From assembly GCA_003577145.1 (NCBI GenBank), contig QEUP01000019.1, positions 1 to 62,067 of the forward strand: a stretch of DNA of 62,067 bases, read 5' to 3'. Below the pieces are notes generated by a model. It was not told the DNA's origin. It saw nothing but the letters and a program-made list of their open reading frames with translations, and did no database searches. The translations under genes and the position numbers were made by a program. Positions within the stretch are counted from its first letter, which is position 1. Every line of letters starts with the position of its first letter. This document shows positions 1 through 62,067 of this stretch, piece after piece. Origin of the DNA: Acidobacteriota bacterium. GTDB lineage: Bacteria > Actinomycetota > Acidimicrobiia > Acidimicrobiales > Microtrichaceae.

Positions 1-160
1 GCTCGCCCAACAGCGCCAGGAACTGGGCGTGGGTGGCGGCCATCAGCCCGTGCAGCTGCCCCAGCGCCTCGCACACATCGTCGCCTCGCACCACATCGAA
101 ATCCTCGAAACGAGGCCGCACCCCGAGGCGAGACCCGATGGAGGTGGCTTCCACTGGCAT
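1..160 (-). CDS. DUF222/HNH endonuclease-family protein, N-terminal fragment (runs off window)
   Basis: Reading the minus strand from an ATG at 160 gives 53 residues with no stop before the window edge. They begin MPVEATSIGSRLGVRPRFED and continue with an alpha-helical stretch containing VCEALGQLHGLMAATHAQFLALLGE. This helix-rich start resembles the N-terminal DUF222 region of the 13E12-type HNH endonuclease genes that are multicopy in many actinobacteria. The catalytic HNH part would lie outside the window, so the family call is tentative. I see no clear ribosome binding site. Confidence 0.45.
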   Translation of the reverse strand, partial: MPVEATSIGSRLGVRPRFEDFDVVRGDDVCEALGQLHGLMAATHAQFLALLGE

Positions 161-353
161 GGCCCCATCATCCCAGCAGGGTGTGACACTTCAGGCTGCG
201 GAGCCTGCGGCGCAGCAGCGGGTACCCCAGAACCGCGTCCGCGAAGCGGGGCGTCGCGACAGCAATGCCAAGCCGGCACAGCCTGCGGCGCACCGTGTGT
301 CGGTTCGCGGGTCTTCGCGGTCTCGCCGACTCCGCTCAACTCCGAACAGCGGT

Positions 354-1160
354 TCAGTTCGACGGTTCGAGCGCAGAGAGGTTCAGCAGCGATGATTCGT
401 GGAAGTTGGCCAGGCCGGACAGCTCGATCTCTCGTCCGATGCGCACGGGAAGATGGCTGGCGGGATCGAACCAGAGGTCCTCTGCCCAGCCCCCGGTCAG
501 GTCGCCGCTGACGTCGTAGCGGATCTGGACATGGACTGCCTCAACCGCGCCATCCCCGATCTCGATGCGCTCGGATCCGACCACCCGAACCCTACCTTGG
601 AGCCGGGCGTCGACCGTCGGCCCCAGGCCACTCGACATCGCCAGCACGCAGCTGTACGTCGAGGCTTCCCCGTTCGTGGGCAGGTCGCTCAACAGGGTGG
701 CGTCCTCGCAATCCATGGTCGCCTGCGGTCGCAGAGCGCCGATCCGCTGTTGCTTGCGGTTCTGCTCGAGGACGAGGGAGGCGTCCTCCTCCAGGCAGTA
801 ACGGGTCTGTTCCACGTGCTCGGCCATGAACTCGATCTGCAGCTCGAAGCAGCGTCCTCGACCATCCCGCAGGACCGTCGCCGGGACAACCGGAGGGATC
901 TCCCGGGTCTCGGTCGGCATCACCGCCAGCTTGACCTCCTCGCTGCCGGACGCCTCGTAGGTGTACACACCCTCGGCGGGCCATCCCGTGGCCGCCTCGG
1001 TGTCCGGATCCGGTTGACGGGACCGGAACTCGGCGAGGGCCTCCTCGGGCGAGACCGGGGTCGAGCCACGGGGCCAGAAGACGATCGCACCGGCTGTGAC
1101 CAACACCAGCGGCGGGATCGCCAGCAGCAGCCACAGTCGGCGATGGCGGAACAGGCTCAT
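354..1160 (-). CDS. Membrane-anchored protein of unknown function
   Basis: The 268-residue product starts MSLFRHRRLWLLLAIPP, with one hydrophobic segment at about residues 8-29. A soluble domain follows that would lie outside the membrane. The domain has four cysteines in the middle (CFELQIEF, YCLEED, MDCEDA, YSCVLA), which could form two disulfides after export. I do not recognise a family. Its ATG overlaps the stop of the upstream methyltransferase by 4 bp, so the two are very likely co-transcribed and translationally coupled. Both may be controlled by the DtxR-like palindrome further upstream. No function is inferred. Confidence 0.7.
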   Translation of the reverse strand: MSLFRHRRLWLLLAIPPLVLVTAGAIVFWPRGSTPVSPEEALAEFRSRQPDPDTEAATGWPAEGVYTYEASGSEEVKLAVMPTETREIPPVVPATVLRDGRGRCFELQIEFMAEHVEQTRYCLEEDASLVLEQNRKQQRIGALRPQATMDCEDATLLSDLPTNGEASTYSCVLAMSSGLGPTVDARLQGRVRVVGSERIEIGDGAVEAVHVQIRYDVSGDLTGGWAEDLWFDPASHLPVRIGREIELSGLANFHESSLLNLSALEPSN

Positions 1161-1948
1161 GGCTTGGATGCCACGATGGCGCAGGCAGCGAGGTGAGCGC
1201 GGTTCTTGCGTATGGCTGCCCGCATCTCGAGGACCCGCCGTCTGGCGGGGGCGTCGCGTCTCAGGTTCCGTGCGAAGCGGATCGAGCCCCGCAGGCCTTC
1301 GTCGCGAAGTACACGGCTTGGTTCGAGCAAACGGAACGGGGCGTGGTGGATCTCCTCGACGTGCAGGCCCGCCGCCTGCAACAGCTCAGTCCAGCCTGCG
1401 ACCCGCAAGGGCTTGGCGTTGACCTTGAGCGCGGTTCGCAGGTCCTGGTAGATCGACTCGGCCAGACCGTCGCTGACGCTCGAAGCGAGGCAGAGCTCGT
1501 GCAGCCCGAAGCGGCCACCGTTCCGCAGCAGCCGGGCGGCTTCGGTGATGATGCGCTCCTTGTGGGCGTGGGACTGCATGCTGAGGACTGCTTCGCCGAA
1601 CACTGCGCTGGCGTGGCCGTCAGGGAGGCCGGTGCGAGCCGCCGAGCTCGCGACGAGCTGGTAGGTCCCGGGGGGCAGGCGACGCCGCAATCGTTCGGCA
1701 GCGCATTGGTCGTTGTCGACCGCGGTGTAGGAGGCCGGCCCCGCTGCGATGATCTTCCTCGCCGTGACGCCCAGGCCCGGCCCGTACTCCACCACGTCGT
1801 CACCGGGTCCGATGGCCAGTTCGGCGTGCAGCGCCTTGCTCAGCTCCTTGCCACCCGGCCGCAGCACCTGCTTGCCCAGCCGGGCCAGCACCCAGTGACC
1901 CGGCATGCGCTCGATGCCCACTCCAGGGCTCTGAACCGCTGCTGTCAT
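1157..1948 (-). CDS. Class I SAM-dependent methyltransferase
   Basis: The product is about 263 residues when read from the ATG at 1948; the open frame extends to 2029, so the start is uncertain. The glycine-rich SAM-binding loop VVEYGPGLGVTARKI follows an N-terminal helical region, and later segments (VFGEAVLSMQSHAHKERIITEAARLLRNGGRFGLHELCL) match the motif IV-VI region of class I methyltransferases acting on small molecules. The substrate cannot be told from sequence. The gene overlaps the downstream membrane-protein gene by 4 bp and lies downstream of a perfect 18-bp DtxR-type palindrome, which suggests metal-dependent expression (inference). Confidence 0.8.
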   Translation of the reverse strand: MTAAVQSPGVGIERMPGHWVLARLGKQVLRPGGKELSKALHAELAIGPGDDVVEYGPGLGVTARKIIAAGPASYTAVDNDQCAAERLRRRLPPGTYQLVASSAARTGLPDGHASAVFGEAVLSMQSHAHKERIITEAARLLRNGGRFGLHELCLASSVSDGLAESIYQDLRTALKVNAKPLRVAGWTELLQAAGLHVEEIHHAPFRLLEPSRVLRDEGLRGSIRFARNLRRDAPARRRVLEMRAAIRKNRAHLAACAIVASKP

Positions 1949-2108
1949 CGTGTTGCACCATGGGAGGCGCTCGCCGGAGGCGGCCGCACTCCCGAGCTCT
2001 GACCGCAACGGCCGCAGATCAGGACCCACCTGACCGTCTTCGCTTCGAGGTTCACCTGGACTCCCACCTCCGTCCCGGAATGGATGGATCGGACTGCCTT
2101 TTATCGTT

Positions 2109-2126
2109 CGTTAGGTATACCTAACG
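2109..2126. promoter_or_regulatory. 18-bp perfect palindrome, DtxR-family (IdeR/MntR) operator candidate
   Basis: The sequence cgttaggtatacctaacg is a perfect inverted repeat. Its TTAGGT/ACCTAA half-sites match the core of iron- or manganese-dependent DtxR-family boxes known in actinobacteria. It lies upstream of the minus-strand methyltransferase operon. It is also 257 bp upstream of dnaX, but the SRP RNA gene lies between, so the methyltransferase operon is the likelier target. No DtxR-family gene is in the window. Confidence 0.6.
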
Positions 2127-2164
2127 CCATGGGGGAAGCGGTGTCAAGGCGATGTATCCGCGAG

Positions 2165-2302
2165 GAGTCCGCGTCCTCGGGTGGCGGTCAGGCGATCTGC
2201 GGCACACCGCAGTTCCCGCTGAGAGCTGCTGCCTCCCGGCCCTGACTCGGTTCACGGGCTGCGATTGCACAGGACCCGACCGCCACCTCAGGACGCGGAC
2301 TC
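2165..2302 (-). ncRNA. ffs: Signal recognition particle RNA (4.5S-type)
   Basis: Read on the minus strand, the centre carries the conserved SRP Alu-less hairpin: GTCAGGGCCGGGAGGCAGC, then AGCTCTC. This is the signature internal-loop and tetraloop region bound by Ffh. The ends form a long helix: 2165-2177 is complementary to 2290-2302, and 2181-2190 pairs with the adjoining inner strand. The RNA acts with Ffh in co-translational targeting of membrane proteins. A location next to dnaX is common in bacteria. The exact 5' and 3' ends are estimated from the closing helix, so mature length may be shorter. Confidence 0.88.
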
Positions 2303-2382
2303 AGCTCACCAAGATAGCGCCGCTTCGGCCGGCCGCTGCAGGCGGCTGAGACCGTCCCCGCCATTCGGTAGGCTCGCAGTCG

Positions 2383-4248
2383 ATGGCCCATCAATCGCTG
2401 TACCGGCGCTATCGACCTCAGCGCTTCTCCGAGATCCGGGGCCAGGACCACGTGGTGCGAGCGCTGCGCAACGCGGTGCGCAGCGGTACCGAAGGCCACG
2501 CCTACCTGTTCAGCGGGCCGCGGGGCACGGGCAAGACATCCACCGCCCGGATACTCGCCAAGGCACTCAACTGCGACGCTCTGCAAGACGGCGAGCCCTG
2601 CGGGAAGTGTGAATCCTGCCGATCCATCGAATCGGGTACCTCCTATGACCTGCTCGAGCTCGACGCAGCGTCCAACAACGGTGTCGACGCCATGCGCGAG
2701 CTCATCGCGCGTGCCGCGCTCGGTTCCCCCGGACGCACCAAGGTCTACATCCTCGACGAGGTGCACATGCTCTCGGCGGCCGCCTCCAACGCGCTGCTCA
2801 AGACGCTCGAAGAGCCGCCCGAGCACGTCCGCTTCGTCATGGCAACCACCGATCCCCAGAAGGTCCTGCCCACCATCAAGAGCCGAACCCAGCACTTCGA
2901 GTTCCGCCTTCTGTCGGCATCCGAGCTCGAGGACTACGTCCGCTGGATCGCCAAGGACGCCGAGCTCGAGGTCGACGAGGCTTCGGTTGCTCACGTCGTC
3001 AAGCGGGGGGCGGGCTCGGCGCGTGACACCCTCTCGGCTCTCGATCAGGTCGTGGCGGCCGGCGGTGTCATCGTCGACAGCGAGTCCGTCGAAGAGCTGA
3101 TGGAGGCGCTCTGCGAACACGATGCCGGCCGTGCGCTCGTAGCGGTGTCTGATGCCTTGGCAGAGGGCCGTGATCCTCGCGTGCTGGCCGAGGTCGTGGT
3201 CAGCCAGCTGCGAGATGCCTTCCTCGTCTCGATGCGCACCGAGCTCGCTCAGCTTCCCGACCACGAGCGCGAGCGGGCACAGACCTATGCCGAGCGATTG
3301 GGGCCGGGTGCCATCACCGGTGCGCTGGAGGCGCTCGGTGACGCGTTGATCGAGATGCGTCAGGCCCCCGATCCCCGCATCCCGTTGGAAGTCGCGCTTG
3401 TTCGGATCACCAAGCCCGAAGCCGACGCGTCGCTCAACGCGCTGCTCGAACGCATCGAACGGCTCGAACACCTCGTTGCCTCAGGAGCTGTCGTCGAGCA
3501 ACCCGAGGGACACGCAACAACTCCACCGCCGGCCATGCCACGGGAAAGCCCGACGCGGGCCCGGGGGAGCGGGGTGGCGACGGCACGCGAGAAGCTCGCT
3601 CAGGCCCAAGGCGCGAACCCGGATGCGCCGACGCGCCCCGAACCCAGGTTGGCGCCGCAGCCGACGTCTGCAGCCCGGCCGCCACAGCGGTTGGCGCTCG
3701 GTTCGCACCTGCGGTCGGCGAGGGCTCCCGATAGCGACGAAACCGGTGAAGCCACTCGAACGGGCCCTGACACCCCAGCCGACGAGGCGGTAGGGCCTGC
3801 GGCATCGGCGGGTGTCCTGCCGACACGCGACGAGCTCACCGTCGCGTGGGGCGACAGCCTCCTCGACAAGTTGAAGGGGCGGTCAAAGGCGATCTACGGG
3901 CTCGGTCGGTTCGTGACGGTCACCGAACGGGCGGCGATCTTCGCGCTTGAGAACGCTCCGACCTGCGAACGGGCAGAAAGGATCCGCCCCGAGGTCGAAG
4001 GTGTGCTCGCCGAGCACTTCGGCTCCCCGGTTCCACTGAAGCTGATCCCCGAGAGCGAAGCGGCGGCATACAGCGGGTCGTCGCCCGCTCCGGACCCAGC
4101 CGAAGCAGCCGCAGGCGCCGTGGCCGACGACGATCACGATGTTGGCGACATCAACGAGTTGGCCGACGCCGACGATGTCAAGACCGGGGTCGACAAGCTC
4201 ACCGAGGCATTCCCGGGGGCGAAGCTGATCGACGTCGAGGAGAAATGA
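2383..4248 (+). CDS. dnaX: DNA polymerase III subunit gamma/tau
   Basis: This 621-residue protein is the clamp-loader ATPase that loads the beta clamp and organises the replisome. Residues 1-230 form the AAA+ domain, with Walker A GPRGTGKTSTAR, a four-cysteine zinc module (CDALQDGEPCGKCESC), the Walker B-like ILDEVHML and sensor ATTDPQKVLPTIKSR. A helical collar domain follows to about residue 370. Next comes a Pro/Ala/Arg-rich low-complexity linker, then a C-terminal tau-like domain (about 480-570) expected to contact polymerase alpha or DnaB. No obvious slippery frameshift site was identified. Its stop overlaps the start of ybaB, in the conserved dnaX-ybaB-recR order. Confidence 0.97.
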   Translation: MAHQSLYRRYRPQRFSEIRGQDHVVRALRNAVRSGTEGHAYLFSGPRGTGKTSTARILAKALNCDALQDGEPCGKCESCRSIESGTSYDLLELDAASNNGVDAMRELIARAALGSPGRTKVYILDEVHMLSAAASNALLKTLEEPPEHVRFVMATTDPQKVLPTIKSRTQHFEFRLLSASELEDYVRWIAKDAELEVDEASVAHVVKRGAGSARDTLSALDQVVAAGGVIVDSESVEELMEALCEHDAGRALVAVSDALAEGRDPRVLAEVVVSQLRDAFLVSMRTELAQLPDHERERAQTYAERLGPGAITGALEALGDALIEMRQAPDPRIPLEVALVRITKPEADASLNALLERIERLEHLVASGAVVEQPEGHATTPPPAMPRESPTRARGSGVATAREKLAQAQGANPDAPTRPEPRLAPQPTSAARPPQRLALGSHLRSARAPDSDETGEATRTGPDTPADEAVGPAASAGVLPTRDELTVAWGDSLLDKLKGRSKAIYGLGRFVTVTERAAIFALENAPTCERAERIRPEVEGVLAEHFGSPVPLKLIPESEAAAYSGSSPAPDPAEAAAGAVADDDHDVGDINELADADDVKTGVDKLTEAFPGAKLIDVEEK

Positions 4249-4652
4249 TGGGCGAGAGGGGCGGTGCCGGCTCGAGCGGTGATCCACCCGAATCCCGTGA
4301 CGACGTCGCCGACCTCCTCGGCGAGGGCATGCCCGATCTCGGCTCGCTGCTCGAGACTGCCCAGAGCATGCAGCAGCAACTTCTCGAAGCGCAGTCCGAG
4401 CTCGCCGAGACCGTTGTGGAGGGACAGGCCGGAGGCGGAGTGGTCAAGGTGGTGCTGACGGGTGCGTTGGAGTTCCGGGAGGTCAGCATCGACTCCTCGG
4501 CTGTCGACCCCGATGACATCGAGATGCTCGAGGATCTCGTGCTGGCAGCATTGCACGATGCGATGGCCAAGATCCACGAGTTGCAGGCGGCCGGCCCGCT
4601 GGGTGGCATCGACATCGGCGGGCTGGGGGATCTCCTCGGCGGGGACGGCTGA
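4245..4652 (+). CDS. ybaB: YbaB/EbfC family nucleoid-associated protein
   Basis: This 135-residue protein belongs to the small DNA-binding YbaB/EbfC family that forms dimers and coats DNA. Visible features are the Gln-rich helix [23 protein letters not shown], the beta-sheet [24 protein letters not shown] and the helix [17 protein letters not shown], followed by a Gly-rich tail. Two adjacent ATG codons (4245 and 4248) are possible starts, and the first overlaps the dnaX stop. An acidic N-terminal extension of about 25 residues is longer than usual. Placement between dnaX and recR is the family's classic context. Confidence 0.93.
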
Positions 4653-4666
4653 GGACGCTCGCGGAC

Positions 4667-5278
4667 ATGGGTGTCTACACCGGTCCCGTTCAGAACCTGA
4701 TCGACGAGTTGGGTCGCCTTCCCGGGGTGGGCCCCAAGTCGGCGCAACGGATCGCCTTCTACCTGCTGAAGGTCGACGAGGTCGACGCCAGTCGCCTCGC
4801 CGATGCCATCACCGAGGTAAAGGCCAAGGTGGGCTTCTGCGACCGGTGCTTCAACATCAGCCAGGGTGACAACTGCGAGATCTGCCTCGATGACCGCCGC
4901 GACCCGAGCGTCATCTGCGTGGTGGAGGAGCCGCGCGACGTCGTAGCGGTCGAACGGACCCAGGAGTTCTCCGGTCGCTATCACGTGCTGCAAGGAGCGA
5001 TCGATCATCTCCAGGGCGTGGGCCCCGATCAGCTCCGGATCAAGGAGTTGATCGCCCGTATCGGGGCCGAGAACATCACCGAGGTGATCATCTGCACCAA
5101 CCCCAACATCGAGGGTGAGGCCACTGCGCTCTACCTGAGCCGCGTACTCGACGCACCGGGCCTCACCGTTACGAGGATCGCCAGCGGCCTACCCGTCGGA
5201 GGCGATCTCGAATACGCCGACGAGCTCACGCTCGGCAGGGCACTCGAGGGCCGGCGCCGGATCGGATCGGGCGAGTGA
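4667..5278 (+). CDS. recR: Recombination mediator RecR
   Basis: The 203-residue product works with RecO and RecF to load RecA at single-strand gaps. It has a helix-hairpin-helix ([17 protein letters not shown], residues 17-33) and a C4 zinc finger ([16 protein letters not shown], about 58-73). A TOPRIM domain follows ([16 protein letters not shown]...[10 protein letters not shown]), and the C-terminal Walker-B-like region ends in [16 protein letters not shown]. Length and domain order are typical. It starts 14 bp after ybaB and completes the dnaX-ybaB-recR operon. Confidence 0.97.
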
Positions 5279-5626
5279 GCCCCGATCCCCGATGTGACCG
5301 GCCGGTTACGGGTCGACTCGGTACTGCAATGGTTTGGGGCTCGACGCCGCCGTAGAGGTCGCGACAGAGTGGTGCCGAGGTGTCGCCCCGGGGTCCGGCC
5401 GAACGCGGGCGGACAGGACAACCGGCCCCGAGGCGACTCCCCAGCAACAGATCGGACGGTGGGAGGGTCCGTTCCGGATAACGCCCCGCAACGGTGGTAC
5501 CGACCGATCTGGGGATATGTTGCGGTTACGTTACGACATTTACGGACCGGTCACAAGGACCCCGTGAGCGCCTCGGCGCCTGAGGGCGGGTTGGCTGTGC
5601 CGTCGGCCCGAGGTGTCCCGCAGCGA
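5279..5626. other. Intergenic region between convergent recR and thiolase genes
   Basis: No coding sequence with a recognisable product is visible in this 348-bp gap. An imperfect inverted repeat (gtcgccccgggg near 5391 against ccccgaggcgac near 5430) could form a hairpin, but no T-run follows it, so a terminator is not supported. The segment 5517-5545 is locally AT-richer. I see nothing else I can name. Confidence 0.4.
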
Positions 5627-6805
5627 TCAGACCCTCAAGAGGATGGCATCGCCCTGGCCGCCGCCACCGCAGAGAGCTGCCGCCCCGAGACCGCCGCCCC
5701 GGCGCTGGAGCTCGAGCAGCAGGTGCAGCGCCAGGCGGTTGCCCGACATGCCTACGGGGTGGCCGAGCGCGATGGCGCCACCGTTTATGTTGACGATGTC
5801 GTCTTCGACGCCGAGGTCGTCCATCGAGGCCAGGCCGACCGCGGCGAAAGCCTCGTTGAGCTCGAAGAGGTCGATGTCGCTCACCGAGCTGCCGACGCGG
5901 TCGAGAGCCTGCTTGATGGCCCGTGACGGCTGGGTGAGAAGCGACGCGTCGGGACCGGCCACCTGGCCGTAGCCGACGATCTCGCCGAGCGGCTCGCTGC
6001 CGAGCTGCTCGGCCTTCTCCTTGCTGGCGACCACCATCGCGGAGCCGGCGTCTGAGATCTGCGACGCGTTGCCGGCGGTGATGTTGCCGTCCTTGGCGAA
6101 GGCGGGTCGGAGCTTGGCGAGCGACTCGGCGGTCGTGTCGGCCCGGACGCCTTCATCAGTGTCGACGATGACAGGATCGCCCTTCCGCTGGGGAACCTCG
6201 ACGGGCACTATCTCTTCGTCGAACAAGCCGTCCTTCTGGGCGGTGGCAGCCCGCTCGTGTGACTGAGCCGCCAGCGCGTCCTGAGCTTCGCGGCTGATGC
6301 CGGCCTGGGCCGCGTAGTTCTCGGTGCCCTCACCCATGGCACAGTGGTCGAACACGCACGTGAGCCCGTCGTACATCATCGAGTCGATGAGCTCGCCGTC
6401 GCCGAGACGGTAGCCCGCCCTGGCACCGGGCAGCAGGTAGGGGGCCTGGGTCATCGACTCCATGCCGCCGGCGACCACCAGATCCGCTTCGCCGTCCTGG
6501 ATCATCTTGTCGGCGAGATAGATCGAGTTGAGGCCCGACAGGCAGACCTTGTTGACGGTGGTGGCGGGAACGGTCATGGGGATTCCGGCGTTGACCGCCG
6601 CCTGGCGGGCGGTGATCTGTCCCGAGCCGGCGAGGATCACCTGCCCCATGAACACGTAGTCGACATCGTCGGGCTGGACACCGGCGCGTTCGAGCGCAGC
6701 CTTGATGGCGAAGCCCCCGAGCTCGGTGGCCGGAAAGGAGGCCAGAGCCCCCGAGAGCCTGCCGATGGGCGTCCGAGCGCCGCTGAGAATGACCGATCCA
6801 GCCAT
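5627..6805 (-). CDS. Acetyl-CoA C-acetyltransferase (thiolase)
   Basis: This 392-residue thiolase condenses two acetyl-CoA to acetoacetyl-CoA or cleaves 3-ketoacyl-CoA. The acyl-accepting cysteine is Cys88 in VNKVCLSGLNS. The second catalytic motif is NEAFA, and GGAIALGHPVGMSGNR supplies the active-site His. The C-terminal CGGGGQGDA carries the proton-shuttling Cys. All catalytic residues are present and the length is normal. With the nearby crotonyl-CoA carboxylase/reductases it fits the first step of the ethylmalonyl-CoA pathway (C2 to C4), although a beta-oxidation role cannot be excluded. It is transcribed opposite to recR and stands alone. Confidence 0.93.
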   Translation of the reverse strand: MAGSVILSGARTPIGRLSGALASFPATELGGFAIKAALERAGVQPDDVDYVFMGQVILAGSGQITARQAAVNAGIPMTVPATTVNKVCLSGLNSIYLADKMIQDGEADLVVAGGMESMTQAPYLLPGARAGYRLGDGELIDSMMYDGLTCVFDHCAMGEGTENYAAQAGISREAQDALAAQSHERAATAQKDGLFDEEIVPVEVPQRKGDPVIVDTDEGVRADTTAESLAKLRPAFAKDGNITAGNASQISDAGSAMVVASKEKAEQLGSEPLGEIVGYGQVAGPDASLLTQPSRAIKQALDRVGSSVSDIDLFELNEAFAAVGLASMDDLGVEDDIVNINGGAIALGHPVGMSGNRLALHLLLELQRRGGGLGAAALCGGGGQGDAILLRV

Positions 6806-6899
6806 GTCGAGAGTCCTTTACCGGTTGGTGGTGGTGAGGGGATCAAGTGTAGGAACCGAGTCCCGGCGCTGGCCAACGCCGGTGGCAATCGCCGGGCCC

Positions 6900-8072
6900 T
6901 CAGCTCTGGTCGGACCCGGGCCGCGACGCCTCGGCACCTTGTTGCTGTGCGCGGCCCACCGCGTTCTGGACAGCCTTGCCCACGGCCTGTTTCACGAGCT
7001 GGGCCAACGGATCGTCATCGGAGCGCTGGGCTTCGATGTCGTCCTCGACGATCCTGGGTCGGGGTGTGGGACCGGCCGCCCCCGGGGGTGAAGCGGGCTG
7101 GTCCACTGTCCCCGGGGGTGAAGCGGGCTGGGCCACTGTCCCCGGGGGTGAAGCGGGCTGGTCCGCAACGACGACCGAGCCCTCCTCGAGGTTGATCTCG
7201 ACCTCGAGCCGGGGTTGGGAGCGGAGGCGGGACAACACCGCCTCGAGCTCGGCGACGGTCGCGGCCAGGCGCTCGAAGGTCGTCCGCTCGGCCTCGGCCG
7301 CCGAATCGAGGCGGCTCCGGGCGTAACCCAGGAGCTCGTTCTTGCGTGCCTGTGCGTGTGCCTCGGCCTGCTCGGTCGTCTCGCGCGCCTTGGCCTCGGC
7401 GGCGGCCAGCACCGAGGACGCCTGCTGTTGGGCCTCGTCCCTCACCGCGGCCGCCCTCGCCTTGGTCTCGGCCATCAGAGCCTCGGAGCGCTCCTCGGCG
7501 TCGACCACCCTGCGGGCGGCTGCGTCGAGCTTCTCGTCGGCCGCCCGTCGGGTCTCCACGGCGTAGGCAGCTGCCTCGGAGCGGAGACGCTCGGCTTCGG
7601 CACCGGCCTGGGCCTGGAGCTCCTCGCATTCCCGGGTGGTGACCGCCCGGAGGTTGGCGGCGTCCTTCTCGGCCCGCTGCCGCAGGGCGCCGGCGGTCTG
7701 CTCCGCCTCGGACCGCAGCTTCTCGACCGACTCGTGGGCAGTGCGCAGGACCGAAGCCACCTCGCTGCCCAGCCGTTCGAAATCGTCACCGGTGATCGGC
7801 AGACCCTGGGCGGACACCTGCGCGGGCACCGGCTGGGCGGGTGCCTGCCCGGGTGCCTGCGGTCGGGGGGTGGCCCGGCCCGCCCCGGCGGGGCCCGGTG
7901 CCTGCTGCTGGGGTCGCCGTTCCGGCAGCGGTGGCTGCGGCCCGGAGGAGGCATGGAGGTTGTGCACCTCTCGGGCTACGAAGCCGAGGAACGTGTCCAC
8001 TTCGTCGGTGTCGTAGCCGCGCCTGGTGATCGTGAACTTGCGGCTCGTGATGTCCTCCGGTGACAGCGCCAT
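6900..8072 (-). CDS. DivIVA-domain coiled-coil protein
   Basis: The 390-residue protein starts with a DivIVA-type membrane-binding domain (PEDITSRKFTITRRGYDTDEVDTFLGFVAREV, residues 5-37). A Pro/Gln/Ala-rich linker follows to about residue 85. A long alanine- and glutamate-rich coiled coil extends over about residues 95-290, and the tail carries three QPASPPGT-type repeats. DivIVA proteins recognise curved membrane and scaffold polar growth or septation machinery. The gene is not in a division cluster, so this may be a paralogue of Wag31 rather than Wag31 itself. It is divergent from the first ccr gene, with about 146 bp between the starts. Confidence 0.85.
   Translation of the reverse strand: MALSPEDITSRKFTITRRGYDTDEVDTFLGFVAREVHNLHASSGPQPPLPERRPQQQAPGPAGAGRATPRPQAPGQAPAQPVPAQVSAQGLPITGDDFERLGSEVASVLRTAHESVEKLRSEAEQTAGALRQRAEKDAANLRAVTTRECEELQAQAGAEAERLRSEAAAYAVETRRAADEKLDAAARRVVDAEERSEALMAETKARAAAVRDEAQQQASSVLAAAEAKARETTEQAEAHAQARKNELLGYARSRLDSAAEAERTTFERLAATVAELEAVLSRLRSQPRLEVEINLEEGSVVVADQPASPPGTVAQPASPPGTVDQPASPPGAAGPTPRPRIVEDDIEAQRSDDDPLAQLVKQAVGKAVQNAVGRAQQQGAEASRPGSDQS
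7081..7164. repeat. Tandem 30-bp repeat, 2.8 copies, inside the DivIVA-domain gene
   Basis: Units begin at 7081, 7111 and 7141 and are nearly identical, differing at about one base; the third is cut at 24 bp. Each in-frame unit encodes ten residues (QPASPPGTV[A/D] type) in the C-terminal tail. A period divisible by three allows copy-number change without a frameshift. Confidence 0.95.
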
Positions 8073-8218
8073 ACTTCCCCTCCGATGCGGTATCCCGCGT
8101 CGTGCCCGCCTCGCTGACGGAGACGTCGCCCCAGCTGCGCTCGGGCAGCACTTTAACGCCGATGGTGGGGGAGTGTCCCGTTGGAGCCCGTGGGTTACCG
8201 GAGGGTAGGTTGCCCGGC

Positions 8219-9574
8219 ATGCAGGAGATCCTGGACGCCATCCAAGCGGGCGCTACGGGCGAGGACATCGCCAACCTGGCCATCCCCGAGTCGTACCGAG
8301 CCGCCTTCGTCCGCAAGGACGAAGCCGCCATGTTCGAGGGCATGGACTCGGGAGACAAGGACCCGCGCCGGTCACTTCACGTCGAGGAGGTCCCCACGCC
8401 CGAGCTGGCTCCGGACGAGTGCTACATCGCGGTGATGGCCAGCTCCATCAACTTCAACACGGTGTGGACCTCTATCTTCGAACCACTGCCGACGTTCATG
8501 TTCCTCGAGCGGCTCGGCAAGGAGTCGGTGTGGGGGGCACGCCACGATCGCGACTACCACGTCGTGGGCTCGGATGCCGCGGCAGTCGTGTTGAGGGTAG
8601 GTTCGGCGGTCCGCAACTGGCAGCCGGGTGATCGGGTCACGATCCACTGCAACTACGTGGACGACCAGGATCCGGCTCAACACGACGACGCCATGCTGGC
8701 CGGCAACCAGCGCATCTGGGGATTCGAGTCCAACTTCGGAGGACTCGCCGATCTCTCGGTCGTGAAGGCCAACCAGTTGATGCCCAAGCCCGAGCACCTC
8801 ACCTGGGAGGAGGCGGCGGTGAGCGCGCTGGTGGCGTCGACGTCATACCGCATGCTCGTGGGCCGTCACGCCGCTCAGATGAAGCAGGGTGATGCGGTCC
8901 TCGTCTGGGGCGCCACCGGGGGCCTGGGGGGCTACGCGGTGCAGCTCATCCTCAACGGGGGTGGGATACCGGTCGGGGTCGTCTCGTCTGCGGACAAGGT
9001 CGAGCTGTTGAACTCGATCGGGGTAGAGCGGGTCATCGACCGCAAGGCCGAGGGGTACAGGTTCTGGGCGGACGAGCACACCCAGGACGAGCGCGAGTGG
9101 CGCCGGCTGGGCAAGAAGATCCGCGAGCTGGCCGGCAAGGACCCCGAGATCGTCTTCGAGCATCCGGGTCGCTCGACGATGGGCGCCTCGGTGTTCGTCG
9201 CCGCGCGAGGCGGGACCGTCGTCACCTGTGCCGCGACGTCGGGCTACATGATCGAGTACGACAACCGTCACCTGTGGATGAAGCTCAAGAAGATCGTGTC
9301 GAGCCATTTCGCCAACTACCGCGAGGCGTGGGAGATGAACGACCTCATCCGCCACGGCGCCATCTGCCCCATCATGTCGAAGGCCTATCCGCTCGACGAG
9401 GTCGGTGAAGCGGCATACCAGGTCCATCACAACATGCACGAGGGCAAGCTCGGTGTGCTGTGCCTTGCGCCCAAGTCGGGTGAGGGGATAACCGATCCCG
9501 ACAAGCGCGAACAGGTCGGCGAGGAACGCATCACCGCCTTCCAGCGCCACGCCGAGAGCCTCCAGAGAGGCTGA
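8219..9574 (+). CDS. ccr: Crotonyl-CoA carboxylase/reductase, first tandem copy
   Basis: This 451-residue MDR-superfamily enzyme reductively carboxylates crotonyl-CoA to ethylmalonyl-CoA with NADPH and CO2. The start at 8219 aligns exactly with the neighbouring copy (MQEILDAIQAG versus MRELGDAIKAG), although the frame is open further upstream. The Rossmann motif is GATGGLGGYA. The four CO2-pocket residues known from Kitasatospora Ccr appear conserved as Asn80, Phe169, Glu170 and His363 (INFN, WGFE, SSHFANYREA). True carboxylation rather than simple enoyl reduction is therefore expected. It is followed after 121 bp by a close paralogue. Confidence 0.93.
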   Translation: MQEILDAIQAGATGEDIANLAIPESYRAAFVRKDEAAMFEGMDSGDKDPRRSLHVEEVPTPELAPDECYIAVMASSINFNTVWTSIFEPLPTFMFLERLGKESVWGARHDRDYHVVGSDAAAVVLRVGSAVRNWQPGDRVTIHCNYVDDQDPAQHDDAMLAGNQRIWGFESNFGGLADLSVVKANQLMPKPEHLTWEEAAVSALVASTSYRMLVGRHAAQMKQGDAVLVWGATGGLGGYAVQLILNGGGIPVGVVSSADKVELLNSIGVERVIDRKAEGYRFWADEHTQDEREWRRLGKKIRELAGKDPEIVFEHPGRSTMGASVFVAARGGTVVTCAATSGYMIEYDNRHLWMKLKKIVSSHFANYREAWEMNDLIRHGAICPIMSKAYPLDEVGEAAYQVHHNMHEGKLGVLCLAPKSGEGITDPDKREQVGEERITAFQRHAESLQRG

Positions 9575-9695
9575 TAACCGAAGCCACGGGCCCGCTATCG
9601 GAGCAGGCACGGTGGCCCAACACTGACGCGGAGCGTGAAAAAGCAAGCCCGGTTGCTGGTGACACAGGCCGCCACCCGCGATAGCTTCGCGTGTT

Positions 9696-11054
9696 ATGCG
9701 GGAACTTGGCGATGCTATCAAGGCGGGAATTTCGGCTGATGAGCTCGCACGTCTTCCTCTGCCAGACACGTACCGTGGCGCGGGCATCTACAGGGACGAC
9801 GTCGGGATCTTCGAGGGGCTCGACTCGGCGGAGAAGGATCCTCGCAAGTCGATAAGGCTCGGCGAGATGACGGTTCCGGAGATGGCGCCCGACGAGGTCG
9901 CGGTGGCGGTCATGGCCAGCTCCATCAACTTCAACACCGTCTGGTCGTCGGTCTTCGAGCCGCTGCCGACGTTCATCTTCCTCGAGCGGCTGGGCCGCGA
10001 GTCGGCATGGGGTGCTCGTCACGACCAGGACTTCCACGTCCTCGGATCGGACGCGTCCGGTGTCGTGCTCCGGGTCGGCTCGGCGGTCAGGGAGTGGAAG
10101 CCGGGCGACCACGTGGTGGTTCACCCCAACTACGTCGACGACCAGGATCCCTTCGGTCACGACGACGCGATGATGGCGGCCAACCAGAGGGCTTGGGGCT
10201 TCGAGACCAACTTCGGTGGCCTGGCCGACATGACCGTGGTGAAGGCGAACCAGCTCATGCCCAAGCCGGCGCATCTCACCTGGGAGGAAGCCTCGGTCAA
10301 CGCCTTGACGGCTTCGACCTCCTACCGGATGCTGGTCGGCCGCAACGGGGCTCGCATGAAGCTCGGCGACGTAGTGCTCATCTGGGGTGCCAGCGGCGGC
10401 ATAGGCATCTACGCGGCACAGATGGCGTTGCGGACCGGCGCCATACCCGTCGGCGTGGTGTCGTCACCCGAGAAGGTCGAGCTGATGCACCGGATGGGCG
10501 TCGAGCACGTCATCGACCGCAAAGCCGAGGGCTACGAGTTCTGGGACGGCGACGTCCAGAACGAGAAGGAGTGGCGTCGCTTCGGCAAGAAGATCCGTGA
10601 GCTGGTCGGCGAGGATCCCGACATCGTCTTCGAGCACCCGGGCCGCTCCACGATGGGCGCGTCGGTGTATGTGGCCAAGCGCGGCGGCACGATCATCACC
10701 TGTGCGGCGACGTCGGGCTACACGATCGAGTACGACAACCGCCACCTGTGGATGAAGCTAAAGACCATCAAGGCCAGCCACTTCGCCAACTACCGCGAAT
10801 GCTGGGAGACCAACCGCCTCATCGACAAAGGCCTGATCCAGCCCTGCATCTCCGACGTGTACCGCCTCGAAGATGCCGGCGAGGCTGCCCACCAGGTGCA
10901 CAGCAACCTGCACGAGGGCAAGCTGGCGATCCTTTGCCTGGCCGATGAGGAGGGCCTCGGTGTCACCGACCGCGAGAAGCGCGAGCGCATCGGCGAGCAC
11001 AACATCAACGCCTTCCGGCGCCATTCGCGAGACGTCCACTCCCAGCCGGCGTGA
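9696..11054 (+). CDS. ccr: Crotonyl-CoA carboxylase/reductase, second tandem copy
   Basis: This 452-residue paralogue of the preceding gene is collinear throughout. Conserved blocks include MASSINFNTVW, WGFETNFGGLAD, VFEHPGRSTMGASV and SHFANYRE. The CO2-binding residues correspond to Asn80, Phe169, Glu170 and His362, and the cofactor loop is GASGGIGIYA. Both copies therefore look catalytically competent. Differences cluster in the acyl-pocket and surface segments, so they may prefer different enoyl-CoA chain lengths (inference). Methylmalonyl-CoA epimerase follows 75 bp downstream, consistent with shared ethylmalonyl-/methylmalonyl-CoA metabolism. Confidence 0.93.
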   Translation: MRELGDAIKAGISADELARLPLPDTYRGAGIYRDDVGIFEGLDSAEKDPRKSIRLGEMTVPEMAPDEVAVAVMASSINFNTVWSSVFEPLPTFIFLERLGRESAWGARHDQDFHVLGSDASGVVLRVGSAVREWKPGDHVVVHPNYVDDQDPFGHDDAMMAANQRAWGFETNFGGLADMTVVKANQLMPKPAHLTWEEASVNALTASTSYRMLVGRNGARMKLGDVVLIWGASGGIGIYAAQMALRTGAIPVGVVSSPEKVELMHRMGVEHVIDRKAEGYEFWDGDVQNEKEWRRFGKKIRELVGEDPDIVFEHPGRSTMGASVYVAKRGGTIITCAATSGYTIEYDNRHLWMKLKTIKASHFANYRECWETNRLIDKGLIQPCISDVYRLEDAGEAAHQVHSNLHEGKLAILCLADEEGLGVTDREKRERIGEHNINAFRRHSRDVHSQPA

Positions 11055-11129
11055 GCGACCCGATCGCTTGACAGGCGCGCCAGGATGACCGAACTTGGGC
11101 GGTGCCTGTCGTCGCGATCGGAGTGAGGC

Positions 11130-11531
11130 GTGCTTCTTACCGAGATTGACCACATCGCCATAGCCGTCGAGGATCTCGAGGCGGCCATCGCCTACTACTG
11201 CGACACCTACGGCGCCGAGGTCGAGCACCGCGAGGTCGTCGAAAGCGACCACGTCGAAGAAGCTCTCATCAAGGTGGCCGATTCGTACATCCAGCTGCTC
11301 ACGCCTCACGGGGACAGGGGGCCGATCAAAAAGGCGCTCGAACGCAACGGTGAGGGCATCCACCACATCGGCTACCGGGTTGACGATGTGGCGAAGGCAC
11401 TGGCCGCGGTCGAGGCTCAGGGCCATCGTGTCATCGACAAGCAGCCGCGGCCCGGTTCGAGGGGGACCACCATCGCCTTCATCCATCCCAAGGACGCCTT
11501 CGGAACCCTCATCGAACTGGTGCAGGAGTAG
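11130..11531 (+). CDS. mce: Methylmalonyl-CoA (ethylmalonyl-CoA) epimerase
   Basis: The 133-residue protein is a two-module vicinal-oxygen-chelate (glyoxalase-fold) enzyme. Metal ligands and family motifs are visible: IDHIAIAVEDLEAAIAYY at the start, SYIQLLTP, GIHHIGYRVDDV in the middle and IAFIHPKDAFGTLIELVQE at the end. It interconverts the 2R and 2S epimers of methylmalonyl-CoA and also of ethylmalonyl-CoA in this pathway, linking Ccr and carboxylase products to B12 mutases. The start is GTG at 11130, preceded by a GAGTGAGG ribosome site. Its position right after two ccr genes supports the call. Confidence 0.93.
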   Translation: MLLTEIDHIAIAVEDLEAAIAYYCDTYGAEVEHREVVESDHVEEALIKVADSYIQLLTPHGDRGPIKKALERNGEGIHHIGYRVDDVAKALAAVEAQGHRVIDKQPRPGSRGTTIAFIHPKDAFGTLIELVQE

Positions 11532-11542
11532 GGTCTGCTCTC

Positions 11543-12145
11543 ATGCCGCGAGGCCAGCTGCGGGAGTGGATCACCAGGACACTCGATGAGGCCAGCCGGC
11601 GCCGCCAGAGCCGCATCCGCGATCTGGAGGAGCAGGTTTCCCGCTTGCAGCGCGACAACGATCGCATCCGCCCGGCCATGAGGCGCTGCCTCACCTGCGA
11701 GTACCGGCCGAGATCCTCGCCCAGCGTGGCGACCCGGTCGGAACCCATGGTTGAGGTGCACGCCGGTCCGGTACGCCCGCTCGGCTGGGCGCTGGTGCTC
11801 GCGGTGGCCGTACTGGTTCTCGGCGCATGCGATAGCGGCGATGGTGGCTTCGAGGAGGAGTACGACTACGTCGATCCCGTGGTCGACGACATCTATTACG
11901 AGAACCCGCCGCCGGAATTCGAGCAAGGGTACGTGGACGACGAGATCGACGCCGCCTACGAGGAGGCCTACGCCGAAGCCTGTGCGGAGGTGCTCGACGA
12001 CGGGCCCCTGTACTTCGACGGCCAACCCTACGAGGAGTCGGACTGCCTCGACGGGCTCGGCGAACCCGACGGTGGCGGTTATGTCGATCCCGACGATGCC
12101 GCCGATCCCGCCTACGACGAACCGGTGGGCGAGCCGTCGGGCTAG
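11543..12145 (+). CDS. Acidic lipoprotein-like protein with N-terminal coiled-coil extension
   Basis: The frame encodes 200 residues. Residues 1-56 (MPRGQLREWITRTLDEASRR...) form a basic coiled coil ending in RRCLTCEYR. An internal Met69 (11747) then begins a signal-peptide-like hydrophobic stretch ending in a lipobox (LVLGAC). The rest is very acidic and rich in Asp, Glu and Tyr. A lipoprotein should start at 11747, whereas the upstream part has protein-like composition and follows mce by only 11 bp. Either one protein is made with an internal hydrophobic segment, or two small products arise from one frame. I do not recognise a family. Confidence 0.55.
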   Translation: MPRGQLREWITRTLDEASRRRQSRIRDLEEQVSRLQRDNDRIRPAMRRCLTCEYRPRSSPSVATRSEPMVEVHAGPVRPLGWALVLAVAVLVLGACDSGDGGFEEEYDYVDPVVDDIYYENPPPEFEQGYVDDEIDAAYEEAYAEACAEVLDDGPLYFDGQPYEESDCLDGLGEPDGGGYVDPDDAADPAYDEPVGEPSG

Positions 12146-12207
12146 ACCCCATGGGTGTGATCTACGTCTGGTTCAAGGCAGCCTGACTTCGCGCCGACTC
12201 CTTGCTC

Positions 12208-12558
12208 ATGGGGTTCTTCGATGGGCTCGGCGCTGACCGCGAGGCTTCGGGTTGGCGGGTCGGGCCGAGGCATGATTGGTCGGCCCCGCCTCCGGGGCGG
12301 CTGGATCCCTTCGCGTACACCGACCCCGACGCCTACGACGTCGCCCGCATCCCGGGCCCGGATGACGAGGATGATGCCGACGACGAAGTCGAGCACGCCC
12401 CGGCGTTCCACCCGATGCCCGACGAGAAGCCTGACCCGCGGGCCCAATGGGACGGGACCAGCGGGTGCTGGACCGTCTACGACGAATCAGTCGGCGACTG
12501 GCTCCCGATCACGAACACGGTTCCTGGTGGTGAGGACCCGTCCCGGCCAGGTCCCTGA
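12208..12558 (+). CDS. Small acidic protein of unknown function
   Basis: The 116-residue product starts MGFFDGLGADREASGWRVG and is rich in Asp, Pro and Trp. A central acidic run (DDEDDADDEVEHAP) and a C-terminal segment QWDGTSGCWTVYDESVGDWLPI are the only notable features. There is no signal peptide or membrane segment. An in-frame TTG two codons upstream is an alternative start. I do not recognise a family, and the gene call rests on composition and lack of a better frame. Confidence 0.45.
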   Translation: MGFFDGLGADREASGWRVGPRHDWSAPPPGRLDPFAYTDPDAYDVARIPGPDDEDDADDEVEHAPAFHPMPDEKPDPRAQWDGTSGCWTVYDESVGDWLPITNTVPGGEDPSRPGP

Positions 12559-12825
12559 CACGTCAAGGCCATCGGCCCGATTGAGGCCGAGTACCGACTG
12601 AGCCCATGGTGACTCCTCTCGTCATTCGCTCATCACCAGCATTGCCCTGGCGGTGACGGGTTCCACCACCGAGGCCGGCTTGGCCTCAGCGGTGCTGTTG
12701 CTGCCGGTAGTGGACGCTGAACTGCTGTCACGGTTCATGCGAACTGCCCGAGATGCCGATGTTGGTCTTGGTCGACCCGCCCGCAGCCGCCGGGGCCGTG
12801 CCGGCGGGTCGAAGGCCGACCTGGA

Positions 12826-13854
12826 ATGCCCATGGACACGAGACACCTCCATCACAAGCTCGTTGTCGTGCTGGGGGTGGTTGTGGTGTGGGTCGCGAGC
12901 GCCTGCGCGCTGGTGACGAAACCCCCAGCCCCGCCCCCGCCGACAACCGCCGTACCCGTACCGACCACCACCCCGCCTCCTACCACCACCACGGTCCCCG
13001 GGTTTGCGCCTGACTTCCCCGGGGATGTGGAGCCTGGTCGGCTGCGTTGGGGTGCGGCGGTCGGCGGGAACTCCGATCCGGCGCCTCGTCACGAGATCCC
13101 GGCCGGTACGGTGATGGGCCTGCACCGCACGTACTTCCGGTGGGACCAGAGGACCACCTCGATGATCTCCACCGCCAGCGACGACATGGACGCCGGGCGG
13201 TTGCCGTGGGTTTCGGTCAAGACCCCGGCGTGGGCCGAGATGGCCGCCGGTGCTCACGACGACGAGATCGACGAGATGCTGTTGGCCCTCGACGGCCTCG
13301 ACGGCCCGGTGTGGTTGACGGTGTGGCACGAACCGGAGAACGACCCCGGCACCGCCGCTGACTGGCGAGGCATGCAGGTACGCGTACGTCAGCGCATGGA
13401 CGCTCTGGGGACGGACAACATCGCGTTCGCCGCAGTGCTCATGTCATGGACCTACACGGATGCCTCCGGCCGTGACCCCGAGGACTGGTGGGTGGATGGC
13501 ATCTGGGACTTCCTGGGCATCGATCACTACCTCGAGAACGAGGCCGTCGAATTCGCCGGGCCGTCGGACACGCTGTGGAACGCCGCCTACGACTTCGCAG
13601 CCGCCAAGCAGATCGACGTGGCGCTCGGCGAGTGGGGCAACAGAGGCTCTGACGCCCAGGCGGCGGCAGAGATGCAGGCCTTCTATGACCTGGCCGTGGG
13701 TTCAGGTCAGATCGCCGGCCCTCGGATCGTGGGCCTCGCCTATTTCGATTCCGGGTTGAACAGCCCGACCGGATCATGGGAGCTCACCGGTGAGCCGCTG
13801 GCCAGGTTCCACCAGCTGATGGCCGCCGACACGTCATTGGTCCTGGACGGCTGA
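12826..13854 (+). CDS. Secreted GH26-like glycoside hydrolase (putative lipoprotein)
   Basis: This 342-residue protein begins with a basic N-terminus and hydrophobic segment ending VWVASAC, a weak lipobox. A Pro/Thr linker (about residues 32-57) leads to a TIM-barrel-like domain. Two glutamates fit the clan GH-A/family 26 pattern: Glu169 in TVWHEPEND as acid/base and Glu269 in ALGEWGNRG as nucleophile, about 100 residues apart as in beta-mannanases and related glucanases. It would cleave a beta-linked polysaccharide outside the cell. The substrate cannot be assigned. It ends 165 bp before the left end of the integrated element. Confidence 0.75.
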   Translation: MPMDTRHLHHKLVVVLGVVVVWVASACALVTKPPAPPPPTTAVPVPTTTPPPTTTTVPGFAPDFPGDVEPGRLRWGAAVGGNSDPAPRHEIPAGTVMGLHRTYFRWDQRTTSMISTASDDMDAGRLPWVSVKTPAWAEMAAGAHDDEIDEMLLALDGLDGPVWLTVWHEPENDPGTAADWRGMQVRVRQRMDALGTDNIAFAAVLMSWTYTDASGRDPEDWWVDGIWDFLGIDHYLENEAVEFAGPSDTLWNAAYDFAAAKQIDVALGEWGNRGSDAQAAAEMQAFYDLAVGSGQIAGPRIVGLAYFDSGLNSPTGSWELTGEPLARFHQLMAADTSLVLDG

Positions 13855-14019
13855 GTCACTGGGTGTCTGGTTCGTCGGATTCGACCCCGGTCCAATTCCC
13901 GCAGGCGCCATCAGGGTCACCTGTCAGGCAGGCGCCCGCCAACCGGGCACGATCTGTGCCCCGAGGTTGTGCCCTTCTCGACCCGTATCCGCCGGATCCC
14001 TTGTTGTGACAGGCTGCTC

Positions 14020-14061
14020 GCATGCAGGTCCACCTCGTCGACGGCACCTACGAGCTGTTCC
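14020..14061. repeat. attL: 42-bp direct repeat at left end of integrated element
   Basis: This segment is identical over 42 bp to 21122-21163. It contains the start codon and first 13 codons of the exonuclease gene whose intact copy begins at 21124. The repeat is the expected product of site-specific integration by the tyrosine recombinase encoded between the two copies. Confidence 0.92.
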
Positions 14062-14066
14062 CGTAG
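14022..14066 (+). pseudogene. Displaced 5' remnant of the exonuclease gene
   Basis: The frame starts with the same 13 codons as the exonuclease gene at 21124 (MQVHLVDGTYELF), then reads Pro and TAG just inside the element. It is what remains of the original host gene start, still attached to the ancestral upstream region, after the element inserted. It would produce only a 14-residue peptide. Confidence 0.85.
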
Positions 14067-14169
14067 GCGCTTGCCAGTACTGGGTCCCTGAAAGTACCTG
14101 CCGTCCAGCGGCGCCAGGGGTCGTGGACCGACGCCGGGAGGCGCTCGGAGGCGCCGTTCCTGGCCGTTC

Positions 14170-14189
14170 TGTGTCAGCAAGTTGTGTCA
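14170..14189. promoter_or_regulatory. Paired TGTGTCA repeats near attL, candidate integrase/Xis arm sites
   Basis: TGTGTCA occurs at 14170-14176 and 14183-14189, 13 bp apart, about 110 bp inside the attL core. The same motif pair occurs near the right end at 21055-21075. Paired direct repeats flanking the core are typical of arm-type sites bound by tyrosine integrases. Confidence 0.5.
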
Positions 14190-14212
14190 GGCGTGGTGCT
14201 GTCGGGCCGCCG

Positions 14213-15379
14213 TCACCGGTTGCCCTTGGAGCGGTTGTGCGGGACGCAGAGCATCTCGCAGTTCTCCAAGTCGGTCTTGCCGCCCTTGGACCACGCCGTC
14301 ACGTGGTCGGCTTCCATCTCGTTGAGCTTGTAGATGCGGGACTTGTTGGCGTTGTCGCCGGCCGCACAGAGCGGGCAGTTCGAGACGCCCTTGCTCTCGG
14401 CCGCCTTCGTCTGTCGGGTGTAGGCGGCCTGCTTGGTCTTGTCGTCGAAGAGACGGACCGCCAGCAGCTCGGGCTTGGACTTGCTGCTGAGCAGGAACTC
14501 GTACACACCCTTGCGGCTGGTCACCGCCGGGTCACCGAGCAGCTGCACGAGGTCGGCTTCCAGTTGAGCGGGGTTGTACGCCGTCTCGTGGTACTCCTCG
14601 TAGAGCCGGCCCCATTCCAGGCCCCGCATCTCCTTCTGTGGCGAACCCGTGAACACGCTGTCGACCCAGTCGATGACCGAGGTGAAGTAGGTCCGCAGCT
14701 CGCTGATGTTGTCGTCGGTGCGGTGCTGCGCCAGGTAGGCGTCAACGGTCTTGCCCTGCGCCGCCGCCACCCAGCCGAGCGCAACCGCCAGCACCTCCTG
14801 GCGCTTCGGGTCGCCCTTCACGTAGGCCGCCCACTTCTGCATGTTGGCGTTGTTCGAGTTCGAGTACTCGGCCTTCGCCTTGGTGACGAACGGGCCGGAG
14901 TAGATGGCGTTCAGCAGCTCCTGGGAGTTGAGCGGGACACCGGCGATGTTGATGGTCCGGAACCAGTCCTTGATTTCGGTCTCGGTGCCTTCGCACTCGT
15001 ACACCAGGAGCTCGCTGGCAAGCAGGCCGTCCTGGACGTCCTTCGGCAACGACGAGAACGTCTGCTCCTTACCGTCGACCTTGATGGCGAACTTGCCGGT
15101 CACGAACCGGCCGACGCTCGTGATGCGCTGCTGGCCGTCGAGCACTTCCAGGGTCTCGCCGTTCACGTTGAAGTAGATGAGCCCCAACGGGTAGCCCTTC
15201 AAGAGCGAGTCGATGACGGCGACGTCCTTCTTGCCATCGTTGTAGATGTAGTGGCGCTGGAACTCCGGTTGGATGACCAGCTTGCCGGCGAGCCCGAACA
15301 GCCCCTTGCCTTCGAGCTCGTTGTACACGAAGCCTTCGAGCACCTCGCCGACCGTGTACTTCTTCAGGTCGGTCTTCAC
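14213..15379 (-). CDS. DUF262 domain protein with C-terminal HNH nuclease
   Basis: This 388-residue protein has an N-terminal DUF262 (ParB/sulfiredoxin-like) domain with [15 protein letters not shown] at about residue 38 and the invariant DGQQR at residues 81-85. A helical middle follows. The C-terminus is an HNH nuclease: CPLC at about residue 327, [14 protein letters not shown] and [13 protein letters not shown]262 proteins, including GmrSD-type restriction enzymes, use this fold for nucleotide-dependent DNA cleavage in phage defence. The gene overlaps the adenine methyltransferase gene by 4 bp, so the pair probably forms a restriction-modification-like unit (inference). It is the last gene before attL. 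Confidence 0.88.
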
Positions 15380-16647
15380 GAGGGGTTCTTCCTTCGAATG
15401 ATGATGCGCTTGTAGGCGGTCGAGTAGTGCGGCTCGGTCAGACCCAGCCGCCGGTGACCCGGGCTGTTTCCCCCCGTGCCGCCGCCCTCGTAGTACTTCT
15501 TCACGAATGCCTCGCCGAGGACCTTCACTCCGATGTCTCGCATCGCTTCCATGTCGTCGCCATGGGCGATGATTTCGAACTGCTCCGGGTTGTACTTGTC
15601 CAAGAAGGTGATGGGGACGCCCATCGGCCCGTCGAAGTCGTTCGGGATAGCGTCAACCCACGGGACCTCGATGGCCTCCTGGAAGTTGTAGTAGCGCTGG
15701 TAGCCGACACCCTGCACGTTCTTGTGCTTGCTGAACTTGATGTTGTCGGCCATCGACATCAGTTGCAGGGCCTCGTGGCGTCGGCCGTGGTCGATGTTCG
15801 TGAACCAGCATGAGTTGCCAAGTCGGGTGTAGTCGAAGTCGTCGTCGGACGGGTAGCCGAGCTTCTCGGCTTTCAGGCGGTCGGCCTCGCTGACAGGAGC
15901 CCCTTTGGGCACCCCGAAGACCATGTCGGTGTTGTTGCCCGTGGCGCCCTTCCACAGCCTGTTGTCCTTGATGAGGGGGAACGTCTCAACGTAGGTGACA
16001 GCGTTGCTATTTCCGATGATGGAGAACTTCACCCCGCCCTCGACGAGCCAGGCAATGAACTCGCGGAAGAGGCTGAACGGCGGATTGGTGATGACGACGT
16101 CGGCCTCGTCCCGGAGAGCTGTGACCTCCGCACTGCGGAAATCACCGTCGCCATCCAGGTAGTGCCACCGAAGGTCGTCGATGTTGACGACACCGTCGCC
16201 GTTGACGTCCTTGCGTTCAAGCACGAACACCTTGCCGTTGGCACGGGTCCGTGTCTCGTCGAACTGCGAAGCCTCGGTCTCGAACAACGTTGGCTGGTAG
16301 TCGATGGTGTCGGGCTTGCTGTCGGCGGCGTAGGAGGTCGAGATGAGCTTCTTGATGCCGTAGTCCATGAAATGGAGTGCGAAGAACTTGGCGAAGTTGC
16401 TCCACTCTGGGTCGTCGCACGGCAGGAGCAGCACCTTGTCCCGGAACACGTCCTTGTCGTACTCCAAGTAGGCGTTCATCTCACGTTCGATGTCCGCCCA
16501 CTGGGTGTAGAACTCGTCGTTCTTCGCCGACTTGGCTGCGACCAGGTTGGAGTTCTTCCCAGCCGACCGTGCAGCGCTGGGGCTTCCAGTGGCGGAAGTG
16601 TCTCCGTCTCCCCGGCCGGTGGTGGTCGCTTCACCTTGTTTCACCAT
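15376..16647 (-). CDS. EcoRI-family adenine-specific DNA methyltransferase
   Basis: This 423-residue protein matches the EcoRI-methylase family. Residues 38-100 hold the start typical of the family ([24 protein letters not shown]), and the amino-methyltransferase motif IV is NPPF at 188-191 followed by [10 protein letters not shown]. Downstream blocks include [36 protein letters not shown] and the C-terminal YKRIIIR. It should methylate adenine N6. An EF-hand/dockerin-like loop [12 protein letters not shown] occurs at residues 147-158, ahead of a second acidic DGDGDF. The N-terminal 30 residues are Gly/Ser/Thr-rich. It is translationally coupled to the DUF262-HNH gene. Confidence 0.9.
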
Positions 16648-16719
16648 CTGCTCCCTGCCTCCCTCACCCCGACATCATCGCAGGCTTCGCATTGTCTTTC
16701 GGACCCACTCCCCCTGGCG

Positions 16720-17772
16720 TCAGGCGAGACCGGCAAGCCCGTGACGGCGGCGCACGGCTTCGATGGTGACCCACGGGACTCGCAGCCGGCGCAGCCGCTG
16801 GCTGCCGTCGAGGCTCAGCGACAGTCCGGTGCCTGGCGGGCCATCAGGTAGTGGCGGGACCCGGTGGGTGCCGAACAGCATCCGGGCACCGTCAGGGCTG
16901 AGCGGACCAAGGGCGACCCGGGCGGAGAACTGGTCCCGGACCGCCCCTGGCACGGCTTCGGTGTCTGGTCGGGTGAACGCCGCCACCAGGTGGATGCCGC
17001 ACGCCCGACCCTGGCGGGCCAGCACGCCGACCGCCTCACGAACCCGCTGCGCCTCCGGCTTCGCCAACGCCACGCCGCCGAGCAGGTCGGCGGACTCGTC
17101 CAAGACCACCAGGGTCGGCCGCACCGGCACCACCCGTTCCGGCAGGTCGAGCCAGTGGTCGCAGCCGTCGAGACGGAGCTGTTCCTTGCGGCGGTCGAGG
17201 TCCTCGACCAGCTCGGTGAGCGCAGCAGCTGCACCGGGGAGGCCATGCACCTCGATGTCGTAGCGGGCCTGGGCGAAGTCCACCTCCTTCGGGTCGATGA
17301 CCACGACCCGCCAACACCAGCCCAGCGGCAGCGCCGCCACCACCGTGCGCAACAGCGACGACTTGCCCGACCCTGTCGCACCGGCGACGAGCAGATGCGG
17401 CGCCCGCCGAAGGTCCCACACGGCGCAACCGTTGGGGTGCTCCCCGAGCGGAACGGTCAGCCTCTCGTCACAGCGCCGTAGTGGCGGTGAGGCGGTGGTG
17501 GACCAGTCCGACGCATCGAGGACGAGCGCCCAACGACCGCCCGAGGCGGGATGCAGCTCCCACCACGGGACACGAGCAGCAAGGGCGACCCGTTCGGCGG
17601 CTCGCTCGACGTCGGCACTCGACCAGCCGGGCGGAGAGCGAAACGAGTACCGCACCGTCGGCCAGCATCCATCCACCGCCGGCCACGGCGCAGCGAACCC
17701 GGCCCGCCGCCAGGCGAGCGACCAACGGAGTCGCTCAGCGGCTGCCAGCACTGGCGGCCTTGGGAGCGCCAT
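16720..17772 (-). CDS. FtsK/SpoIIIE-type DNA translocase (AICE transfer protein)
   Basis: The 350-residue protein has a RecA-like FtsK domain with Walker A GATGSGKSSL at residues 131-140, Walker B LVVLDESADLLGG and a sensor region RQGRACGIHLVAAFTRPD. It lacks the four-helix membrane anchor of chromosomal FtsK. This fits the single-protein DNA pumps (TraSA/TraB) that move double-stranded DNA between mycelial cells in AICEs. Its start overlaps the end of the upstream accessory gene by 38 bp, unless a later start is used. Context with Rep and Int makes a transfer role likely. Confidence 0.88.
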   Translation of the reverse strand: MALPRPPVLAAAERLRWSLAWRRAGFAAPWPAVDGCWPTVRYSFRSPPGWSSADVERAAERVALAARVPWWELHPASGGRWALVLDASDWSTTASPPLRRCDERLTVPLGEHPNGCAVWDLRRAPHLLVAGATGSGKSSLLRTVVAALPLGWCWRVVVIDPKEVDFAQARYDIEVHGLPGAAAALTELVEDLDRRKEQLRLDGCDHWLDLPERVVPVRPTLVVLDESADLLGGVALAKPEAQRVREAVGVLARQGRACGIHLVAAFTRPDTEAVPGAVRDQFSARVALGPLSPDGARMLFGTHRVPPLPDGPPGTGLSLSLDGSQRLRRLRVPWVTIEAVRRRHGLAGLA

Positions 17773-18073
17773 CGACGTGCACCGCTTCGGCGGTCAGCGA
17801 CACGCCGGAGCGACCGTTGTCGAGGGTCCAGTGCCAGGCCACCAGACCGGTGAACCGGAGCGGAGCGAGGTCACCGAGCGGCGGCACCGGCGACGGGACC
17901 CGGACGTTCACGGACTCGGGCCGGCCACCTTCGGCCAGCACGAGGACCGGCACGTTCGTCAGGGCCTGCCCCGCCCGGTTCAGCCGGGGCGAACCGTCGG
18001 GGTTGGTCGCCGGAGCCGGCTGGCCGGCTGCGAGGATGCGGAGCTTGGTCGTGTCAACAGGGATGCGCTTCAT
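17735..18073 (-). CDS. Small AICE-associated protein (SCO3933-like)
   Basis: From the ATG at 18073 the product is about 112 residues. It starts MKRIPVDTTKLRILAAGQPAP and continues NRAGQALTNVPVLVLAEG, then VNVRVPSPVPPL. This pattern resembles the small conserved proteins found between rep and tra in Streptomyces AICEs (for example SCO3933). They have been called regulatory or plasmid-replication associated, but their function is not established. An upstream in-frame start at 18103 is possible but less family-like. Confidence 0.65.
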   Translation of the reverse strand: MKRIPVDTTKLRILAAGQPAPATNPDGSPRLNRAGQALTNVPVLVLAEGGRPESVNVRVPSPVPPLGDLAPLRFTGLVAWHWTLDNGRSGVSLTAEAVHVDGAPKAASAGSR

Positions 18074-18161
18074 GCCCAGGACAGTGCGGGCGTGTTCGCT
18101 CAACGCAAGTAGGTCACTTGCGGGACGCTCGTGGTGTGACGAACTTCTTCACGGAATCAAG

Positions 18162-18203
18162 GCGGGACGGCCTTCGGCCGTCCCGCTGGCGCCCTCCGGG
18201 CGC
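18162..18203. other. Two adjacent GC-rich hairpins between rep and the accessory gene, possible replication origin
   Basis: A perfect 11-bp stem (gcgggacggcc/ggccgtcccgc with a TTC loop, 18162-18186) is followed 2 bp later by a second stem (gcgccc/gggcgc, 18189-18203). They sit in the 284-bp space between rep and the next gene. HUH initiators nick at hairpin-containing double-strand origins, so this is a candidate origin. A weak terminator for rep is the alternative, but no T-run follows. Confidence 0.4.
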
Positions 18204-18357
18204 AACAACCACCCGGAACCCGCACCCGAGGAAGCTCAGAGCCGACGGTGGCACGTCAGGTGGAGCCGGGCCGCCACGCCGGGGCGCCACACCCGGCATC
18301 GGGGCACGACGAAGCAGACCTGCACCGCAGGTCTGCACCCTTCGGGGTCGGTGGTCG

Positions 18358-19401
18358 CTACGGGGACCGGTTCGGGAGCGGGCCCGTCCACGTCAACGAG
18401 GCGGGCAGCACCTCGAAGGCCACGGCCGTCCACTGCGTCGGACCGACAGCGTCAAGGACCCATGCCCGTCGGGCGGCTCGCAAGGCCGTGAAGGTCGTCC
18501 CCCACCGCCGAGAGGCAGCGAGCACATGGCCACGGAAGCCCCAGCCCCGGCGGGCGGCACGGTGCCGGCGACAGCTCGACCACCCCGGGTCGGTCAACCG
18601 GCCCGGCTCATCCCGGCACCAATACGGCCAGGGGTCCGAGCATCCGCACGAGGCGGCCCCCGCTCGACGCATCGACCGGGTGTGACGAGACCCGCCGGGC
18701 AGGTCGTCGCCAGCCGCCTTGATGGCGTAGCGGACCAGCTTGCGCATGTAGGCGCCCACCCGGCCGGCGTCGGTCACCGCCTGGGCATCGCACTGCGGAC
18801 CGAACCCGAAGCCCCCCGAGGTCACCGCAGCGATGCGTCGGCCCGTCCTCGGGTTCACGCCACCTCGGACGGCGACCCCCAGGACATCGGCTGACACAGC
18901 ACCCCGCACCAGGGCATGCACATGGGTCAACCCCCGGCGCTGGAACTCCACGACCCGCACGAAGTCGAGCGGCTCGCCCGTCATCCGCCGCAGCTTCTGC
19001 ATCAGCACGGTGAACCGCCGGCTGAGCGTGGCGTTGAAGCGCCCGGCTGCGACGTAGTCGTAGGTGTCGGGGTCCACCGGAGTGCCGAGCCGGGCGTCAT
19101 CGGGCCGGTGGTACCGGCCGCAGGCGCACCGGCGACGGCCACGCTTCGGAGGGCCGCTGTGCACCGCCCCGAACACGTCGGCGCCCGGAGCGGTCAGCGT
19201 CAGCCAGGTGAAGGCTTCGCCGCCGACGATGCCCGAGTTGATGACCCCACGAGCGTCACCGGCGTACAGCTCAGAGCAGCTCTCGCACTTCGACGCCAGA
19301 CGGGTGCCGCAGCGGCGCAGCACTTCACGCTGACGGACCTCGCCGGTGGCCCCGTGGACCTCGGTCGTTCGGATGCGGACAGGGTGCGAGCAGTCGGACA
19401 C
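18358..19401 (-). CDS. RepSA-like rolling-circle replication initiator (HUH family)
   Basis: This 347-residue protein has the cysteine-rich start of AICE Rep proteins (CGTRLASKCESCSELYAGD, residues 31-49), which probably binds zinc. The HUH metal-binding motif is LTHVHALVRG at residues 158-167, and candidate nicking tyrosines are Tyr218 and Tyr225 in GAYMRKLVRYAIK. It would nick the element's origin and allow transient autonomous replication after excision. The C-terminus is rich in Arg and Trp. It lies 45 bp downstream of int in the same direction, so xis-int-rep are probably one transcript. Confidence 0.85.
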   Translation of the reverse strand: MSDCSHPVRIRTTEVHGATGEVRQREVLRRCGTRLASKCESCSELYAGDARGVINSGIVGGEAFTWLTLTAPGADVFGAVHSGPPKRGRRRCACGRYHRPDDARLGTPVDPDTYDYVAAGRFNATLSRRFTVLMQKLRRMTGEPLDFVRVVEFQRRGLTHVHALVRGAVSADVLGVAVRGGVNPRTGRRIAAVTSGGFGFGPQCDAQAVTDAGRVGAYMRKLVRYAIKAAGDDLPGGSRHTRSMRRAGAASCGCSDPWPYWCRDEPGRLTDPGWSSCRRHRAARRGWGFRGHVLAASRRWGTTFTALRAARRAWVLDAVGPTQWTAVAFEVLPASLTWTGPLPNRSP

Positions 19402-19446
19402 CCGCCGAACGGTCCGGCCGGGTGCCTCGACGTCATGGAGGTGTCG

Positions 19447-20703
19447 TCACAGGTCGGCGAGCACAGCCCGGTTCCGGTCCTCGGCATCCGAGGCCGGCCG
19501 CACGTAGCGAGCCTGGGTGAAGGCGACCGACGCATGGCCAAGCAGCCGGGACACGTCGACCCACTCGAACTCTGCCACCTCGTGCAGCCAGGTGGCGGCG
19601 TGGTGGCGGAGATTGCGCCAAGGGATGACCGGACGACCCTTCTGGGTCTTTCCCTTCGGCGACACCGAGTCCGGGTGACAGGCCCACCCGGCCTTCCGGG
19701 CAGCGGACCCGAACACCCGACGCAACTCGCCCTCGGTGAAGGGTCGGTTCGGACCCTTCGGTCCGGGGTAGAGGAGCCCAGCTTCACCCTCGTCGGCCTC
19801 GACCGCCTTCGCCCGTTCCAGCACGGCGACGAACACGCTCCGGGGGAGCAGGACGAAGCGACGACGACCGTTCTTGGGTGCCTTGAGTTCGTATCCCTTG
19901 GACTTCGAGTACGACCAGGCAGTGGCGACCATCACGCCGTGCCGGTCCTCGTCCACATCCACGGCCCGCAGGGCCGTCAGCTCACCCAGGCGAAGCCCTC
20001 CGTATCCGGCGACTCGGACCATCTGGCCGAGCCACGGGCGACGGCCCCGCCTACCCCGGGCGTCGAAGGCCTCTGCCAACGCCTCGACCATCTCTGTGGT
20101 CGGACGTTCCGACGGGGGGATGTATACCGCAGCTTCGTCATCGGCCGCCCGGGCGGCCACGTAGTCGACGTCGTCCATCGGCTGCATCGTCCGAGGCAGC
20201 AGTCCGGACCTGTGGGCCACGGTCACCATCAGCCGCAGCAGCGACCCGATGTTCTGGACCGTCGCCGGTCTTCGCCCGGCGGCTCTCGCTGCGGCGAGCA
20301 CGGCGATGCAGTGCTGGTCGGTGGACCCCCACTCGTGCACGGCCATGGCGCCGACCACCGGCTGAATCCAGGTGCCGTAGATGCCCCGACGCTTCTCGAT
20401 GTAGCGGGCCGTCACGTTCTTCTGCTTCCACCGCTGTTCCACAGCGGCGAACAGGTCATCGACCGTGGGCGGTCCACCCCGGGTGACCTTGACCGGGCCG
20501 ACCTTCGCCCGGGCGGCCTTCACGTAGGCCACCGTCGCCTCGAATGCCTCGTCGGCCAACTCCCGGGTGGCGTAGCGGCGATTCGACCGCTGACCGGAGA
20601 ACGGGTCGGTCCACACGACCCGGTGCGACTTCACCTTTGTGGTCGGTGCGTAGAGGGCCACGCCGCAGTCATGCCTGGCCACGGGACGAGCTCGGCCGGC
20701 CAT
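19447..20703 (-). CDS. int: Tyrosine site-specific integrase
   Basis: This 418-residue protein has an N-terminal arm-binding region with VDDLFAAVEQRW, a core-binding SAM-like domain, and a catalytic domain. Catalytic residues seen are Arg238 (GYGGLRLGEL), a Lys region near 275, Arg366 in WRNLRHHAATWL, His390 in LLGHAS and Tyr400 in QARYVRP. The usual first His of HxLR is Arg363 here, a substitution that some integrases tolerate. It should recombine the 42-bp attachment site. The ATG overlaps the stop of xis (ATGA), the classic AICE arrangement. Confidence 0.93.
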   Translation of the reverse strand: MAGRARPVARHDCGVALYAPTTKVKSHRVVWTDPFSGQRSNRRYATRELADEAFEATVAYVKAARAKVGPVKVTRGGPPTVDDLFAAVEQRWKQKNVTARYIEKRRGIYGTWIQPVVGAMAVHEWGSTDQHCIAVLAAARAAGRRPATVQNIGSLLRLMVTVAHRSGLLPRTMQPMDDVDYVAARAADDEAAVYIPPSERPTTEMVEALAEAFDARGRRGRRPWLGQMVRVAGYGGLRLGELTALRAVDVDEDRHGVMVATAWSYSKSKGYELKAPKNGRRRFVLLPRSVFVAVLERAKAVEADEGEAGLLYPGPKGPNRPFTEGELRRVFGSAARKAGWACHPDSVSPKGKTQKGRPVIPWRNLRHHAATWLHEVAEFEWVDVSRLLGHASVAFTQARYVRPASDAEDRNRAVLADL

Positions 20704-21008
20704 CAGGCTGCCCGCCTCGTGGCCGGCCGGCCCGCCGGGCGGGCCGGCGGGGGTGACAGCACGGCGACGCTGTCGGTCCGCTGTGCCGGGTCGGCGGCAG
20801 TGCCGGCCAGCGAGGTCGTCACCTCCCAGGCCCGCAGAGCGGAGAGCGGGATGCGAACCATCCCGGGCACGACGGAGGCAGGGAGCACGCCGGAGCGGAC
20901 CAACTCCTTCGCCTTCGTGGTGCCGATGGAGTAGCGCTCGGCGAGCGCCTCAGTGTCGAGGAAGACGTCCTCAGCGGTGGGGGTGACGCAGTCGTGTTCG
21001 TTGGCCAT
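20703..21008 (-). CDS. xis: Excisionase/helix-turn-helix DNA-binding protein
   Basis: From ATG 21008 the product is 101 residues. The central winged-HTH reads VFLDTEALAERYSIGTTKAKELVRSGVLPASVVPGMVRIPLSALRAWE, which is the MerR-like fold of AICE excisionases. The tail is Pro/Ala/Arg-rich. The frame is open to 21149, but that would run through attR, so the internal start is preferred. It is translationally coupled to int and lies beside attR. A TTGACA box on the minus strand (21071-21076) could serve as its -35 element. Confidence 0.82.
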   Translation of the reverse strand: MANEHDCVTPTAEDVFLDTEALAERYSIGTTKAKELVRSGVLPASVVPGMVRIPLSALRAWEVTTSLAGTAADPAQRTDSVAVLSPPPARPAGRPATRRAA

Positions 21009-21054
21009 GTAACCGACGGTGCGGGCGTCCCTTCTGGCGCCAATCACCGCCATC

Positions 21055-21075
21055 TGTGTCACGCTGACTGTGTCA
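21055..21075. promoter_or_regulatory. Paired TGTGTCA repeats near attR, candidate integrase/Xis arm sites
   Basis: TGTGTCA occurs at 21055-21061 and 21069-21075, 14 bp apart, and 47 bp inside the attR core. The outer context tctgtgtca is shared with the pair near attL. The sites overlap the presumed xis promoter, which could couple integrase binding to xis-int expression. Confidence 0.5.
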
Positions 21076-21121
21076 ATAACGCCGTCAGCAGCCGGAAAAC
21101 CGCTCAAATCCAGGGGAAACA

Positions 21122-21163
21122 GCATGCAGGTCCACCTCGTCGACGGCACCTACGAGCTGTTCC
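21122..21163. repeat. attR: 42-bp direct repeat at right end of integrated element
   Basis: This copy is identical to 14020-14061. It starts two bases before the ATG of the exonuclease gene and covers its first 13 codons, so the gene remains intact on this side. The AGGGGA ribosome site at 21112-21117 lies inside the element. Confidence 0.92.
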
Positions 21164-22005
21164 GGCAGTTCTACGCACCCGGGGGTGGCCACCTGAACTC
21201 CGAGGGTGTGGAGGTCGACGCCACCCGCCGGGTCCTCCGCTCGATCCTCACCCTCGTCGAGGACGGCGCCACCCATGTAGGGGTTGCCACCGACCACGTG
21301 ATCGAGTCCTTCCGCAACGACCTCTACCCCGGCTACAAGACCGGTGAGGGTGTCGACCCGCAGCTCAAAGGGCAGTTCACCTTGCTCGAGGACGTGCTGC
21401 GGGCGGCGGGCTTCACGGTCTGGGACATGGTTGAGTACGAGGCCGACGATGCCTTGGCGGCCGCTGCTGCTGTGGCGGTCGCCGATCCGCTGGTCGATCG
21501 AGTGGTGATCTGCACCCCCGACAAGGATCTCGGCCAGTGCCTGGTCGACCCGAAGGTCGTGCAGTACGACCGCCGGGCCGGCGAGTACCGCGACGCTGCC
21601 GGAGTTGTCGCCAAGTTCGGCGTCGAGCCCGGGTCGATCCCCGACTACCTGGGCCTGGTGGGTGACAACGCCGACGGACTGCCGGGGCTGCCGGGGTGGG
21701 GAGCCAAGTCCGCCTCGGCAGTGCTGTACCGCTACGGACACATCGAGGACATCCCCTTGGACTCCGCCGAATGGGACATCCCGGTCCGCAACGCGGCCAA
21801 GCTGGCCAGGGTTCTGGCCGATCAAATCCGGGAGGCCGTTCTCTACCGGCGGTTGGCGACGCTCGAGACCGACGTCGACGTGGGAACCGTCGAGGAGTGG
21901 CGCTGGGAGGGACCGACTCCAGCACTGGGCGAGTGCTGCGACTACATCGACGCGCCGGATGCTGCAAGAAAGGCGGAGAGGCTGGCCGCCCCGCTCGAGG
22001 ATTGA
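21124..22005 (+). CDS. 5'-3' exonuclease (Pol I N-domain/FEN-type), interrupted upstream by the element
   Basis: The 293-residue protein matches stand-alone 5' nucleases. Metal-binding acidic motifs are MVEYEADDALA, TPDKDLGQCL and LVGDNADGLPGLPGWGAKSAS, the last combined with the H3TH DNA-binding motif. It would remove flaps and RNA primers. The element's 42-bp att site spans its first codons, so the present promoter and ribosome site come from the element. The ancestral upstream region lies 7.1 kb away at 13.9-14.0 kb. The start at 21124 is fixed by the family N-terminus MQVHLVDGTYELFRQFYAP; upstream in-frame sequence is element DNA. Confidence 0.92.
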   Translation: MQVHLVDGTYELFRQFYAPGGGHLNSEGVEVDATRRVLRSILTLVEDGATHVGVATDHVIESFRNDLYPGYKTGEGVDPQLKGQFTLLEDVLRAAGFTVWDMVEYEADDALAAAAAVAVADPLVDRVVICTPDKDLGQCLVDPKVVQYDRRAGEYRDAAGVVAKFGVEPGSIPDYLGLVGDNADGLPGLPGWGAKSASAVLYRYGHIEDIPLDSAEWDIPVRNAAKLARVLADQIREAVLYRRLATLETDVDVGTVEEWRWEGPTPALGECCDYIDAPDAARKAERLAAPLED

Positions 22006-22048
22006 CGGGCCTCGTGTACCCGGGAGCGCCGCATGTCGGTGGACGTTC

Positions 22049-22471
22049 TCAGTCCTCGACGGTCACGTCGAAGGTGTGGGTATCGGTGTACTTCTCCTGG
22101 TCGTCGGCGCAGCGGTAGCAGTTGCCCATCTCCAGCGTGGTGCTGCCGCTGCCGGTGGCGCGGAAGGTGAACGTCGTCTCCCCCCCGGCGCCTGTCGCCT
22201 CGGGGTCGTCCGACACGAACTCCTCGTCCACGAACTCGACGACCGCCCGGTCGGGATCTTCGATCAGTTGCCAGGCGTCACCGACCGACGGGTTCTCGCG
22301 GATCTCGATCAGGAACTCGTCACCGTTGCCGACGACGATCTCGTCGTCGGACAGGCCGTAGCTCTTGGGCTCGTCCCCGTTGTCAGCGGGTGCGGGCGAC
22401 TCGGAGTCGCCACAGCCCACCAGCACGAGGGGGATCACCAGGGGGGGAAGAAGCGTCCGGAGAGCGCGCAC
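22049..22471 (-). CDS. Chagasin-like (I42) protease inhibitor lipoprotein
   Basis: The 140-residue product has a signal peptide ending in the lipobox LVLVGC at about residues 15-20. The mature part has the chagasin pattern: GDEFLIEIRENPSVGDAW as the first inhibitory loop region, DPEATGAGGETTFTFRATGSG as the second, and a CxxC-containing strand before YTDTHTFDVTV. I42 inhibitors block papain-family cysteine proteases. The canonical RPW loop is replaced by a segment with two cysteines (GNCYRCADDQ), which is unusual. It converges with the exonuclease gene. Confidence 0.78.
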   Translation of the reverse strand: MRALRTLLPPLVIPLVLVGCGDSESPAPADNGDEPKSYGLSDDEIVVGNGDEFLIEIRENPSVGDAWQLIEDPDRAVVEFVDEEFVSDDPEATGAGGETTFTFRATGSGSTTLEMGNCYRCADDQEKYTDTHTFDVTVED

Positions 22472-22656
22472 GAGCCGAATCTAGTCCTGCTCGGTGAGTG
22501 CGGCGGGGACATCGATCCGGCCGTTCCACCGGAACCCGCGTACATGGTCATGTCGTGCTCGTCGGCATCGCTCGCCTACCGGTGCCGAGATAGCAGACGC
22601 CTACCGGGCGCAGGCCTGAGCCCGGCCACCCGGCTGGTACCACCCCCTGGCCGGGA

Positions 22657-23727
22657 CTACGTGAACACCTCGCGCAGCTCGACCGGGGCCAGCCGCTCGG
22701 TTTGGGCGTAGGTGCAGGACTCGGGGGAACGGTCGGGGCGCCAGCGCACGAAGCGGCTCTGGTGGCGGAAGCGCATTCCCTGCATCCCCTCGTAGGCGAC
22801 CTCGACGACCAACTCGGGGCGCAGGGGTTCCCAGCCCTGGTCCTTGCCGCTGTTCCAGCGGCTGGGGGCGCCCGGCATCCGACCCTCGGCCGCCATGTGC
22901 GCGGCGTGGTCGGCCCACTCGCGCCAGGGATGCTCGGCGAGGGCGTCTGCCCGGTAAGGAGCGATCTCTGCGAGCAGCTCGCTGCGGCGGGCCGCCGAGA
23001 AGCTCGTGCACACGCCGACGTGGTGCAACACGCCGGCGTCGTCGTAGAGGCCGAGCAGCAGCGAGCCCACCCCGTCGCCGCTCTTGTGCACCCGGTAGCC
23101 GGCGACCACGCAGTCGACGGTCCGCTTGTGCTTGACCTTGATCTGGGTGCGCTTGTCCTCCACGTAAGGAGCGTCGGTGGGCTTGGCCATCACCCCGTCG
23201 AAGCCGGCGCCTTCGAAACGGTCGAACCAATCGCTCGCCACCTCTCGGTCGGCGGTCGCAGGTGTGAGGTGAACGGGGGGACAGGCGCCGCCCAGTTCGC
23301 CCTGCAGCGTCGCCCGGCGTTCGCTGAAGGACCGCCGGCGGAGATCGTCCTCGCCGAGGGCGAGGATGTCGAACGCCACATATGAGGCCGGCGTCTGTGC
23401 CGCCAGGCGGTTGATGCGGCTCTCGGCGGGATGGATGCGCTGCTGGAGCGCGTCGAAGTCGAGCCCTGCGGCGGTGGCGACAACCACCTCGCCGTCGATC
23501 ACGCACCGCTCGGGCAGGTTCTCGCAAAGCGGGTCGATGAGCTCGGGGAAGTAGCGGGCCAGCGGGCGTTCGTTGCGGCTGAAGAGCTCGATCTCGTCGC
23601 CGTCCCGGAACACCAGGCAGCGGAACCCGTCCCATTTCGGCTCGTAGAGCAGGTCGGCACCTGCGGGAAGCTCGTTCGTCGCCTTGGCGAGCATCGGCTT
23701 CACCGGTGGCATGACAGGCAGGTCCAC
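22657..23727 (-). CDS. ligC: ATP-dependent DNA ligase (LigC-type)
   Basis: The product is about 356 residues from GTG 23727. The nucleotidyltransferase motif I is EPKWDGFR with the AMP-accepting Lys. Motif III is SYVAFDILAL, motif IV is GFDGVMAK, motif V is RTQIKVKHKRTVDCVV, and a C-terminal OB-fold ends with FRHQSRFVRWRPDRSPESC. Size and motifs match stand-alone actinobacterial LigC rather than the multidomain LigD. Such ligases serve repair pathways, possibly short-patch base excision repair. No Ku or polymerase domain gene is adjacent. Confidence 0.9.
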   Translation of the reverse strand: MDLPVMPPVKPMLAKATNELPAGADLLYEPKWDGFRCLVFRDGDEIELFSRNERPLARYFPELIDPLCENLPERCVIDGEVVVATAAGLDFDALQQRIHPAESRINRLAAQTPASYVAFDILALGEDDLRRRSFSERRATLQGELGGACPPVHLTPATADREVASDWFDRFEGAGFDGVMAKPTDAPYVEDKRTQIKVKHKRTVDCVVAGYRVHKSGDGVGSLLLGLYDDAGVLHHVGVCTSFSAARRSELLAEIAPYRADALAEHPWREWADHAAHMAAEGRMPGAPSRWNSGKDQGWEPLRPELVVEVAYEGMQGMRFRHQSRFVRWRPDRSPESCTYAQTERLAPVELREVFT

Positions 23728-24038
23728 GAGCCAACAGTAACCGTGATCATCCACGGTGAGGACCCGAGCTCCAGCGGGTGCTGAAACGGGAGCATCGCTC
23801 GAGGATGTGGCTTTCGAGAGCAGTCACCTCGGAGGGGCGCCTTCTAGTTGGCATCCCGTGTGTTGCTCACTTGCATCCTCCCGGACTATGACCGGGGCCT
23901 CCTCCCACGCGCGGCGAATTGCTGGATCGAACGCGTGAATGATCAGGGCTGAGGGAGGGGGTGCTGCGGGCGCTCAGCAATGGGGGCCATCTTCCGATGG
24001 AGGCCGTGCTCATTGCTGCCAGAGAGGGCTGGAGGCCG
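23728..24038. other. Intergenic region between divergent ligase and permease genes
   Basis: This 311-bp gap separates two divergent genes, so it must hold promoters in both directions. I see no palindromic operator, RNA gene or coding frame that I can name. A GGAGG ribosome site sits just before the permease start. Confidence 0.4.
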
Positions 24039-25508
24039 ATGACGAGTGCTGGCAAGGCAGAGACCGTGACACCCGCTGGACCACCGGGCCGTCATCACCT
24101 GACGACGTTCCGGCTGACGATGATCACCATGTCGATCATCGTCGGCGTGCAGCTGGCACCCGAGGTCGCCGCCGAGGGAATGGGTGTCGTGTTCTACGTC
24201 ATGCTGGCCTTCTTCCTGTTCGCGATCCCGGCCGGCCTGGCGGTGTCACAGATGGTGACCAACGACCGGCGGCCCGGCGGCATCTACAGCTGGACCCGGG
24301 AGGCGCTCGGTGATCGCTGGGGGTTCCTCGCCATCTGGCTCCAGTGGGCCCAGGCGGTGCTGGTCATGCCCGCCCTACTCGGTGTGTCGGGCGCTTCGGC
24401 CATCTATGCGTTCTCGGCCGGTGCCTCGGGCAGTCGCTACTTCCTCGCCGGCTTCATCGTCACCGTCTTCTGGCTCGCAACCCTCCTGAACCTCCGCGGC
24501 ATGAAGGTGTCTTCGCGGATCAGCACCATCGGGGTGATCTTCGGTGTCGCCATCCCCGCGGCTCTGATCATCGGGTTGGGAGTCGCCTGGCTGCTGACCG
24601 GGCGCCAGGAGCAGATCTCGTTCGGCTTCGCCCACGCCATCCCCGATCTCACCACGGCCAACGGCCTGTCCTTCGTGACCGTCTCCTTCTTCCTGTACGT
24701 CGGCACCGAGATACCGGCGGCCCACATACGCGAGGTGGACGATCCCCGCAGGAGCTATCCGGTCGCGATCTTCTCGTCGGTCGTCGCCCGGGCAGCGATC
24801 ATGATCTGTGCTGCTCTGGCAGTGGCCGCCATGGTGCCCGTCGGCAACCTCAGCTTCACTGCCGGGCTGATGCAGGCCCTCGAGGGCGCCCTCGATGACT
24901 TCCACTTCAGCTGGTTGGTACCGATCGTCGGAGTGATGGTGGCCGTCGGCGTGTTCGCCCAGGCGAGCTCGATGATGGCGGGCCCCAGCCGCGCGATCGC
25001 TGCATCCGGGAGGAGCGGGGACCTCCCACCCCGCCTGCAGGTCTGGAACAGCCACGGGATGCCGACGTCGATCCTCATCCTCCAGGGAGTAGTGGCGACT
25101 GTGCTGGCCGGGCTCTTCCTCGTCTTCGACCCGAGTGACGCCTTCTTCCTGCTCAACCAGCTCGCGGGGCAGCTCTACATGACCATGTACATCGTGCTGT
25201 TCGTCACCGCGATAGCCCTGCAGCGGCAGCGGGCCCCTGCTGAGGGGTCGTTCCGGATCCCCGGGGGGAGGGGCGGTACCTGGGTGGTCGGGCTGGTCGG
25301 CGCTGGTGGAGCCGCCTTCGCCGTTGTAACAGGGTTCTTCCCTCCTTCCCGGTACAGCGGCGCCGCCGAGCTCGGGTACTACGTGTTCCTCGTCCTCACG
25401 CTGTTGATCTTCCTGGCCGCACCCTTCGCCTTGTATCACTGGCGCAGGCCGAGCTGGCGCGACGGCCAGGATGGTGGCGAGGACGCGGGATCTCACGATC
25501 AGGGCTGA
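24039..25508 (+). CDS. APC-superfamily amino acid permease (glutamate/GABA antiporter-like)
   Basis: From ATG 24039, chosen because GGAGG precedes it by five bases, the protein has 489 residues. About twelve hydrophobic membrane segments run from LTMITMSIIVGVQLAPEV to the C-terminal YYVFLVLTLLIFLAAPFALY. Signature regions include RRPGGIYSWTREALGDRWGFLAIWLQW and YVGTEIPAAHIREVDDPRRSYP, typical of the glutamate:GABA antiporter branch of APC carriers. The exact substrate is uncertain. The C-terminal tail is short and charged. Confidence 0.87.
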   Translation: MTSAGKAETVTPAGPPGRHHLTTFRLTMITMSIIVGVQLAPEVAAEGMGVVFYVMLAFFLFAIPAGLAVSQMVTNDRRPGGIYSWTREALGDRWGFLAIWLQWAQAVLVMPALLGVSGASAIYAFSAGASGSRYFLAGFIVTVFWLATLLNLRGMKVSSRISTIGVIFGVAIPAALIIGLGVAWLLTGRQEQISFGFAHAIPDLTTANGLSFVTVSFFLYVGTEIPAAHIREVDDPRRSYPVAIFSSVVARAAIMICAALAVAAMVPVGNLSFTAGLMQALEGALDDFHFSWLVPIVGVMVAVGVFAQASSMMAGPSRAIAASGRSGDLPPRLQVWNSHGMPTSILILQGVVATVLAGLFLVFDPSDAFFLLNQLAGQLYMTMYIVLFVTAIALQRQRAPAEGSFRIPGGRGGTWVVGLVGAGGAAFAVVTGFFPPSRYSGAAELGYYVFLVLTLLIFLAAPFALYHWRRPSWRDGQDGGEDAGSHDQG

Positions 25509-25599
25509 GTGAGGCCCGCTCAGGTGGGTCGGGGTCCTCTGCGCGGTCTCTCGGCTCGCTTGCGCCTGCTTCTCGATGCGCAACTACCCTTGACACACC

Positions 25600-27153
25600 A
25601 TGGAACATCCGATGTCCGAGCGGGTGGAGCAACTCCGCAAGCGCAAGGAGGAGGCCCTCCACGCCGGGTCCGAGCGGTCGGTGGAGCGCCAGCACGCCAA
25701 GGGCAAGATGCTGGCACGCGAACGCATCGAGTACCTGCTCGACGAGGGCTCGTTCCACGAGCTGGACATGCTCGCCCGGCACCGAGCCCATGACAGCGGG
25801 GTCACCGAACGCCCCTACACCGACGGTGTCATCACCGGCTGGGGTGAGATCGACGGCCGCAAGGTGTTCGTGTTCTCCCAGGACTTCACCGTCCTCGGCG
25901 GCTCGCTGGGCGAGGTGTTCGCCGAGAAGATCCAAAAGGTCATGGACCTGGCCCTCCAGACCGGTGTGCCGGTCATCGGCCTCAACGACGGCGCCGGTGC
26001 CCGCATCCAGGAGGGCGTGGTGGCGCTGGATTCCTACGGGGGCATCTTCTACCGCAACGTGCAGGCCTCGGGTGTCACGCCCCAGATCAGCGTCGTGCTC
26101 GGCCCTTGCGCCGGCGGAGCGGTGTACAGCCCGGCGATGACCGATTTCATCTTCATGGTGAAGGGGTCTTCGCACATGTTCATCACCGGTCCCGACGTGG
26201 TGAAGACCGTCACCGGCGAGGAGGTGACGCTCGAGGAGCTCGGCGGAGCCTCCAGTCACAGCTCCAAATCGGGTGTTGCCACGTTCGTGGGTGAGGACGA
26301 GCAGCAGGTCCTCGACGATGTGCGCTTCTTGATGTCGTTCCTGCCCTCGAACAACCTGGAGGACCCGCCGTTCTTCGAGCCCACCGACGACCCGAACCGG
26401 CGCTGTCCCGAACTGCTCGACGTCCTGCCCGACAGCTCGAGCCTGCCGTACGACATGAAGGCGGTCATCCAGGCGGTCGTCGACGACGGCGACTTCTTCG
26501 AGTACTTCCCGCACTGGGCCCAGAGCATCGTCTGCGGGTTCTCCCGCATCGCCGGACAGGTGGTGGGGATCGTCGGCAACCAGCCGGCGTTCTATGCCGG
26601 AGTGCTCGACATCGAGTCCTCGTCCAAGGCCGCGCGGTTCGTGCGGACCTGCGACGCCTTCAACATCCCGCTCATCACCTTCGTCGACGTGCCCGGGTTC
26701 CTGCCCGGCGTCGACCAGGAGTACGGCGGCATCATCCGCCACGGGGCCAAGCTGCTCTACGCCTACTGCGAGGCGACGGTGCCGCGGATCCAGATCGTCA
26801 CGCGCAAGGCCTACGGTGGCGCCTACGTCGTCATGAACTCCAAGGCCATCGGCGCCGACCTGGCTTTCGCGTGGCCTTCGGCCGAGCTGGCGGTAATGGG
26901 CCCGCAGGGGGCGGTGGAGGTGATCTACCGGCGCGAGCTCGCCGAGGCCGCGGATCCGGTCGCCCGACGTGACGAGCTCGTCGACGAGTACACCGAGCGC
27001 TTCGCCAACCCCTACATCGCCGCCGAGCGCGGCTTCGTCGACGACGTCATCGACCCAGCCGACACCCGGGTGAAGCTGGTTGCCGGCCTCGAGATGCTCC
27101 GCTCCAAGCGGGAGGAGCTCCCCAAGCGCAAGCACGGCAACGTGCCGCTGTGA
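25600..27153 (+). CDS. pccB: Acyl-CoA (propionyl-CoA type) carboxylase beta subunit
   Basis: This 517-residue carboxyltransferase subunit transfers CO2 from carboxybiotin to acyl-CoA. It has the two crotonase-like halves: GGSLGEVFAEKIQKVMDLA with GLNDGAGARIQEG and GPCAGGAVYSPAMTDFIFMV in the N-half, and the C-half with FVDVPGFLPGVDQEYGGIIRHGAKLLYAY and KAYGGAYVVMNSK. Asp/Ile-type specificity at the acyl pocket cannot be judged safely; the length and N-terminus resemble propionyl-CoA carboxylases. The epsilon subunit follows with a 4-bp overlap. No biotin-carrying alpha subunit is in the window. Confidence 0.92.
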   Translation: MEHPMSERVEQLRKRKEEALHAGSERSVERQHAKGKMLARERIEYLLDEGSFHELDMLARHRAHDSGVTERPYTDGVITGWGEIDGRKVFVFSQDFTVLGGSLGEVFAEKIQKVMDLALQTGVPVIGLNDGAGARIQEGVVALDSYGGIFYRNVQASGVTPQISVVLGPCAGGAVYSPAMTDFIFMVKGSSHMFITGPDVVKTVTGEEVTLEELGGASSHSSKSGVATFVGEDEQQVLDDVRFLMSFLPSNNLEDPPFFEPTDDPNRRCPELLDVLPDSSSLPYDMKAVIQAVVDDGDFFEYFPHWAQSIVCGFSRIAGQVVGIVGNQPAFYAGVLDIESSSKAARFVRTCDAFNIPLITFVDVPGFLPGVDQEYGGIIRHGAKLLYAYCEATVPRIQIVTRKAYGGAYVVMNSKAIGADLAFAWPSAELAVMGPQGAVEVIYRRELAEAADPVARRDELVDEYTERFANPYIAAERGFVDDVIDPADTRVKLVAGLEMLRSKREELPKRKHGNVPL

Positions 27154-27347
27154 TGAGCGATCCCGTCGTCGGCGACGTCAAGCCGACGCCTGCGGAGGAC
27201 GAGATGGCCGCCATCGTCGCCGCGGTCGCCGCGGTATGGCCCAAGACGGTGCCACCGACCGCGGACAGGCGTGACGTCCCCCGGTGGCGGTTCTCGGGCC
27301 GTTGGTGGTCCAAGCCGGTGCCGGCGCGCCGTGATCGGCCACGCTGA
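27150..27347 (+). CDS. Acyl-CoA carboxylase epsilon subunit
   Basis: The 65-residue protein has the pattern of actinobacterial epsilon subunits. A helical segment (EDEMAAIVAAVAAVWP) precedes a short C-terminal motif with WRFSGRWWSKP. These peptides stabilise and stimulate the alpha-beta carboxylase complex. Two adjacent ATGs (27150, 27153) overlap the beta-subunit stop, so the two are translationally coupled. Confidence 0.88.
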   Translation: MMSDPVVGDVKPTPAEDEMAAIVAAVAAVWPKTVPPTADRRDVPRWRFSGRWWSKPVPARRDRPR

Positions 27348-27407
27348 GCAGGCGCCACGCGTGTTCTCGGACCGCCGGCGCTTCCAGGATCCATAGAGTG
27401 GGTTGGC

Positions 27408-28409
27408 GTGGAGCTGACGACTGTCGCCAATGACCATGCCGTCGTGCACGACGGCTTCGACGTGCACGTCTACCGCGATCTCGCACCCGACACCCTCCAT
27501 CGCTTCGACGGCTTCGAGTTCCGCACCCTGCCCGAGCCGGGCGAGCACCTGTGCACCTTTGCCACCGTCAACGACGTGCACTTCGGGGAGACCGAGTGCG
27601 GGGTCATCGAGGGTATGGAGCTTGGCCCCATCTACAGCTCCGAGCCGGGCGAGCCGCCGTACCCGGAGACGATGAACAACGGGGCGATCGCCGAGATGCT
27701 CCGCGCCGACCCCGCGGTGGTGGTGGTCAAGGGCGACCTCACCGCAGGGGGTAGCCGCGAGGAGTACGATTGCTTCCTGGCTCACTACCGGGGGGCGTTC
27801 GGTGAGCGACTCCATCACGTGAGAGGCAATCACGACGCCTACCACGGTCAGACCTTCGCCGCCGACGCGCCCATCGAGATCGAGCTTCCAGGCGTCCGGC
27901 TGGCCGTGCTCGACACCGTGATCCCGCGTGAGACGCCCGGGCAGGTGAGCACAGAACAGCTCCAGTGGCTCGACGAGCTCGCGGAGAGGAGCGACACGCC
28001 GGTGCTGGTGTTCGGCCACCACCACGTGTGGAGCCCCGACTCCAACGTCCGTCCCGAGAACTACTTCGGCATCAACCCCGACGACTCCGAGCGCCTCGTC
28101 GAGGTGTTCGTGCGGCGTCCGGCACTGTCCGGCTTCTTCGCGGGCCACACCCATCGCAACCGCGTCCGGCGACTGTCCGCGACCGGAGAGGTCCCCTGGG
28201 TAGAGGTGGCCTGCACCAAGGACTTCCCTGGTTCGTGGGCCGAGTACCGGGTCTTCGACGGAGGGATCCTGCAGATCCACCACCGGATCTCCAACCCTGA
28301 GGCTCTGGCCTGGACGGAGAGGACGCGGGACATGTACGGCGGCATCTACTTCGACTACGCCTTCGGCGAGCTGTCCGAGCGCTGCTTCGTCGTGTGGCCG
28401 AGGGGTTGA
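27408..28409 (+). CDS. Calcineurin-like metallophosphoesterase
   Basis: The 333-residue protein carries the full metal-binding set of the family: NDVHFGE, VVKGDLT, RGNHDAYHG, VFGHHHVW and AGHTHRNR. It is likely a cytoplasmic phosphodiesterase or phosphatase, as no signal peptide is visible. The start is GTG at 27408. Its last 55 bp overlap, on the opposite strand, the 3' end of the O-methyltransferase gene. The substrate is unknown. Confidence 0.87.
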   Translation: MELTTVANDHAVVHDGFDVHVYRDLAPDTLHRFDGFEFRTLPEPGEHLCTFATVNDVHFGETECGVIEGMELGPIYSSEPGEPPYPETMNNGAIAEMLRADPAVVVVKGDLTAGGSREEYDCFLAHYRGAFGERLHHVRGNHDAYHGQTFAADAPIEIELPGVRLAVLDTVIPRETPGQVSTEQLQWLDELAERSDTPVLVFGHHHVWSPDSNVRPENYFGINPDDSERLVEVFVRRPALSGFFAGHTHRNRVRRLSATGEVPWVEVACTKDFPGSWAEYRVFDGGILQIHHRISNPEALAWTERTRDMYGGIYFDYAFGELSERCFVVWPRG

Positions 28410-29524
28410 AGTTCGAACACCTCGAATAGCGAAGGCAGGGTGGCACGGTGGGCGACCGTCAGGCCCGCTCGGCCGAAGATGCTCTCGTACTCCTCCGCGG
28501 TCCGCTCTCTTCCGCCCTCGCCGAGCACGAGCATAAGCAGGTCCGAGGACTTGGCGAAGTCCGCACCCGGGCCGGGGTCCAAGGGCTTCTCGACCACCAT
28601 GATCGTGGCCGAGGGTCCGGCGTCGCTGATGTTGGCGAGGATCCTCACACAGTCGTCGTCGTCCCAGTCGTGCACGACGGCGAAGAGGGTGTACAGGTCG
28701 AAGCCCGCGGGGACAGCTTCGAAGAAGTCCCCGCCCAAGAACTCGGCCCGGCTGCTTTCCAGTCGAGGGTCCTGCAGTACGAGTGTCGCCTCGGTTTCCA
28801 GAGCAGGGAGGTCGAACACCGCACCCCTCAGGTGGGCATGGGAAAGCAGCACATGGGCCAGCGTCGAACCTGTTCCGCCTCCGACATCACAGATCGTCCG
28901 GTAGGGGGAGAAGTCGATCGCTTCGGCGAATAGCGCGCTCTGCACGCGGCTCCCGGCAGCCATCGCGCCGTTGAACGCTTTGCCTGCCTCGGGGTTGACC
29001 TCGTTGACGTAGTCGAAGAAGGGGCTGCCGAAGGCGGACTCGGTCGGCGAGGCCCCGGTCGTGACTCGGTCGAGCATGCGGTTGAAGATGTCCCAGTTCC
29101 ACTCGCTACCGAAGAACAGGACCCAGTCGCGCCAGGAATAGGGATGATCGCCGCGCAGTATCTCGGTTGCCGCGTTGTTCGCGTAGCGGGTGCCGCCGGA
29201 GGACGAGAACATCCCCCTTGACACCAGGTAGCGCATGACCCTCTCGATCGCGTCGGGTTCGGCGCCCGCGGCGGCAGCGATCTCTCGGGCGGTGAGCGGG
29301 CCCCCAGCGAGCAGCTCCGGAACGCCGAGTTCGACCACGCAGAACAAGGCCTTGTTGTCGAGCAGTCCGTACAGACGCTCGAGGACGAGGCCGAAGCCAG
29401 GCGTCATCCGGGCGTGAGTCGATCCGAGCAGGTTGCGGATCCGGGTGGCGGCGAGCGTCGCCCAGGAGGGCGGTACGGGCATGCCGAGGACGTCTCTGGC
29501 GCGGGGAACCGAGGTCTCGTTCAT
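28355..29524 (-). CDS. COMT-type SAM-dependent O-methyltransferase
   Basis: From ATG 29524 (MNETSVPRARD) the protein has about 389 residues. An N-terminal dimerisation winged helix is present (LDNKALFCVVELGVPELLAGGPLTAREIAAAAGAEPDAIERVMRYL). The SAM-binding motif is ICDVGGGTGSTLAHVL, and the catalytic-base region is LFAVVHDWDDDDCVRILANI. This architecture is that of small-molecule O-methyltransferases of secondary metabolism or quinone biosynthesis. No biosynthetic cluster surrounds it. The extreme C-terminus overlaps the metallophosphoesterase gene antisense. Confidence 0.88.
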   Translation of the reverse strand: MNETSVPRARDVLGMPVPPSWATLAATRIRNLLGSTHARMTPGFGLVLERLYGLLDNKALFCVVELGVPELLAGGPLTAREIAAAAGAEPDAIERVMRYLVSRGMFSSSGGTRYANNAATEILRGDHPYSWRDWVLFFGSEWNWDIFNRMLDRVTTGASPTESAFGSPFFDYVNEVNPEAGKAFNGAMAAGSRVQSALFAEAIDFSPYRTICDVGGGTGSTLAHVLLSHAHLRGAVFDLPALETEATLVLQDPRLESSRAEFLGGDFFEAVPAGFDLYTLFAVVHDWDDDDCVRILANISDAGPSATIMVVEKPLDPGPGADFAKSSDLLMLVLGEGGRERTAEEYESIFGRAGLTVAHRATLPSLFEVFELQPLGHTTKQRSDSSPKA

Positions 29525-29585
29525 GGAGCATTGATACCGGACCTGCGGTACCGCCGGCACTCCGGACTGTCGACCGCTCGCGGTG

Positions 29586-30401
29586 TCAGTCGGCTACGGC
29601 GACCTCTATGCGATCCTGCTTCCACTCCTTGGCGGCAGCGAGTGCCGCCACCGCCTGGTCCAACAGCTCGTCGGTGCTGAAGGCGTGGGCCGGATAGCAG
29701 GCGATGCCGGCCCACATCGTCTGGTCGTGATTGTCGCTGGAGAGGCACCGCCGCACCCGTTCGACGGTCCACACCGCCCCGTTCTCGGGTGTGTCCTCGA
29801 GAACCAGCGCGAAGTTGCCGTCGTCCATGCGGCAGGCCGTGTCTGCGTCGCGCAGCGTCTTCTTGATCCCTCGCGACACCTCGATCGGGTCGGCGACGTG
29901 CGCCTCGCCGGCGTCGAGGCCGGTCACGACCTCGAGGAGGACCACCGCGACCGGGCGTAGGTGACGCCGTGCTGCGGATATGCGGGCGTCGAGCGCGACC
30001 TTGAAGTAGGCCTCGCTGAACAGGCCGGTCGTGGGATCCGTGAGGGCCTCTGTGCGAGGGTCGACACCGTGCGTGCCCAATCCATGACCCGTCTCGACCG
30101 GCGCCGGGGCAGCCGCTGAGGTGGGCAGGGTTTCTGTGCGAGCGCGTCGCTCGGCGCTGAGCTGCTCGACCGTTTCCTGTAGCTCACGCTGGATGGCCTG
30201 CAAGCGCTCGTCAGCCCTGCGCTCGCTCTCCTCGGCCTCGCGCAGTGTGCCGCCCATCCAGAGGGCGACCAGCCCGCCGCCCAGTGCTGCAGCGCCGGCC
30301 AGCACCGCCATCGGGGCGTTGTCGAGGACCGCAGCCAGCACGCCGAGTGTGAGCCCCACCACCCCTGCCCAGAGCCCTAGGAGCGAGCGTCGATCGATCA
30401 C
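29586..30401 (-). CDS. Membrane protein with degenerate GGDEF domain
   Basis: From GTG 30401, preceded by GGAG, the product has about 271 residues. Two hydrophobic segments near the N-terminus (LLGLWAGVVGLTLGVLAAVL and AVLAGAAALGGGLVALW) lead into a coiled coil (EESERRADERLQAIQRELQETVEQL). The C-terminal half is a GGDEF-fold domain beginning DPTTGLFSEAYFKVALD. The active-site GG[D/E]EF is replaced by RMDDGNFALVL, so diguanylate cyclase activity is unlikely; it may bind nucleotide or act as a scaffold. It lies 79 bp downstream of ecm in the same direction. Confidence 0.75.
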   Translation of the reverse strand: MIDRRSLLGLWAGVVGLTLGVLAAVLDNAPMAVLAGAAALGGGLVALWMGGTLREAEESERRADERLQAIQRELQETVEQLSAERRARTETLPTSAAAPAPVETGHGLGTHGVDPRTEALTDPTTGLFSEAYFKVALDARISAARRHLRPVAVVLLEVVTGLDAGEAHVADPIEVSRGIKKTLRDADTACRMDDGNFALVLEDTPENGAVWTVERVRRCLSSDNHDQTMWAGIACYPAHAFSTDELLDQAVAALAAAKEWKQDRIEVAVAD

Positions 30402-30480
30402 GGCAACTCCATCGGCGCGAACGTCGGGCGAATCAAGCTGCTTCGGCGTGCAGGACCGCACCGCCGGGCGAACCGCTCCC

Positions 30481-32445
30481 TCATGCTCCCCGCTGCGACA
30501 CGGCCAGCTCGAGTATGTCTCCCATGATGCGGCTCAGCTCGAAGTCCTTCGGGGTGTAGATCGCCGAGACATCGGCGTCGAGGAGCTCCTGGCGGTCGTC
30601 CTCGGGGATGATCCCCCCGGCTATGACCGGTGCGTCGATCCCCTCGTCCCGCAGCAGCGACACGACCTGGGGGACCAGCTCCAGGTGGCTGCCCGAGAGT
30701 ATCGACAGCCCGACGACGTCGACGTCCTCGTCACGTGCCACGGCGGCGATCTGGGCGGGGGTGAGGCGGATGCCCTGGTAGATCACCTCCATCCCGGCGT
30801 CGCGTGCGGCGACCGCGATCTGCTCTGCGCCGTTGGAATGCCCGTCGAGACCGGGCTTGGCGACCAGCAGGCGCGGAGGGCCCCCCTCGAGACGACGCGA
30901 CCGCTGCGCGAGCTCACGCAGGGTCTCGTTGCCGACCGCAGTCCCGACTGCGGCCGCGACTCCTGTCGGCGCGCGGTATTCACCGAAGGCGTCCCGCAGC
31001 GTCTGCGACCACTCGCCGGTCGTGCCACCTGCGTGTGCCAACGAGATGGTTGCCGGCATGATGTTCTCCGCCGTGCGCGCGACCCGCGCAAGCTCGTCGA
31101 GCGCCCGCTTCACCACCTTCTCGTCGCGATCGGCTCGCCAGGCGTGTACCTCGGCGATCATCTGCTCCTGGATCGCGGGATCGACGCGGAGGATGTTGTC
31201 CTCACCTCCGAGGGGCGACTCCGCTGCCTCGGTGAAGCAGTTCACCCCCACGACTCGGAGGTCGCCGTTCTCGATGCGCCGGACCCGTTCGGCGAGCGAC
31301 CTCACGAGCCTGCCCTTCAGCTCGTCGATCGACTCGAACACCCCACCCATCGCGAGGACTTCGTCGAGCTCGGCCTCCGCGGCATCGACCAGTTCCCCGG
31401 TCTTGGCCTCGATGACCTGACTGCCGTCGAAGATGTCCTCGTACTCGAGCAGATCGGTCTCGAAGGCCAGTACCTGCTGGATCCGCAGCGACCACTGCTG
31501 GTCCCAGGGTCGGGGCAGACCGAGGGCCTCGTTCCAGGCCGGTAGCTGGATCGAGCGCGCCCGGGCCTTGCGGGAGAGCGTCACCCCGAGCGCCTCGAGC
31601 ACGATCCGCTGCACGTTGTTCTCGGGCTGCTCCTCGGTGAGGCCGAGTGAGTTGACCTGCACGCCGTAGCGGAACCGGCGCGCCTTGGGATCGCTGACCC
31701 CGTAGCGTTCGGCGCAGATGCGGTCCCACATGCTCGTGAAGGCACGCATCTTGCAGGTCTCCTCGACGAAGCGGATGCCGGCGTTCACGAAGAACGACAT
31801 GGAGCCGACCACGCTCGGGATCCGTTCGGTGGGAACCTGGCCGGACTCGACCACCGCGTCGAGCACCCCGATGGCGGTGGCAAGCGAGTAGGCGATCTCT
31901 TGTACCGGTGTGGCTCCAGCCTCTTGCAGGTGGTAGGAGCAGACGTTCACGGGGTTCCACTTGGGCACGTGGTGAGCGCAGAAGGCGACCATGTCCACGA
32001 TGAGGCGGCGGCTCGGGAGGGGCGGGAAGATGTAGGTGCCCCGGCTCAGGTACTCCTTGACGATGTCGTTCTGGGTGGTACCCCGGAGCTGGGTCGTGTC
32101 GGCGCCCTGGTTCTCGGCGTTGGCCACGTACAGGCCGAGGAGCCAGGCGGCGGTGGCGTTGATGGTCATCGAGGTGTTCGTCTCGGCCGGCGGGATGCCG
32201 TCGAGAAGGGTCTGCATGTGGCCGAGGTGCACGACCGGTACGCCGACCTTGCCGACCTCGCCGGCGGCCAGGGGGTGGTCGGGGTCGTAGCCGGTCTGGG
32301 TCGGGAGGTCGAAGGCGACGGAGAGCCCGGTCTGACCCTTGGCCAGGTTGGTCCGGTACAGCTCGTTGGACGCCTTGGCTGACGAGTGACCCGAGTAGGT
32401 ACGCATCATCCACGGTCGATCCCGGTCCCGGGTGCCACTGGTCAT
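30481..32445 (-). CDS. ecm: Ethylmalonyl-CoA mutase (B12-dependent)
   Basis: The 654-residue protein, read from ATG 32445, converts ethylmalonyl-CoA to methylsuccinyl-CoA. The N-terminal barrel has RTYSGHSSAKASNELYRTNLAKGQTGLSVAFDLPTQTGYDPDHPL and NTSMTINATAAWLLGLYVA, which resemble Ecm more than methylmalonyl-CoA mutase. The C-terminal cobalamin-binding domain has the base-off motif LDGHSNGAEQ, then GLSILSGSH and AGGIIPEDD. The open frame continues upstream to 33021 but without family similarity. A mutase downstream of carboxylase/reductase fits the ethylmalonyl-CoA pathway. A terminator-like hairpin lies in its leader. Confidence 0.92.
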   Translation of the reverse strand: MTSGTRDRDRPWMMRTYSGHSSAKASNELYRTNLAKGQTGLSVAFDLPTQTGYDPDHPLAAGEVGKVGVPVVHLGHMQTLLDGIPPAETNTSMTINATAAWLLGLYVANAENQGADTTQLRGTTQNDIVKEYLSRGTYIFPPLPSRRLIVDMVAFCAHHVPKWNPVNVCSYHLQEAGATPVQEIAYSLATAIGVLDAVVESGQVPTERIPSVVGSMSFFVNAGIRFVEETCKMRAFTSMWDRICAERYGVSDPKARRFRYGVQVNSLGLTEEQPENNVQRIVLEALGVTLSRKARARSIQLPAWNEALGLPRPWDQQWSLRIQQVLAFETDLLEYEDIFDGSQVIEAKTGELVDAAEAELDEVLAMGGVFESIDELKGRLVRSLAERVRRIENGDLRVVGVNCFTEAAESPLGGEDNILRVDPAIQEQMIAEVHAWRADRDEKVVKRALDELARVARTAENIMPATISLAHAGGTTGEWSQTLRDAFGEYRAPTGVAAAVGTAVGNETLRELAQRSRRLEGGPPRLLVAKPGLDGHSNGAEQIAVAARDAGMEVIYQGIRLTPAQIAAVARDEDVDVVGLSILSGSHLELVPQVVSLLRDEGIDAPVIAGGIIPEDDRQELLDADVSAIYTPKDFELSRIMGDILELAVSQRGA

Positions 32446-32843
32446 GCGCTCATTGTCCCCTGCCGGCGCTCGGGGCAAAAATGCGGCCGGCGGACGATAG
32501 GCGAGATCATCGTCCGCCGGACGGGAAGAGAGATCGGGGTTGGAGCGGAGGCCACGAAGGCGCCAGCACCCGAAGTAAGCGCTGGTGGCGATGCGTTTGG
32601 AGGGAGTTTGAGTGTCCCCCGCTCCAGCTGTCCCCGTTGTGTCGCCGGTGGGGGCGATGGCCACCGGCTGTCTAATGATCGGCCGCACCCGCGTATTCTT
32701 GAGCGATTTCTGCCACGGAGCGTGGTATTCCACGTGGTACCACCTCAGGCTCCGCAGCCCTGCCGGCTTGGCGTTGCCGGCGCAACGCCCCGCTTCGCGG
32801 ATCCGCAGCGAGGGGTCATACTGGGAGGCCGACGGAGGCGCCG
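32446..32843. other. Intergenic region between ecm and a small membrane-protein gene
   Basis: This 398-bp gap separates divergent genes. It holds the leader hairpin at 32487-32520, described separately, and no convincing coding frame. I looked on the minus strand for the B12-box of a cobalamin riboswitch and did not find it. An ACTGGGAGG ribosome site precedes the small gene at 32844. Confidence 0.45.
32487..32520 (-). terminator. Hairpin with T-run in the ecm leader, attenuator candidate
   Basis: A perfect 12-bp stem (32487-32498 with 32509-32520, loop of 10) precedes, on the minus strand, CCGCATTTTTG and the ecm start about 40 bp later. A GC stem followed by a T-run resembles an intrinsic terminator placed between promoter and gene. 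It could also end a transcript from upstream. Confidence 0.45.
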
Positions 32844-33077
32844 GTGCTCGCACAACTGTTCCTGGGTGAGGATCTGCTGGCCTGGTTGGTGCTGGCCTTC
32901 GGGGCCGCCATGGCTCTGGGCACCGCAGCGGCCCTGATCCGTCCCCCCGCGGAGAGACGCGGTCGGCCGGATCGGGAGGGGTCCGCCCGGGAGAAACCGT
33001 CGCTCGGGCTGAGCGTGGCACTGATGGTCATGGGCACCGTTGCGGCCGTATGGGCCCTGGCCACGCTGCTGTCGTGA
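32844..33077 (+). CDS. Small two-helix membrane protein
   Basis: The 77-residue product starts at GTG 32844. Two hydrophobic segments (LLAWLVLAFGAAMALGTAAAL and LSVALMVMGTVAAVWALATLL) are joined by a basic loop (RPPAERRGRPDREGSAREKP). I do not recognise a family. It precedes the DUF4395-thioredoxin pair in the same direction but is separated by structured intergenic DNA. Confidence 0.6.
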   Translation: MLAQLFLGEDLLAWLVLAFGAAMALGTAAALIRPPAERRGRPDREGSAREKPSLGLSVALMVMGTVAAVWALATLLS

Positions 33078-33110
33078 CCCGCCGGGCTTGCCGGATCGCC
33101 CCGAGGAATA

Positions 33111-33202
33111 GTTGACTAAGTTGATCGGCTTTATCATGAGTGAGGTCAACTCGTTCTGTGAACGCGCGTGGCCCCTATAGGGGCCTTTTCGGTTCACAAA
33201 AC
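33111..33202 (+). promoter_or_regulatory. Structured leader with nested inverted repeats upstream of DUF4395 gene
   Basis: GTTGAC at 33111-33116 can pair with GTCAAC at 33145-33150. Just after it, GGCCCC-TATA-GGGGCC (33170-33185) forms a strong hairpin followed by TTTT, nested in an outer GTGAAC/GTTCAC pair. The second hairpin looks like an intrinsic terminator. The arrangement could be a simple terminator for the small upstream gene or an attenuator for the DUF4395-thioredoxin operon. Confidence 0.5.
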
Positions 33203-33224
33203 GTGGGAGGCAACTGGGAGAGCC

Positions 33225-33677
33225 ATGCAGGCCAACGAGACAACCATACGAGCGCCGAGGCCCATCGATCCCCGCGGTCCCCGCTTCAACCAGGCCGTCC
33301 TCACCATCGCCCTGCTCGTCGGCTTCCTCCTCCAGTGGTGGCCCGTGGCGCCGGTGATGGCCGCGGTGCTGTTCCTGGGCGCCGCCTTCGGCCCGCGCTA
33401 CGGCCCCTTCCTACGTCTGTACGCCGAGGCCATCCGGCCCCGGCTGTCACCTCCCGCCGAGCTGGAAGACCCGCGACCGCCGCGGTTCGCCGCCGCCGTC
33501 GGGGTGGTGTTCCTCACCGCGGCGACGATCGCCTTCGCGCTGGGTGCCACTGCCCTCGGCTGGGTCCTGACGCTGCTGGTCGCCGCGCTGGCCGGGCTCG
33601 CCGCCGGCACCGGGATCTGCGTCGGGTGTGAGGTGTACCTGTTCATCGTCGGTCGTACCAGGGCGGCGCAGCCATGA
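33225..33677 (+). CDS. DUF4395 integral membrane protein
   Basis: From ATG 33225 the product is 150 residues with four hydrophobic segments. The family signature is IDPRGPRFNQAVLTIALLVGFLL, with a later AAGTGICVGCEVYLFI segment containing a CVGC-type cysteine pair. DUF4395 proteins are commonly encoded with thioredoxin-like proteins in actinobacteria, as here, where the stop and next start overlap as ATGA. A role in thiol-redox or sulfur handling at the membrane is inferred only from context. Confidence 0.82.
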   Translation: MQANETTIRAPRPIDPRGPRFNQAVLTIALLVGFLLQWWPVAPVMAAVLFLGAAFGPRYGPFLRLYAEAIRPRLSPPAELEDPRPPRFAAAVGVVFLTAATIAFALGATALGWVLTLLVAALAGLAAGTGICVGCEVYLFIVGRTRAAQP

Positions 33678-34066
33678 GCCCGCTGCTCCTGCGATTGCTG
33701 GTGGTCGCCTTGCTGGTCGTGGTGATGGCGTTCGTCGCGCTCATCCGCAGGCGCCAATCGTCGCGGAGCACGCTCGACGGTCAGACGCGACTCCCGGACG
33801 ACCTGGTCGGCGGAAGCCCTGTGACATGGATCGTCTTCACCACCCCATACTGCGTCTCATGCGATGCGGTGGCCGAGATGCTGCGGGCGGACGATCCGGC
33901 GGCGTGGGTACGGGTCACCGACGTGAGCGAGCGGCCCGACCTCGTTCGTGAGCTGGGGATCCGGCGGGCGCCGACGACGCTTCTCGCCGACACCGATGGG
34001 CGGATCAGGCTCAAGCTGGTGGGTCTGGAGGCAGTCCGCGAACACCTGCACTCGCCGGCAGCCTGA
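33674..34066 (+). CDS. Membrane-anchored thioredoxin-fold protein
   Basis: The 130-residue product has an N-terminal membrane helix (LLLRLLVVALLVVVMAFVALI) and a thioredoxin fold with active site TTPYCVSCDAV and the cis-Pro motif GIRRAPTTLLAD. It probably works with the overlapping DUF4395 protein. The CVSC active site differs from the CGPC of general thioredoxins, so a specialised partner is likely. Confidence 0.85.
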   Translation: MSPLLLRLLVVALLVVVMAFVALIRRRQSSRSTLDGQTRLPDDLVGGSPVTWIVFTTPYCVSCDAVAEMLRADDPAAWVRVTDVSERPDLVRELGIRRAPTTLLADTDGRIRLKLVGLEAVREHLHSPAA

Positions 34067-34125
34067 CTCTGACTCCGCCAACCGAGCGCACTACCTTCGT
34101 TGAGGACCAGGAGACCGGATCGGAC

Positions 34126-34803
34126 GTGGTGATGAGCTTGCAAGGGACAGACCAGCTGTCGAGCTGGGCGCGACAGCCACGCCAGGCCCGCAGCCAGGAG
34201 ACCATGCTGCGGTTCCTCGAGGCCACCGAGGAGTTGCTGGCAGAGCGGTCGTTCGACCAGCTGAGCGTCGCAGACATCGTCGAGCGGGCCGGCCGGACCG
34301 TGGGCTCGTTCTACGCACGCTTCGAGGACAAGTACGCCGTTCTGCACATCCTCGCGGATCGCATCGACGAGGAGATCTGTTCCGTGATCGCCGATTTCGC
34401 CGACCCGCGGCGCTGGGAGGGCCGTTCACTGGCAGCTGTCGTGCGGGGCTTTGCCGAGCTGACGGTGCAGTGGTACAGGACCACGGGCCCGGTGTTCCAG
34501 GCAGCGACCGCCTACGCCGCCTCCAACCCCAGCTTCAGGGATCAGCGGGTGCCCACCTTCCGCTTCTGTGCCGACTGCTTCAAGCGACTGGTCCTGCTCC
34601 GCGTCGAGGAACTAGGTCACCCCGAGCCCGAAAGGGCGGCCGACCTGGCCTTCGAAGCGCTCATAGGCGTGCTCGACCACCGGCTCGTCTTCGGTGAGTT
34701 CACCGCCACGACTGCGAGCAACGACGCCCAGCTGGTGGACGAGATGGAAGAACTCGTGTCGGGCGTGTTGAGGATCCCCGCGCGCAACACCGCCTCAACC
34801 TGA
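34126..34803 (+). CDS. TetR-family transcriptional regulator
   Basis: The 225-residue protein has an N-terminal TetR HTH: RSQETMLRFLEATEELLAERSFDQLSVADIVERAGRTVGSFYARFEDKYAVLHIL. The ligand-binding domain that follows has Tyr/Phe-rich helices typical of hydrophobic effectors. Starts at GTG 34126, GTG 34129 and ATG 34132 are all possible. Its target is unknown. It follows the thioredoxin gene by 59 bp, and its end overlaps the convergent SGNH hydrolase by 9 bp. Confidence 0.88.
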   Translation: MVMSLQGTDQLSSWARQPRQARSQETMLRFLEATEELLAERSFDQLSVADIVERAGRTVGSFYARFEDKYAVLHILADRIDEEICSVIADFADPRRWEGRSLAAVVRGFAELTVQWYRTTGPVFQAATAYAASNPSFRDQRVPTFRFCADCFKRLVLLRVEELGHPEPERAADLAFEALIGVLDHRLVFGEFTATTASNDAQLVDEMEELVSGVLRIPARNTAST

Positions 34804-35610
34804 GTCGGAGGGGCAGCGCTCCATCGCCTCGACGACCGCATAGCTCATCGCCCAGGCCCCGTCGTTGGTCAGGTGAAGCCCGTCCTCGGCGTTGAACGAC
34901 GGATGACCGTTGATGCGACTTGCGAAGTCGGCGATCTGCAGCTGCGGGAACCGTTCGGCCGACTCGACCAGCGCCGAGTTGAACTGCTCGGCTCGTTCGG
35001 CCAACTCGGGGCGGTCCAGATCCGATTGCACCGTGGCCCACACCACGCAGCCGACCGGGCGGGTGGCATCCAGGGCCGAGGCGATGTCACGAGACGCCTC
35101 GTCCCTGTCAACCCAGTTGTCGTCGAGCAGGTCGTTGGTGCCGAGGAGGAGCACGATCACGTCGGCGTCGGCCGAGTACTCGCCGATCTTGTCGATCTGG
35201 CCGTCTATCGGCACGCCGTGCTGCCAGGCCGTGCTGACCTGGTAGCCGGCGCCGAGGGTCGAGGCTATGGCGTTGTTGGATTGCCCCAACAAGGAGTCGC
35301 CCACCATGTCGACCTGAACCGGTGCCCGGCTGACGCTGGCCCCGCCGACCTGGGCCTCGGGCAGGCCGTTCAACGCGCCGAAGCTCGGGTTCTCGTCGCT
35401 GCCGGCAGTCTCGGCCACGCTCGCGCCGTCGGCAGAAGACGGGGTGGGGACCGCGAACTGGCCGGCTGACCCGGACCCGCCGGCGCTGAGCCACACGACA
35501 GCGAGCAGCACGGCGACCGAGATCGCCACGCCTGCTACTTCCACCTTCGGCCGTCGGTGCGCCTTCGCCAACAGTTTTCCCCACCCTGGGTGCCCGCCAA
35601 ATCGCCTCAC
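34795..35610 (-). CDS. Membrane-anchored SGNH/GDSL hydrolase
   Basis: The 271-residue product has an N-terminal membrane helix ([21 protein letters not shown]) followed by a linker and an SGNH esterase domain. Block I is [14 protein letters not shown] with the nucleophile Ser, block III is [12 protein letters not shown], and block V is DGLHLTNDG with the catalytic Asp and His. Such enzymes deacylate or deacetylate cell-envelope polysaccharides. The gene is divergent from copA. Confidence 0.85.
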
Positions 35611-35686
35611 GCAAGGTAACGCATCGTCACGCAGCGCGACAACGTGGGGAGACCGCAGTGATCAGCACGTCGATATCCTTGGTGCC

Positions 35687-37924
35687 ATGTCCCCCGCGCG
35701 AACAGACCTCCCGATCGAGGGAATGACCTGTGCCGCGTGCGCCACCCGCATCAGCAAGGGCCTCGCCAAGATCGACGGCGTGGGACAGGCAGACGTCAAC
35801 CTGGCAGCCGCCCGGGCCACGGTGTTCTACGACCCGGAAGTGGTCGACGAGGCTGCGCTGCGCACCAGGATCGAGGACCTCGGCTACTCGGTGCCCGAGG
35901 CCGGGACCGATCCGGAGCTGAACCACCTGGCGCTGCTCACACGCCGGCTCGGGGTGGCCGCCGCGCTGTCGCTGCCGGTGCTGGCGATATCCATGATCCC
36001 CGCCCTGCACTTCGACGGCTGGGAGTGGGTCGTCGGCCTGCTCACCACCCCCGTCGTGTTCTACTCCGGCTGGGGCTTCCACCGGGCCGCCCTGGTCAAC
36101 CTCAGGCACGGGACCGCCACCATGGACACCCTCGTGTCGATGGGCACGCTGGCGGCCTGGACGTGGTCCGTCGTCTCGATGCTCCTCATCGAGCACACCC
36201 ACGACACCCACGTCTACTTCGAGACAGCAGCGGTGATCGTCACGCTCATCCTGCTCGGCAAGTGGTTCGAGGCCCGCGCCCGCCAGCGCTCGGGGGACGC
36301 CATCCGGCGACTTGCCGAGCTCGGCGCCAAGACGGCCTGGCTCGAGGACGGTGAGGAGATCCCGCTGGCTGCGCTCGAGGTTGGCATGCGCTTCGTGGTG
36401 CGCCCCGGGGAGAAGGTGGCGACCGACGGGGTCGTCGTCGACGGTCACAGCGCGGTCGACATGTCGATGGTCACCGGTGAGCCGGTGCCGGTCGAGGTCG
36501 GGCCGGGGGACGAGGTGATAGGCGCCACGGTCAACGCCAACGGGGTGCTGGTCGTCGAGGCGGCCAAGGTCGGCGCCGACACCGCGCTGGCGCAGATCGT
36601 GAAGCTCGTCGAGGAGGCGCAGGGTTCCAAGGCACCGGTGCAGCGGCTCGCCGACCGGGTCTCGGGAGTGTTCGTGCCGGCCGTGCTGCTGGTGGCCTCG
36701 GGTACGCTGATCGGCTGGCTGGCGACCTCGCACCCGGCCGAGGAGGCGTTCACCGCCGCAGTGGCAGTGCTGATAATCGCCTGCCCCTGCGCGCTGGGGC
36801 TGGCCACACCGACCGCGATCATGGTCGGCACCGGTAGGGCGGCCCAGCTGGGAGTCATCATCAAGGGTGGCGAGATCCTCGAATCCACCCGCCAGGTCAC
36901 CGCCGCGGTCGTGGACAAGACCGGCACCCTCACCGAGGCCAGGATGGAGCTCGTGTCGCTGACCGTGGCGAACGGCGTCGACGAGCGCCTCCTGCGGCGG
37001 GTGGCAGCATCGCTGGAAGCCGTCTCCGAGCACCCCATAGCCCGAGCCATCGCGGCCGGCATCGACGACACCCGCCCGGTCGAGGGCTTCGCGAACGTTC
37101 CCGGGCTGGGCGTCACCGGGACCGTCGAGGGCCTGGCGGCCGCGGTGGGACGTTCGACGATGTTCGACGAGATCCCGCCCCGGGTGGCCGAGGCGGCCGG
37201 CGACGCCGAGCGCTCGGGCCGGACCGCGGTGATGGCCGGTTGGGGCGGAACGGCCCGCGGTGTGCTGGTTGTTGCCGACCGGGTGCGACCCACCAGCCCC
37301 GAAGCGGTCGCGGCGCTGCACGAACTCGGTCTTAGCGTCACGGTTCTCACCGGTGACAACCGCCGCACTGCTGAGGCTGTGGCGGGTGAGGTCGGCGCCG
37401 ACCGGGTCCTCGCCGAGGTTCTCCCGCAGGACAAGATCGCCGAGATCGAGAGGCTGCAGTCGCGGGGCGAGACCGTCGCCATGGTCGGGGACGGAATCAA
37501 CGACGCACCCGCGCTGGCGCAGGCCGATCTGGGCATCGCGGTGGGAACCGGCACCGATGTCGCGATCGAGGCCTCGGACCTCACGATCGTGAGCGCCGAC
37601 CTGCGGGGTGTGGCCGATGCGATCGCGCTCTCCCGACGCACGCTGGCGACGATCAAGGGCAACCTGTTCTGGGCCTTCGCCTACAACACCGCCGCGATCC
37701 CGTTGGCTGTCGCGGGTGTCCTCAACCCCATGATCGCCGCGGCCGCCATGGGGTTCTCCTCGGTGTTCGTGGTCACCAACTCGCTGCGGCTGAGGCGCTT
37801 CAAGGGCTTCCGCCGGGGAGGCGGTGGCAACGCCCGGCGCCAGACCCCAGCTCATGCGCTGGAGGTGCCGCACCGGGAGCAGCTGCCGGAGTCGCGCCGG
37901 CCCTTCATCGGAAAGGAGACCTGA
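35687..37924 (+). CDS. copA: Copper-exporting P1B-type ATPase
   Basis: From ATG 35687 the protein has 745 residues. An N-terminal heavy-metal domain carries [11 protein letters not shown], and the transmembrane CPC motif is ACPCALG, diagnostic of Cu(I) transport. The actuator motif is VTGEPVPV, the phosphorylation site DKTGTLT, and the hinge [10 protein letters not shown]. The last helices carry YNTAAIPLA and [15 protein letters not shown]. It exports copper from the cytoplasm. copZ follows 2 bp after the stop. The open frame upstream of 35687 is not family-like. No CsoR gene is adjacent. Confidence 0.95.
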
Positions 37925-37926
37925 GC

Positions 37927-38139
37927 ATGTCCGAGCGCACCTACTCGGTACCGGGGATCTCGTGTGAGCACTGCAAGCACGCCATCGAGTCCGAGCTGGC
38001 CAAGCTGGAAGGCGTCGATGCGGTCACCGTCGACGTGGCCGGACGACTCGTCAAGGTCGTCGGGTCGGTGAGCGACGAGCAGATCCGCCAGGCGGTCGAC
38101 GAGGCGGGCTACGAGGTCGCATCGCTGGGAGGAAGCTGA
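37927..38139 (+). CDS. copZ: Copper chaperone (heavy-metal-associated domain)
   Basis: The 70-residue protein is a single HMA ferredoxin-like domain with the Cu-binding motif GISCEHCKHAI and the fold end AGYEV. It would deliver Cu(I) to the CopA metal-binding domain. It is in one operon with copA, with a 2-bp gap. Confidence 0.93.
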   Translation: MSERTYSVPGISCEHCKHAIESELAKLEGVDAVTVDVAGRLVKVVGSVSDEQIRQAVDEAGYEVASLGGS

Positions 38140-38356
38140 GCCGCGGGGCGCTGCTGTCACCGAACCGGCCGGCCAGAGTCCCGCGGGCTCGTCAATTCGC
38201 CAGATCGCGGCGGTCGAAGCCCACCAGGGCAACCACCGGTACCAGTACCGAGTTCTCGCTCCAGGTCGTGATCCACCCTTCCGCTCAACCGTGTCAGCCA
38301 GACAGATGGTCCCCGGCCGGCCGTGCCCGGTGCCCGGCCTGCAAATCGCCGGCGGC

Positions 38357-39538
38357 TCAACCGGCCCGCGCCTGCGACACGAGGCTCAACCAGTCACCGT
38401 CGAAGCCGCTGAGCGCAGCCAAGAGCTTGCCCTCGGCGCTTTGACCCAGCCGGGTGAGCACGCTGTCGAACGAGCGGATCACGTAGGCCTTCTGGTCGTT
38501 GGCGCCCAACGCCGCGACCGTGTCCTCGGGCGCGCCCGGTACGAGGGGGCCCGGCTCGAGGGGTGGGTCGGATCCCGGCGCGCGGTAGGCCTCCTGGCCG
38601 TTCAACCACCACAGCAGGCCGTAGGAAGGGTTCAGCTCGCTCGACGGTTGCAGCAGTTCCTCGATCGATTCGCCGGCCACGACCTGCTGGTTGCCCCACC
38701 AGCCACCCCGCTCGACCAGCAGCGCGAAACGGGCCAGGTCGTAGGCGTTCATGACCAGCCCGATGAGGCGTCGGCCGGTGACGTCGACGCTCAGCTCTCC
38801 CTCACCGGGCCGTGGCACCCAGGCGGCGTGGCGCACACCTATGGGCTCCCACAGCCAGGATCGGGTCAGGTCCTCCAGTTCGGTGCCCGCCGCCGCCTCG
38901 AGCACCTGGTGCAGTCGGTGGTAGGCGTCGTTGTTGTAGAACCACACAGTGCCCGGAGCGGCCTCAACCCGCAGGTCGGTGTCGAGCCCGCTGGTCATGC
39001 TGAGCAGGTGTCGAACGGTGATGCGGGCCTCGGCTTCCTCATCGTCCTCGGCGGTCCAACCGGGCCCGAGCAGGTCGCTCACCGCCGTCTCGTAGTCGAG
39101 CAGGCCCTGCTCGCCGGCAATGGCACAAAGCACCGCCACCACGCTCTTCTGTGCCGAGGCGATGTCTCGGGACCAGTCGGCTGACACTCCCCATTGCTGC
39201 TCGGCCACGATCCTGCCGCCGGTGACCCACACGACGGACCGGGAGCTCTGCTCACCGGCAAAGGCCATGGCCGCTTCCACTCCGGCCGGGTCCCACCCAG
39301 CCTCGGCGGGAGCGACGCGCTCCCAACTGCTGTCCACCGGCGGTGGTACGTAAGCGGCAGGGAGCGGCGGCGGCGCCGTTGCCGTCGTCGCGGTCGTGGT
39401 CGAACTCGGGGATCCTGTGGCCGCGCCCGTCGATGACCCGTCCCCTCCCCGCTCACCCCTGCTGCACGAGCCGAGCAGCAGCGACGCACCCAGGCCGGCT
39501 GAACCCGCAAGAAAGGCGCGGCGGTTGACGAGGTGCAC
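38357..39538 (-). CDS. Beta-lactamase-family serine hydrolase, Tat lipoprotein
   Basis: The 393-residue protein starts with a twin-arginine signal (NRRAFLAGSAGLGASLLLGSC) ending in a lipobox. The penicillin-recognising fold has the nucleophile motif SAQKS (SxxK), YNNDAYH (YxN) and late conserved segments SYGLLWWLNGQ. It belongs to class C beta-lactamase/esterase-like enzymes, whose substrates range from D-amino peptides to esters. No antibiotic-resistance role can be concluded. It is divergent from amt. Confidence 0.87.
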   Translation of the reverse strand: MHLVNRRAFLAGSAGLGASLLLGSCSRGERGGDGSSTGAATGSPSSTTTATTATAPPPLPAAYVPPPVDSSWERVAPAEAGWDPAGVEAAMAFAGEQSSRSVVWVTGGRIVAEQQWGVSADWSRDIASAQKSVVAVLCAIAGEQGLLDYETAVSDLLGPGWTAEDDEEAEARITVRHLLSMTSGLDTDLRVEAAPGTVWFYNNDAYHRLHQVLEAAAGTELEDLTRSWLWEPIGVRHAAWVPRPGEGELSVDVTGRRLIGLVMNAYDLARFALLVERGGWWGNQQVVAGESIEELLQPSSELNPSYGLLWWLNGQEAYRAPGSDPPLEPGPLVPGAPEDTVAALGANDQKAYVIRSFDSVLTRLGQSAEGKLLAALSGFDGDWLSLVSQARAG

Positions 39539-39746
39539 GCCGGAAGTATGCCCGGCAGGTGTGAGGGATCTGTGAAGCGGATGACACGGTGACGCCCCCG
39601 GGACGAGGTGGTGTCAGATTCCGTTCAGCAACACGTGCGGCACGCGTAACACGGCGCACACAGCTGTGAAACGGCCCCTTCGTAGCGTTCCCGCAAACGT
39701 CCGATCGAGGTGTCGCGTCGCCTGTGCGCATGCGGCTGGAGGAGAC

Positions 39747-41321
39747 ATGAAACGCAAAGTGCTGATGGCTGGGGTGCTTGCCCTCACCGCCGTTCTGGCG
39801 TTCACCACGCCGGCGTTCGCCCAGGATGCCGATCCGGTTGTGGTGCTGGGTCAACGGGTCAACCTGATGTGGGTGATCATCGGCGCTGCGCTGGTGATCT
39901 TCATGCAGGCAGGCTTCGCCATGGTCGAAACGGGCTTTTGCCGGGCGCGCCACGCCACCCACGTCGTGAGTACGAACTTCATGGTCTTCGGCCTGGGTTT
40001 CGTCGCCTTCTTCCTGGTCGGCTACAGCTTGATGTTCGGCGGGTACTTCTACGTGGTCCCCGGCTTCGACTTCGGCTACGACCAGCCGGTCGGTGATGCG
40101 CTGATCAAGTTCGGTGACTGGGTGTTCTTGTGGAAGGGTGGCTTCGCGGGGTCGTTCTTCGACGGCGGGAACCTGGCCTACTCGGGCGCGGTGTTGGGCT
40201 TCTTCCTCTACATGGTGGCGTTCATGGACACCACCGCCACGATTCCGACCGGCTCGATGGCCGAACGCTGGCGCTGGAAGTCATTCGTGCTGTGGGGCGT
40301 GTTCTGTGGTGCCCTCTACTACCCGGTGTTCGGCGCCTGGACCTGGGGAGGTGGCTGGCTCAGCCAGCTGGGCAACAACCTCGGGCTGGGCAACGGCTAC
40401 GTGGACTTCGCCGGTTCCGGAATCGTGCACGCCATGGGGGGCGTGGCCGCGCTCGCCGGTGCGTTGGTCCTCGGTCCACGCGTCGGGAAGTTCGGCAAGG
40501 ACGGCAAACCCCGCGGCCTACCGGGCCACAGCATCCCCTTGGCCATGCTCGGGACCTTCATCCTGCTGTTCGGCTGGTTCGGCTTCAACGCCGCCTCGAC
40601 GTTGGCGGCGACGGACGCGCAGCTGGCGACCGTCGCGGCCAACACCGCCCTCGCGGCGGCGTTCGGGTCGGTCCTGGCCATGTTGTGGTCCACCTGGCGC
40701 CTCGGCAAGCCTGATCCCGGCATGATGGCCAACGGCATGCTGGCCGGGCTCGTGGCGATCACGGCCCCTTGTGCCTTCGTCGATCCATGGGTCGCGGCGC
40801 TGGTGGGCGCCGTTGCCGGTGTGGTCGTGATAGAGGCGATCCTGCTCCTCGAGCGGAGGTTCAAGGTCGACGATCCCGTGGGCGCGATCTCCGTGCACGG
40901 CGTCTGCGGCGTCCTCGGTGTGCTCTCGGTCGGCCTCTTCGCCAACGGCAAGTACGGGATCGATGCCATCGCCCCGGGAGTCGGATGGAACGGCACCACC
41001 AACAACTTGAACGCCGACGGTGCCGCCAACGGCGTGACCGGCCTGTTCTACGGCGACGGCGGCCAGTTGATCGCCCAGCTCATCGGTGCGGCAACCATCA
41101 TCGTCGTGATGGGCGGCGTCGCCTTCGCCTTCTTCAAGATCCAGCACCGGCTGACCAGGGGCGGCATCCGTTCCGATCGTGAGGACGAGATCAACGGCCT
41201 CGACCTCCCCGAGATGGGAGTGCAGGCCTACCCCGACTTCGTGGGCACCCATGAGGGTTACGGGGTACCCGAAGCACCGGCCACGACGAGCGCCGGCGAC
41301 CGCCAGCTGACCCAAGCGTAG
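39747..41321 (+). CDS. amt: Ammonium transporter
   Basis: From ATG 39747, preceded by GGAGGAG, the protein has 524 residues. A signal peptide ends PAFAQ. Eleven or so membrane helices carry family motifs: QAGFAMVETGFCRARH, DTTATIPTGSMAERW, DFAGSGIVHAMGGVAALAGA, GTFILLFGWFGFN and the C-terminal GAISVHGVCGVLGVL. The DFAGSG and twin-His residues of the ammonium pore are present. The PII gene follows after 12 bp, the conserved pairing in which PII gates Amt. Confidence 0.95.
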   Translation: MKRKVLMAGVLALTAVLAFTTPAFAQDADPVVVLGQRVNLMWVIIGAALVIFMQAGFAMVETGFCRARHATHVVSTNFMVFGLGFVAFFLVGYSLMFGGYFYVVPGFDFGYDQPVGDALIKFGDWVFLWKGGFAGSFFDGGNLAYSGAVLGFFLYMVAFMDTTATIPTGSMAERWRWKSFVLWGVFCGALYYPVFGAWTWGGGWLSQLGNNLGLGNGYVDFAGSGIVHAMGGVAALAGALVLGPRVGKFGKDGKPRGLPGHSIPLAMLGTFILLFGWFGFNAASTLAATDAQLATVAANTALAAAFGSVLAMLWSTWRLGKPDPGMMANGMLAGLVAITAPCAFVDPWVAALVGAVAGVVVIEAILLLERRFKVDDPVGAISVHGVCGVLGVLSVGLFANGKYGIDAIAPGVGWNGTTNNLNADGAANGVTGLFYGDGGQLIAQLIGAATIIVVMGGVAFAFFKIQHRLTRGGIRSDREDEINGLDLPEMGVQAYPDFVGTHEGYGVPEAPATTSAGDRQLTQA

Positions 41322-41675
<354 letters not shown>

Positions 41676-41773
41676 TGCCGGCGCAGCCGGCCGCATCACG
41701 CTGCCGGCAACCGGTCGCGTGCCGGCGCCCGGACGGCGTCAAATGGTCCTGATCACCGGGCTAGCGTGGTCCG

Positions 41774-42421
41774 ATGAGCGAGGTCTACGCCGAGCTGCGG
41801 GGCATCATCCTCGCCGACGACGACCTGGCCACCGTCGCCTGTCGGGTGCCCGACGCCGGTGAGCTCCCGTGGTCGGGATTCACCCGGGCGGCGGGTCTGG
41901 TGGGCACCGATCGCGACGGCGCGGCGAGCGCTCTGGCAGAGGTCGCGGCGCTGCCGGGAGCAGAGACACGGGTGGCCCTGCAGGCCTGGCGCTGCCTGCG
42001 TGACCTGGGCGTGGAGCCACCGGAAGCCGCTGGCCGGGTGGTGCGGGGGGTGGTGGTGGAGGTCGGCCTCGAACTGGGCACCGACGTGGTGGCTGCCTAC
42101 GAGGATCACACGGCCCGCTACCTCAACCAGGGTGGGGGAGGGGCCTTCTGGGAGCGTCCCACCGATGCACTCGACAGCTCGATCGACGCCTACCTGGCCG
42201 CGGGACAGGAGGTGGCCGATGCCACCGGGCCCATCGAGGGCTCTCTGCCCGGGCCGGCCGCTTCGGGAATGGCGGCCATCCTGTTGCTGACCTACCGGGG
42301 CATCCACCTCGGCTCCGGTCCCATGGACGCCATCATGGGCGACGAGCTCGGAGGGCGGGTTACGGGGGCGGCCTTCCCGCTGATGCAGGCCCTCACCGAA
42401 ATGGCGCCAAGAGAGGGCTGA
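41774..42421 (+). CDS. Conserved-looking protein of unknown function
   Basis: The 215-residue protein starts MSEVYAELRGIILADDDLATVAC. It has an alpha-helical repeat-like N-half (ASALAEVAALPGAETRVALQAWRCLRDLGVEPPEAAGRVV), then GVVVEVGLELGTDVVAAYEDHTARYLNQGGGG. The C-half includes a Gly-rich segment (SLPGPAASGMAAILLLTYRGIHLG). No signal peptide is visible. I do not recognise the family. It follows the PII gene by about 100 bp in the same direction but need not be related. Confidence 0.7.
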   Translation: MSEVYAELRGIILADDDLATVACRVPDAGELPWSGFTRAAGLVGTDRDGAASALAEVAALPGAETRVALQAWRCLRDLGVEPPEAAGRVVRGVVVEVGLELGTDVVAAYEDHTARYLNQGGGGAFWERPTDALDSSIDAYLAAGQEVADATGPIEGSLPGPAASGMAAILLLTYRGIHLGSGPMDAIMGDELGGRVTGAAFPLMQALTEMAPREG

Positions 42422-42451
42422 CGCAGCTCAGTCGGGCCGGACTGTCGTCGG

Positions 42452-42812
42452 TCACGCCGACGGGGACAGGCAACGTTCGATGTCCCAGGCGTGATGGGCG
42501 GCATCGTGCGGGTTCGTGTGAACGATGTCGGCGAGGTCGACCGTTCCCCGTTCGGGATGGACCAGCGCCAGGTCGTCGGGAGCAAGGGCGATCGCGTCGA
42601 GCCAGTCGCGGACCGACCGCCGGAGGGTCCCACAGCGCGCCCTTCAGATCGATCGCCTCGTAGACCCGGGCACGGGCGAGAAGGTTCTCGTCGTAGCTCG
42701 CCACGGTTGCGGACCCGCCGAGCACGGCTCCGGCAATGCGCTCCGGCCAGATCCGCAGGTTGTCGCCGACGTGGGGAGTGCTGCACACATGCCGGCTGCG
42801 GCACCGGCTCAT
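42452..42812 (-). pseudogene. DinB-superfamily pseudogene, 5'-truncated and frameshifted
   Basis: One minus-strand frame from 42812 encodes VGDNLRIWPERIAGAVLGGSATVASYDENLLARARVYEAIDLKGALW. The next frame, from about 42630, continues RRSVRDWLDAIALAPDDLALVHPERGTVDLADIVHTNPHDAAHHAWDIERCL and stops at 42452. Together they look like the C-terminal part of a DinB-like domain with the HDAAHH metal/helix region. A one-base shift near CCTCCGG breaks the frame, and the N-terminal third is missing because the sulfatase gene ends there. A sequencing error could explain the shift but not the truncation. Confidence 0.6.
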
Positions 42813-45103
42813 TCGTGACGCAACGCCGTCTCGACCTGGTGTTCGAGCGCGAGGAAGCCCGCAGCACCGTCGGCTTCCACGACCAGGCGGTCTAGGACAC
42901 CGCTGAAGGCGACCTGCGGGTCGTAGCCGTCACAGACCGGCAACGGCCGGCCCACACCGGCCAAGAGCGATGCCGACGAGTTGGGGGTCCACAACCCGGG
43001 CCACTCGTGCGGGAGCCTGGCCTCGCCGATCTGCCGGCCGTCGGCGACGCACACCAGGGCCGTGCCGTCGCCGTCCCGTCGCCCCGAGATGCGCAGCTCG
43101 GTCGCTCCCGCTGGGAGGTCGACGGCCATCTTCGTGAGGTGCTCACTGACGAAGCTGCAGGCGAACGTGAGGGTTCCCCCGCCTGCGTACCAGGCCCATC
43201 CGCCGTTGTGGTCACCTTGCTCCGCGAGCACGCCGACGGCATCGGCGGTCAGGGCCGAACCCAGCTCGGCGGTGATGGTGAAGCCATGGGACATGGCCGG
43301 TGTGTTGTCCTCGAAGACCCGTTCGCCAGGCCGCAGCTCGACACGGACGGCACCCATCGGCCAAGGGAGGAACAGATGGGCGAAGCGGTCCATCACGCCG
43401 TCGCTCAGCGGGAGCACCCCGTTGCGCTCGGCCTCCTCGTACCAGCGGGCGACGAGGCGGTCCCGGATGTCGGGGTGCTGTTCGGCTACGTCGTGATTTT
43501 CGGCGAGGTCGCGGCGCGTGTCGAAGAGGTGCCAGTGGTCGCGGGCGAAGTCGCTGCTGCCTTCGATCAGGTCTCGGTCGGCGTGGGTGAGCTGGTTGAC
43601 GTGGTTGGTGACCACCTTCCAGCCGTCCTCGTACATCGCCCGACTGCCCCAGCACTCGAAGTACTGGCTGGTGCGCGGATCGGGAGCGCCTGCTGATGCC
43701 AGCACCGGTCGCAACGTCACCCCGTCGAGGGTCATCTGGGGGATGCCCCCGAGAACCTCGGGCGGCTCCACCCCGACGAGATCGAGAAGAGTAGGCAGCA
43801 GGTCGACGGCATGGCAGTACTGATGGCGGATCTCGCCCTCGCCATCGATACCCCCGGGCCACGAGATGATGAAGGGGTCGCGGACGCCGCCGTCGAACGT
43901 GTAGCGCTTGAAGCGCCGCACCGGGGTGTTGCCGGCCTCAGCCCATCCCCAGGGGTAGTGGTTGTAGGTGCGCCGCCCGCCCAGCTCGTCGATGAGCCGC
44001 AGGTTGAGTGCCAGGTCCTCGTCGCGCCCCTGAGCGAACCGGAACTCGCTCACCGATCCGTGCGGTCCTGCCTCGCCGGAGGCGCCGTTGTCCGACACCA
44101 GCACAACGATCGTGTTCTCCCGCTCACCGAGCTCGTCGAGCGCGCCCAGCACTCGTCCGATCTGGGCATCTGCATGGCTGAGGAACCCCGCGTACACCTC
44201 CATCATCCGCGCATACAGGCGTCGTTGGTCGGCAGCGAGGCTCTCCCACTCGGGTACGTGCGGTGAGGGGCTGGGTGGCTCGGTGTCGGCAGGGACGATC
44301 CCCAAACCGATCTGGCGCTCGAGGGTGGCACGGCGCCACGCGTCCCAGCCGGCGTCGAACTGCCCCAGGTACGGCTCGATCCATTCAGGGGTCACGTGGT
44401 GAGGGGCGTGTGTCGCGCCGAGGGCCAGCCACAGCAGGAACGGACGGGTGGGCTGGTTGCGGCGCAGCTCGCGCAGGCGGGTGATCGCCTCGTCGGCGAG
44501 GTCCTCGCTCAGGTGGTAGCCCTCGTCGGGCGTGCGGGGCGGGTCCACATAGCTGTTGTCACGGACCAGTTCGGGAGCCCAATGGTTGGCGTCGCCGCCG
44601 AGGAAGCCGTAGAAGCGCTCGAAGCCCTTGCCGAGGGGCCAGTTCTCGAACGGGCCCGAAGGCGAGCGCTGGTCGCGTGGCGTGAGGTGCCACTTGCCGA
44701 TGGCATAGGTCGCGTAGCCCGCCGCGACGAGTATCTGGGCCAGCGTGCCGGCCTCGCTGGGGATGCGCCCGGTGTATCCCGGGAAGTTCATCGGCAGGTC
44801 GGGCAGCATGCCCATTCCCACCCGATGGTGGTTGCGGCCGGTGAGCAGGCACGCCCGCGTGGGTGAGCACAGCGCGGTGGTGTGGAAGTTGGTGAGCCGG
44901 ACTCCTCGGGTGGCGAGTCCGTCAATCGAGGGGGTGGCGATGTCTGATCCGTAGCAACCCAGCTGTGCGAACCCGGTGTCGTCGAGCACGATCACCACAA
45001 CGTTGGGCGCTCCGGCCCGGAACGGCGGTGTGGCACCTGCGGAGATGGAATCGGCCGCGGCCAATTCCACAATCGGCGCTTCGTCGATCTGTCCTGCCCC
45101 CAT
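42809..45103 (-). CDS. Arylsulfatase-type sulfatase
   Basis: This 764-residue protein has the sulfatase signature CSPTRACLLTGR with Cys79 as the formylglycine precursor. Metal-binding PNVVVIVLDDTGF, YATYAIGKWHL, THAPHHVTPEW and VVLVSDNGASGEAG are all present. A long C-terminal part includes a beta-sandwich-like region (GDHNGGWAWYAGGGTLTFACSF). The large size and this extra domain match the AtsA-like subgroup of actinobacterial and Pseudomonas sulfatases. No signal peptide is visible, so it may be cytoplasmic. No formylglycine-generating enzyme gene is in the window. Confidence 0.92.
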   Translation of the reverse strand: MGAGQIDEAPIVELAAADSISAGATPPFRAGAPNVVVIVLDDTGFAQLGCYGSDIATPSIDGLATRGVRLTNFHTTALCSPTRACLLTGRNHHRVGMGMLPDLPMNFPGYTGRIPSEAGTLAQILVAAGYATYAIGKWHLTPRDQRSPSGPFENWPLGKGFERFYGFLGGDANHWAPELVRDNSYVDPPRTPDEGYHLSEDLADEAITRLRELRRNQPTRPFLLWLALGATHAPHHVTPEWIEPYLGQFDAGWDAWRRATLERQIGLGIVPADTEPPSPSPHVPEWESLAADQRRLYARMMEVYAGFLSHADAQIGRVLGALDELGERENTIVVLVSDNGASGEAGPHGSVSEFRFAQGRDEDLALNLRLIDELGGRRTYNHYPWGWAEAGNTPVRRFKRYTFDGGVRDPFIISWPGGIDGEGEIRHQYCHAVDLLPTLLDLVGVEPPEVLGGIPQMTLDGVTLRPVLASAGAPDPRTSQYFECWGSRAMYEDGWKVVTNHVNQLTHADRDLIEGSSDFARDHWHLFDTRRDLAENHDVAEQHPDIRDRLVARWYEEAERNGVLPLSDGVMDRFAHLFLPWPMGAVRVELRPGERVFEDNTPAMSHGFTITAELGSALTADAVGVLAEQGDHNGGWAWYAGGGTLTFACSFVSEHLTKMAVDLPAGATELRISGRRDGDGTALVCVADGRQIGEARLPHEWPGLWTPNSSASLLAGVGRPLPVCDGYDPQVAFSGVLDRLVVEADGAAGFLALEHQVETALRHE

Positions 45104-45172
45104 GTCACGAAAGTACTACCCGGCGCTTTGCCGGCTGGACGCGCCGAGGGGCGGGGATCACAGCAGTGCCGC

Positions 45173-45425
45173 TCACAAAAGGACGAGGCCGGTGAGGTCG
45201 TCGCCGTCCCGGTTGTGGCTCTGGACGGCCTCGACGACGAGGTCATGCCTACGCCACCCATACCTGCCGTATCGGCGCTCAGCGCCAACGGCGAGCACCT
45301 GGAGCCGGATGCCCTCGAGGTCGACCCGGACGATGTCCTGCCAGGCAGCGCCGGCGACCAGCGAGCCAGCATCGTCTTCGAATCAGAGCGAGGACCTGAC
45401 CGCTTTCGTCGACGACAACCGCGGT
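45173..45425 (-). pseudogene. Possible GNAT acetyltransferase pseudogene fragment
   Basis: A minus-strand frame ending at 45173 reads LVAGAAWQDIVRVDLEGIRLQVLAVGAERRYGRYGWRRHDLVVEAV, which resembles the acetyl-CoA binding region of GNAT enzymes (LAV..RYGRYG). An in-frame stop lies just upstream, while another frame reads VVVDESGQVLALI. The fragment is short and the match is weak, so this is a low-confidence call. The rest of the 348-bp gap between sulfatase and tRNA-Gly holds nothing else I can name. Confidence 0.3.
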
Positions 45426-45451
45426 GGAATCGTGGCTGGGCGTGCTGGAAC

Positions 45452-45525
45452 TGGAGCGGGTGACGGGAATCGAACCCGCACCGTCAGCTTGGGAAGCTGA
45501 AGTTCTACCATTGAACTACACCCGC
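45452..45525 (-). tRNA. tRNA-Gly (anticodon CCC)
   Basis: The minus strand folds as a complete cloverleaf. The acceptor GCGGGTG pairs with CACCCGC, the D-arm is GTTCAATGGTAGAAC, and the anticodon loop is CTTCCCAAG with anticodon CCC. The T-arm reads GCGGGTTCGATTCCCGT, and the 3' CCA is encoded at 45452-45454. CCC reads GGG glycine codons. Confidence 0.97.
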
Positions 45526-45684
45526 GGGAACCCCGACTCTATCCCGCGAGCATTGCTCGGGTCCTCTCACCTACTCGCCTCACAACCCCGTTCTTGGCAG
45601 CAATACCCCCTCTATGAGCGGAAAACGCTGCCAAGAAGATGGAGTTGATTCCGCGTCGATCGCCTGCCCGGTAGGGTCAGCGCC

Positions 45685-46251
45685 GTGATCCTGTCCGATC
45701 GCAGCATCCGCCAGGCCCTGAAGGAGGGCCGCATATCCATCGAGCCCCTCGACGACTCGATGATCCAGCCCTCCTCGGTGGACCTGACCCTTGACCGCTG
45801 GTTCCGGGTCTTCCTCAACCACACGATGGGTCACATCGACGTGAAGCAAGACCTCGAGAACCTCACCCAGCTCGTCGAAGTGTCCCCCGACGAGGTCTTC
45901 ATGCTGCACCCGGGGGAGTTCGTGCTGGCCTCGACAGCCGAGCGGATCGCACTGCCCGACGACCTGGTGGCCCGTCTCGAAGGCAAGTCGAGCCTCGGCC
46001 GGCTCGGCCTGCTGATCCACTCGACCGCCGGCTTCGTCGACGCCGGCTGGGACGGGCACCTGACCCTGGAGCTGTCGAACGTGGCCAACCTGCCGATAAC
46101 GCTGTACCCCGGCATGAAGATCGGCCAGATCTCGTTCCTCCAGATGACCACGCCGGCCGAGCATCCCTACGGCTCGGTCGAGGTCGGCTCCAAGTACAAG
46201 GGACAGGGGGGCCCGACCCCTAGCCGCTACTGGGAGAACTTCGCCGAGTGA
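45685..46251 (+). CDS. dcd: dCTP deaminase (bifunctional, dUMP-forming type likely)
   Basis: The 188-residue protein has the conserved Dcd start [22 protein letters not shown], the core [66 protein letters not shown] and the C-terminal [13 protein letters not shown]. The catalytic Glu is within [12 protein letters not shown]. Actinobacterial homologues such as the mycobacterial enzyme convert dCTP directly to dUMP; this protein has the same length and motifs, so that activity is likely. Confidence 0.94.
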
Positions 46252-46318
46252 CGTTCGGTTTGAGCCAGATGATTGGATAGGGTCTCCATCCGGACAGACC
46301 ACGAACAAGGACTTGCCA

Positions 46319-46900
46319 ATGGCTTTCGAACTGCCACAGCTTCCCTACGCCGAGGACGCGCTGGCTCCCCACATCAGCGCCGAGACCATCTCTTACCACT
46401 ACGGCAAGCACCACAAGAAGTACGTCGACACCCTGAACGAGCTGACCCAGGGCACGGACCTGGCCGACAAGAGCCTCGAAGACATCATCACCTCGACCGA
46501 GGGCAAGGTCTTCAACCAGGCGGCCCAGGTGTGGAACCACACCTTCTACTGGAGGGGGATGGGCCCTGACGGCGGTGGGGCGCCCACGGGCGAAGCCGCC
46601 GACGCCATCGGCAGCGCCTTCGGCTCCTACGACGCATTCGTCGAGCAGTTCGCCGCCGAGGCCGGCGGCCACTTCGGTTCAGGTTGGGCGTGGCTGGTCG
46701 ACGACGGCAGCGGTCTCGCCATCACCAGCACCCACGACGCCGACAACCCGCTCACCCACAGCCAGAAGCCGCTGCTCACCTGCGACGTCTGGGAGCACGC
46801 CTACTACATCGACTACCGCAATGCCCGGCCCGACTACGTGGCGACGTTCCTGAACAGCCTCGTCAACTGGGACTGGGTCAACCAGCAGCTTTCCGGCTGA
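46319..46900 (+). CDS. sodB: Superoxide dismutase, Fe type
   Basis: The 193-residue protein starts at ATG 46319. Metal ligands are His in YHYGKHHKKY and VWNHTFYW, and Asp/His in CDVWEHAYYIDYRN. The second-sphere Gln in FNQAAQVWNHTFYW is typical of the iron-dependent form rather than the manganese form, although metal choice should be confirmed. No export signal is present, so it is cytoplasmic. Confidence 0.92.
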   Translation: MAFELPQLPYAEDALAPHISAETISYHYGKHHKKYVDTLNELTQGTDLADKSLEDIITSTEGKVFNQAAQVWNHTFYWRGMGPDGGGAPTGEAADAIGSAFGSYDAFVEQFAAEAGGHFGSGWAWLVDDGSGLAITSTHDADNPLTHSQKPLLTCDVWEHAYYIDYRNARPDYVATFLNSLVNWDWVNQQLSG

Positions 46901-46922
46901 GGGACGAAGGGCGGCCGGGAAC

Positions 46923-47528
46923 TCAGCCGCCGCCGGTCCCCTGCACGTCGATCAGGTCGACGACGAACACGAGGGTCGCGTCCGGGGGGATCCCCGGAGG
47001 GGGGCTGGATCCGTAGGCCTGGTCCGGGGGTATCACCAGAACCCGGCGCCCCCCGACCTTCATGCCGGGAATCCCCTCTGCCCATCCCTCGATCACGCTG
47101 TCGAGGGCGAAGGTGATGGGCTCACCCCGCTCCCAGGACGAGTCGAAAGACGTACCGTCGGTGAGAACGCCCAGGTAGTGGACCGTCACCGAGCTGTCGC
47201 CGGTCGCCTCGGCGCCCTCTCCGACGACGACGTCCTCGGTGTAGACGGTGTCCGCCACGTCGTCGCTGGGGGTGAGCTCGAAGGTGGGCTCCTCCTCGAG
47301 GTTGGTGCTCACATCGCTCACCGTCGCCCAAGCCGGCAGCTCAGCGGCGGTGTCGGACCCGGTGGTGCTGCTCGAGTCGGTGGAGGTCCCTGCGGTGGTC
47401 GGCGTGGTCTCGGACGGGGTCGGCGTGGTCTCGGACGGGGATTCATCGTCGTCGGAGCTACAGGCACCGCCGAGCGCGAGAACGGCGACGGCGAGACCGA
47501 CGACGGTGGCTATGACGATGCGCCTCAA
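46923..47528 (-). CDS. FKBP-type peptidyl-prolyl isomerase lipoprotein
   Basis: The 201-residue product has a signal peptide ending in lipobox LALGGAC, a Ser/Thr linker (residues 26-60) and one FKBP domain at the C-terminus. Isomerase motifs include VTVHYLGVLTDGTSFDSSWERGEPITFALDSVIEGW and VGGRRVLVIPPDQAYGSSPPPGIPPDATLVFVVDLI. It probably helps fold exported proteins at the outer face of the membrane. The linker is encoded by a 21-bp tandem repeat. Confidence 0.9.
   Translation of the reverse strand: MRRIVIATVVGLAVAVLALGGACSSDDDESPSETTPTPSETTPTTAGTSTDSSSTTGSDTAAELPAWATVSDVSTNLEEEPTFELTPSDDVADTVYTEDVVVGEGAEATGDSSVTVHYLGVLTDGTSFDSSWERGEPITFALDSVIEGWAEGIPGMKVGGRRVLVIPPDQAYGSSPPPGIPPDATLVFVVDLIDVQGTGGG
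47399..47440. repeat. 21-bp tandem duplication in the FKBP gene linker
   Basis: Two identical 21-bp units (47399-47419 and 47420-47440) encode repeats of SETTPTP type in the Ser/Thr linker. The unit length preserves the frame. Confidence 0.85.
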
Positions 47529-47586
47529 CGGGGGCTCCTCTCGATCAGACGTTGCATGGTAGCGAGCGAGTGGGCCCCGACAGGTG

Positions 47587-48111
47587 TCAGCTCTCGAAGG
47601 GCGAGCCGGGACGCGGGGACTGGTCTCCTTCTACCCCCCCCAGCCGCTCCAGCTCACGACGGCGGTGAACCTCGCGCTCGCCGGGCGGGCGGCTTCTCGC
47701 CGATTCGATCTCCGCCAGCATGTCGTCGGCGTGGTAGGGCCTGGTCAGCAGGCCGTCGGCGCCCGACTGCCAGCAGAACATGCGGTTCTTGCCGCCGTCG
47801 GTGACGATCACGACCCTGACCTCGGTCACCTCGGCGTTCTCGTTGGAGCGGATGGTGTCGAGGAGCTTGACACCGCCACCACTCCCGGACGCGGTGAAGC
47901 TGACCAGCACAACCCCGACACGCGACGGGTCCTCGGCTATGGACGCCAGAGCCTGGTTCTGATCGACTGCCCTGGTCACCTCGTAACCCGCACGGGCGAG
48001 GATGCGTGTGATCAGCTCGCTGGCGTCGTCGTCGTCGTCGACGACGAGCACCCTCCTGGGCAGCTCGGGGGGTGGATCACCCGGCTTCTCACTCTTCGAC
48101 CGTCTCAACAA
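47587..48111 (-). CDS. Receiver-like domain protein lacking the phospho-acceptor Asp
   Basis: The 174-residue protein has a CheY-like start RRVLVVDDDDDASELITRILARAGYEV with the acidic metal pocket. The segment where the phosphorylated Asp should be reads GVVLVSFTASGSGGG, with Ser/Thr instead. The conserved Thr/Lys switch region becomes RVVIVTDGGK and GLLTRPYHADDML, with Arg replacing Lys. It is probably a phosphorylation-independent pseudo-receiver. The start overlaps the end of the EtfD-like gene by 23 bp, so the two are likely co-expressed. Confidence 0.75.
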   Translation of the reverse strand: MLRRSKSEKPGDPPPELPRRVLVVDDDDDASELITRILARAGYEVTRAVDQNQALASIAEDPSRVGVVLVSFTASGSGGGVKLLDTIRSNENAEVTEVRVVIVTDGGKNRMFCWQSGADGLLTRPYHADDMLAEIESARSRPPGEREVHRRRELERLGGVEGDQSPRPGSPFES

Positions 48112-50344
48112 GGGGCTTCTGGCTCACTTCGACGCTCTCGAGGGCATCGAGAAGGTGAATTGCAATATCGCCCACTTTGACATCTTCGTCCTCGAATCCC
48201 TCAGCTTTTGCTCCGTCATCGATCATGACGTAGCAGAAGGGGCAGGCGGTGGCTATGCGACTAGCGCCCGTGCGGATCAGCTCCTGCGAACGCTCGACGT
48301 TCACCTGCTTGCCGGTGTGCTCCTCCATCCACATGCGCGCCCCCCCGGCACCGCAGCACATCCCCCGCGTGCCGTTGCGGTTCGCCTCGACCACCTCGAT
48401 GTCGCCGAGACGCCCGATCACGTTGCGTGGTGCCATGTAGATGTCGTTGTGACGACCCAGGTAGCACGAGTCGTGGAAGACGACCCGCTCGGCGAGGGAC
48501 GCCTCGCCGACGTCGAGCCTGCCTTCGGCGATGAGCTGCTCCAGGAGCTGGCTGTGGTGGATGACCTCGTAGTCGCCGCCGAGCTGGGGGTACTCGTTCT
48601 TGAAGGTGTTGAAGCAGTGCGGGCACTGCGTGATGATCTTGCGGACCCCCATGCTGTCGAGCGTCTCGATGTTCTGCATCGCCAGCATCTGGAAGATGTA
48701 CTCGTTGCCGGAACGACGAGCCGGATCGCCGGTGCACTGCTCCGCAGGCCCGAGGATGGCGAAGGAGACCCCCGCCTTCTCGAGCAGCTTGGCCAACGCC
48801 CGGCTTACCTTCTTGTTCTTGTCGTCGAAGGAGCCCGCACAGCCGACCCAGTAGAGGTACTCGGCGTCGAAGGGATCTCCTCCGTCGATGACCTTCACGC
48901 CTTCGAGATCCTTGGCCCAGTCGGCCCGCTCGGCCTGGCTGAGTCCCCAGGGGTTGCCGGAGTTCTCCATCGAGCGGTAGGCCTGCCCGAGCTCGGTGGG
49001 GAAGTTCGACTCCATCAACGAGAGGTAGCGGCGCATGTCGAGGATCTTGTCGAGGATCTCGATGTTGACGGGGCAGATCTCGTCGCAGGCCTTGCACGAC
49101 GTGCACGACCAGATCTCTTCCGGGGTGATCCTCTCGAACAGGTCGTCTGCTGACACGGTGATCTCGCTGTCGACGCCGATCGGTGGCGTGACCGACGGGC
49201 GCCCGGTCGCGGCCATCACCTCCCCCGTCTTGAGCACGATCTCTCGTGGATCGAGCGGTTTGCCGGTCGCGTGAGCGGGACACTGGCTGGTGCAACGGCC
49301 GCACATCGTGCAGGCGTCGGTGTCGAGGAGCTGCTTCCAGGTGAAGTCCTCGACTGTGGAGGCGCCGAAGGTCTCGAGCTCGGTCTGCATCAGGTTGGGC
49401 ATCGCTCTCATCGCCCCCTTGGGGCGATCGCGGTCCCGCAGGTACATGTTCAGCGGGGAGGTGAACATGTGGCGCAGCATCGTGGTCGGCAGGATCATGA
49501 GGAAGGTGAAGAACGACACGACGTGGACCACCCAGAACACCCGGTGCCAGTTGGAGAGCGTTGCCTCACCGGCGCCGTCGATCAGCGTCGCCAGCGGGTA
49601 GCTGATGAACGACCACTTCTCGAAGGCCGGGCTGCCCTCATGGGCGATGCGGAACATCTCGGTCACGAAGCCCGTCAGGCCGATCGTCATGAGCACGCCG
49701 AGGATCAGGGCGTGCTCAGGCTTGGTCTTGATGCGAATCCGGTAGGGCCGCTGCACGTAGCGGCGGACGATCGCCCACCCGACGCCGAGCACGAAGACCA
49801 CTCCGGCGGCGTCGCCCACGAAGGAGTACCCCTGGTACACCTGGCCGTGGAGGAACTTGGCGTCGTCGGGCAGCTGGTGGTTGATCTCCAGGACGGTTGT
49901 CACGGCCAGCAGGATGAGGAAGCTGAAGTAGATGAGCGAGTGCATGAGACCGGCGGCGGGATCGCGCAGGAGCGTCTGCATGTACACGCCGGCCCTGAAG
50001 TCCTCCAGGCGCCGCTTGATGTTGCGGGTCGTGGTGACCCTGCGGTCGGGTGCGCCGCGCTCCCAGTTCTTCACCCTCTGGGAGAAGGCCACCGCACCCC
50101 ACACCAACAAGATGGGGACGATCACGTAGAAGGCGAGCTTCACCCCACCGGGGATGTTGCCGAAGACCTCTCGGCTGATGCTCGAGTCGTCGTGGAAATT
50201 GAAGACGATCGCGCCGAGAACCCCGGACAGGATCGTCACCGCAGCGAACAGCACACCGATGGCGATGACCAGGTAGCGCGGCTTGAGGCCCGGGTTGCCT
50301 TCGTCGGTCGAGTTCTCTTCTGGGGACTCGGTGGTGGTGCTCAT
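48089..50344 (-). CDS. etfD: EtfD-like membrane Fe-S oxidoreductase (HdrBC-type fusion)
   Basis: From ATG 50344 the protein has about 751 residues. The N-terminal third has about six membrane helices resembling a NarI-like heme b module. Two [4Fe-4S] ferredoxin motifs follow: CTMCGRCTSQCP and CTSCKACDEICP. Two CCG domains then carry the noncanonical cluster ligands (WVGCAGSFDD, CPHCFNTFKNEYP, CYLGRHNDIY, CCGAGGARMW and CPFC). Mycobacterial EtfD of this architecture passes electrons from ETF, reduced by acyl-CoA dehydrogenases, to menaquinone. That role would suit the acyl-CoA genes here, but a different donor cannot be ruled out. Confidence 0.85.
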   Translation of the reverse strand: MSTTTESPEENSTDEGNPGLKPRYLVIAIGVLFAAVTILSGVLGAIVFNFHDDSSISREVFGNIPGGVKLAFYVIVPILLVWGAVAFSQRVKNWERGAPDRRVTTTRNIKRRLEDFRAGVYMQTLLRDPAAGLMHSLIYFSFLILLAVTTVLEINHQLPDDAKFLHGQVYQGYSFVGDAAGVVFVLGVGWAIVRRYVQRPYRIRIKTKPEHALILGVLMTIGLTGFVTEMFRIAHEGSPAFEKWSFISYPLATLIDGAGEATLSNWHRVFWVVHVVSFFTFLMILPTTMLRHMFTSPLNMYLRDRDRPKGAMRAMPNLMQTELETFGASTVEDFTWKQLLDTDACTMCGRCTSQCPAHATGKPLDPREIVLKTGEVMAATGRPSVTPPIGVDSEITVSADDLFERITPEEIWSCTSCKACDEICPVNIEILDKILDMRRYLSLMESNFPTELGQAYRSMENSGNPWGLSQAERADWAKDLEGVKVIDGGDPFDAEYLYWVGCAGSFDDKNKKVSRALAKLLEKAGVSFAILGPAEQCTGDPARRSGNEYIFQMLAMQNIETLDSMGVRKIITQCPHCFNTFKNEYPQLGGDYEVIHHSQLLEQLIAEGRLDVGEASLAERVVFHDSCYLGRHNDIYMAPRNVIGRLGDIEVVEANRNGTRGMCCGAGGARMWMEEHTGKQVNVERSQELIRTGASRIATACPFCYVMIDDGAKAEGFEDEDVKVGDIAIHLLDALESVEVSQKPLVETVEE

Positions 50345-50395
50345 AGCGTTCGCGGAATCTACTCGCGGGCCCTGCGCACGGCCCACTTCTCCGCG

Positions 50396-50815
50396 TCAGC
50401 CGTAGTGCTGCCTGTCGAGCTGACGCAGCCGGGCGGCGAGCGAGGACATCAGCTTGTGGGCCAGCCCGGGCACCTCGTCGATGACGCCCGCGAAGCTGCG
50501 CTGGGTCAGCACCAGCGTGGCGAGGTCGGTCTCGGCGGTCACGGTGGCGGTGCGCGGTCCGCCGTCGAGGAGGGCGAGCTCGCCGAAGTACTCGTCGGGC
50601 CCCAACGTGGCGACCTCCACACCGTTGCGGGTGACCTTGGCTGTGCCGCTCAGGATTATGAAGCACTCCCGGCCGGTCTTGCCCTGCGTCACCAACTCGC
50701 GCCCGGCCTCGACAGTGACCTCGTCAGAGGCCTTGGCGATCTTCTGCAGGTCTTTCTTGGAGAGACCGGCGAAGAGCGGCACCTCTGCCAGATGCTGCAG
50801 GTAGTCGCTGACCAT
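50396..50815 (-). CDS. Stand-alone cyclic-nucleotide-binding domain protein
   Basis: The 139-residue protein is a single CRP-type cNMP-binding beta-barrel: PLFAGLSKKDLQKIAKASDEV, LVTQGKTGRECFIILSGTAKVTRNG and DEYFGELALLDGGPRTATVTAETDLATLVL. The phosphate-binding cassette GELALLDGGPRTATV is well preserved, with Arg and Glu in place. No DNA-binding domain is attached, so it may regulate a partner protein. It lies 51 bp upstream of the EtfD-like gene in the same direction. Confidence 0.87.
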   Translation of the reverse strand: MVSDYLQHLAEVPLFAGLSKKDLQKIAKASDEVTVEAGRELVTQGKTGRECFIILSGTAKVTRNGVEVATLGPDEYFGELALLDGGPRTATVTAETDLATLVLTQRSFAGVIDEVPGLAHKLMSSLAARLRQLDRQHYG

Positions 50816-50890
50816 GGCGGGAACGATAACCGTTCGGGCAATTCACATTCACGAAACAGGCGCGAAACAGCGGTTTCCTAGCTTCCGGCC

Positions 50891-51427
50891 ATGGATGTGG
50901 CACTCCTGCGATGGCCGTCGGAGCAGCCGCGGCGGGCGCAGCTCTCCCACGCCGGTCTGCCAAGGCTGCTGGTTGTCGAGCCCGAGGCCGCGCCGCCGCT
51001 CTCAGCGGACGAGCTCGAGGACTGGGTGCGGGTACCGATCGACGAGGTCGACTTCGAAGCGCGCGTGGCCGGGCTGCGGCGACGCTACGACACTCACCTC
51101 ACGCGCTCAGCAGCGGCGGCCTCCGGTGTCGACCTCTGCCCGGGTCCGGTGCTCGATGCCGATGGTGTGCTGCGACTCGGCGCTGGGTGGGTCTGCCTCC
51201 CGCCCGTCGAGGCCCGCTTGGCTGCGGCACTGCTGGATCGCCTGGGCGTGGTCGTCAGTCGCGAGGCACTTTCCCGGGCAGGGTGGCCCGGGAAGGTGCC
51301 GGCGCGGAACTCTCTCGACGTCCACGTGCTCCGCCTCCGCCGCCGGATCTCCCCACTGTCGCTGGTGATCCACACGGTCCGATCCCGCGGGTACGTGCTG
51401 GAGGTTTCGGACCCGTCCTGCCCTTGA
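50891..51427 (+). CDS. Winged-helix (OmpR-type) transcriptional regulator with atypical N-domain
   Basis: The 178-residue protein has a C-terminal OmpR/PhoB winged helix: WVCLPPVEARLAAALLDRLGVVVSREALSRAGWPG then NSLDVHVLRLRRRISPLSLVIHTVRSRGYVLEV. The N-terminal half (LPRLLVVEPEAAPPLSADELEDWVRVPIDEVDFEARVAGLRRRY) is shorter than a receiver and lacks a phospho-acceptor Asp; it may be a pseudo-receiver. It is divergent from the cNMP-binding gene, with 75 bp between the starts, so it may control that operon. Confidence 0.8.
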   Translation: MDVALLRWPSEQPRRAQLSHAGLPRLLVVEPEAAPPLSADELEDWVRVPIDEVDFEARVAGLRRRYDTHLTRSAAAASGVDLCPGPVLDADGVLRLGAGWVCLPPVEARLAAALLDRLGVVVSREALSRAGWPGKVPARNSLDVHVLRLRRRISPLSLVIHTVRSRGYVLEVSDPSCP

Positions 51428-51431
51428 CTCG

Positions 51432-51576
51432 AGCGACAGCGGGGCTGTGACGGCAGGGCGACAGTGGGGCTGTGACGGCGGCAGGGCGACAGCGGGGCTG
51501 TGACGGGGAAGGCCCCGAGTAGGTGACGGCGGTAGGGCGACAGCGGGGCTGTGACGGGGAAGGCCCCGAGTAGGCT
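51432..51576. repeat. Tandem repeat array upstream of the acyl-CoA synthetase gene
   Basis: Four copies of a core unit (gcgacagcggggctgtgacgg type) begin at about 51432, 51459, 51486 and 51538. The last two belong to a longer unit that also carries ggggaaggccccgagtagg. Each core contains a small hairpin (acagc-ggg-gctgt), and the longer unit adds gggg-aagg-cccc. The array ends a few bases before the gene start and occupies its presumed leader or promoter. Confidence 0.85.
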
Positions 51577-51584
51577 GCGGCGGC

Positions 51585-51638
51585 ATGGAGCAATTGGGCG
51601 GCATGGAGCAATTGGGCGGCATGGAGCAGTGGGGCCTG
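51585..51638 (+). repeat. Triplicated 18-bp start region of the acyl-CoA synthetase gene
   Basis: The unit atggagcaattgggcggc occurs at 51585 and 51603, and a diverged copy begins at 51621. Each carries an in-frame ATG, so the protein may begin MEQLGGMEQLGGMEQWG or at the second or third Met. Confidence 0.9.
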
Positions 51639-53237
51639 CGGGAGACGCCCGAGCACCTGGCGCAGCGCTACCGGCACGAAGGCTTCTGGACGGGGCAGAG
51701 CCTGGGTGACTTCCTGGACGAGTTGATCCGTGCCGACCGGGACCGCGAGTTCCGGGTGTGGTCCGAGCAGCGCCCCTACCGAGGAACGGTCGGGGACGCC
51801 TACCAACTCGCTGCCGAGGTCGCCGGGGGTCTCCGCAGGCGAGGGGTCGAGGCAGGCGACGTGGTGGCCTTCCAGCTACCCAACTGCGTGGAGGCGGCGG
51901 CTGCTTTCTGGGGGATCTGCCAACTGGGGGCGGTGGTGGTGCCCATAGTGCACTTCTACGGGCCGAAGGAGGTGGGTTACATACTGGCCGAGTCGCAGGC
52001 CAAGGCGTTGATCACCGCCGACGAGTTCGGCTGGCTCGACTACCTGGCCAACCTGGACAAGGTCAAGGGGGACCTCGCTGATCTCGAGCACGTGATCGTC
52101 ATACCGATGAGCGACGATGCCCCGAACCTGGGCGAGCTCTCGGGGTCCGCACCCTTCGGCGAGGAGCTGGTGGTCTCCCCGGAGGCCCCCGCGCTGCTCG
52201 CCTACACATCGGGTACCACCGCCAACCCCAAGGGTGTGATCCATTCGCATCAAAGCATCGTGGCCGAGATTGCCCAGTTGGGCGACATCCAGCCCGAGCA
52301 GCGCCTGCCGCTGCTCGTCGGTGCCCCGGTGGGCCATGCCATAGGGATGCTCTCGGGCCTGCTCCTGCCCCTCTATCTGGGTGACCCGGTTCACCTGGCA
52401 GACCAGTGGAACCCGCCCGCCATCCTCGACGCGATGATCGAGGCCGGCGTCTACGCCGGCAGCGGCGCGACGTTCTTCCTGCTGTCGCTGCTCGACGATC
52501 CGGCGTTCGGACCTCAACACGCCGAGAAGATGCGCTTCATCGGCCTCGGTGGTTCGGCGGTGCCGGTGGCGGTAGGTGAGCGCGCCGCGGAGTTGGGCAT
52601 CTCGGTCATACGCAGCTACGGCAGCACCGAGCATCCCTCGACGACCGGCGCAACCCATGATGAGGAACGACAGAGGCGCATCAGCACCGACGGTCACCCG
52701 CTGAGCGGCGTGGAGCTGCGGATCGTCGATGACGACGGGCGGGAGCTCCCGCCGGGAGAGCCGGGGGAGATCCTCAGTCGCGGGCCCGATCTGTTCATCG
52801 GCTACACCGACCCTGGGCTCACCGAGGAATCGTTCGCCGACGACGGTTGGTTCCGCACGGGTGACATCGGCGTGCTGGACGACCAGGGCTGGCTCACCAT
52901 CACCGACCGCAAGAAGGATGTGATCATCCGGGGTGGGGAGACGATCTCGCCCGCCGAGGTCGAGGAGGTGATCACCCGCCTGCCGGGGGTTGCAGAGGTG
53001 GCAGTCGTGGCGGTGCCCGACGAGCGCCTCGGTGAGCACGGCTGCGCCTTCGTCCGGGTTGCACCGGCGGCAGCCGAGCCGACCCTCGACGACCTGCGCG
53101 GCCACCTCGAGGCGGTGGGCCTGGCCAAGCAGAAGTGGCCCGAGGAGCTGGTGGTCGTCGAGGACTTCCCTCGTACTGCCGCGGGAAAGGTCAAGAAGTA
53201 CGAGCTGCGCCAAGGACGAGGAGGCGACCAGCCCTAG
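51585..53237 (+). CDS. Acyl-CoA synthetase / AMP-dependent ligase
   Basis: The 550-residue ANL-superfamily enzyme activates a carboxylic acid with ATP and CoA. Motifs are the P-loop-like YTSGTTANPKGVIHSH, RSYGSTEHPSTTG, the adenylate-binding DGWFRTGDIG, the hinge ITDRKKDVIIRGGETISPAEVE and the catalytic Lys in PRTAAGKVKKYEL near the end. The family resembles cyclohexanecarboxylate or medium-chain acyl-CoA synthetases, but the substrate is uncertain. The first two codon blocks are repeats, so the true start may be 51585, 51603 or 51621. Confidence 0.9.
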   Translation: MEQLGGMEQLGGMEQWGLRETPEHLAQRYRHEGFWTGQSLGDFLDELIRADRDREFRVWSEQRPYRGTVGDAYQLAAEVAGGLRRRGVEAGDVVAFQLPNCVEAAAAFWGICQLGAVVVPIVHFYGPKEVGYILAESQAKALITADEFGWLDYLANLDKVKGDLADLEHVIVIPMSDDAPNLGELSGSAPFGEELVVSPEAPALLAYTSGTTANPKGVIHSHQSIVAEIAQLGDIQPEQRLPLLVGAPVGHAIGMLSGLLLPLYLGDPVHLADQWNPPAILDAMIEAGVYAGSGATFFLLSLLDDPAFGPQHAEKMRFIGLGGSAVPVAVGERAAELGISVIRSYGSTEHPSTTGATHDEERQRRISTDGHPLSGVELRIVDDDGRELPPGEPGEILSRGPDLFIGYTDPGLTEESFADDGWFRTGDIGVLDDQGWLTITDRKKDVIIRGGETISPAEVEEVITRLPGVAEVAVVAVPDERLGEHGCAFVRVAPAAAEPTLDDLRGHLEAVGLAKQKWPEELVVVEDFPRTAAGKVKKYELRQGRGGDQP

Positions 53238-53274
53238 GGAGCCGGCCTGGTGTGCTCAGCCGGCCCGCCTGCGC

Positions 53275-54030
53275 TCAGCCGGCCTGCCGGGCCACCGCCT
53301 CGGCGGCGGCCCTGACCGCTTCGATGTCGCCGAGGCAGCGTTCGAGCGGGTCCATGGGGTTCACCGGCCGGTAGTCCTCACCCAACTCGTAGAGCATGGG
53401 GACACCCGTCGGGATGTTGAGCGACGGTATGTCGTCGTCGGAGATGTCGTCGAGATGCTTGACCAGCGCGCGGAGGCTGTTGCCGTGGGCGGCCACCAGC
53501 ACGACCCCGAATGCCCGTAGGTCGGGGACGATGTCGTCGTACCAGTAGGGGAGCATCCGCTCGACGACGTCTTTGAGGCACTCGGTGGCCGGCAGGACGT
53601 CTGGAGGCAGGTCCCGGTAGCGGGGGTCGAACCGCGCGTTCCGCTCGTCGTCGGGCGGCAAGGGCGGGGGTGGTACGTCGTAGCTGCGTCGCCAGCTCCG
53701 CACCTTGTCCTCGCCGTGCTGTTCGGCGGTCTGCTTCTTGTCCAGACCCTGCAGCGCCCCGTAGTGGCGCTCGTTCAGCCGCCAGCTGCGCCGTACCGGG
53801 ATCCACTGGCGGGCCATCTCGTCGAGGCACAGATCGGCGGTGCGGATGGCCCGGATCAGCACCGACGTGTGCACCACGTCGGGGGCGATCCCCTCGCCGG
53901 CCATGACCCGCCCGGCCGCCGCGGCTTCCTCCCGACCCTGTTCGGTCAGATCCACGTCGGTCCAGCCGGTGAACAGACCGAGCTCGTTCCACTCACTCTG
54001 GCCGTGACGCAACAGGACGAGGGTGCGCAT
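53275..54030 (-). CDS. gpmA: 2,3-bisphosphoglycerate-dependent phosphoglycerate mutase
   Basis: The 251-residue protein has the RHG active-site motif [29 protein letters not shown]. Other catalytic blocks are [30 protein letters not shown] and [17 protein letters not shown]. It interconverts 3- and 2-phosphoglycerate in glycolysis. Length and motifs are canonical. It converges with the acyl-CoA synthetase gene. Confidence 0.96.
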
Positions 54031-54397
54031 CGTGTGTCTCCCGGGGTGTGGCGGCGGCCCCGATCGTGGCCCGCCGCGGGCCGGCGGCTCAAGCCGGTTG
54101 CCTGTGTCGCCCGGCTCGGGGACCCGGGCCCGGCTCTACCGCCCACCCGCGGTCGGGGACCGTCGCGTGCCGAGCAGGGCCCGTCGACCCCCGGAAACCG
54201 CTCGCCGTCGAGCCCGGTCGGTAGCGCTGAGCCGCCTGAGACGCCACATCCCAAAGGTTGCTATAGATGGACTCAACTTTTATACTTGTGTGGACTTAGA
54301 AACAGTCGTCGGTGTGGAGAACCACGGTAGCGCTGCCTAGAGTGCCGTTGACCGGTTTCCCCAACCGTTCCAGGTGAAAGAAGCAGGAGAGTGAACC
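54031..54397 (+). promoter_or_regulatory. dnaK operon promoter region with HspR-type operator candidate
   Basis: A sigma-70-like promoter is visible: -35 TTGCTA at 54258-54263, a 17-bp spacer and -10 TATACT at 54281-54286. The -10 is embedded in ACTCAA...TTGTGT (54271-54291), whose half-sites resemble the ACTCAAG/CTTGAGT half-sites of HspR HAIR boxes but in an imperfect, inverted arrangement. TGGACT also repeats at 54268 and 54291. Repression by the HspR encoded in the operon is therefore likely but the exact site is uncertain. The rest of this 367-bp gap, which also holds the gpmA promoter, shows nothing else. Confidence 0.6.
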
Positions 54398-56233
54398 ATG
54401 CCCAAGGCCGTCGGAGTTGACCTCGGTACGACCAACTCGGTTGTGAGCGTGCTCGAGGCCGGCGAACCCGTCGTCATCCCCAACTCGGAAGGGTCTCGTA
54501 CGACGCCCTCCGTGGTCGCCTTCGCCAAGGACGGCGAGGTGCTCGTCGGCGAGGTCGCCAAGCGCCAGGCCATCACCAACCCCGACCGAACCGTGCGGTC
54601 CGTCAAGCGCCACATGGGGACGAACTGGGACATCGACATCGACGGCAAGCGCTACACCGCCCAGGAGATCTCGGCGAGGATCCTGCAAAAGCTCAAGCGC
54701 GACGCCGAGTCCTACCTCGGTGACACCGTCACCCAGGCGGTTGTCACGGTGCCCGCCTACTTCGACGACGCTCAACGCACCGCCACCAAGGAGGCGGGCC
54801 AGATCGCCGGCCTGGAAGTCCTCCGCATCATCAACGAGCCCACCGCGGCGTCCCTCGCCTACGGGCTCGACAAGGAGGAGGACCAGACGATCCTGGTCTT
54901 CGACCTCGGTGGCGGCACCTTCGACGTGTCGATCCTCGAGATCGGCGACGGGGTGTTCGAGGTCAAGGCCACCCACGGTGACACCAGCCTCGGCGGTGAC
55001 GACTGGGATCAGCGCGTCATCGACTGGCTCGTCGAGTCCTTCAACGGCGACCACGGCGTGGACCTCAGCGCCGACAAGATGGCTGTGCAGCGCCTCAAGG
55101 AGGCAGCCGAGAAGGCCAAGATCGAGCTCTCCCAGACCCAGCAGACCCAGATCAACCTGCCGTTCATCACCGCCACCGATCAGGGTCCGCTCCACCTCGA
55201 CTACTCGCTGGGCCGGGCCAAGTTCCAGGAGATGACCCACGACCTGCTCGAGCGGTGCAAGGAGCCGTTCAAGCAGGCGATCGAGGATGCCGGGCTCAGC
55301 AAGGACGACATCGACCACGTCATCCTCGTCGGCGGGTCCACCCGCATGCCGGCGGTCCAGGATCTCGTCCGTGACCTGACGGGTCGTGAGGCCCACAAGG
55401 GGGTCAACCCCGACGAGGTGGTCGCGATGGGCGCGGCCATCCAGGCCGGCGTGCTCAAAGGCGACGTCAAAGACGTCTTGTTGCTGGATGTGACACCCCT
55501 CTCACTGGGCATCGAGACCAAGGGTGGGGTCATGACGCGTCTCATCGAGCGCAACACCACCATCCCGACGCGCCGCACCGAGGTGTTCACCACGGCCGAG
55601 GACAGCCAGCCGTCGGTGGAGATCCATGTGCTCCAAGGCGAGCGGGAGATGGCTCAGTACAACAAGACGCTCGGCAAGTTCCAGTTGGTGGACCTGCCCC
55701 CGGCTCCCCGTGGCGTCCCCCAGATCGAGGTGACCTTCGACATCGATGCCAACGGCATCGTCCACGTGTCGGCCAAGGACCGCGCCACCGGCAAGGAGCA
55801 GTCGATAACCATCACCGGCCAGTCTTCGCTCGGCAAGGACCAGATCGACCAGATGGTCCGCGATGCCGAATCCCATGCCGAGGAGGACAAGCGTCGCCGG
55901 GAGGAGGCCGAGGTCCGCAACAACGGCGACACGCTCGTCTACCAGACCGAGAAGCTGTTGCGGGAGCAGGGGGACAAGATCAGCGGAGGCGAAAAGGAGC
56001 AGGTCGAGCAGGCTCTGCAGTCGCTGAAGGATGCCCTCGAAGGCGATGACATCGAGCGCATCAAAGGCGCCACCGACGATTTGATGAACGCCAGCCAGCA
56101 GTTCGCCCAGCAGCTCTACGAGCAGGCATCTCAAGAAGAAGCCGGCTACGGCGCCGCCGGTGGAGGTGCAGGCGAGGCTCCAAGTGACGACGAGGTCGTC
56201 GATGCCGAGATCGTCGACGACGAGGGCTCGTGA
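54398..56233 (+). CDS. dnaK: Chaperone Hsp70
   Basis: The 611-residue protein has a full ATPase domain ([48 protein letters not shown] and [16 protein letters not shown]), the linker [12 protein letters not shown] and a substrate-binding domain with a helical lid. The C-terminus ends in an acidic tail (EIVDDEGS), though without the EEVD of eukaryotes. It folds and protects proteins with DnaJ and GrpE. It is first in dnaK-grpE-dnaJ-hspR, the actinobacterial order. Confidence 0.98.
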
Positions 56234-56886
56234 ACCCGGACGGAGCCGCTGAGGATCCCGGTACGTTCCGGCCCGCCGGCGAGGCACCGCCGGCGGGGGA
56301 GGTGGCCGGTTTCGGGGCGGGGGCCGGCCCTGGTCCGGAGGCCCATCCCGAACAGCAGACGGTACCGCCACCGGACCCTGCTGCGGAGGATCCGGCCGGC
56401 GCCTTCGCCGAGGTCTCAGCTGCTGACTCGGCCGACGAGCCGGCCGACGAGCCGGCAGCGGCGGCCGGGGACGACATCACGGCGCTGCGCAAGGAGCGCG
56501 ACGAGTACCTCGACGCCTTGCGCCGGGTGCAGGCGGACTTCGAGAACTATCGCAAGCGGGTCGACAAGCAGCGAGGCGAGCAGATCGAACGCGCCGAAGA
56601 GCGCCTCGTTACCGAGCTGTTGCCGGTGCTCGACGCGTGCGACGCCGCCCTGGCCCACGACGCCCAAGCAGTCGAGCCCATCTACAACTCGCTTCTGTCG
56701 ACCCTCGAGAAGCAGGGGCTGACCCGGGTGGCCGATGTAGACACCCCCTTCGATCCCCAGGTTCACGAGGCGGTGGCTCACGAGGAGGGCGACGACGACC
56801 GACACGTCGTGACCGAGATCATGAGGGCGGGCTACCTCTGGCACAACCGGGTGCTGCGGCCGGCCATGGTGAAGGTGCGCGGGTGA
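56230..56886 (+). CDS. grpE: Nucleotide exchange factor GrpE
   Basis: The 218-residue protein starts at GTG 56230, overlapping the dnaK stop by 4 bp. A long low-complexity N-terminal region of about 80 residues (Pro/Ala/Glu-rich) precedes the coiled coil [30 protein letters not shown]. The beta domain has [45 protein letters not shown]. It releases ADP from DnaK. The N-terminal extension is longer than in E. coli. Confidence 0.95.
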
Positions 56887-56909
56887 GCCGATCGAGCAGG
56901 AGGTAGGAC

Positions 56910-58046
56910 GTGGAGGTACAGAGGGAGTGGTTCGAGAAGAACTACTACGACATCCTCGGCGTTCCCGAGTCGGCCTCACAAAAGGAGATCACCTCCGCTT
57001 ACCGCAAGCTCGCCCGCCAACTCCACCCTGACGCCAACCAGGACGACCCCGAGGCCGAGGAGCGCTTCAAGGAGGTGTCGGCCGCCTACGAGGTGGTGGG
57101 CGATGCCGAGAAGCGCAAGCAGTACGACGAGGTGCGCAAGATGGGCCCCATCGGGGCCGGCTTCGGTCCCGGTGGTGGTACCTACACCTTCGACGCGTCC
57201 GATCTCGGTGACCTGGGCGACGTGCTCTCGGGGCTCTTCGGGGGAGGGCCGGGAGGGCGGCGGACCCGTTTCGACGACGGTAGCCGAACACGCGGTCCGG
57301 GCCCCCAGCGGGGCGCTGACCTCGAGGCCGACCTGCACCTGTCGTTCCTCGATTCCGTCAAAGGGGTCACGACCACGGTCAACCTCACCAGTGAGGTGCG
57401 CTGTTCGGAGTGCAACGGGACCGGTGCCGCCCTCGGGACCATGCCCCGGCAATGCCCCGACTGCGGCGGCCGCGGCGTCCTCGACCAGAACCAGGGCCTG
57501 TTCTCGTTCAGCACACCCTGCCCGACCTGTGCGGGCAGGGGGAGCATCGTGGAGACGCCGTGCACGAAGTGCCACGGCACCGGCCGCGAGCGCCGACCGA
57601 GGACGGTCAAGGTGCGCATACCGGCGGGCGTCAAGGACGGCCAACGCATCCGCTTGAAGGGCAGGGGCGGACCGGGCCGCAACCAGGGCCCGGCCGGTGA
57701 CCTCTACGTGCGGGTACACGTCGAGCCGGATCGGCTCTTCGGGCGCGATGGCGACAACATCACCATCACCGTGCCGGTCACCTTCCCCGAGGCCGCTCTC
57801 GGCGCCAAGGTGCGGGTTCCGACACTCGACGGTGAGCCGGTCACCATCAAGGTCCCGGCCGGGACCAGCACCGGCAAGACCTTCCGCGTTCGCAAGAGGG
57901 GGGTGAAGACCAAGAAGCGCACCGGTGATCTGCTGGTGACCGTCGAGGTGGCGGTGCCCAAGAAGCTCTCCTCGGACGAGAAGAAGGCGCTGGAAGCCTT
58001 CGAAGCCGCCAGCGAAGAGTCGCCGCGTGCCTATCTTGGTGTCTGA
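56910..58046 (+). CDS. dnaJ: Chaperone DnaJ
   Basis: The 378-residue co-chaperone starts at GTG 56910. It has the J domain with HPD ([21 protein letters not shown]), a Gly/Phe region and four zinc-binding CxxCxGxG-type repeats ([35 protein letters not shown]). The C-terminal substrate-binding domains follow. It stimulates DnaK ATP hydrolysis and delivers substrates. Confidence 0.97.
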
Positions 58047-58048
58047 AG

Positions 58049-58429
58049 ATGCCTGAGCACTCGCAAGCGGTCTACGTGATCTCGGTCGCGGCCGAGCTTG
58101 CCGGACTCCATCCCCAGACGCTTCGCATCTACGAGCGCAAGGGCCTGGTCGACCCTGCCCGCACGGGTGGGGGCAGCAGGCGCTACTCGCAGGCTGACAT
58201 CGATCTGTTGCGCCGTATCCAGGAGCTGACCGAGAGCGGCCTCAACCTCGCCGGCGTCAAGCGTGTTCTCGAGCTCGAGGCCGAGGTCGAGCGCCTTCGT
58301 GAGGAGCTGACACTCACCAGGAAAGCGGCGACACGCGCCGTCGAGGAGGCGCACCGTCAGTACAAGCGGGAGCTGGTGCCGCTCAACCAGTCCATGGTCC
58401 TGTTCGAGCAGCGTCGTAAGCGCCGCTGA
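58049..58429 (+). CDS. hspR: Heat-shock repressor HspR (MerR family)
   Basis: The 126-residue protein has the MerR winged helix [69 protein letters not shown], then a C-terminal coiled coil. HspR represses the dnaK operon and is itself the last gene, 2 bp after dnaJ, which makes the circuit autoregulatory. DnaK acts as co-repressor in related actinobacteria. The C-terminus lacks the long hydrophobic tail of some orthologues. Confidence 0.93.
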
Positions 58430-58430
58430 G

Positions 58431-58484
58431 CTGGCAACCGTCTTCACACGGCAGAGGTCGGCAGTTCGAGTCTGCCATCGCCCA
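58431..58484 (+). pseudogene. 3' fragment of a tRNA gene (Val-CAC-like)
   Basis: From about 58438 the sequence folds as the anticodon arm (CCGTC-TTCACAC-GGCAG, one mismatch), variable loop AGGTC, T-arm GGCAG-TTCGAGT-CTGCC and acceptor strand ATCGCCC plus A. The anticodon would be CAC. No matching GGGCGAT 5' acceptor strand lies upstream; hspR coding sequence ends there instead. This is therefore a tRNA remnant of the sort left at tRNA-targeted integration sites. Confidence 0.7.
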
Positions 58485-58490
58485 CCGAGA

Positions 58491-58515
58491 GAAACCCCTG
58501 CTCAGCGGGGGTTTC
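58491..58515 (+). terminator. Intrinsic terminator-like hairpin after the tRNA remnant
   Basis: A long stem (gaaacccctgct with agcgggggtttc) with a three-base loop follows the tRNA fragment by six bases. Only short T-runs follow (TTTCTTCG), but the position suits a terminator of the original tRNA or of the dnaK operon. Confidence 0.7.
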
Positions 58516-58583
58516 TTCGCGTCAGGGGTCGAGCGCCGTTCGCGTCGATCAGGCCAGATGCGCGCGAAGTTGCGCGCGAGTTT

Positions 58584-59357
58584 GTGCGCGAGTTCTTGGA
58601 CAGCACTCGCGAGCGTCGCTGGACGGCGGGCCGTTCGTTCCTCGACCATCACGGAGTGAGCGATGAACGGACCTCTGCGCTTCGTGGCGCGACCTACCGG
58701 CGTGACGGCCGTGCGGTGGTCGAGCTCAAGTCCGAACGGCCGCTCGATCCGGACCTGTTGCAGCTCGCCGGCGACGGGATCCGCGTCGCGGTCGCGGCGG
58801 GTGAGCCGGGCGCCGACCAGCTCGCTTCGGACTGTGCCGGCGCGCTCCGTGAGCGCAGGTGGCCCGGCGACGAACTGCTGGCCAACCACCTCGACTCGCT
58901 CGCCGGCCGTGGACCGGCCGCGCTGCTGCGCCCCCTTGCCGTCAGCCTCGACGAGCTGAGCGAGATCCTCGAAGGCGACCCGATTCACGGCGGAGGTCGC
59001 ATCGACCGGCTCACCGGCGAGGTCTGGCACCGCGCCCAGATCGACTACGCGGTCGAGGTGGGGGAGGAGGATCCCGACGACGAGGATCCCGATCGGTGGC
59101 TGTGGGTGGACTGCGAGGGATCGCGCGACGGCTACCGCGACATGGAGGACTTCATCGCCACGGTGGCCGATCCGCACCGCGCCGAGCTGCTCGCTGTGGC
59201 CATCGAGGGCCGGGGGGCGTTCCGGCGATTCAGGGACGTGCTGCACCGGTGGCCGGACTTGGTGGACCGCTGGTACGCGTTCAGCGACGATCGGCGGATC
59301 GGCCGGGCACGGGAGTGGCTGGCCGATGCCGGCTACCGGCCCGCAGACGCCCGCTGA
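58584..59357 (+). CDS. UPF0158-family protein with N-terminal extension
   Basis: The 257-residue protein, read from GTG 58584, ends in a UPF0158-like domain. Hallmarks are RDGYRDMEDFIATVADPHRAELLAVAIEGRGAFRRFRDVLHRWPDLVDRWYAFSDDRRIGRAREWL. The N-terminal 100 residues (RTSALRGATYRRDGRAVVELKSERPLDPDLLQLAG) are less recognisable. The family function is unknown. The start is uncertain, as no clear ribosome site is seen. It precedes the SEC-C protein gene by 44 bp. Confidence 0.72.
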   Translation: MREFLDSTRERRWTAGRSFLDHHGVSDERTSALRGATYRRDGRAVVELKSERPLDPDLLQLAGDGIRVAVAAGEPGADQLASDCAGALRERRWPGDELLANHLDSLAGRGPAALLRPLAVSLDELSEILEGDPIHGGGRIDRLTGEVWHRAQIDYAVEVGEEDPDDEDPDRWLWVDCEGSRDGYRDMEDFIATVADPHRAELLAVAIEGRGAFRRFRDVLHRWPDLVDRWYAFSDDRRIGRAREWLADAGYRPADAR

Positions 59358-59401
59358 CCCGCTGTCATCGGCCGGTTGAACCGGCCGCTACGGTGCGTTT
59401 C

Positions 59402-62014
59402 ATGGCTCGTCTCGACCCGACCGCTCGTGTGCGGAACCACATCGAGGAGATCCTCGCCGAGGGCCCGATCTCGTTCGACGATCTCGTTGGCGCGCTCGTC
59501 TCGCGTGGATTGGAGCTGGGCCCGGAGCCCGATGAGCGCCTCGATGACGTGCTCGGGACGATGGAGCGGATCGACCTTCTGTCCAGGCACGACTCCGACG
59601 AGGCCGATGACCACGTCGACCTGTGCTTCGACCGGCGGGCCCTCGTCGACGGCACCACCTGGACGGTGCCGATCACCGAGCTCGACCTGGCGTCGGACAC
59701 GGTGCCCACCGACGCGCTCGGCCTGCTGTTCATGCCGCTCATCAACGAGTGGTGCACGCTCGACGGCGGCGACAACATCGACATCGACGCGCAGGACCGC
59801 CGCCGCCAGGCTGCCGAGGCCCTCGGTGTCGAGTCAGGCGGCGGCATCGCCTTCCCCGAAGGCTGGCTCGCCGACCACGGCGCCAAGGCCGGCCGTTTCC
59901 TGCTCCTGCGCCTCGACGGCGACGTCGTGAAGGGCCATGGCGCGGACACTGCGCCCAACGTATCGCCAACGCTGATCGACGCGCTGGCGGGGACGCTGGG
60001 GCCGGAGTCCTCCTCCACCGCCTGCCGCCACGCCGTGCAGATGTTGACCGAGGTCTTCGTGCTCCATCCCGAGCTGCGCGGGACCCAGATCCCACCCCTG
60101 GCCGACCTGATCGAGGCTGCGGGTCTTCAGCGGGACGGGAGCTACCTCGCCAGGGCCGGGTTCGACTTCGAGCGCGAGCGGGTGCGCCGACGCGTCCAGG
60201 ACGTGGCCAACCAGTTCGAGTTCCGCGAGCCGGAGGTGCAGGCGTACGCCACGCTGGCGATCGCGTGGCACGGGTGGACGACGAAGCGGGACGGCGTCGA
60301 GCCCGAGCTGCTCGAAGCTGCGGCCCACGCGCTCGACCTCATACCGGTCGCCACCGCGTTCGTCGACGAGGAGTGCGACCCCGAGGAGCCCGAGAGGCTC
60401 GACGAGATGGTGTGGTTCGGCGAGGCGCTCGTCGATGCCGTCAGCGGGCGGCGCCAGGCCGGCCCGGCGTGGCTGGTCGCGCAGGCGCTCGGTGTGGCGG
60501 GACGGACCGATCGGTTCGAGGAGTGGATCGACACCGCGTTGTTGTTCGACGGCGATCACGTGCTTGCGCTCTACGACAAGGCGTGGTTCGAGTTCGACCG
60601 CGGCGAAGCCCGCAAGGTCAAGGCGCTGCTCACCCGCATCGGTGCTCGTGCCCTCGCGCACGACGTCGCGATCCTCGATGCGGTGCTCGGCCCGGTCCGG
60701 CCAGCGGCCCGGCGCAACGATCCGTGTCCGTGTGGCAGCGGGCGGAAGTACAAGCACTGTCATCTCGGTGTCGACGAGGTGCCCCTCGATGCCCGCCTGA
60801 CCTGGCTGTACCGCAAGGCCGTTTGGTGGCTCGAGCGCCGGCACCGCCCTGAGGTGGACTCGATGGCGTGGCTGCGGGCACGCAACAGCGCCATGTCGCC
60901 CAGCCAGCTGCTCGAGGTCGACCCGCTCATCGCCGATTCGGTGCTCGCCGAAGGGGGCCGGTTCGACGAGTGGCTGGCCGAGCGCGGCGCGCTGCTGCCG
61001 TCCGACGAGGCCATGCTGGCGGCTCAGTGGGCGCTGGTCGACCGGTCGGTGTTCGAGGTCACCGAGGTGCGGCTCGACGAGGGTATGACCGTGCGCGACG
61101 TGCGCACCGGTGACGTCGTCGACGTGCAGGAGCGTCTCGGTACCCACGACCTCAAGGTCGGCTGGTACCTGCTCGCCCGACCGCTGCCGACCGGCACCGG
61201 AGCGAACCAGTTCTTCGGCGGCATCACGATCGTCCCCGACTCGATGCTCGATCGGTTCATCGAGCTGCTCGACGACGAGCCCACGCCCGCGCAGCTGCTG
61301 CTCCTCGTGGCCGAGGCCGAGGCACCTCCGACGCTGTCCAACCGCGACGGCCACGCCACCGTGTTCTGCGAGACGACGTGGACCGTCGCCGACCCGACCG
61401 TAGCGGCGCCGGCACTCGACGAAGCGTTCGAACGTGGCGAGCAAGACGGCCGGTGGACGTGGCTCCAAGACGGTGACGACGATGCCGTCGTCACGATGCC
61501 CGGCGGTCGGACGGTACTCGGCACCCTCGCACTCGACGGGGAGAAGCTGACCGCGAGCACCAACAGCGTCGAGCGCGCCGACACCATCGGGCAGCGCATC
61601 GCCCTACTGCTGCCCGACGCCCAGTTGGTGGAGGAACTGCGCTCGGACTTCGAGGAGATCCGCAACGACCAGGCCTACGAGCGCTACGTGTTCGGCGAGG
61701 ACGACGAGCCACCGGCGGGCATGCTCGACCCCACCCAGGCACCGCCAGAGCTGCAAGCGGTGCTCCGCCAGCAGATGGACCTCTACGAGGAGCAGTGGGT
61801 CGACGAGTCGATCCCGGCCCTCGGCGGCGCCACCCCGCGGGAGGCTCTCGACGACCCAACGCGACGTGACGACCTGTTCCGCCTGCTCGACCGCATGGAG
61901 GAGATGGACGCCCATCAGTCGCCCGAACAGCGGGCGCTGGGCATGCGGACCAGCCGTCTCCGTGAGCTGCTCGGGCTCCCGCCGGACGGTGGTCTGCGCC
62001 TGCCCGGGCGGTAG
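59402..62014 (+). CDS. Large SEC-C motif protein with TPR-like region, unknown function
   Basis: The 870-residue protein starts at ATG 59402 (MARLDPTARVRNHIEEIL). It begins with a winged-helix-like segment (GPISFDDLVGALVSRGLELG). The middle has TPR-like helices (DRFEEWIDTALLFDGDHVLALYDKAWFEFDRGEARKVKALLTRIG). A C-terminal-type zinc motif NDPCPCGSGRKYKHCHLG, the SEC-C signature, lies near residue 440. The remaining 400 residues are acidic and have no family I recognise. SEC-C motifs occur in SecA and in many proteins of unknown role, often in RNA or DNA associated contexts. Confidence 0.75.
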   Translation: MARLDPTARVRNHIEEILAEGPISFDDLVGALVSRGLELGPEPDERLDDVLGTMERIDLLSRHDSDEADDHVDLCFDRRALVDGTTWTVPITELDLASDTVPTDALGLLFMPLINEWCTLDGGDNIDIDAQDRRRQAAEALGVESGGGIAFPEGWLADHGAKAGRFLLLRLDGDVVKGHGADTAPNVSPTLIDALAGTLGPESSSTACRHAVQMLTEVFVLHPELRGTQIPPLADLIEAAGLQRDGSYLARAGFDFERERVRRRVQDVANQFEFREPEVQAYATLAIAWHGWTTKRDGVEPELLEAAAHALDLIPVATAFVDEECDPEEPERLDEMVWFGEALVDAVSGRRQAGPAWLVAQALGVAGRTDRFEEWIDTALLFDGDHVLALYDKAWFEFDRGEARKVKALLTRIGARALAHDVAILDAVLGPVRPAARRNDPCPCGSGRKYKHCHLGVDEVPLDARLTWLYRKAVWWLERRHRPEVDSMAWLRARNSAMSPSQLLEVDPLIADSVLAEGGRFDEWLAERGALLPSDEAMLAAQWALVDRSVFEVTEVRLDEGMTVRDVRTGDVVDVQERLGTHDLKVGWYLLARPLPTGTGANQFFGGITIVPDSMLDRFIELLDDEPTPAQLLLLVAEAEAPPTLSNRDGHATVFCETTWTVADPTVAAPALDEAFERGEQDGRWTWLQDGDDDAVVTMPGGRTVLGTLALDGEKLTASTNSVERADTIGQRIALLLPDAQLVEELRSDFEEIRNDQAYERYVFGEDDEPPAGMLDPTQAPPELQAVLRQQMDLYEEQWVDESIPALGGATPREALDDPTRRDDLFRLLDRMEEMDAHQSPEQRALGMRTSRLRELLGLPPDGGLRLPGR

Positions 62015-62044
62015 CGACCGCCGCCCCGTAACCGTGGCACGTGT

Positions 62045-62060
62045 TCTGAACTAGTTCAGA
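62045..62060. promoter_or_regulatory. 16-bp palindrome at the window end, operator candidate
   Basis: The sequence tctgaactagttcaga is a perfect inverted repeat, 30 bp after the SEC-C gene. Its AACTAGTT core resembles TetR-family operators. A TATGCT box next to it could be a -10 element for a gene beyond the window. Confidence 0.5.
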
Positions 62061-62067
62061 TATGCTG

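Follow-up and report, generated by a model that had tools for sequence, protein, structure and literature searches.

Gene content of the element

A perfect direct repeat of 42 bp was found twice in the window, i.e., the whole stretch of 62,067 nucleotides that was analyzed, and the two copies bracket an element of 7.1 kb (Table 1). The sequence-only reading had placed this repeat across the start of an exonuclease gene, and this was verified. With 80 bases of the site as query, these two copies and no third one were detected in the genome of origin (4.05 Mb, 68 contigs, E <= 0.001). The claim that the element carries a duplicated start and leaves the gene whole also held, because the intact exonuclease gene begins in the right copy, with the ATG at 21124.

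Table 1. Features of the element, its junctions and the target gene.
Feature	Coordinates	Strand	Basis
Native sequence upstream of the exonuclease start, now severed from the gene; ends with CTTGTTGTGACAGGCTGCTCGC before the ATG	13990..14021	+	Identity to relatives
Left 42-bp repeat copy, left att junction	14020..14061	+	Repeat and genome search
Left-copy remnant frame of the native gene start, 14 codons, closed by TAG past the core	14022..14066	+	Sequence read
Minimal 21-bp core TCGACGGCACCTACGAGCTGT, in left and right copies of three elements	14038..14058	+	Alignment
Paired TGTGTCA, left end, putative Int arm sites	14170..14189	+	Alignment and pair count
GmrSD_N (DUF262) and HNH type II restriction enzyme	14213..15379	-	Pfam; PADLOC REase_II, 320.9 bits
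EcoRI-type adenine DNA methyltransferase	15376..16647	-	PF13651, 371.1 bits; PADLOC MTase_II, 265 bits
FtsK/SpoIIIE-type DNA translocase (Tra-like)	16720..17772	-	PF01580, 60.6 bits (cut-off 24)
SCO3933-family-like small protein	17735..18103	-	NCBIfam, 52.1 bits (below cut-off 80)
RepSA-type rolling-circle replication initiator, HVH motif	18358..19401	-	PF20199, 167.3 bits (cut-off 34)
Tyrosine integrase	19447..20703	-	PF00589, 31.0 bits (cut-off 27.1); motif alignment
Xis-like HTH_17 protein	20703..21008	-	27.4 bits (cut-off 27)
Right arm: divergent region upstream of xis and exonuclease; leader, AGGGGA, start codon	21009..21123	.	Sequence and alignment
Paired TGTGTCA, right end, putative Int/Xis arm sites	21055..21075	+	Alignment and pair count
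Right 42-bp repeat copy, right att junction, holds the present start codon	21122..21163	+	Repeat and genome search
FEN-like 5'-3' exonuclease, target gene	21124..22005	+	PF02739 and PF01367

Between the repeat copies the minus strand carries seven genes, all of them open and long, and from the right end the order is xis-int-rep-SCO3933-like-ftsK. The content Xis-Int-Rep-FtsK that had been proposed earlier was found in full, but a restriction-modification pair had been overlooked. The methylase and the restriction enzyme genes are adjacent and their reading frames overlap by 4 bases, the arrangement of a type II restriction-modification system, and the pair is cargo that would defend or stabilize the element. 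With two NCBIfam models the scores stayed below the cut-offs, i.e., 31.9 bits for FtsK against plasmid_TraB (cut-off 800) and 96.3 bits for Rep against the RepSA equivalog (cut-off 700). Plasmid-borne relatives of Rep were 28-31% identical (among 8 of the 20 matches listed). The only candidate seen for a spread (spd)-type gene was the SCO3933-like protein, which is itself below its cut-off.

According to the accessible text of PMC3218068, AICEs of the pSAM2/RepSA type have a Xis, a tyrosine Int near one end, a RepSA-type Rep, one FtsK/SpoIIIE Tra and direct-repeat ends, and the window element is alike in all of these; its int borders the att site rather than lying between rep and tra. These AICEs use tRNA 3' ends, the typical though not obligatory target of elements with a tyrosine Int. 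In contrast, the window element is integrated at the 5' end of the coding sequence of a nuclease gene, and the window has a single tRNA, at 45452.

The core site and the start of the exonuclease gene

The left copy directly translates to M Q V H L V D G T Y E L F P, followed by TAG. A stop codon right behind the left core is common to the window element and its relatives in two further genomes, G045 and G119, and both ends can be aligned among the three elements. The minimal core derived from this alignment encodes DGTYEL of the FEN-like nuclease, and judged from these sequences the strand exchange must fall within or beside it. A motif encoded by the core aligns with residue 18 of Taq polymerase, a catalytic metal ligand. 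The integration site is thus hard to lose, and this would explain its use across families. A strong exonuclease homologue (E <= 1e-60) was present in 53 of the 61 genomes searched, and the remaining 8 gave only weaker matches, of the kind that DNA polymerase I gives.

In the three aligned elements, TGTGTC(A) is found at two sites about 151-157 and 164-170 bases inward of the left end, the second one being degenerate in G045, and about 109-111 and 95-98 bases from the right end. The strict TGTGTCA pair pattern occurred twice in the window, once per element end, and only once in total in 20 mononucleotide shuffles (the count covered the window, L084, L085, L033-L062 and L086-L118).

The 30 nt before the left ATG were 0.90 and 0.87 identical to the upstream regions of G032 and G020, respectively, and 0.70 and 0.57 identical to those of G009 and G028. 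Versus the right flank of the window, the upstream regions of relatives reached only 0.23-0.33, with 0.33 for G032 and G020. In addition, a motif similar to CTTGTTGTGACAGGCTGCTCGC precedes the gene start in several relatives. The upstream regions of relatives thus resemble the left flank rather than the right one, which indicates that the present leader and the start codon come from the element. A consensus scan revealed no sigma-70-like promoter at either junction. The predicted pairing with the anti-SD sequence was -6.5 to -7.4 kcal/mol for element-type leaders versus -1.5 to -10.3 kcal/mol for other leaders (69 rows, some genomes twice, loci with fewer than 45 bases upstream excluded). The ranges are not cleanly separated, and ribosome-binding strength was therefore dropped as a marker of element leaders.

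Empty and occupied sites in related genomes

The sequence-only reading had named a lack of empty sites in relatives as evidence against a mobile element, and had suggested a search for the same site occupied in related genomes. Uninterrupted sites do exist (flanks of about 1.5 kb were examined), and in G045 and G119 the site is occupied by relatives of the element that have decayed. Among 397 genomes of the order, relatives of Xis were found in three (the window genome, G045 and G119; E <= 1e-9), and in all three cases they lie at the exonuclease site.

G119, a one-contig genome, has a remnant of 1.3 kb, in which Int is cut down to its first 64 residues. Its left copy is MGLDVHLIDGTYELFR-stop and its right copy MDVHLVDGTYELFR, and its congener G181 has the uninterrupted start ATGGGTTTCGACGTCCACCTCATC, which is of the type of the G119 left copy. 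The relative in G045 has 7.2 kb and a cargo different from that of the window element. Its FtsK is 74-79% identical to that of the window but split over two frames, its Xis match is partial (59% identity) with an internal TGA, and int and rep are absent from it. A complete sister element was not found in this comparison. Of the 12 loci fetched for the comparison of gene starts, L116 gave no row and L113 begins inside the gene.

In G045 and G119 the right copy encodes an N-terminus that differs from that of the left copy; the two copies of the window are identical. Such differences in the codons before the core are expected of attP x attB recombination and not of a duplication. A mere duplication of the gene start, without site-specific recombination, had been considered as the alternative from the beginning, and the left copy is indeed a genuine piece of the gene start. 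However, the conserved ends, the paired TGTGTCA sites and the location of Xis at the exonuclease site in three of three genomes also contradict it, and this explanation is very improbable. Between G045 and G119, 86 noncoding bases of the right arm show 92% identity, versus 69.9% identity of the exonuclease genes past codon 20, which fits a horizontal spread of the element.

Second copies of the site in two other genomes did not represent further elements: in G397 near-identical contig ends repeat the gene start, and in G110 there are two different exonuclease genes. This search reached E values of about 4e-9 and scored mostly two candidates per genome, so that weaker copies may be missed.

The integrase

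In the window integrase one motif box reads RxxR, versus HxxR in all eight relatives compared by motif alignment. Judged from the motif, this could mean an altered integrase activity. A related integrase, on the short contig L102, is 78% identical over residues 124-418 and has the same RxxR, and at this divergence the box looks conserved rather than freshly decayed. The exonuclease site, RepSA and FtsK were all not found on this short contig. The tie between integrase and site is thus based on three genomes, and in two of these, G045 and G119, the element is damaged.

Ten other genomes of the order carry integrases of 30-36% identity (E <= 1e-25), and no tRNA was found at ten such loci with flanks, from seven of the ten genomes. 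When 396 genomes sampled from the phylum were searched with the integrase, matches were limited to G000 and G034 (E <= 1e-30). Phages gave no match, viral contigs no relative, plasmids a single match of 30%, and solved structures none at E <= 1.

These results bear on the possibility that the locus is a genomic island of old integration that has become fixed, with an inactive Int and the repeat as an old scar. The decay of the sister copies in G045 and G119, two genomes that retain only right-end sequence (G109 and G238), and the unusual RxxR box would fit. In contrast, the window element has seven open and long genes and identical 42-bp copies, and its RxxR is shared with L102. A fixed island is the less probable reading.

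Candidate scars of lost elements

In a search for the right arm eight genomes were matched, four of them only over short stretches (G124, G058, G142 and G163), and the window's own right arm stayed below the threshold. The match to the right arm of G119 extends over 70 bases in G109 and 45 bases in G238. In both genomes only the right-end leader was present, and neither a left copy nor element genes were found. These leaders seem to be scars of lost elements. Alternatively, the leader could be native in G109 and G238 and could have been acquired from a host by the element. The lack of a left copy and of element genes would agree with this, as would the presence of GTGACAGGCT in the G109 leader, since it is found in native leaders, too. 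However, other leaders occur within both families, in six members for G109 (L128-L133) and in six for G238 (L107, L109-L112 and L115; a seventh of the latter family, G258, gave no row), and the lengths of the matches also make a native leader rather unlikely. In G238, a partial site located 10.3 kb upstream was rejected, because it sits within another long reading frame.

Discussion

Taken together, the results are best explained by a compact AICE-like element of a host that is most likely a member of the Acidimicrobiales, the Int of which recombines with the first codons of the exonuclease gene at the 21-bp core (probability about 0.9). The tyrosine integrase would join the element site to the conserved gene in or beside this core. 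After integration the native promoter would drive only the 14-codon stub, with the stop codon brought by the element, and the exonuclease would start from the leader, the ribosome-binding site and the N-terminal codons at the right end of the element. Excision, by Xis together with Int, would bring back the native gene, and the circle would rely on RepSA for replication and on FtsK for transfer as double-stranded DNA.

Other elements are known that target a 5' end and replace the N-terminus (PMC8409611). The dusA-specific elements such as IMEVchUSA3 differ from the window element in their hosts (Vibrio and related bacteria), in their mobilization by IncC plasmids and in their target gene. SXT/R391 elements are large ICEs with type IV secretion. 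They reside in prfC and are alike in using a tyrosine Int and the 5' end of a conserved gene, as described in the accessible part of PMC2791158, but target and hosts are different. In G119 and G045 the right junction gives a non-native start and N-terminus, as in dusA/prfC-type elements, and this resemblance is a likeness of working, not family membership.

The target had been called unusual for an AICE. This stands with respect to the 5' end of an exonuclease gene and the lack of a tRNA, but a non-tRNA target as such is not new. AICEs in protein-coding genes, e.g., rlmN, made up 14 of 51 elements of one Streptomyces population and include some serine-recombinase AICEs, and an exonuclease gene is not named as an AICE target in the accessible parts of these two sources (PMC9513070, PMC3218068). 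The new part is the exonuclease target and the host order; 5'-end targeting and AICEs in protein-coding genes were each known already.

RepSA/FtsK-type elements are thus extended to what is most likely the Acidimicrobiales; the Acidimicrobidae were called devoid of AICEs in the accessible text of a 2011 survey (PMC3218068). A DNA-repair nuclease gene, at its 5' end, joins the list of integration targets. The swapped start offers a natural test of the idea that repair genes are rewired by mobile elements. Tentatively, and with a low probability, the element family may even act as a switch on the repair nuclease, in that a leader under element control would take the place of a native start that is possibly leaderless and would set the level or timing of the exonuclease, and leaders left by decayed elements, as in G109 and G238, would persist. 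If this were true, passing elements would permanently rewire a core gene.

Structure and Gene Content of the Element

Both copies of the 42-bp perfect direct repeat that the sequence-only reading had described at the start of a 5'-3' exonuclease gene were located, and the right copy opens the intact gene (Table). The left copy comprises 14 codons, followed by TAG. An 80-base site query (E up to 0.001) revealed no third copy in the 68 contigs (4.05 Mb) of the same genome. Seven genes, all on the minus strand, lie in the 7.1 kb between the repeat copies. All four predicted components, Xis, Int, Rep and FtsK, were present; that reading had not mentioned the methylase and the GmrSD-HNH enzyme, which form a type II restriction-modification pair. 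The GC content is 0.61-0.65 for the cargo (three 1-kb bins from 14000) and 0.70-0.73 for the backbone (next four bins).

Table. Coordinates of the element, its target gene and further features of the window.
Feature	Position	Strand	Remark
Left repeat copy	14020-14061
Right repeat copy	21122-21163
5'-3' exonuclease gene, intact	21124-22005		PF02739, PF01367; opened by right copy
Xis-like HTH_17		minus	within element
Tyrosine integrase	19447-20703	minus
RepSA replication initiator		minus	within element
SCO3933-like protein		minus	within element
FtsK/SpoIIIE translocase		minus	within element
EcoRI-type methylase		minus	within element
GmrSD-HNH restriction enzyme		minus	within element
Two GC-rich inverted repeats	18140-18205		between rep and SCO3933-like gene; possible replication origin or terminator
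Single tRNA of the window	45452
Other exact repeats of at least 25 bases, among those listed	7080-7160, 8435/9912, 51483/51534

The Element Brings Its Own Gene Start

With flanks of about 1.5 kb in view, one site copy per exonuclease locus was found in 29 of 30 fetched loci, including the window's own (L033), and none at threshold in the remaining one. In the 30 bases before the ATG, two relatives (G032, G020) reach identities of 0.90 and 0.87 with the left flank of the window, but only 0.33 with its right flank; in two others (G028, G009) the values were 0.57 and 0.70 versus 0.33 and 0.23. Because the upstream regions of relatives resemble the left flank and not the right, it is the left flank that represents the gene's original upstream sequence. 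There, CAGGCT lies 6 bases ahead of the ATG and may recall an actinobacterial -10 box as in leaderless genes.

In the window the left and right copies are identical. In genome G119, the left copy encodes MGLDVHLIDGTYELFR, followed by a stop, whereas the right copy, which is the gene start, encodes MDVHLVDGTYELFR. Its congener G181 has an uninterrupted gene with the start ATGGGTTTCGACGTCCACCTCATC, i.e., of the left-copy type. The same kind of N-terminal difference was seen between the two copies in genome G045. In both genomes the copies encode different N-termini; start codon and first codons therefore come with the element. Judged from these comparisons, the exonuclease gene of the window is now started from element-brought sequence, in agreement with the earlier claim that the element carries the gene start and the gene stays whole, the right-flank start being element-supplied and the left flank native.

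The alignments place the strand exchange within or next to TCGACGGCACCTACGAGCTGT, which the copies share. The motif encoded by the core, the stretch common to both copies of all three elements, lines up with residue 18 of Taq polymerase, a metal ligand, and this would keep the integration site conserved. A 7-base spacer within the core is bracketed by a weak inverted repeat (8 of 10 paired), and a stop lies just past the core in all three elements. In the proposed mechanism, the integrase recombines the element site with the first codons of the exonuclease gene, the element's stop closes the native reading frame, and the gene is restarted from the element's own leader. From family knowledge, Int and Xis would excise the element, RepSA would drive rolling-circle replication and FtsK double-stranded transfer.

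Other Occupants of the Site

Xis relatives were found in 3 of 397 genomes of the order (E up to 1e-9), namely the window's genome, G045 and G119, and Xis adjoins the exonuclease start in all three. The same site is thus occupied in relatives, a check proposed with the sequence-only reading. The three hosts come from different families of the order. The two site copies of G045 enclose an element of about 7.2 kb that lacks Int and Rep. Its FtsK shows 74-79% identity, with the match split over two frames, and its Xis is matched in part (59%), with an internal TGA. Cargo genes of this element include a type III-like methylase/ResIII pair and one for a PIN-domain protein. G119, a one-contig genome, has a 1.3-kb remnant with Xis (64%), Int residues 1-64 (62%) and two small cargo frames without a Pfam family match. 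As both are incomplete, the element of the window is the only complete one found.

The right arm of G119 as query gave matches in 8 of 283 genomes; they abut the exonuclease gene in G119, G045, G109 and G238, and were short in the other four. The window's own right arm was too diverged and stayed below threshold in this search. The stretches read in G109 and G238 showed neither element genes nor a left copy, and six inspected relatives of each have other leaders. We read the two leaders as probable scars of lost elements, a reading that has a rival. Right-end leaders before the exonuclease gene lie at L127:15401-15469 and in L118 (G238:C25:55141-55185).

Element Ends and Integrases

Both ends can be aligned among the three elements. 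TGTGTC(A) sites are found about 151-157 and 164-170 bases in from the left end, the second being degenerate in G045, and about 109-111 and 95-98 bases in from the right end. Within the window, the strict TGTGTCA pair pattern has just two occurrences, one at each end of the element, and 20 mononucleotide-shuffled versions of the window yielded 1 match in total. In 362 kb of fetched loci (L033-L062, L086-L118) there were 5 matches, all in further cuts of the same three elements (L033, L103, L104 and L105). The paired sites look like putative integrase arm sites.

The right arms of G045 and G119 are 92% identical over 86 noncoding bases, whereas identity between their exonuclease genes, counted after codon 20, is 69.9%. 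With hosts of different families, this fits horizontal spread.

The catalytic box of the window's integrase has RxxR, as has the 78% identical integrase on a short contig (L102:1-885), and HxxR was found at this box in all eight more distant relatives compared. Two further integrase matches in the window's genome lie near tRNA-Met 5554-5629 (G000:C35; L100) and near tRNA-Arg 7935-8010 (G000:C42; L101), the latter with a TAG inside the match. One genome of Iamia (G236), a genus of the Acidimicrobiales, shares its order with the window's genome, so that the window most likely derives from the Acidimicrobiales; it has three copies of an about 33% identical integrase with near-equal scores (L097, L098, L099), one of them on a plasmid; on plasmid NZ_CP050949.1 (77,252) of Iamia sp. 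SCSIO 61187 the integrase position is nearly as on the G236 contig.

Relation to Known Elements

AICEs are defined in PMC3218068 through three proteins: Int, a Rep (RepSA and others) and an FtsK-type Tra. The earlier statement that AICEs use tRNA 3' ends is correct for most with a tyrosine Int, but not for the pSLS subfamily (PMC3218068), and in one Streptomyces population 14 of 51 elements sit in protein-coding genes (PMC9513070). SXT integrates at the 5' end of prfC (PMC2791158), whereas the present element uses that of an exonuclease gene; a search of open-licence literature by title and abstract start gave no report of an exonuclease gene as integration target. The Acidimicrobidae are described as devoid of AICEs in PMC3218068.

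Taken together, Int, RepSA and FtsK, the repeat ends and the occupied site in G045 and G119 bear out a compact AICE-like element. The element is real and well supported; its 5'-coding target is unusual, and few such elements are known from its lineage.
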